This document shows, in pieces, positions 1 through 29,787 of a stretch of 29,787 nucleotides of DNA. A program made the translations under genes and the position numbers. The stretch is from the NCBI GenBank assembly GCA_022925895.1, contig JAKSYS010000728.1, forward strand, positions 1 to 29,787, read 5' to 3'. The stretch is from Fragilaria crotonensis (Eukaryota > Bacillariophyta > Fragilariophyceae > Fragilariales > Fragilariaceae). Every line of letters begins with the position of its first letter. Position 1 is the first letter of the stretch. The notes under the pieces are model-generated. The model was given only the letters and a program-made list of their open reading frames with translations. It was not told the origin of the DNA and searched no databases.

Positions 1-805
1 CAGTAGGAGGGCCTGTAGGAGCAGATATATGGCAGCTAGGGGTGTCAGATGGAGACGGTGAAGGCTGAGGAGATTCGGTAGGTGTTGTCGATGTAGGATC
101 TGGCGTGATCATGGTGTCATGCTGCTCTGTAGTGGGAGTGCAGGATGGAGTAGATGGATTCGCAATAGAAGTAGTTGCACCTCTCGATAGACTTGGAGTC
201 GGAAGGGTCGGCGATGCCGAGGCGATCGAAGCAGAATCAACCTTCTCGGAATCTCCCGATTCCCCTTGCTTCTTTCCTCCTCTTCCGCTCTTCTTTCCGC
301 CTCTGCTGCTCTTCTTTCCATCTCCGCTGCTCTTCTTTCCACCTTTGCTTGTCTTCTTTCCACCAGTGACGCTATTGTCATCTCCTCCACCACTCGTTCC
401 TCCCTTCCCATCAGCGCTTGCTCCTTTATCTCCCTTGCCATTACTGCAATCCTTACTCTCGACAGAATTTGGGTGAGAAATAGTTGGCACGTCGCTGTGA
501 TGTTGAATTTCTCGTCCCTTGTGGCCACCCTTCGCGGCCTTGACGTCCTCCTCAGCCTTCGACCGGGGCCTTGTGTCGCCATCTCCCTTGCCTCTCATCG
601 TCTTGTCCCTCCCTTTGATAGAATTGCCTTCGCCTTTTTCGGTGATCTTCAGCCTCGTCTCCTCCTTCTCTACTTTCGCCGTCTTCAGGGGCACATCACT
701 TTCGACCAACTTGTCCTCAGGGGACGAACGACTGATTCGAGCGGAGACCGCAGAACTTCTGGTAGCCATGAGCATCAGGATAGCGAGGATCCTGACGAAA
801 TTCAT
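1..805 (-). CDS. Secreted Lys/Ser/Gly-rich silaffin-like protein, C-terminus beyond the window
   Basis: From the ATG at 805-803 the minus strand stays open for 268 codons to the window edge, so the 3' end is missing. Seen: residues 1-22 form a signal peptide (Met, Arg5, a Leu/Ile/Met core, then an AVSA cleavage site). Residues 23-148 are charged with scattered Lys and KxxK motifs (K41/K44/K47, K89-AA-K92). Residues 150-184 are five heptads each starting with KK. Residues 190-268 are Ser/Thr/Pro-rich with Cys222 and Cys258. Across residues 99-198 I count 20 Ser and 16 Lys. Known of the family: diatom silaffins and cingulins are secreted, low-complexity, Lys/Ser-rich proteins whose lysines carry polyamines and whose serines are phosphorylated, and they guide silica formation. 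Inference: a silica-associated or cell-wall protein. It could instead be another low-complexity extracellular matrix protein. The ATG was chosen because it gives the signal peptide. Confidence 0.72.
   Translation of the reverse strand, partial: MNFVRILAILMLMATRSSAVSARISRSSPEDKLVESDVPLKTAKVEKEETRLKITEKGEGNSIKGRDKTMRGKGDGDTRPRSKAEEDVKAAKGGHKGREIQHHSDVPTISHPNSVESKDCSNGKGDKGASADGKGGTSGGGDDNSVTGGKKTSKGGKKSSGDGKKSSRGGKKSGRGGKKQGESGDSEKVDSASIASASPTLPTPSLSRGATTSIANPSTPSCTPTTEQHDTMITPDPTSTTPTESPQPSPSPSDTPSCHISAPTGPPT
254..358 (-). repeat. Five 21-bp tandem repeats encoding KK-containing heptads
   Basis: Within the silaffin-like gene, Lys pairs occur at residues 150/151, 157/158, 164/165, 171/172 and 178/179, exactly every seven residues. 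The heptads read KKTSKGG, KKSSGDG, KKSSRGG, KKSGRGG and KKQGESG. The DNA repeats begin with AAGAAG after a GGA glycine codon and are degenerate at later positions. KKSG and KKSS resemble the Lys-pair/Ser context of known silaffin peptides. Confidence 0.8.
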
Positions 806-1766
806 CGTGAAGAGTCGTCGAGCTGTAGTCTTGCTGAACCTTGTGCAGGTAAAATTGTGAGCTTAGCGAGGTTCGAGAAAGTCGTCATTTATTGGTTTCT
901 GGCAAGACCTTATCGCATTCTAAGACGGTAAGGTGCGCTATGGGCGTCCGAACCTCGTTATAAGTATTCCTCCGCGGACAGACCGGGAACTAATTCCAGT
1001 ACTGATCATCGTATAACACGACCCTTCACGATTTGTCAGAAAGACTCGACTCGGCTTTCACGGCCATATGTAGTTGTGTCGCCAGACACTCTCATGCTTC
1101 ATCGTGAGTGCGCGATTTTGATACACGCCTAACGGACTACGTAGTCGTTTTTTCTACCGTTACTCGTACGGCGTTGGCCGACACATTGGTTTTAACTCCC
1201 ATACATTTTTCATCATTGATTCTCTCAAAGAAGAGAAGTCAGGCGTTTGCACTGACAAGGGTAATGCCATCATATTCCGTGTGTCGTGTGGAATAGTTGA
1301 TACATTCGTGCTCACAGTTTCTCCAACATCGCGTCAGTATTGAGCGATGCCGAAGTCTTGTCGTCTATTGGCGATGCCAAGAATTTGGCATTGCCATCGA
1401 CAATTGGGAAACGACTACTGTAGTATCAGTAAAGCTTTGCTGCGGAAAACTCCAGTAAAGACAAGGCGCCATCGTTTTTGTTGACACTAGTTGCTGCGTA
1501 CCGTAGTGTCAGGAGACGATGTATCTATACGAATACAACCATTCTAAAAGAGCGGGAGTGACTGAGAAAATAGGCATCATCTCTACGTTGCTGATCTATT
1601 TATTGAATAGTGATATGCCCCCGAGTCAAACTGAAGCAACATACAACAGGCTCATGTAACTTCGGCGCTCTTTCGTTCCCCGATCTGATTTTTCCGTTGC
1701 CGGAAAACTTACAGGCAAAGGTATCCTTCTCGGACGCGAACCTCTACTCCCGACTTCATCTTGAGG
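806..1766. other. Spacer upstream of the silaffin-like gene and downstream of SPX-MFS copy A
   Basis: No convincing gene is visible. The part next to 805 must hold the promoter and 5' UTR of the silaffin-like gene. It contains a 9-bp inverted pair, CGAGGTTCG at 867-875 and CGAACCTCG at 949-957. A hairpin of two 11-base arms with one mismatch lies at 1370-1395. No GT8 remnant is recognisable here, although other SPX-MFS copies face a GT8 gene on this side. Confidence 0.6.
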
Positions 1767-4017
1767 TTACACAGCTAAGATGGCGTAGTTTCGTCGAACC
1801 AGAATGCTGCTGATAACCATGAAAACAATGCCAGGAATAACCAGCAAGTTCAATAGATTGCGGATGCTTATAAGGCCCATGGCGGTGATTAACAAGTCAC
1901 CAGTCGCTCGACCGCTCGTCCCCACAAGAGTTGCAAGTAATCCAGAGTTGAACGTGCCTACCGCAAGAGCAGAAGGTACCACCTTACTCATCAAGGATGC
2001 AACAAACGATTCGCAAGCTTCAATACCACTGAATGCGATTAAACTCCCGGCTATGTAACGAGCCGGTCCGACTGCGAGCGGATGGCCTGCGTTGTAGGTA
2101 TCGTTAGAATGGTCCACCAAATCTGTGACATCAACCAGTATGAACATCCCAATCACGGTGATGCCAAGCAACCACATTGCCATCAGGCGGTCTTCAAAAA
2201 ATTGTGATATCCATCCAGAGAGAACTGAAATAGGGATAACGATAAGGCCATTTACTAAATGCAGGGTGCCCACGTTGCTAATCGACCACTTGAATCGATT
2301 CTTCGTGATTACAGAGGTCGATCCCACGATGGACTCCAAAGCGATGCGTTTCATAAATATGATGGCCATACAAAGCGCTGCGGCTTTTGTCATGTGCTTC
2401 AAACAGTATGTGGGACTGTTGTGTGAAACTTCTTCCTCGTCGATGTCAGCTTTCCTTAGGTGTGAGCTGTCGACAGAATCTTCGTCATCGCCGCCGTCAT
2501 CGCTCCACACCGTTTGGAAGTCTTCTTCTCGTTGACGTAACTCCTCAAGGCCAGATCGATTCGGTTCTCCAAAGGTGAACGTCACCAGAAGCGTGTAGAT
2601 TGACCATGCAACAGCCATGAAATACCCAGGCCCTGTCATCCCATTAAAGTACTGTTTCCCTAAAATCGGCAACGTGAATTCAAAATTATAAAGATCCAAA
2701 ACGATTGCCATCCCCGGTCCCAGAGCAGCTCCAAGTGCTGTCATTAGAGCAAAGGCCGCACTCGATGCGGTCCGAAGCGAAAAGGGCGTGGCATCCGCAA
2801 CGTATCGTCGATTGATAACGCGAGGAGCACCCAGACCACAAACCGCGCGACCCACCAAGCACATATTGATACTCTGATAGGAATATGCGTTGGAGTAGAG
2901 CAGATTACCGACAATCATGAGGACACCAGAAAACATGATAGGCTGCTTGTAGGACGTGTTCGTCCAGAAAGAGTACCCAACAGCGCTGAGGAGTGCAAAC
3001 CATGCTGACGCTCCAATCATGATTCCTGATAGGGCATCAGACTTTCCAAGGGCGTTGGCATAATATGCACTTGAAGGCTCGATAATGTAGTTATTCATCA
3101 TGAATAAAAAGCATGAGAACAAGTTCAACACGAGCGGCCACACGTTCGAAGGGTGTAATTCCTTGGGCTTTGACGCCAGAATCTTCGTGTCACGCCACTT
3201 AGCCAAGATTCGCATTTCTTGCTTCAGATGCCGCCCTGATTGATACAGAAAGCTTGGTTCCAACATCAATCCCAACTTGGAACTCCCCTTGATCAAAAAT
3301 TGGCGACTCGACGATAGCATTCGATCCTTGACAGCGATGTTTTCTCCGCCAGCTCGTTCCACAGATTGGAGGGATGAATCAAGGATCAGACGAAACTGGT
3401 AGTATTGTTGAGAGAATTGAGTCAACTCTTGACGCATCTGTCTAGATTTCATGTATTGGGATACGGCTGTTTCCATGTGTTTCAGATGTTCCAATTCAAA
3501 CAATTTGCGAGCCTGTGGAATATCTGATTCCGCAATCGGCGTCGCATCAACGGTCCTCCGAAAGCTATTGTAACGTATTATGATTTGTCGTAAGGAGCAA
3601 ATGTTGGCGACTATGAAATGGAATGTCTCCAATGTCTCGGCGGCGACTTCTTTGGATCGTCACAAAGCCGCCTTCGAGGCTCACGAGGGATTTTTTCAAC
3701 TCGTCGAGTTGCACGTCCGCGAAGATACGACATCGTTGCAATTGCTGATCAAACGACTGGATGAATTCTTCTCGTTCCAAGGATGCAAGTCTCTGCTGAG
3801 CTACTTCCGAAGGAACCTCGTGAGAATAGTAGTCATCCTCCGATACCATGAGGTCTGTGGAGTACTCGATCTCGCCCCTGTTTCGCCACGCCCGTCGTCT
3901 TTCGAGGAAGTATCGCATCGTCTGCTTCAGAAGCGCATAGTCGATGTAATGCTGAGACCAATCATGTTTATCATCGTTTCGTACTGATCGTTGGAGGTAA
4001 GTCTCAAAGGTTCTCAT
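1767..4017 (-). CDS. SPX-MFS vacuolar-type phosphate transporter, copy A, with a one-base frameshift
   Basis: Two overlapping frames (4017-3565 and 3632-1767) together match intact copy D (27468-29717) end to end. Copy D spans 2250 bases and this locus 2251. The frame is broken by one extra T in the run at 3651-3653 (plus strand), giving CCAAAGAAG on the coding strand where one A fewer would restore the match around VTIQ-x-VAAET. The N-terminal frame encodes the SPX domain (helix with WSQHYIDYALLKQ). The downstream frame encodes SPX helix 4 and the MFS domain with the motif GRAVCGLGAPRVINRRYVAD and an acidic loop between the two MFS halves. Family role: phosphate transport at the vacuolar membrane (plant PHT5/VPT type). 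Inference: either a very young pseudogene or a sequencing error, because no other disruption is present. ATG and TAA agree with copy D. Confidence 0.85.
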
Positions 4018-4052
4018 CTCTAGCTAACGAACAAGAGAGAGGTAACCAAGGA
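4018..4052 (-). promoter_or_regulatory. Conserved 5' flank of SPX-MFS copy A
   Basis: The bases just upstream of the ATG are nearly identical to those upstream of copy D at 29718-29757, including the shared string TAACGAACAAGAGAGAGGT on the plus strand. This is probably 5' UTR or core promoter carried along in the duplication. No TATA element could be assigned. Confidence 0.45.
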
Positions 4053-6590
4053 TGTGTGTGAGGTGAGCAATAGGATTGCCTGTTGATGAACGGAGTAGGA
4101 AATGGGGATCCAACGGTATTCTCCGTTACATAACTACCTGGTACCGGTAGAAATGATGCCGGTTAGACGTTTTGGGTTTCGGGCTTTGGCTAATCTCCAT
4201 GTCGCCATTTCTCCTTGCGAACCTACATATGGTATTTTCACATGCCAATACGGCATATGATATATCTAGCTAGTAGGCTGCTCTATGCATCCAGACTAAA
4301 AGAGTTTGCAGTCATATTTACTCGTCCAGTATATACGTGTATATAGAATACATGCCTATGTAAGCTAGGACTACCGGCGGTAGCTAGGTATTGCGTACCG
4401 ATGGTTGCTTATTATTGCTTTTATATTCTTACATAGCAGTCGAATGGATTGGTTTACGACCAATCCGACTCGATCTACTACAACGTTGGATCCAGCCAAC
4501 CAATCCCAAACCACCAACTGTACCGCTTCTATTCACCATCAACTGTTACCCTAAACGCAATGGTGACATACACCTGAGAACCTAGTCGTGACACCAATTT
4601 GCAAACAAATTAAATGATCATCATTCAAGCTTCTTCATGGACCACCAGCCAAATTGGATCCGGTTCTTGAATTCTTCTAGAATCACATGGTTCATTGCAT
4701 CATATGGAGAATAGATCAGCCACAGAAAAGCTTTTCCAAGTACAAGGGCTACCAAATCAGGCAGCCTTTTCTTGATGTTGTGTACCACATTGCTCAGGAT
4801 AAAGGTTTTCATCATTGCAATTGTAGGCACAACTTCTCTGCAACCACTTTAGCTAGCATCCGGGTATGGCAATTCTTTGTCTTTGTAAATACCTGAAACT
4901 TGAATCTTCTTTGACTTCCAACAACCTCAATTATAGTACTTGCCATCTTTGCTGTAGCCCAGACAACGAGCATTTGTGGCCACAAACTTTCGAATCCAGC
5001 AACTCCTAGAGACTCCTAAGGTCTGATTGCGAGCTCCGTCAGCACCAGTAAAGCTTTCCATTTTTTGGTAAATCTTGTTGAACACATTGTGAGCTGTCTA
5101 CATTGACTTCTTTCCTCCTGCAGGAATAGAGTAGTCAGTAGAAAAGATTAAAACAAATGTCAAATGCAATGCATTGGGGTTAGACATCAGCCAGATTAAG
5201 TTTCGCCCACAAGAATGACAGACTTACTATGCACAAATGGCACTGTACATTGATGCCATGATTTGTCATGGCGCATCTTGTTCCTCTGTAATATTGTTGA
5301 GCACTTCAGCCTAAACTTTGGTGCACTACAAAACAAAACATGGATCTGGGTGCTTTCAACTATTACCTGAGTCGTGTCATCAATGTGAGCAATCGTATGA
5401 AATTGAAAAATTGTGATTGTTGCATACGAACGATATCCACAAAAAAGGAGTATCTGAGATTCTGTGGAATACATTGCTTTTCAAAATTCATCTTCCTCAT
5501 CAGATGATTGGAATTTGTATCCACACCGCCTCGCTTTCGAACCTCCTTTTCAACACGTTTGATAATGCGGTTGACTTCGTTGCTTCCATTGGGATTTCAC
5601 TCCTCATTTAGACCTGAAACCCAAACAATCACACTACTTCTTAGGCATGAAAATGAATTTGCTTTTTTCAATATGCAAGTGAGTTGCTTTATGCCAGTGT
5701 AGGGATGGCTTCTACTAATGGACGAGGATCTGTGATACCAAACGACTTCAAGTTCATCCAGTGAACAATAGCTATCCTTGGGTGGAAGTGCTCGCAATTC
5801 ACCTTTTGGTACACCCTTACCCATACATGCCACCATGTACAAATGACATCAAGCTGTCAAGTGTACCCTTGTATTGCTTTGCAATATCTTAAAGCAGTGG
5901 CATTGTACTTGGAGAATCCCGTCGTAATCAATGTAGTGCTGCATTGTGACACAAAGTTTCGTGCGTAGTTTTCTTGATGTAACTTGGGTATCAAGATCTG
6001 TACAGCAAATCTGGAAGGTGTATCGTGAGTTCTATGGTCCAGTAGTAGTACTAGTATTAGTACTTGTACTCCAGTATGTATGATATGCATACTTCATGTC
6101 GCCCGTTCGAGATGATGAAAACGTTATAAATAAATCGACTCTGTGGAATTATAACGCTTAACGACATACTCCCAGTTCCCAGTACATCATGGGATACGGA
6201 AACACTCCGCCGGTTGATATCAATTTAAACAGTGATGTACTCCGGAGTAGAAACTAAACAGGTTTCAGCTCGATCGGCTCGAAAGCAGACATAGCACAGG
6301 CCCATGGACTCCCTACTCTCGTATGAAGGACTCGGAGAACAATGAAAACATCCCTTACGTGCACTCTCTACTAGTTTTGTGTGAAGCTACTGTAGCTAAA
6401 TATTTTTGTCCGCAATCGCCGAACGGCGTTCTGTCCTGTGATCTGTGATTTTAAACCTTTTTCTCGTTGACTCTCGAATCCGTCGAATCTGAGTGCACTT
6501 TTGCGTCGCTCACAAACTGAAATTGAAAGTGAAAGGGAAAAGTTCCTCGCTTGATAATCTGAACTACTACTATTTCCTTTCCGAACATTC
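4053..6590. other. Gene-poor spacer with unrecognised decayed coding fragments
   Basis: There is no intact gene. The part at 4130-4390 is rich in short TA/GTAC-type palindromes, and a similar cluster lies at 6040-6085 (repeated TAGTAC/ACTAG). Between them, 4600-6090 has a different texture with several short minus-strand open stretches. The one at 4830-4621 (69 codons) reads like globular protein but I do not recognise it. They may be pieces of one decayed minus-strand gene or mobile element. The last few hundred bases before 6590 should hold the promoter of GT8 gene 1. Confidence 0.5.
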
Positions 6591-6626
6591 ATGACTGCAT
6601 TCGCAAAACGAAGACAAATACTCTAG
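6591..6626 (+). other. Short upstream ORF at the ancestral GT8 start
   Basis: An ATG at 6591 opens 11 codons and ends at TAG. It aligns with the in-frame upstream ATG of GT8 gene 2 at 21553 (shared ATGAC-x-x-CATTC and CAATACTCTAGACCAG-like bases). An extra A in the CAAATACTC run puts the copy here out of frame, so translation of gene 1 must begin at 6658. It may act as an upstream ORF in the leader. Confidence 0.4.
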
Positions 6627-6657
6627 ACCAGGAAGTACTGACCCCGTCGCAGTTCCG

Positions 6658-9135
6658 ATGAAGTTCCAAAGTGGTGGTACTGGGTCCGTTATACTCAAGC
6701 TCTGCCGTTTAGTTGTATTTGCGTCGGCAGTGAGCTGCTCTATTGCTATCTTCAAACTCGAGTTGATCACCCTTCAAGTGCATACTACCATTCTAAAATC
6801 CACGAACGTATCCATTCCAAAAAATTACGAAAGTTTCTGGTCGGAGCAGTTTGAATTTGATGAGCATGAACGAGGTGGATCGATTCACGAATTCGAATTA
6901 GCTTTGACGGCATCATACCATGGATTTGAATCTGCTGGTAAGCAGGTATATACCGACGAAATAGAAGGGCCTACGATCGTAACGGTACACGAAAGTGCAG
7001 TTCTTGCCGATGGCATGCAAACGGATGACCCGAATCCTGACCTGAGCGCTAGACCAGAAACGATTCGCTTCGTTTTGTTCCTTTGCGACTTATCATTTTT
7101 CAACGGAGCTGTTGCTCTCTTGGCATCACTTGCAGAATCCAAAAGCGCGACATCGCTTCCACCCCTTGTAATGGTCATGGAAGATGTTCCTATCCAACCT
7201 GTTGAACAAGAAATACTCGAGGCCCTCGGAGCTCAAGTCAAGGTAGTGGACCAACCTCAGGAATTGGCAGATGCAATTAAAGTGCGAGGTTCGAAAGTCA
7301 AACAACGTTGGAGAGGCGTCTTCTCGAAAATGCACTTGTTTCGACGAGGCGTTGTTGAATGCGATTTAGTCTTTTACATTGATGTCGACGCCGTGGTGCG
7401 CGGGAATGTCATGGAATGCATGAACGATATCATTCAATTATTCCAATCGAAACCCGAACTTGACATATTGGCTTCCGGGAAACGCAAATATTTCAACAAC
7501 GGAGTCATGCTGGCAAGACCCAGAGACTCGACTTTCTCGTACCTAGTTGAGATGCTTCGAAATGGTACTTGTGTGGGTGACTGTACGGACAGCGATTATA
7601 CGACGATGATGAGACGACGAATAAACACCGATCAAGATGTATTTATTGAATACACCGAACGTTTTCCCAGCCGTTTTGAACCAATCGACGAGGACGCTTA
7701 TCTGAATCTACGTCCGATGCATTATCCGAATGATACCCATGCAACTTGCTCTGTGATCCACTATGCTGGTGGACCGAAGCCATGGGAAGCGTGGTTTTCA
7801 CTCCCTAACATCAGCATTCCCGTTGATGACTCTCGGCTGCCGATGCTGCCAGATTATTTCCCGGAATCTCTGAAGGCCCTGAAGAAGCGACGAAAGAAGC
7901 GAGGAAAGCCTTGGGCTCTTCGAGAGTGGTCGCTAGAGGTGTGGCGTGATTACTGGAATCGAGCTGTGACTTTATTGCAGGTCGACCGAGAGTTTAAATC
8001 AGTCCTGACGACATCATACAATGGAAGTGAAATCGCGGGGGAGCAGGTACAGACAAACAAAATCGAAAGGTCGGCTATCGCAATCACACTGGGACGCGCA
8101 CATGATGCTGAAGCAATACTTTTGGATGATGCAAAGCCAGACGTGACTGCGCGACGAGAAACGACTCGCTTCGTCCTTTTCCTGTGTGACTCATCATTTT
8201 TCAATGGAGCTGTTACTCTCTTGGCATCACTTGCAGAATCCAGCAGTGCGACATCACTTCCACCCCTTGTAATGGTCATGGAAGATGTCCCTATCAAGCC
8301 TTTTGAACAAGAAATACTCGTGGCCCTCGGAGCTCAAGTCAAGGTGGTGGACCAACCTCAGGAATTGGCAGATGCCATTCAATTGCGAGGCTCGAAAGTC
8401 AAACAACGTTGGAGAGGCGTCTTCTCGAAAATGCACTTGTTTCGACGAGATGTTGTGGATTGCGATGTAGTCTTTTACATTGATGTCGACGCCGTGGTGC
8501 GCGGGAATGTCATGGAATGCATGAACGATATCATTCAATTATTCCAATCGAAACCCGAACTTGACATATTGGCTTCCGGGAAACGCAAATATTTTAACAA
8601 CGGAGTCATGCTGGCTAGACCCAGAGACTCGACTTTCTCGTACCTAGTTGAGATGCTTCGAAATGGTACTTGTGTGGGTGACTGTACGGACAGCGATTAT
8701 ACGACGATGATGAGACGACGAATAATCACCGATCAAGATGTATTCATCGAATACACCCAACGCTTTCCAAACCGTTTCGAACCAATCGACGAAGACTATC
8801 CTCTGAATGTCCGACCAATGCACCATCGGGCTGATATCCATGCAACGTGCTCTGTGATCCACTATGCCGGAGGACCGAAGCCATGGGAAGCGTGGTTTTC
8901 AATCCCTAATATCACCATACCCCTTGATGGCTCTAGCCTGCCGATGCTACCTGAGTATTTCCCGGAATCTCTAAAGGCCCTCAAGAAGCAACGAAAGAAG
9001 CGGGGAAAGCCTTGGGCTCTTCGAGATTGGTCGCTAGAGATATGGCGCGATTACTGGAATCGAGCTGTGATTCGATTGCAGGATCACTCAGAGATTTTGT
9101 CGCCACCACTTGATGTTTTATTTGAGGAGCGTTAA
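6658..9135 (+). CDS. GT8 (glycogenin-like) glycosyltransferase with two tandem catalytic domains, gene 1
   Basis: 825 codons, intronless, ending in TAA. Residues about 12-32 are a single hydrophobic segment after a short cytoplasmic tail, as in Golgi type II proteins. Stem 1 spans 77-130 and GT8 domain 1 about 135-440. A second stem unit starts at Arg444, followed by GT8 domain 2 at about 503-808, so the protein repeats with a period of 367 residues. Each domain has a DxD metal/nucleotide-sugar motif (D242-V-D244; D609-V-D611), the FNNGVM motif (from 279; from 646), a TDQD motif and an HYAGGPKPW motif (from 368; from 735), all typical of GT8. Both domains therefore look catalytically intact. 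Donor and acceptor sugars cannot be read from the sequence. GT8 members include glycogenin and xylan glucuronosyltransferases. The start is the ATG shared in position with genes 2 and 3. Confidence 0.88.
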   Translation: MKFQSGGTGSVILKLCRLVVFASAVSCSIAIFKLELITLQVHTTILKSTNVSIPKNYESFWSEQFEFDEHERGGSIHEFELALTASYHGFESAGKQVYTDEIEGPTIVTVHESAVLADGMQTDDPNPDLSARPETIRFVLFLCDLSFFNGAVALLASLAESKSATSLPPLVMVMEDVPIQPVEQEILEALGAQVKVVDQPQELADAIKVRGSKVKQRWRGVFSKMHLFRRGVVECDLVFYIDVDAVVRGNVMECMNDIIQLFQSKPELDILASGKRKYFNNGVMLARPRDSTFSYLVEMLRNGTCVGDCTDSDYTTMMRRRINTDQDVFIEYTERFPSRFEPIDEDAYLNLRPMHYPNDTHATCSVIHYAGGPKPWEAWFSLPNISIPVDDSRLPMLPDYFPESLKALKKRRKKRGKPWALREWSLEVWRDYWNRAVTLLQVDREFKSVLTTSYNGSEIAGEQVQTNKIERSAIAITLGRAHDAEAILLDDAKPDVTARRETTRFVLFLCDSSFFNGAVTLLASLAESSSATSLPPLVMVMEDVPIKPFEQEILVALGAQVKVVDQPQELADAIQLRGSKVKQRWRGVFSKMHLFRRDVVDCDVVFYIDVDAVVRGNVMECMNDIIQLFQSKPELDILASGKRKYFNNGVMLARPRDSTFSYLVEMLRNGTCVGDCTDSDYTTMMRRRIITDQDVFIEYTQRFPNRFEPIDEDYPLNVRPMHHRADIHATCSVIHYAGGPKPWEAWFSIPNITIPLDGSSLPMLPEYFPESLKALKKQRKKRGKPWALRDWSLEIWRDYWNRAVIRLQDHSEILSPPLDVLFEER
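6886..7986 (+). repeat. Internal duplication unit 1 of GT8 gene 1
   Basis: Starts at the 56-residue stem unit (His77) and runs through GT8 domain 1. It is 1101 bases long and repeats at 7987. Positions 7367-7624 match 8468-8725 with only two mismatches, while the stem parts are more diverged. Confidence 0.85.
7987..9087 (+). repeat. Internal duplication unit 2 of GT8 gene 1
   Basis: Starts at Arg444 in a second stem unit, directly after the C-terminal RDYWNRAV-type end of domain 1, and runs through GT8 domain 2. It lacks a membrane anchor of its own. The junction lies at the edge of a stem repeat, which suggests unequal recombination at that boundary. Confidence 0.85.
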
Positions 9136-9261
9136 GATGTTGGATCGGACGTCCCTCCCCGAGTTGAGAGTCGTGATACTCATAATTAATATTCTATGTA
9201 ACTTATGTATGTTTTCAGAACTTTTTTGGACATAGACCGATACTTCATTTGTTTAGACGCC

Positions 9262-10781
9262 CACCATCACTTCCGAGCTGTGAGCGATGGATCAGTGTTG
9301 TCGAACGGAAACGCATCTTACGGGTGGATACTTAGTAATCCAAGAGGCGATCGGTTAGCAGAAGGTATCAGACCGGCACGAGGACGACGAGTACATTCAT
9401 ACCGAGCAGAGGCGTGCGGTCTTCTGTCCTTTCTTCGCTTCCTCATAAGGATCGCCGACTTTACACAAATGCATGAACACAATGGCACGGAATACTTGCA
9501 ACGGACTGCCAAAGTGTACTGGACACGTCGTTCGGACGAGATCGAGAAGATAACAATGAAGACGCGCCCGTAGATTTCGACAACCACCGTGTGGTGCTGG
9601 ACGCCTTATGTCCAGAGTGGGATGTATTGATTGAGATTCAAGAGGCCCTCCGAGTTCTACCAGGATCCGCCTCCGATTTGTGGCAAGTCATCAAGACCAG
9701 AAGCAACCATAGCAAGCTCTCGAGCTTCTCGAACAACTTAATGTGGACGCGGATCGCATCGCCGACGAATATCACGAACTTTTGCATCCACAGAGGCCAT
9801 ATGTGCTAATGTCCCCGCACGCAAGAGCGCACTTAGTGTTCGAGGATGGCACTGTAACAGCAAGATACGCAGAGTTCATCGAGATACAGGCGACCGCAAT
9901 GCCATTGATGCGGCATCTGGCAAGGAAACACTGCTGGAGCGAAGCCGTGATGGAAACAATCAATTGGAAAGCCCATGGTCAAGCACTCAAGAGGAATAAA
10001 CATCGACGGTCCCACTTTGTGAAAATGGGACATGATATCCTCCCAACAACAAGTCTGCGAAACAAAAACGACGGAGGAAACAGAACATGCCCCCTCTGCC
10101 AACATCCACGCGAAGATAGCGATCACATTCTTCGATGTCACCATCCTTCACGAGCCGAATGGCGTCTCACCTTTCTTCAAGGAATCTCGGAGTATTGCAA
10201 CAAAACGGACACTTATCCCTCGATACTGCTTCTCCTCACCACAATCATGCAGAGCTGGATGAGCGGAGAAGACAACCCACGGATAGAAAGAGATCAATAT
10301 CCATCAGATATGAGTTCCATCATACGGCAACAAACAAAGATAGGATGGCGACATCTGTTCCATGGAAGATTCTCCCAGGAGCGACACCCAGCAGCGATAT
10401 CACGAACGTAAGTTCCCTGCTCAACAGAATACATCTGATAAGTGGCAAGTGGGCTTAATCCAGAAGATATGGGAACACTGGCATAAGGTCTGGACACGAC
10501 GAAACGAAGACCTACATGGCAAGGATACCAGTAGTCGCCAACAGGCTGCGCGGGTGGATATACAAGGACAACTGATCATCATACATTCCCAGCGACCAAT
10601 GATGGAAACGCAAGTGCAAACACTACTACTAGTGTCCCCAGAAGCACATGCTAGGTACCCTTTGCATGTGACAACGAATTGGCTACGAATTCATACAACA
10701 ACATTCTCCCACAGCGTCAAGCGTGTGAAAACGGGGAGTGAGATCCATCCGTTCATGTTTCAGTCCTACATCAGCGGTTGA
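9262..10781 (+). pseudogene. Decayed RNase H-domain retroelement fragment
   Basis: Three plus-strand reading frames join into one degenerate protein. At 9280-9440 there is an RNase H start (VSDGS..., later SYRAEACGLLSFLRFL with the second acidic residue). A short piece around 9591-9700 (CPEWDVLIEIQEAL) is in another frame. From about 9713 (LELLEQLNVDADRIADEYH) to 10400 a third frame includes a CPLCQ...HILRC zinc-binding motif near 10090-10135. The tail around 10437-10600 (WHKVWTRRNEDLHG) is in yet another frame. Frameshifts lie near 9580, 9700 and 10390. Known: such RNase H plus zinc-motif proteins are widespread in diatoms and derive from non-LTR elements. No reverse transcriptase domain is in the window, so this is a 3' fragment or an RNase H-only relative. 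Confidence 0.75.
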
Positions 10782-11141
10782 TACGGATGCGACGTGATAC
10801 TGTATTATATGCAGACGCATACGGGGCAAGATAACGAACGGTACTAGTAGTACCTGCGATCCATGCAGGTGTCGTGGCTACTGGCTACACGAGTATTACA
10901 GTAGAGTACCGCGACAGCACGTTTTAAGTTAGAGTTTGATGTTAGGTTTTTTTTTCCTACCTATGGCTGGGTACAATATCAGAGTGACTCAAGTAGGCTT
11001 AGTAGGCTTTCATACAAAAAAATAGTACGAGATTTTAATACTGCCACTACCGTAGACAAATGGCATCATTGAAGACGCATGTCATAAAGATTTCAGTTTC
11101 GACACCAACAACACAAACGCAAGAATCATGAAGCGCGACGA
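10782..11141. other. Spacer between the two element relics
   Basis: About 360 bases without a gene. It contains GTACTAGTAGTAC-like palindromic strings near 10840, a T9 run at 10949-10957, and a short direct repeat (AGTAGGCTT twice) near 10990-11005. It may hold the 3' end of the RNase H element and the end of the DDE transposon, but I found no terminal inverted repeat. Confidence 0.4.
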
Positions 11142-14100
11142 TCATGCTTCCGTATCGCCCTGATGACGAGCATTGTTAAGGAATACAGCCTTACAGAAGC
11201 TGCTGTCGAAGTCCATGGCGCATCTATGTGTCTTGAATTCTTTCAGCACCTTTTCTACCTTCACTGGAGACGCAGAGTCGTCGTCGATGCCGGAGTCCAT
11301 TGTTGCTGAATTGGTAAGTTGCTTGTGTCGTATTTTGTGATATGCTTGCATGTATGCTCGGGCGCGTTGTGGAAAGAGTCGTACTCGCTCTGTTGTCACC
11401 ACATTTCGTGAGAAGCATGCTCTCACTGTCCTTCGAAAGTTGTCCTTCCGCGCTTGTCCTTCAGAGGTTGTCTTTGATAATGATTCTTGGCGCATCCCCA
11501 TGCATATTCAATCCCCTCTCCAGCCAACTCACAATGGCATTTCGGAGTTCGATCCATAAATACGCCCATCTCCGTTGCCTTGAGTTGAAGCATCGTTTCT
11601 TGGCCCTCAAAGTCCTTGAGGTTTGACATGAGGTAGCGAAGGCTTGTGTCTTTTCTGAGTGCTCCCATTGAATCTTTTTTACCATTAACCGTATAGGTTC
11701 TTCAATCCTGACTGGGATCAATCCATCCACGCTCCCAAAGAATCTGCTCCATCCCTTTTGCTTTTCCTTCCCAGCCTTGAAGCACATCTTGTTTCTGGTA
11801 AGTGAGTGAGATGACTGCGCGTTCTGCCATGTTCCTGATATGTTTCTTACTTCCTTTTGCATTCTCAATGCCTCACTGCCGGAGCAGCTCAATCAGCTGT
11901 GGCTTGGTGTGCTCCTTTGTAGTAACCGTCGTTACGAAATGATCTTTCCTCGTTTGCTCTTGTTCTTCTGGAGTCATCCAGTATGGCCCGTTGTCTGTGG
12001 AACGGAAGACCATAGATTGAACGTCGCCCACATTGAGACTGCGGTTGTGTGGTCCAAGGTATCCATCTTCACCTTTGATAATGCTATCTCTCATGATGTT
12101 TTGCTCACCCCCGTATCCCTTGTTCATTCCATCTACTCGCAGCGCATCTTCGGGCATTCTATTGTGACCGCATGAGTGATCAAATAGGAAAAGGAAGTCG
12201 TACTGGGGATACAGAGTTGTGACAACATCAGCGCAGTCTTCCAATTGAAGGACCATTGAATCGTATGTCCAGTATCCTTCTGCAGACGCTCCATACTCGA
12301 ACTCCAGAACAAAGGGACTTATGGTAAGTGGCTGCTTGAATTCGCTTCCTCGTTTCTTCTTGGCCGCCAACTCATCCTTGTATTTCTTTCCAAGTCTATT
12401 AGCATTCACGCGTTGGAGTTGTTCGGTTGTTAGCGACACTCCAAACCCAAACTCACGTGAAGCAAATCCGGACATCATCACTCCAAGGCCATCGTCTTTT
12501 GGTATCAGTGCCTGTTCGCGATTTGGCCCAGTCCAACTCTTGTTTGTAAATGAATACTGTTTGACAATGCATTCGTCTTGACCGAACGAAATGACAGGGC
12601 GCTCATCCGGATTCATTCGCACGCTGAGATTTCCGCCAAATATAGTTTGTTCGTTCATGCAATCCATGAATCCTCGGCAGGTGTCAACATGATACTCCAC
12701 CATTGCTTTTCCGGTAAGTTCGTCGGTGTACTTGTATCCGCTGCCCTTTGTGACTTCGCCTAACGCTTGCAGTTTCTCCGCCTCTTCCAGACTTACTTGA
12801 ATCCACCGAAACATTCTGCGCTCAAGCGATAGATATCGGTCGCAGAAGTCCCACCGATATTGAACTGTTGCCTTCCTTTCATGTCCGTCAACGTAATATC
12901 CCTTTCGACGTGTTTCATATCGAAATCCTAGCTTCAACATCCATTGGTAAGTCGTCTTACGACAGAGACAGCTTAAGCCGTACTCTTGGAACAGATTCAA
13001 CTTCTCTTCTTCAAACTCACAATTGATTATTTCATTCTGTCCTTGCAGGCGTTCCATGACAAGCGATTTTACAATTGTATCGTGAAGATACGAATGCATC
13101 ATCTCGACTGAAAGCTCAGTAAGATTCGCGCGGCCATACTCTTTTATCACAGTAACGACAATAGGATGTGCCTCTAGGAAAGCAGGTAAGTCTCTGTTGC
13201 CCTTTCTCTTGATGGAAAACAATTTCTTCTTACAAAACTGAACATGCCATCGTCGCAGAACTCTTTCGTTCGTTATGTATTTTATATGAACGGCAGCAAG
13301 TTGATCGATTGCATCACGGCAGCAATCATTCCACTTCTTGAATGGCATCTCCTCAATGGCAACACGGTAAGCCTGCGCGAGGTATCTTGCTTTCATTCTT
13401 ATGTCCTCTTTCTTGTGCTCACTCATTGTGTCCTCGTCATCCTCAGAATCCAAACCCTCGACAATTGTTTTGAAGGCGACAGCAGATGAGTTTGCGTTGT
13501 CGAGGACGGCAATCAATTCCTCAACTCGGTCGAGTACAGTCTCCTTGTCTTCGGAGGCATTAAAAAGCTTGAATGCCAGTTTCGACTGCCACCAGATATT
13601 GCATCCTGGAGGAAGCTGGGGCTTTGTGTCGGACTCTTGTTCCGTCTTTATCGTTATGCTGGTCGGCGTCTCCTGCTCATCTCGATTGCTGCTGCTACTA
13701 GAAGTATGATTGGAAAGACGGCATGCTGGTACTACTTGTTCGGTATGCTGACTAGTTGTCGGAGTAGAGTCTTGACAACAAAGTCTTTTAGCTGCTCTTT
13801 CAACCTCTTCTTCTTTATTTTGTCGTTTACACTGGATTGCTTCTTGGTTCTTTGCGATTGTCACCAAGTCAATTACATCGGGCGGAAACTGCCGTTGTTC
13901 TTTGTTTCGGGTCGCACGTTCCAGTGCCCTTATGTCATCCATCATATCTGGGATAGTGGCAAACCAAGCCTTTCCTAATGATGGACTCTGGACATGATCG
14001 TTTCCATTTGGATCACACAGATAGTAACAATGATTTCTTCGCTTGGTATCTTTTGGGCGGTAGGTATCGTAATAGATCCCAAACTGGTTTGGAGCTGACT

Positions 14101-14338
14101 TTTCTGCCTGCATATCTAGCTTCAATGCCGGATCTTTCAACAAAGCATTATTAAGATCATTGGCATTGAATTGTAGGGGCTCTGGAATTGTAAACCACTC
14201 ATGACAGAGTGCAACAAGGTGGTCAGCAGTCCGCCACTTGTGTCGGAAACAAGTTTCACGACAAAGGTACTTTACGGAGCTTCTGATGAACCGATACCTT
14301 TCTCTTGGGTGGAGCCAAATGGATGACTGCATTCTCAT
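11142..14338 (-). pseudogene. Decayed DDE-type transposase (Tc1/mariner-like fold suspected)
   Basis: An 821-codon open frame runs from the ATG at 14338 to TGA at 11873. Similarity continues in the same frame past this TGA and a second TGA at 11702-11704, then shifts frame near 11440 and ends at 11142. Seen: a long N-terminal DNA-binding-like region, first Asp588 (GQDECIVKQY), second Asp720 (FLFDHSCGHN), and the third acidic residue expected in GIEYAWGCAKNHY at 11507-11509, beyond both stops. A KPQLIELLRQ-x-GI stretch across the first stop looks like a SAP-type helix. Inference: no complete catalytic triad can be made, so it is inactive. Both stops could come from CGA by C-to-T change. The wide spacing between Asp720 and the Glu is unlike classical mariner, so the superfamily remains unsettled. 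Confidence 0.78.
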
Positions 14339-14511
14339 ACAATTGAAGAAGGGAATAGACGCTTTGGCTCCACCTGATAAGCACTCAAAGATTGGAAATG
14401 AGCGACGGCGTTTTCACCATCGTCGAGAGACGGTCCTCGTGTTGTTTGTGCGGAAAAATAATGGCGCGAAGACATCGGACGGCGCGTTTTTTGACGTCAC
14501 GTACTAGGGTT

Positions 14512-14883
14512 ACACAGAGCTACAAGAAGGATCCGAATTTTTTACCCAGCCATACAGCTTTTACTCTGATGTTGATGTTAAACTCCTACAAAGCTGTGAT
14601 TCTTCGAACCAGAAGAAAGCTGAACAGACTGCTGCACATGCTGATCAGGCCTGTGGCAGTGATCAGCAAATCGAACGTCGCGCCACCATCAGTCCCCAGT
14701 CCCCACACGGGTTGCCAACCATCCAGAGTTCAGCGTGCCAGCTCCTAGAACAGCAGGCACCACATAATTACTCATCAAGAATGGAACAAACAATTTGCTA
14801 GCTTCAAGCCTACTGAAAGCAATCAAACTTCCAGCAATGTAACAAGCAAATCCAAATGAGGGTGGTTGATCTGCCTTGTCCAC
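14512..14883 (-). pseudogene. SPX-MFS copy B, C-terminal remnant
   Basis: The minus strand from 14883 to about 14597 encodes a degenerate match to the last ~95 residues of the intact transporter, including YIAGSLIAFS-x-LEAS, LMS-x-VVP and GTLNSG-LAT-VGT, then in other frames the ending before the stop. The start of the match on the plus strand, GTTACAC, is the same string found next to the stops of copies A, C and D. Everything upstream of residue ~650, including SPX and most of MFS, is absent. Confidence 0.8.
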
Positions 14884-17800
14884 TAGCCTCTTCTAACATG
14901 TTTATCATAGATCTATTTCTAGGTTGATGCTCTTCATTGCGGCGGCTTTCCAAGGCGGGCAATTGGTAAATGACAGAATGGAGTGTTAAATAATGGGGAT
15001 CGATCAGCAAGAAAGTGTCTCATGGAATGAGAAGAAACCAGTAATTTGGTGTTGTGATGACCAGGACCAGATAGAGCCATCAAGTTGGATGGAAAGGAAG
15101 CGGCAGCGGTTGTAGAATAGAGGAGGGAAGGCGTCAAAAGTGGAACCCAGAGTGCGAGTAACACACAGAAAATACGTAAAGCGAAGTTGTTGTCCGGTGC
15201 ATTACACGAAGATCTCGAGGTTGGTAAGGTTGCAAGTCGAAGGCTTCTTTGGCGATGGCGTGGGGTTGTTTGACAAGGAAATTGTCCAGGATTGGTGAAA
15301 TAGTACTAGCCTTGAAGAATAGGGGATAAATGCTATCTTGGGAATAGAGGAATAGAGAACTAGAGAACAAGTCCAAAGAATTTCTCATGAAGAGCAGTAT
15401 TGTGGCTGTGCCACAAATTCTTGAACTGCTCTGACATCACATAAGCTAGAAGAGATAGGTTGAACCCTTGGTGTGGTTATCCTTGAGACTTGTGGTACCA
15501 GAGACAGCATACATGCAAGCCCAGTCAGATGCAATCAAACCCCTGAAAAATTAACCTATCCAGCAGAATTTTGACTAGACATTACAAATTGACTTGCATT
15601 TGGATAAATGGGATCACCCAGGGTCCACCAAGATGTGATATCCCGAAGAAGTGCAGGAGCGTATGTCGACCCTTGAAGTGCCTTTTGCAGCACAATGTTG
15701 TATTTGAACTTCATCACACATGGTACAGGCCAGGAAAGGAAATGTTGAAAATCTTCTGTTGCATTCAATACATACAATTGTTAGCCAGTGGATTGCGGGG
15801 GTCATATGACACGCTCGGCGATTTCCAAGAAGGTTGAGTCAATTATGAAATAGCTACGTTCGGTGTATGGGGAGTGTGGAGCAGCCTGGTGCGGCATCTT
15901 GTGACACTACCGGTAGGTGATGGACAAGGACAGGACAGAGTGCGTTGCAGGAATCAAGGGGGAACTTTGATTGTGGACCTGACAAACCAATACGCGTTGG
16001 ATGAGGACAAATACACGCTTGAAGCATGGCAGTATGGCTGAAGTTTGTTCGTGGACTACATGACACCGACGAGCGCACTCACCAGAGGACCTGGCAGCAA
16101 AGTCCCGTTGACACCACCACACAATAACAGCACCCCTGATATGAGTGCCATGACCTTTGCCCAATGATGGGGAGAAACAGGCACCAGCAGTATTGTAGTT
16201 GTGCACAATGGTATCACTTGTTACAGCTGCTGCCAATAGAGAAGTTTTTATGCCAGCGATTGTCCTACTGAGAGATTGGGAGTGAAAGATGTTGGGACAA
16301 TGCTCGTCAAATGCGCATACTTCCTTGAACAGGCAAACACAATGAAATCAATCCGAACTGAATATTTTTGTACTATCAGTCTACCATTCATTTTTTACCC
16401 AACAACGCTTGAGAACATCAGAAGCAGTGAGCAAGCCTGTGTACATCAGGGCTACTACCGCATGATTGCCAATCCTGGGCAAAGTCTGGTACAACCTGGA
16501 CTCCATTAATTACAGTAATCATGGGTCCACAAGCACTTGCTATGCAGGTGGGGGACTGCATTATCCACCAAGGCAATTGCAGCTGCTGTCCCAAAAGGTC
16601 AAAATTATGTTGGACATTCTGATCGCTGTTCATTGATTTTGGATGCTGTATGCATTGCATAACTGACACCAACATGAGGAAGTTGGCCAAATGTATCCAT
16701 GCTGCGTCAGAAGAGGGCAGCCCAGATGGTAGGAAGCAAATGGTAGAATTGACTGGCTGCAACTGAACATTGAAGGTTTAACTTACATTACTCAACAAAC
16801 AAAAAAGACTAGACTTCTTGCTTTTCAATCAGCTTATCATGCTGTACTTAAAATGGTGAACATACAGAGAAGAATTTGACTTCAAGTGCATGACCTTATT
16901 TTGCCACTTACTGTGCTGGGCAGCTGCTGGATGTTGTTGAGGGCATCCAAACAAAAGCTTACATCTGGAATGATTCCGTCCTTGAGATCATTGCACCTGC
17001 TGATAGTCCTGTCCTGTACTCCTTGCTTCTGGCTTAAAACTAGCATCTCAGTGGCATGCTGAGATCCAGCAGCCAGAGGGCTTCAAACTCCGTTGTCCAA
17101 TTCAAATGGAATTATTGCAAGCTGCATCCTGGGCTTCCTTATATCTAGTGCGTCAATTGATTTCTTTTGATTGGCCCCATTCTTGCATCATCATTGAGTG
17201 CCCTTTATCTTCCAAAGAAGGATTGGATAAGAAACCAAGACACACGTTGCAACTCCCTGAAGTATTTCATCATTTTATCATTCTTGTTCTCTCATGAATT
17301 CATTGTTGAAAGTGCCAGTCAAGTTGACATGCTTGTTTGGAAGATAGTAGAAATGGAATTCTTCAAAGTTCGTTTTTGATGGCTTCCAACATCATTGTCA
17401 GAAATCAGTCTCAAGAAGAATGAGCAACGCATGCAGCTAAGAAAGCTGAGTTGTTTATGCCTAAAACTGCAGCAATTGGAATGGAGGTTGCATTTGTGTT
17501 CACATAGTTGATTACCACAAAATCAAGTCTGTTGTTGTAGAAGCACCCATTCTGCTAGAATGCTCTTGTGCCGATCACAACAACCCACTGAGACATCATC
17601 ATTTTCAAGTTTCAGAGCCTCTACTACCATTATATAGAAGTGTTGCAGGACGGTCTGGAAATGAGAAAGAGCACAGCACTCCTTTTTCAGGAGGTTCAAA
17701 ACTGCCATTTGGTGGAAATTTCTATTTTTTTGGGCATATTGGCATGTTTCATTTATAGCCACCACATCAATTTTTATTGTACTTGCATTATAGATAGAAG

Positions 17801-20200
17801 GTCTACAAAGTCCATATTCTGTATATGTATACATTTACATTTATAAACTACTCGTACTCTTCAGCCATGTGCCTACAGGTCACAACAGATAATGTTGCAC
17901 AAAAGAACATACACCATTAATGAATAATATATTTATTGATTCAATTCAGTGTCCCTCTATGTTCTGACACAAGCCATTTTGCATAAGGATTAATTCACTA
18001 TAATTTGCCATTGCTATTCCACAGACAGCATACCAAGAATACTTGTGCTTGTCAAGAAAGGAACAAAGGAAGGCTTTTCCTGTGAAGAAGCACACACCAA
18101 GCCATCTGGTTACTCAAAGGTTGCCCTTACATATGGAAACCAGTTACAAACTAGTGCTCGGGCAGGTCATGTGTTACTGGACCAAGGGTGCAAGAACAAC
18201 ATATTGTTCACTCTTTTTGACTCAGCCTTTAAATTCGAAATGTTCATCCAAGGCCTATCACTAGTCACACCATCAAGCAGTTCATTTCCCCTTCCCACCA
18301 TCCCTTTCTTTCCTTGCTGATCGGTTCCCATTCCACAACTACCAGTGTTAGCAATGACCTGCTTAGCACCATGCGGCATTCTTGTATGACATAGGTGTAC
18401 CTGGGACCAGTCTCATACGACCAGTAAAATACGAACTGCACCCCCAAAAATCCATCTGTTGGGCTACATGAATGGCTTATGTCTGGTTTTAGTGGAGCTC
18501 ATTATTAAAAAAAAGTGGGGAAGAAGGGGAGAAAAAGGAGGAAAGAGTTGTACTGCGGATCGGATACTTGGATCCACGTACTACTGCTACTACATCATAC
18601 GTTACCTGATGTTACAGCAGTGCGATGACAACGGTACAACAGTAAGGTACTACTGCAGATAGTACTAATGAATGCAACACGCCATGATGCTGGTTCTCAC
18701 TTTGTAACTTAATAAGATCTTACAAATGTGGTCATCACCTCACTGTAGAGCACGTGGATGTGGATGAAATGATCAGTAATTGTATTTTATCATGTGCTGG
18801 TGCATAGCTATGAAGACGAAAGTAAATGAAAAAACATTAATATTATGTACTCAGTAGTACTTTGCCATTTGAGGTCCACCAGTAAATAATCAGTACTCTG
18901 CTGGAATGGTGGAAACTATGAGACAAGCCCAAACAAGAGAAGAGCACTCTGCTGCCATCACAAATCAGCAAAGACCTCTGTGGCTTTTTCAGGCCCATAC
19001 AATGCTCTATGCATGTATCATGTCCATGCATTCTGATGCATCAGCTCCATTCTGAATTCTGATGCATCAGCATGCTGATGGTAAGGACTGCACCATGCAT
19101 CAAGGTACAAATTAGGACTGCACCCTCTATCCAGTTGGTGTAAATACTATGTCATACGAGCTTTTATACGCATGACTTGCTGATTGTGTATAAGATGAAT
19201 CTTTTTGAAATCATGACACAAAGAGACATGTCCCTGCAATGCTGTCCTGCAAGAATACTCAATATGAATACAATGCGGTTGACTTAAGTGCTGCCTCACC
19301 CAATTGCCAGGAAGGCTTAACCAAGGAAACACTCAAAGCCTTGTCCATTACTAGCTATTTTGAAATGGCTTCTGCAAAAGTCCATGAATTGAAAGTTGGG
19401 AGGGCTGTCTTGCAAATTCAATCAGACTAAATCTTAGCAGCATGATGGACAAAATGCAACAGTACCAACTTCATCCTGTGTCCAAATCATAGCACAGCAG
19501 CGACTGGCAGTCATGTTGTGATCTTTGAACCAAAAATGTTGATTGGACCTTGTCTCAAGCAGTCAGTACAATTGAATTTCAATTTGAGTTTTTCTCTGCA
19601 CAAGAATTGATGCCATGATTGAACATGAATAAATGTATTGATAGCACCAGCCACCACTCTCTAGAGCAACATCCTATAGTTGAAGAAATGCATCACACTA
19701 AACTTTGATTCCGTGGTTGAAGTACTATTCCAATTCAAAACACCTAAGTGACACACAATAGCTTGTGCTCCAAATGCAGGGAGTATGTTTGATTGCAGCC
19801 TTTTGCACCCCCTATGATTTTTAGCTTTTTAGATATGAGACGATTTCTTGATGTCACATCTGTACTGATGCAACAATATTGAGATGTCTCATTTGGACCT
19901 GATGGCAGAATTCTGCCATGTTACAAAAGGCCCTCCAAAGGCCTGCTTGTTGCCAACAACAACACAGTGCCCTTGGGTTGTTGCCATGAGTACCACACCT
20001 CAGACTCAGCATTCAGTGAAAGCTACAGCTGGTGGTTACCCACCAGCATGTCAATGATAGCAAGCCATGACAATGCTGCAAGGCATGCTAGTAGAAAGTC
20101 TGTGGATTTCCCACTCTGCAGGTCTACTAAATGACACAAGTTTAATGAGCAAGATGAGATGGAGCATATTCATTAATTCTAGTGCTGCAACCTGTTCAGC
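14884..20200. other. Long gene-poor, AT-rich stretch with only short degenerate ORFs
   Basis: Over 5 kb with no intact gene that I recognise. Short open stretches exist on both strands (for example minus 16762-16418 and 15164-14934, plus 18045-18320) but show no known motif and are interrupted when neighbouring frames are joined. The texture (T/A-rich, frequent TGCCATG, CATCA) resembles 4600-6090. It is most likely old mobile-element or gene debris. GTAC/TACT-rich short palindromes cluster at 18575-18670. Confidence 0.5.
19030..19071. repeat. Repeated palindrome ATTCTGATGCATCAGC
   Basis: The 16-base string occurs at 19030-19045 and 19056-19071, each containing the perfect 12-base palindrome CTGATGCATCAG. 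A related string (CAGCATGCTGATG) follows, then two copies of AGGACTGCACC. Function unknown. Confidence 0.7.
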
Positions 20201-20437
20201 CCTCATTTTCCCATCGTGGTGCTTCTGAGTAGTACCGGTGCAATGGCGTTGCGGATAAGAAGTACGGGTATTGCATAGATGCGTACGTGTTAGAGTATCG
20301 CGTTGTACGGTACTGTAGTACTCCGAGTACGCATACCCTAAATACTGCAGGGAGTGGCTCGTAGCGCCTACTCAAAGTGCAGTACAGCTTTTTATCTTGA
20401 TGTACACAGTACATATTGAACGCTGGGCTACGGCAAA

Positions 20438-20513
20438 AGTATCAAGCTTTACGACGATATGATTGGTCAACGCAATAAGAGTATCGAGCTTTTCTACGAT
20501 GTGATTGGTCAAC
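20438..20513. repeat. Two 34-base direct repeats with ATTGG (CCAAT) cores
   Basis: Units at 20438-20471 and 20480-20513 share AGTATC-x-AGCTTT and end in the identical TGATTGGTCAAC. ATTGG is the complement of a CCAAT box. They lie about 1 kb upstream of GT8 gene 2; a regulatory role is only a possibility. Confidence 0.65.
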
Positions 20514-21207
20514 ATTAAGTATGTACCACAAAAATCTCTGTACAAATCACGTACGCGAAAAGCTTAATACGGAGTACTCCACGCTATGACCAGGCATGAG
20601 CCACATGATGAATGATGAATCGTCACCAAAGAATGTCTGTACAAGTATTCATACTATGGACTGTGTACATTTTATTTTGCGTATGTGCACACATGTTCGT
20701 GTAACTCAGTGTACACGTACTAGTACTCCGTACTTACTAGAGAATATAAGATGTTGCCTGTTAGAAGCGAAATACGATAGTATATGTATAGAGTACCGGT
20801 AGTATTTCGGAGACTGTAGGCTGTAGTACTGGTACGAAAATCAAAGAATACGAAATCCATGAGGCGAGCGTTGCGACTTCCAGAACCCATTAAATACCTG
20901 CTAGGTTCTCTAAGTAGTGTCAGTTGAGCAAAAAGGAATCAGCTCGCATGAACAAAAAACACCAGAATGCCGGCTTCTAAAAATAGTACGAGTACTTGTG
21001 TTTATATTCAACGAGAGTACTATGACATATAGACCAGGCATGCATACAGTTACCTTGAATAACCACTGCAGTACAGAGTTCCTCTACAGGCTTGGAAGTT
21101 TGGAGACCACTAGGCGGCTTAACCCTAAGACGGAGAGCAAGCTTCCGGTCGTAGTTGTTGCAGCAACCTACTGTCAAAAACGGACAGGATGAAATACAAC
21201 AACTTAC

Positions 21208-21222
21208 ATATATATATATATA
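21208..21222. repeat. TA dinucleotide microsatellite
   Basis: About seven consecutive AT units, 330 bases upstream of GT8 gene 2. Probably length-variable between strains. Confidence 0.75.
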
Positions 21223-21552
21223 GTAATAAATCCTCGGAGTAATTAAGACCCATAGGGTTTTCGAAGGTGCGAAGTCGAAGCCGTTGGGGAATCTCCTGCT
21301 TCGAAAACCACAGCGAGACGAAGGCCTTCATCGATCATCAGATGACGCTTCCCTTTTCACAAAAAAAGGTAATAGAGGTCTCTCTTTATACATGCGTATG
21401 TATCCAAGAAGTTGTTCTCAACCCTTACAGGTCTCATCGTAGTTCAGTGAGAATAAGCAAGTTTCACCGACTATTTGTGCCTCCGCTAACGAACATAGCC
21501 GAATCGGACACGTTCCTAGGAAGAGTCTCACTCCATTCATTGCCGAGCACTC

Positions 21553-23346
21553 ATGACATCATTCACAGAAAGAAGGCAATACTCTAGACCAGCGAGGATT
21601 GGGGTCCTCGTCGTGCCAATGAAGTTGCAAGGTGATAGTGCTGGATCCATTGTACTCAAACTCTGCCGTTTGGTTCTATTTGCTGCGGTGATGATATGCT
21701 CTATTGCTGTTTTCAGATACGAGTCCATCACCCTTCAAGTGCATACTACCGTTCTTAAGGTCTCGAATGCTACCTATCCACGCAGATACAACAGCCTTAG
21801 AGTTGAGCACATTTTGGCTGATCAGCACGGCAAAGATGTATCAGGTCACGACGTTGAATCAGCCTCGACAAAATCTTACAATGGAATTGCAATCGCTGGG
21901 AAGCAAATACAGTCCGACGAAACTGAAAGGTCGCCTGTTGAAGTAACTAAGGGAAGTGCAGCTGATGTTAAGAAGACACAGCTGAATGATACCATGCCTT
22001 TCGAGGAAGCTATTCACGAAGTTGAATCAGCCTTGACGGCATCTAACGATGAAAATGAAATTGCTGGAAAGCAGAAAGACACAAACCACAGCGAAAGGTC
22101 TCCTATCGAAGCAACAAAGGCAAGTGCAGTTGATGCTGAGAGGACGCAGCTGAACATTGCCAAGGTTCCCGAGGATGCCATTCCTGAAGTTGAATCAGCC
22201 TCGACGGCATCTTACAATGGAAGTGAAATCGCTGTGGAGCGGATACAGACCGACGCAATCGAAAGGTTTCCTATCGCAATGGTAAACGAAAGTGCAGTTC
22301 CTGCCGATAGAATGCACCTCGATGACACTCGTGCTGAGGTGACCGCTAAACCAGAAACGACTCGCTTCGTTCTTTTCCTGTGTGATCTATCGTTTTTCAA
22401 TGGAGCTGTTGCACTGTTGGCATCGCTTGCAGAATCCAGGAGATCGACATCGCTTCCACCTCTGGTAATGATAATGGAAGATGTTCCTATCAAGCCTTAT
22501 GCACAAGAAATACTCGCGGCCCTCGGAGCTCAAGTCAAGATGGTGGATCAACCTCAGGAATTGGCAGATGCCATTCGATTGCGAGGCTCGAAGGTAAAGA
22601 AACGTTGGAGAGGCGTTTTCTCGAAAATGCATCTGTTTCGTCGAGACGTCGTGGATTCCGATATAGTTTTTTACATTGATGTGGACGCCGTGGCGCGCGG
22701 GAACGTCATTGACTGCATGGACGATATCCTTCAATTCTTCCGATCCAAACCCGAACTTGACATACTGGCAGCTGGGAAACGCCAATATTTCAACAACGGA
22801 GTCATGCTGGCTAGACCGAGGGACTCGACTTTCTCGTACCTCGTTGAGATGCTTCGAAATGGCACTTGTGTGGGTAATTGCACGGACAGCGATTATACGA
22901 CGATGATGAAACGACGAATAGACACTGATCAAGATATATTCATTGAATACACCCAACGCTTTCCAAACCGTTTTGAACCAATCGACAAGGACTCTCCCCT
23001 GAATGTACGACCGATGCACCACCGGAATGATATCCATGCAAATTGCTCTGTGGTCCACTATGCAGGCGATCCCAAGCCATGGAAGGCGTGGTTTGCAATC
23101 CCAATTCTCAGTATACCCGTTGATAACTCTATCCTGCCGATGCTACCAGAACATTTCCCGGCACCTCTCTTGGCCCTTATGGAGCGGAAAATCAAGGAAG
23201 GGACGCCTTGGACTACTCCTGTTTGGTCGCTAGAGTTGTGGCGTGATTGTTGGAATCAAGCGGTGACTCGGTTGCAGGGCCAATTAGAGATTTCGTCGTC
23301 ACCACTCGATTTGTTAACTTACGCATCAAGATCCTCAACTGGATAG
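21553..23346 (+). CDS. GT8 (glycogenin-like) glycosyltransferase, gene 2, three stem repeats
   Basis: 597 codons from the upstream ATG, ending in TAG. The ATG that aligns with the starts of genes 1 and 3 is the in-frame one at 21619 (Met23), so either start is possible. Hydrophobic anchor at about 36-54, then a lumenal stem made of three 56-residue repeats (99-154, 155-210, 211-263), then the GT8 domain (about 270-575). Motifs: D376-V-D378, F413-NNGVM, TDQD near 458-461, and HYAGDPKPW from 502. All key residues are present, so it is likely active. It probably acts in the Golgi; substrate unknown. The 3' neighbour is SPX-MFS copy C on the opposite strand, 137 bases away. The part 22219-22523 is identical to gene 3. 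Confidence 0.88.
   Translation: MTSFTERRQYSRPARIGVLVVPMKLQGDSAGSIVLKLCRLVLFAAVMICSIAVFRYESITLQVHTTVLKVSNATYPRRYNSLRVEHILADQHGKDVSGHDVESASTKSYNGIAIAGKQIQSDETERSPVEVTKGSAADVKKTQLNDTMPFEEAIHEVESALTASNDENEIAGKQKDTNHSERSPIEATKASAVDAERTQLNIAKVPEDAIPEVESASTASYNGSEIAVERIQTDAIERFPIAMVNESAVPADRMHLDDTRAEVTAKPETTRFVLFLCDLSFFNGAVALLASLAESRRSTSLPPLVMIMEDVPIKPYAQEILAALGAQVKMVDQPQELADAIRLRGSKVKKRWRGVFSKMHLFRRDVVDSDIVFYIDVDAVARGNVIDCMDDILQFFRSKPELDILAAGKRQYFNNGVMLARPRDSTFSYLVEMLRNGTCVGNCTDSDYTTMMKRRIDTDQDIFIEYTQRFPNRFEPIDKDSPLNVRPMHHRNDIHANCSVVHYAGDPKPWKAWFAIPILSIPVDNSILPMLPEHFPAPLLALMERKIKEGTPWTTPVWSLELWRDCWNQAVTRLQGQLEISSSPLDLLTYASRSSTG
21847..22341 (+). repeat. Three tandem 168-bp stem repeats in GT8 gene 2
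   Basis: Units begin at 21847, 22015 and 22183, exactly 168 bases (56 codons) apart, each opening with a (D/E)VESA-(S/L)T-x-S motif and carrying a conserved ER(S/F)P near the middle. The third unit is slightly shortened and runs into the catalytic domain. Confidence 0.88.
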
Positions 23347-23483
23347 GGAAAAGTGCTTCATAGAAGATTATAATTTTTGCACCAAAGGTCTCACCTTGTA
23401 GTTGAAAGCCAAGTTGCTTGTCATTAGCATTTGAATCCTTACTCCCAGGAGCACACTCCATCCTTAGTCGTATCTACAGCTGA
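23347..23483. other. Shared 3' region between convergent GT8 gene 2 and SPX-MFS copy C
   Basis: Aligns with 27347-27467 through shared strings such as AAGATTAT, GGTCTCACCT and CTGA-GTTACACCCCCA, so it is the homologous intergenic segment of the cassette. It must carry the 3' UTR and polyadenylation signals of both genes. Confidence 0.6.
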
Positions 23484-24057
23484 CGTTACACCCCCACGAT
23501 GTTGTAGTTTCGTCGAACCAGGAAAACGCTGATAATCACAAACAAAATGCCAGGAGCAACCAATGGCAAGTTGCCAACGCTGTTTGCACGTCTCATTAGC
23601 ATGGTCCACTAAATCAGTTACATCCACCAACACGAGCACGCCAAGACGACATACCGAACAACCATATTTCCATAAAGCGATCATCGAAGAACTGAGGTAT
23701 CCCGCCAATCGTTATGGATATAGGATATAGGCATAACAAAGGCCATTGACTACATGACTGCTGCAATTGACCCTACAATCGAATCGAGGCGATGCATTTC
23801 ACAAAAGCGATGCTTATGCGCAACAATGCCAATGCCGCTTTCAAGCAAAATGAGTGCATGACTAGGGCACTTCTTTATTGCTTATTGCTTAAGCCTGCTT
23901 CAAATGTTCTGTGTCAGGAGATTCGTCGTCGACATCCCCGGCATCCTCCTTCCAAAGCGTTTCAAAGTCCTCTTCTCTTCGTCCCAACTGCTCCAAGCCT
24001 CCTGGAGGGAAGAATCGAGGATCCGTCGGAACTGGCAGCACGGCTGAGCTGCTGCGA
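23484..24057 (-). pseudogene. SPX-MFS copy C, reduced by internal deletions
   Basis: Pieces align in order with copy D. 23484-23570 matches the C-terminus. 23590-23890 matches the stretch around VLVDVTDLVDH back to the acidic loop. 23890-24000 matches the loop (RREEDFETLWKED). Then there is a jump to about 29070 of copy D (SPX linker; GGAGGGA-GAATCGAGGAT). About 240 bp and about 800 bp are missing relative to copy D, the latter covering the first MFS half, and frames are broken. The SPX domain start is absent. It is clearly non-functional. Confidence 0.82.
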
Positions 24058-24248
24058 ATGATAGGGTGCTCCTTCATGTTCGGTCCATTCTCCAGGGTAT
24101 GAACGTCTGAATCAATGATTTGGTACAGTACGCCCGGTATAGGAATCAACTTTGTAGTACTGGAGTACGAGTAATCATTGGGACTCTGTACAGTGTACAG
24201 TGCACCTGGAAAGGTTTGCTACTGTACTTCGGCGTGCACTGTGATTAT

Positions 24249-24367
24249 ACAAAATTCGCAGCGCGTTTTGTTGCAAGTTTTGTGTGACAAGTGACAAGCC
24301 TACTGAAGTCAGCAAAACTGTTTTCACAAAATTTGCAGCATGTTTTGTTGCAAGTTTTGTGTGACAA
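24249..24367. repeat. Two 42-bp direct repeats
   Basis: Units at 24249-24290 and 24326-24367, 77 bases apart, ending in the shared TTTTGTTGCAAGTTTTGTGT block. They differ at only three positions, and all three are transitions at CpG sites of the first copy, as expected from decay of methylated cytosine. Confidence 0.75.
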
Positions 24368-24625
24368 CCCTCCTTATTTACAGTCAACAGAAAAATGTAA
24401 TTTTATATTCAATATTCCTACATGAGGAGCAATCATAACAGAATAGATATATGAGTAAAAGTGGAATGGTCATTTTACGAGACTAGTCCATTCTGCACCT
24501 TCACACCACCATGTCAGATCCACCATCAGGCGTGGCTTCTTTGCCAACAATATCAGCAATGAAGAAGAAGAGTCGAAACCGTGGAACAAACGTGAGCAAG
24601 AAGCTTATGATATTCAACTGCTGTC

Positions 24626-24958
24626 TTTCAAATAAAGGCCACAACATAAATCTGAGGAGACAGAAAGTTTTGTGTGAATTGCCCGGTCTCGAATCAATGT
24701 CTTTCATCTCAATCCGATCGAGATTGAGTGAGATACGACCATCATGGATGTCAAGAAATTGAGCCCAGACTCGGACCACACCGAGCAAATACAAATATCA
24801 CTCGGACTTTTCAAATAAAGGCCGCAACATAAATCTGAGGAGTCAGAAAGTTTCACGCGGATCACCCGGTCTCGAATCAATGTCTTTCATCTCAATCTGA
24901 TCGAGATTGAGTGAGATGCAACCGGCGAGGACGTCAAGAAATCGAGTCGGGATTCGAA
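24626..24958. repeat. Two ~150-bp direct repeats, each with a hairpin
   Basis: Units at 24626-24775 and 24809-24958 align without gaps at an offset of 183. Each contains TTTCAAATAAAGGCC, CCCGGTCTCGAATCAATGTC and an inverted repeat CTCAATC...GATTGAG. This may be part of a mobile element or solo terminal repeat, but none is recognised. Confidence 0.75.
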
Positions 24959-25205
24959 TGAGACACGGTCCGTCGTCTACTGGTCTGGTGTCCTCGCTCG
25001 TCATTTCTACTGTTGTCTCTCCTCGTAAACAAGACTCGCGCTGCTAGTAGAGATACACATCCTGCCTTGCTTCAGAAGCTGCAGAAGGAGGAAGGTAACA
25101 AGAGAGCATGCATCTTTCGTGCTCCTATAAGTGCAGATTTGAGTATGTAATAAGTGTGCCTGGTAAGAGATCCGTCAAATGAGAGCGACGTTGAAATAAT
25201 TCGAT

Positions 25206-25345
25206 TTCAAAACTTCAATATTTTGTTTTGCCGTGCACATAAAATAAGGGCGAAGGTCGAATGACGTTTCGAACACTCATAACCCCATAGACAATAGGTT
25301 ATGAGTTATGAATGTTCGAAACTTCAAAACTTCAATGTTTTGTTT
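25206..25345. repeat. Long imperfect palindrome flanked by 23-bp direct repeats
   Basis: Arms at 25266-25283 and 25305-25322 are 18 bases each with one mismatch (GTTTCGAACA-x-TCATAAC and its complement) around a 21-base loop. Direct repeats of 23 bases with one mismatch (TTCAAAACTTCAAT-x-TTTTGTTT) lie at 25206-25228 and 25323-25345. It could be a miniature transposon relic or a structured RNA region. Confidence 0.7.
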
Positions 25346-25723
25346 CCTTGCAACAACGGCCTAAATTTCGCGCCTGAATTAACTAATTAAGCCGACAGAA
25401 GGGCGCCGGCCGGATCGACCGAATTAAATATTCGTGTAATTATATGAATAAAACAAAGTTTAATTACAGCCGATTCCTTGGTCTGCTCAACAATAACGGT
25501 AATTCTGGTTGTACTCGGAGTCTCGCCGAGTAACACGAAAGGGAATGACGGAGTTTGAGCATGTTTCAGAAACAAGAATCCTCTATTCGCACCAATGTGT
25601 TGGCACCTTTCTTGGTATGTGACTGTAGCCTGTAACCATTTCATGTCCGATTATTCATGGTGTCATTCGCAGAACGAAGACCAACGCTAGCGACCAGCAA
25701 GGCTTTGCCACAACGTAGTTCGG

Positions 25724-27346
25724 ATGAAGTTCCAACATGATTATCAGAACGTTAGCAAATACTCCACACCAGCAAGGCGCGGCCAAGTCGTGGTTACGAT
25801 GAAGGTCGAAGGTGATAGTACTGGGCCAGTTTTACTCAAACTCTGTCGATTGGCTTTGCTTGCTGGGTTGCTGATTTGGTCCATGGCTATTCTCAGATAC
25901 GAGTCCATCACCATTCAAGTTCATGCTACCGTTCTAAAAGTCACGGACGATACCGATTCACCCAAAAGCAGTAGCCTCAGGTCTGAGCAGCCTTTAGGTG
26001 ATCAGCATGGAAGAGATGGATCAATTAGCGAAGTTGCATCAGCCTTGACGGCATCTAACGATGAAATTGAAATTGCTGGAAAGCAGATAGACTCCGACAG
26101 CAGCGAAAGGCCTCCTATCGAAGTAACAAAGGCACGTGCAGTTGATGCTGAGAGGACGCAGCTGAATAATGCCAAGGCTCACGATGTTCTGATTCCCGAA
26201 GTTGAATCAGCCTCGACGGCATCTTACAACGGAAGTGAAATCGCTGTGGAGCGGATACAGACCGACGCAATCGAAAGGTTTCCTATCGCAATGGTAAACG
26301 AAAGTGCAGTTCCTGCCGATAGAATGCACCTCGATGACACTCGTGCTGAGGTGACCGCTAAACCAGAAACGACTCGCTTCGTTCTTTTCCTGTGTGATCT
26401 ATCGTTTTTCAATGGAGCTGTTGCACTGTTGGCATCGCTTGCAGAATCCAGGAGATCGACATCGCTTCCACCTCTGGTAATGATAATGGAAGATGTTCCT
26501 ATCAAGCCTTATGCACAAGAAATACTCGCGGCCCTTGGAGCTCAAGTCAAGATGGTGGACCAACCTCAGGAATTGGCAGATGCCATTCAATTGCGAGGCT
26601 CGAAGGTAAAGAAACGTTGGAGAGGCGTTTTCTCGAAAATGCATCTGTTTCGTCGAGACATTGTGGATTGCGACGTAGTCTTTTATATTGATGTGGACGC
26701 CGTGGTGCGCGGGAATGTCATCGACTGCATGGATGATATCCTGCAATCCTTCCGATCCAAACCCGAACTCGACATATTGGCCGTGGGCAAACGCCAATAT
26801 TTCAACAACGGAGTCATGCTGGCTAGACCGAGGGACTCGACTTTCTCGTACCTCGTTGAGATGCTTCGAAATGGGACTTGTGTCGGTAATTGCACGGACA
26901 GCGACTATACGACGATGATGAGACGACGCATAGACACTGATCAAGATGTATTCATCGAATACACCCAACGTTTTCCCAACCGTTTTGAACCAATCGACAA
27001 GGCCTCTCCCCTGAATGTACGACCGATGCACCGTCGGTTTGATGTCCATGCAAACTGCTCTGTGATTCACTATGTTGGTGAGCCCAAGCCATGGGTGGCG
27101 TGGTTTGCACTCCCAAATATCAGTACACCAGTTGATGGCACCAGCCTGCCGATGCTACGAGAACATTTCCCGGAATCTCTCAAGGCCCTAATAGAGCGTC
27201 AAAAGGAAAAAGGGACGCCTTGGACTACTCCAGTTTGGTCGCTAGAGGTGTGGCGTGATTATTGGAATCAAGCGGTGACAGGGTTGCCTGGCCGCTCAGT
27301 GACTTCATCTCTACCACTCGATGTGGTAGTAAAAAGTGCGCGATAG
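25724..27346 (+). CDS. GT8 (glycogenin-like) glycosyltransferase, gene 3, two stem repeats
   Basis: 540 codons, ending in TAG. The ATG aligned with the starts of genes 1 and 2 is the in-frame one at 25799 (Met26). The 25 residues before it come from a segment with its own ATGAAGTTCC string, so the true start could be either. Anchor at about 38-58, stem of two 56-residue repeats (102-157 and 158-210), GT8 domain about 216-520. Motifs: D323-V-D325, F360-NNGVM, TDQD near 405-408, HYVGEPKPW from 449. All catalytic features are intact. It faces intact SPX-MFS copy D with 121 bases between the stops, the best-preserved cassette of the window. Golgi location and glycosyl transfer are inferred from the family; the sugar is unknown. 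Confidence 0.88.
   Translation: MKFQHDYQNVSKYSTPARRGQVVVTMKVEGDSTGPVLLKLCRLALLAGLLIWSMAILRYESITIQVHATVLKVTDDTDSPKSSSLRSEQPLGDQHGRDGSISEVASALTASNDEIEIAGKQIDSDSSERPPIEVTKARAVDAERTQLNNAKAHDVLIPEVESASTASYNGSEIAVERIQTDAIERFPIAMVNESAVPADRMHLDDTRAEVTAKPETTRFVLFLCDLSFFNGAVALLASLAESRRSTSLPPLVMIMEDVPIKPYAQEILAALGAQVKMVDQPQELADAIQLRGSKVKKRWRGVFSKMHLFRRDIVDCDVVFYIDVDAVVRGNVIDCMDDILQSFRSKPELDILAVGKRQYFNNGVMLARPRDSTFSYLVEMLRNGTCVGNCTDSDYTTMMRRRIDTDQDVFIEYTQRFPNRFEPIDKASPLNVRPMHRRFDVHANCSVIHYVGEPKPWVAWFALPNISTPVDGTSLPMLREHFPESLKALIERQKEKGTPWTTPVWSLEVWRDYWNQAVTGLPGRSVTSSLPLDVVVKSAR
26027..26353 (+). repeat. Two tandem 168-bp stem repeats in GT8 gene 3
   Basis: Units begin at 26027 and 26195. The second is almost identical to the third unit of gene 2, and the first resembles the second unit of gene 2. 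Copy number therefore differs by one unit between the two genes. Confidence 0.85.
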
Positions 27347-27467
27347 AAGATTATTGTTCATGGACTGGAGGTCTCACCTCCTATTTGAAAGTCATTTTGC
27401 TAATAATTAGCATTGAGTGTTTACTTTCGGAAGCATACTCCATTCCAAGTCGCACCTATAGCTGATG
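27347..27467. other. Shared 3' region between convergent GT8 gene 3 and SPX-MFS copy D
   Basis: 121 bases separating two opposed stops, homologous to 23347-23483. The two transcripts' 3' UTRs probably overlap. No clear polyadenylation hexamer was assigned. Confidence 0.6.
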
Positions 27468-29717
27468 TTACACCCCCAAGATGCTGTAATTTCGTCGAAC
27501 CAGGAAAAAGCTGATTGTCATGAACACAATACCAGGAATAACAACCAAGTTCAGCAGGTTTCGAATACTGATGAGGCCCATGGCAGTGATCAGCAAATCC
27601 CCGGTCGCTCGACCACTGGTACCCACAAGGGTCGCCAACAATCCAGAGTTAAGCGTACCGGCTGCTAGAGCAGAAGGTACCACTTTACTCATCAAGGATG
27701 CAACAAATGATTCGCTGGCTTCGAGACCACTGAACGCAATCAAACTTCCAGCAATGTAGCGAACAGGTCCGACTGAGAGCGGTTGATCAGCATTGTATGT
27801 ATCATTAGTATGGTCCACCAAATCAGTGACATCGACCAACACAAGCATGCCAACTAATGACATGCCGAGCAACCACATTGCCATGAAGCGATCTTCGAAG
27901 AACTGCGATATCCAGCCAATCGTTATGGAGATAGGTATAACAATCAGGCCATTGACCAGATGCAGTGTGCCGACGTTGGTAATTGTCCACAAATATCGAT
28001 TTTTGGCGACTGCTGATGTTGACCCTACAATCGACTCGAGGGCAATGCGCTTCATGAAAGTAATGCTCATGCACAACAATGCTGCTTTCGTCATGTGTTT
28101 CAAGCAAAACGAAGGCTTGATCATGGGCAATTCTTCCTTGCTTTTCCCCGCTTCATTCAGATGCTCTGTGTCAAGAGATTCGTCGTCTTCATCCTCGTTG
28201 ACATCCTCCTTCCAAAGCGTTTCAAAGTCCTCTTCTCTTCGTCGCAGCTCCTCTAAGCCTGATCGGTTCGGTTCTCGAAAGGTCACAATCACGAGGAGTG
28301 TGTAGATTGACCACGCAAAAGACATAAAATACCCCGGTCCTGTCATTCCATTGAAATACTGTTTCCCCAATATCGGCAGAGTAAATTCAAAATTCAAAAG
28401 ATCCAAAACAATGGCCATCCCAGGCCCCAACGCTGCTCCGAGTCCAGTCATCAAGGCGAATGCCGCGCAAGATATGGTTCGCAACGCAAACGGCGTGGCG
28501 TCCGCAACGTAGCGTCGATGAATAACGCGAGGAGCACCCAAGCCGCAAATGGCACGTCCGATTAAACACATGTGGATGCTCGAATATGAGTATGCGTTAG
28601 AATATATGAAATTCCCAATCATCATGAGAGCCCCTGCAAACATGATGGGTTGTTTGTAGGACGTGTTTGTCCAGAATGAGTACCCAATTGTGCTAAAAAG
28701 AGCAAACCAAGCGGACGCTCCAATCATTATCCCCGACAGCGCGTCCGATGTTCCGAGGGCGTTGGCATAGTATGCACTTGAAGGCTGGATTATGTAATTG
28801 TTCATTATGAACAAAAGGCATGACATCAAATTCAAGACGAGTGGCCAGACATTTGATGGATCCAACTGGCTCGGCTTAGATGCCAAAATCTTCGTGTCAC
28901 GCCATTTGGCCAACGTTCGCATTTCTTGCTTCAAATGACGTCCTGCTTGAAAACTTGGTTCCAACATCAGCCTCATCTTGGAGCTTCCCTTGATCAAAAA
29001 TTGCCGGCTTGATGAGAGCATACGATCCTTAACAACGTTGTTTCCACCACCTCCACATTCCACAGATTGGAGGGAGGAATCGAGGATCAGTCGGAATTGG
29101 CCGCACTGCTGGGAAAATTGAGTTGCTTCTTCATGCATGTCTCTGGATCTACAATAAAGCGATATAGCAGCCTGCACACGCGTCAGTGGCTTCAACTCGA
29201 AGAGCTTGCGGACCAGCGGAATATCTGATTCGGCCACCAGAGTCGCTTCGACGGTTCTCCGAAAACTATTGTAGCGAGTAATGATTTGGCGTAATGTGCA
29301 AATGTTGGTGACAACGAAATGGAAGGTTTCGAGTGTTTCCGCGGCAACGTCTTGGATTGTCACACCTTGGGCCTCGAGGCCCTTTAGAGCAACTTTCAGT
29401 GTTTCAAATTGTTCGTCAGCGAAGGTTGCGCACTTTAGAAGTTCTTGATTAACAGACACGACGAATTCTTCTCGTTCCGAAGATGCAAGTCTCTGCTGAG
29501 CTACTTCCGGAGAAACCTCGTGAGAATAGTATTCATCCTCTGATATCATGAGGTCTGTGGAATACTCGATCTCGCCCCTGTTTCGCCATGCCCGTCGTCG
29601 TTCCAGGAAGTATCGCATCTTCTGCTTCAAAATAGCATAGTCGATGTAATGCTGAGACCAATCATGTTTATCATCTTTGCGTACTGATCGTTGGAGGTAA
29701 GTCTCAAAGGTTCTCAT
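27468..29717 (-). CDS. SPX-MFS vacuolar-type phosphate transporter, copy D (intact)
   Basis: 749 residues, uninterrupted. Residues 1 to about 170 form an SPX domain: N-terminal MRTFETYLQ, helix WSQHYIDYAILKQKM, and helix 4 around 130-155. A linker follows to about 288. The MFS domain spans about 290-740, with hydrophobic segments near 291-310, 329-347, 357-373, 413-440, 463-480, 541-557, 575-600, 611-630, 653-672 and 721-740. The signature GRAICGLGAPRVIHRRYVAD is at 387-406, and a long acidic loop (about 480-540) lies between the MFS halves. This order matches plant PHT5/VPT and other eukaryotic SPX-MFS carriers that store phosphate in the vacuole, with SPX sensing inositol pyrophosphates. 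The usual Lys-rich helix 4 motif is replaced by 141-TLRQIITRYN, so sensing may differ. The ATG is supported by alignment with copy A. Confidence 0.92.
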   Translation of the reverse strand: MRTFETYLQRSVRKDDKHDWSQHYIDYAILKQKMRYFLERRRAWRNRGEIEYSTDLMISEDEYYSHEVSPEVAQQRLASSEREEFVVSVNQELLKCATFADEQFETLKVALKGLEAQGVTIQDVAAETLETFHFVVTNICTLRQIITRYNSFRRTVEATLVAESDIPLVRKLFELKPLTRVQAAISLYCRSRDMHEEATQFSQQCGQFRLILDSSLQSVECGGGGNNVVKDRMLSSSRQFLIKGSSKMRLMLEPSFQAGRHLKQEMRTLAKWRDTKILASKPSQLDPSNVWPLVLNLMSCLLFIMNNYIIQPSSAYYANALGTSDALSGIMIGASAWFALFSTIGYSFWTNTSYKQPIMFAGALMMIGNFIYSNAYSYSSIHMCLIGRAICGLGAPRVIHRRYVADATPFALRTISCAAFALMTGLGAALGPGMAIVLDLLNFEFTLPILGKQYFNGMTGPGYFMSFAWSIYTLLVIVTFREPNRSGLEELRRREEDFETLWKEDVNEDEDDESLDTEHLNEAGKSKEELPMIKPSFCLKHMTKAALLCMSITFMKRIALESIVGSTSAVAKNRYLWTITNVGTLHLVNGLIVIPISITIGWISQFFEDRFMAMWLLGMSLVGMLVLVDVTDLVDHTNDTYNADQPLSVGPVRYIAGSLIAFSGLEASESFVASLMSKVVPSALAAGTLNSGLLATLVGTSGRATGDLLITAMGLISIRNLLNLVVIPGIVFMTISFFLVRRNYSILGV

Positions 29718-29757
29718 CTCTTGGTAACGAACAAGAGAGAGGTTATCAAGGTATGAT
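29718..29757 (-). promoter_or_regulatory. Conserved 5' flank of SPX-MFS copy D
   Basis: Nearly identical to 4018-4052 upstream of copy A, so the leader was duplicated with the gene and conserved. The window ends 70 bases upstream of the ATG, so the promoter proper is not covered. Confidence 0.45.
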
Positions 29758-29787
29758 GGCGATGGGAGGTGAGTAGTTTATGTGGCA

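Follow-up and report, generated by a model that had tools for sequence, protein, structure and literature searches.

The window analysed here is the whole of one contig of Fragilaria crotonensis (contig C700, 29,787 bases), and the gene of interest lies at its left edge on the minus strand, where the contig end at base 1 cuts it off. A single frame of 268 codons opens with an ATG at 805 and runs without a stop down to base 2, its 3′ side being open, and 19 codons, none of them for Met, separate this ATG from the closest in-frame stop 5′ of the frame. An earlier note on this DNA had described a 268-codon open frame at 1-805 whose stop lay outside the window; the frame is as described and no stop is seen, but this is because the contig itself ends here and not because of where a window was drawn. 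As the left edge is the contig end, this assembly offers no way to complete the gene, and our guess is that the break is due to the repetitive sequence encoding Pro, Ser and Thr. When the genome (62,107,879 bases in 881 contigs; GC 46.5% across 25 sampled stretches) was searched for a second copy of the DNA at 1-805, by a method that passes over simple repeats and very frequent words, none was matched. The features of the gene are collected in Table 1.

Table 1. Features of the open frame at the left end of the contig (positions in the window).
Feature	Position	Strand	Basis
5′ part (268 codons) of the gene for a predicted secreted Ser/Lys-rich protein, 3′ end lost	2..805	-	Open frame, coding score, contig end
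Signal-peptide-like N-terminus, residues 1-22	740..805	-	Home-made rule, hydropathy
Basic region with few hydrophobic residues, residues 23-196	218..739	-	Composition
21-base tandem repeat encoding KK heptads	269..364	-	Tandem repeat, KK spacing
Pro/Ser/Thr-rich tail, residues 197-268, running off the contig	2..217	-	Composition, XP[TS]X motifs

Elsewhere in the window two MFS transporter genes on the minus strand (1767-4017 and 27468-29717) have about 77-79% protein identity. A single frame change near 3652 breaks the left copy, which is either decayed or affected by an assembly error; this copy gives a weak indication of an SPX-type N-terminus (17.4 bits, cut-off 27.8), and the right copy gave no SPX match. 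Two short minus-strand pieces (14601-14877 and 23559-23999) have 40-70% identity to the same MFS protein and are probably remnants of more tandem copies. A tandem family of glycosyltransferase family 8 (GT8) genes occupies the plus strand at 6658-9135, 21553-23346 and 25724-27346, the first of these ORFs having two GT8 units within one 825-aa frame and the second a 168-base tandem repeat (2.6 copies, 21846-22276) ahead of its GT8 domain. Two plus-strand ORFs at 9205-10411, with weak, below cut-off matches to RVT_3 and zf-RVT, are perhaps a decayed non-LTR retrotransposon, and an 821-aa frame at 11873-14338 on the minus strand, with no Pfam or NCBIfam family over its cut-off, is at a guess a putative transposase-like gene. 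Nothing in the window reached a gathering score in Rfam and a tRNA scan detected none.

Whether the frame at the contig end is coding was judged with a fourth-order codon-phase model. Its training set was 53 unannotated ORFs, each 300 aa or longer, drawn from the 25 sample loci, from two transporter loci and from the remainder of the window; the background was built from the same loci, candidate region included. With one locus left out each time, the model picked the correct frame for 81 of the 83 held-out chunks, which were 268 codons long. The 805..2 frame scores +0.082 per codon, the other five frames -0.116 to -0.386; the value lies above the 75% point and below the 95% point of the held-out chunks (held-out median 0.036), and the score is positive in each third of the frame (0.107, 0.117 and 0.030). 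A synonymous-codon test agrees, giving this frame the highest z of the six (4.84, with two other frames at 3.94 and 3.37). On seven training genes this test put the true frame first in six, its lead being 0.5 or less in two of those correctly ranked (826 and 598 codons), and in a gene of 541 codons two other frames ranked above the true one. It thus discriminates poorly in this genome and the phase model was therefore relied upon. That there is no gene here, and that the stretch is low-complexity sequence which happens to be open on the minus strand or which carries its real frames on the plus strand, might be argued from the other long frames that overlap it (plus strand 266-931, 221 aa; 105-476, 123 aa; 519-860, 113 aa; minus strand 109-582, 157 aa) and from order-2 Markov resamples of 1-862, of which 3 in 2000 were equally open, with an M-started frame of at least 268 aa; so small a share also means that the frame is longer than chance would readily give. 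Given that 805..2 is the only frame positive in a model with the held-out record above, we regard this as very improbable. The plus-strand reading of 1-805 was rejected, all plus frames being negative in the phase model, and the 805..2 frame is very probably a real gene.

The composition of the encoded protein was compared with that of known silica proteins, drawing on papers cited below by PMC number. Residues 23-196 (174 residues) contain 29 Lys, 10 Arg, 25 Ser, 31 Gly and 28 Asp plus Glu, so that the net charge is only about +11, and there is no Tyr and no Trp among the 268 residues. The Scheffel screen selected proteins in which, per 100 aa, Ser makes up 18% or more and Lys 10% or more, together with an ER signal peptide, and yielded 89 genes in Thalassiosira pseudonana (both as cited in PMC3478156). 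The remark in the earlier note that silaffin-like screens use similar Ser/Lys cut-offs agrees with this, and its figure of 20% Ser and 16% Lys for residues 99-198 is correct, as we counted 20 Ser and 16 Lys per 100 there. Of the 169 windows of the visible protein, 61 reach the Scheffel cut-off. As a rough control, in which ATG-to-stop frames of at least 100 aa from 250 kb of the same genome were taken as proteins and introns ignored, the Ser/Lys cut-off was reached by one of 297 ORFs, a home-made signal-peptide rule was passed by 20 and both by none; when only ORFs of 250 aa or more (67) were counted, the numbers were one, five and none. The sole ORF in this sample that reaches the Ser/Lys cut-off (locus L026, 1-843, minus strand) runs off the fetched stretch; its N-terminus is highly charged with no signal-like start, and its product is therefore probably not secreted.

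The N-terminus of the protein, MNFVRILAILMLMATRSSAVSA, passes the signal-peptide rule. A cut is first accepted by the rule after residue 17, and cleavage may fall after A22. Arg at position 5 is followed by hydrophobic residues from position 6, and in the visible protein a mean hydropathy of at least 1.5 is reached only by 8-residue windows that begin at residues 2-9. The rule is crude, as its passing by 20 of the 297 sampled ORFs indicates, and the one other Ser/Lys-rich ORF of the sample lacks a signal-like start, both of which would suit a signal peptide mis-called in a basic protein that is not secreted (nuclear or associated with RNA) or in a plastid or periplastid protein. This we consider improbable, as the only hydrophobic windows lie around and behind Arg 5 and are followed by small residues, and as the protein has a mucin-like tail; secreted proteins are typically the ones with such tails.

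The arrangement of the lysines was examined next. Six KXXK motifs are found if any X is allowed (at residues 41, 44, 89, 124, 151 and 154), so that the KxxK motifs reported earlier are present, but five of the six are not of the type in which X is S or G, the single such motif in the 268 visible residues being KGGK at 154. The KK-heptad array reported with them holds in full: KK doublets stand at residues 150, 157, 164, 171 and 178, a spacing of exactly seven, and are encoded by a 21-base tandem repeat (269-364; 4.6 copies, 85% match). The 250 kb genome sample holds 558 stop-free stretches of 100 aa or more, and none of them has three KK doublets at a spacing of seven; the five exactly spaced doublets are the most distinctive feature of the protein. 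Other lysine motifs of silica proteins were sought in the visible part. The screen of PMC5501833 looked for KXXK motifs, X being S or G, that recur at intervals of one to six residues, and ten new proteins from it had pentalysine clusters in eight cases and a protease cleavage site in all ten; the visible part of our protein has one K[SG][SG]K only and hence no such repeat. A pentalysine cluster, defined in T. pseudonana silaffins as five non-consecutive Lys within 12-14 residues and predicted at least once in all known silaffins (PMC9650480), does not occur in the visible part when five non-adjacent Lys in 14 residues are looked for, a count that excludes the missing 3′ part; if neighbouring lysines are allowed to count, five or more are found in ten overlapping 14-residue stretches, which start at 145-154. 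The visible part has no RXL processing site behind the predicted signal peptide either, the only match being RIL at residue 5, within that peptide itself.

A lysine-free tail rich in Pro, Ser and Thr, newly noticed here, follows the basic region. Residues 197-268 contain 47 Pro, Ser and Thr out of 72 (65%) and no Lys, and of 14 overlapping XP[TS]X motifs in the visible protein 13 lie at residue 198 or later; a 70-aa stretch with at least 45 Pro, Ser and Thr was found in two of the 558 sampled stop-free stretches, so that a tail of this richness is not peculiar to the protein. The tail is like the ‘PT repeats’ of TpSIL1, XP(T/S)X repeats that occur in 14 SFLP/KXXK proteins, and it has numerous motifs of this kind, the excerpts of that paper giving no minimum number (PMC5501833). 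This tail raises the alternative that the gene product is secreted and mucin-like, a protein of the surface or mucilage in a colony or adhesive matrix, in which the Pro/Ser/Thr tail would be the working part and the basic region would bind acidic polysaccharide and not silica. That the tail is so rich in these residues, has no Lys and goes on past the contig end fits this well, as does the lack of strict silica-targeting motifs in the visible part. However, PT-type tails are also present in TpSIL1 and other Si-responsive proteins (PMC5501833), and the Ser/Lys content reaches the silaffin-like cut-off, so that we think a mucin-like protein of this kind unlikely, although it is the alternative to which we give most weight.

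The protein was also compared with individual silica proteins. The R5 repeat contains a KK doublet, and our protein shares with Silaffin-1 (Sil1p, R5 repeats) of Cylindrotheca fusiformis repeated KK doublets in a Ser/Gly context, but its unit is of 21 bases and seven residues and there is no RXL-type processing site between units. With the SFLPs of T. pseudonana from the Scheffel screen it shares a signal-peptide-like start and windows that reach the Ser/Lys cut-off; those proteins come from another diatom lineage, the 3′ end is missing here, and the likeness is one of composition. TpSIL1 and the PT-repeat SFLP/KXXK proteins likewise combine a Lys/Ser-rich region with an XP[TS]X-rich stretch (PMC5501833), but the visible part of our protein lacks their repeated S/G-type KXXK and an RXL after the signal peptide. 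The cingulins CinW and CinY have Lys-enriched Ser/Gly stretches behind a signal peptide (PMC9650480), as the candidate has behind a predicted one, but in them regions rich in Trp and/or Tyr alternate with KXXK regions (PMC4557024), whereas neither Trp nor Tyr is present in the visible part of the candidate. In experiments with the R5 peptide activity was lost once all lysines were replaced but a scrambled R5 was still active (PMC4557024), so that a silica protein may do without an exact order of motifs, a point in favour of the silaffin-like reading.

Relatives of the protein were sought in several collections. In its own genome three candidates were scored and at E≤10 the protein matched itself only; no Pfam or NCBIfam family was found at E≤1, phmmer against the PDB gave nothing at E≤1, and among IMG/VR viral contigs a pattern matched 24 stretches of which none was confirmed. 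As the protein has no relatives in its own genome, Pfam, NCBIfam, the PDB or viral contigs, no conservation argument is available for it. That none turned up in these collections carries little weight; between T. pseudonana and C. fusiformis, too, the silaffins are not similar in sequence (PMC4557024). No silaffin sequence from Fragilaria or Synedra turned up in the literature searched by titles and abstract openings, a scope that does not disprove the existence of one, and in the excerpts of a paper on F. crotonensis silaffin is mentioned only through a correlated TPR gene (PMC9732472). Silicon transporters are present elsewhere in the genome and mark it as that of a diatom, with 19 matches to PF03842, of which 18 are over the cut-off and seven have internal stops. 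Three of these matches lie in one frame of 1,428 aa from its first ATG (G000:C97:29000-34500, locus L005), and contig C771 has two in a 1,008-aa frame; the three-match frame resembles the multi-SIT genes described for two araphid diatoms of fresh water, Synedra acus and S. ulna (PMC6114903).

The reading we prefer, to which we give about an even chance, is that we see here the 5′ part of a genuine diatom gene whose product is a secreted, intrinsically disordered cell-wall protein, silaffin-like in the sense of a composition class, the disorder being predicted from composition only. By analogy with the silaffins of T. pseudonana and C. fusiformis, which guided us as to secretion, modification, silica association and every step of function, the signal peptide would carry the protein into the ER; Ser may be phosphorylated and Lys, above all the KK doublets, methylated or modified with polyamines; the charged polymer would then enter the silica deposition vesicle and bind silica or aid its condensation, and the Pro/Ser/Thr tail might become hydroxylated and glycosylated. 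That the protein would be silica-associated seems to us roughly evenly balanced. The earlier note had called it a strong candidate for a new biosilica-associated protein, which goes further than the evidence: the coding frame, the Ser/Lys cut-off and the signal-like start stand (the last under a rule that, as noted, other ORFs also pass), but S/G-type KXXK repeats, a pentalysine cluster and RXL, three motifs that tie such proteins to silica, are missing from the visible part. As these motifs are lacking there and no relative was found in the collections searched, the protein is a candidate silaffin-like protein of the composition class and not a demonstrated silaffin.

Composition alone is a loose criterion, and as the Scheffel screen found so many genes in T. 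pseudonana one more is ordinary; the protein is an ordinary further member of what is probably a large class. The one feature that merits a test is the KK-heptad array with its PT tail. It is a long shot, and in our estimate improbable, that araphid pennates have a silica-matrix protein with a lysine code of its own, KK every seven residues plus a PT-type mucin-like tail, and that this code would replace the interspaced KXXK and pentalysine clusters of T. pseudonana. Should the protein belong to silica, the araphid pennates would gain a candidate of this kind, and its KK-heptad array would let lysine spacing be tested against homology as the determinant of silica binding.
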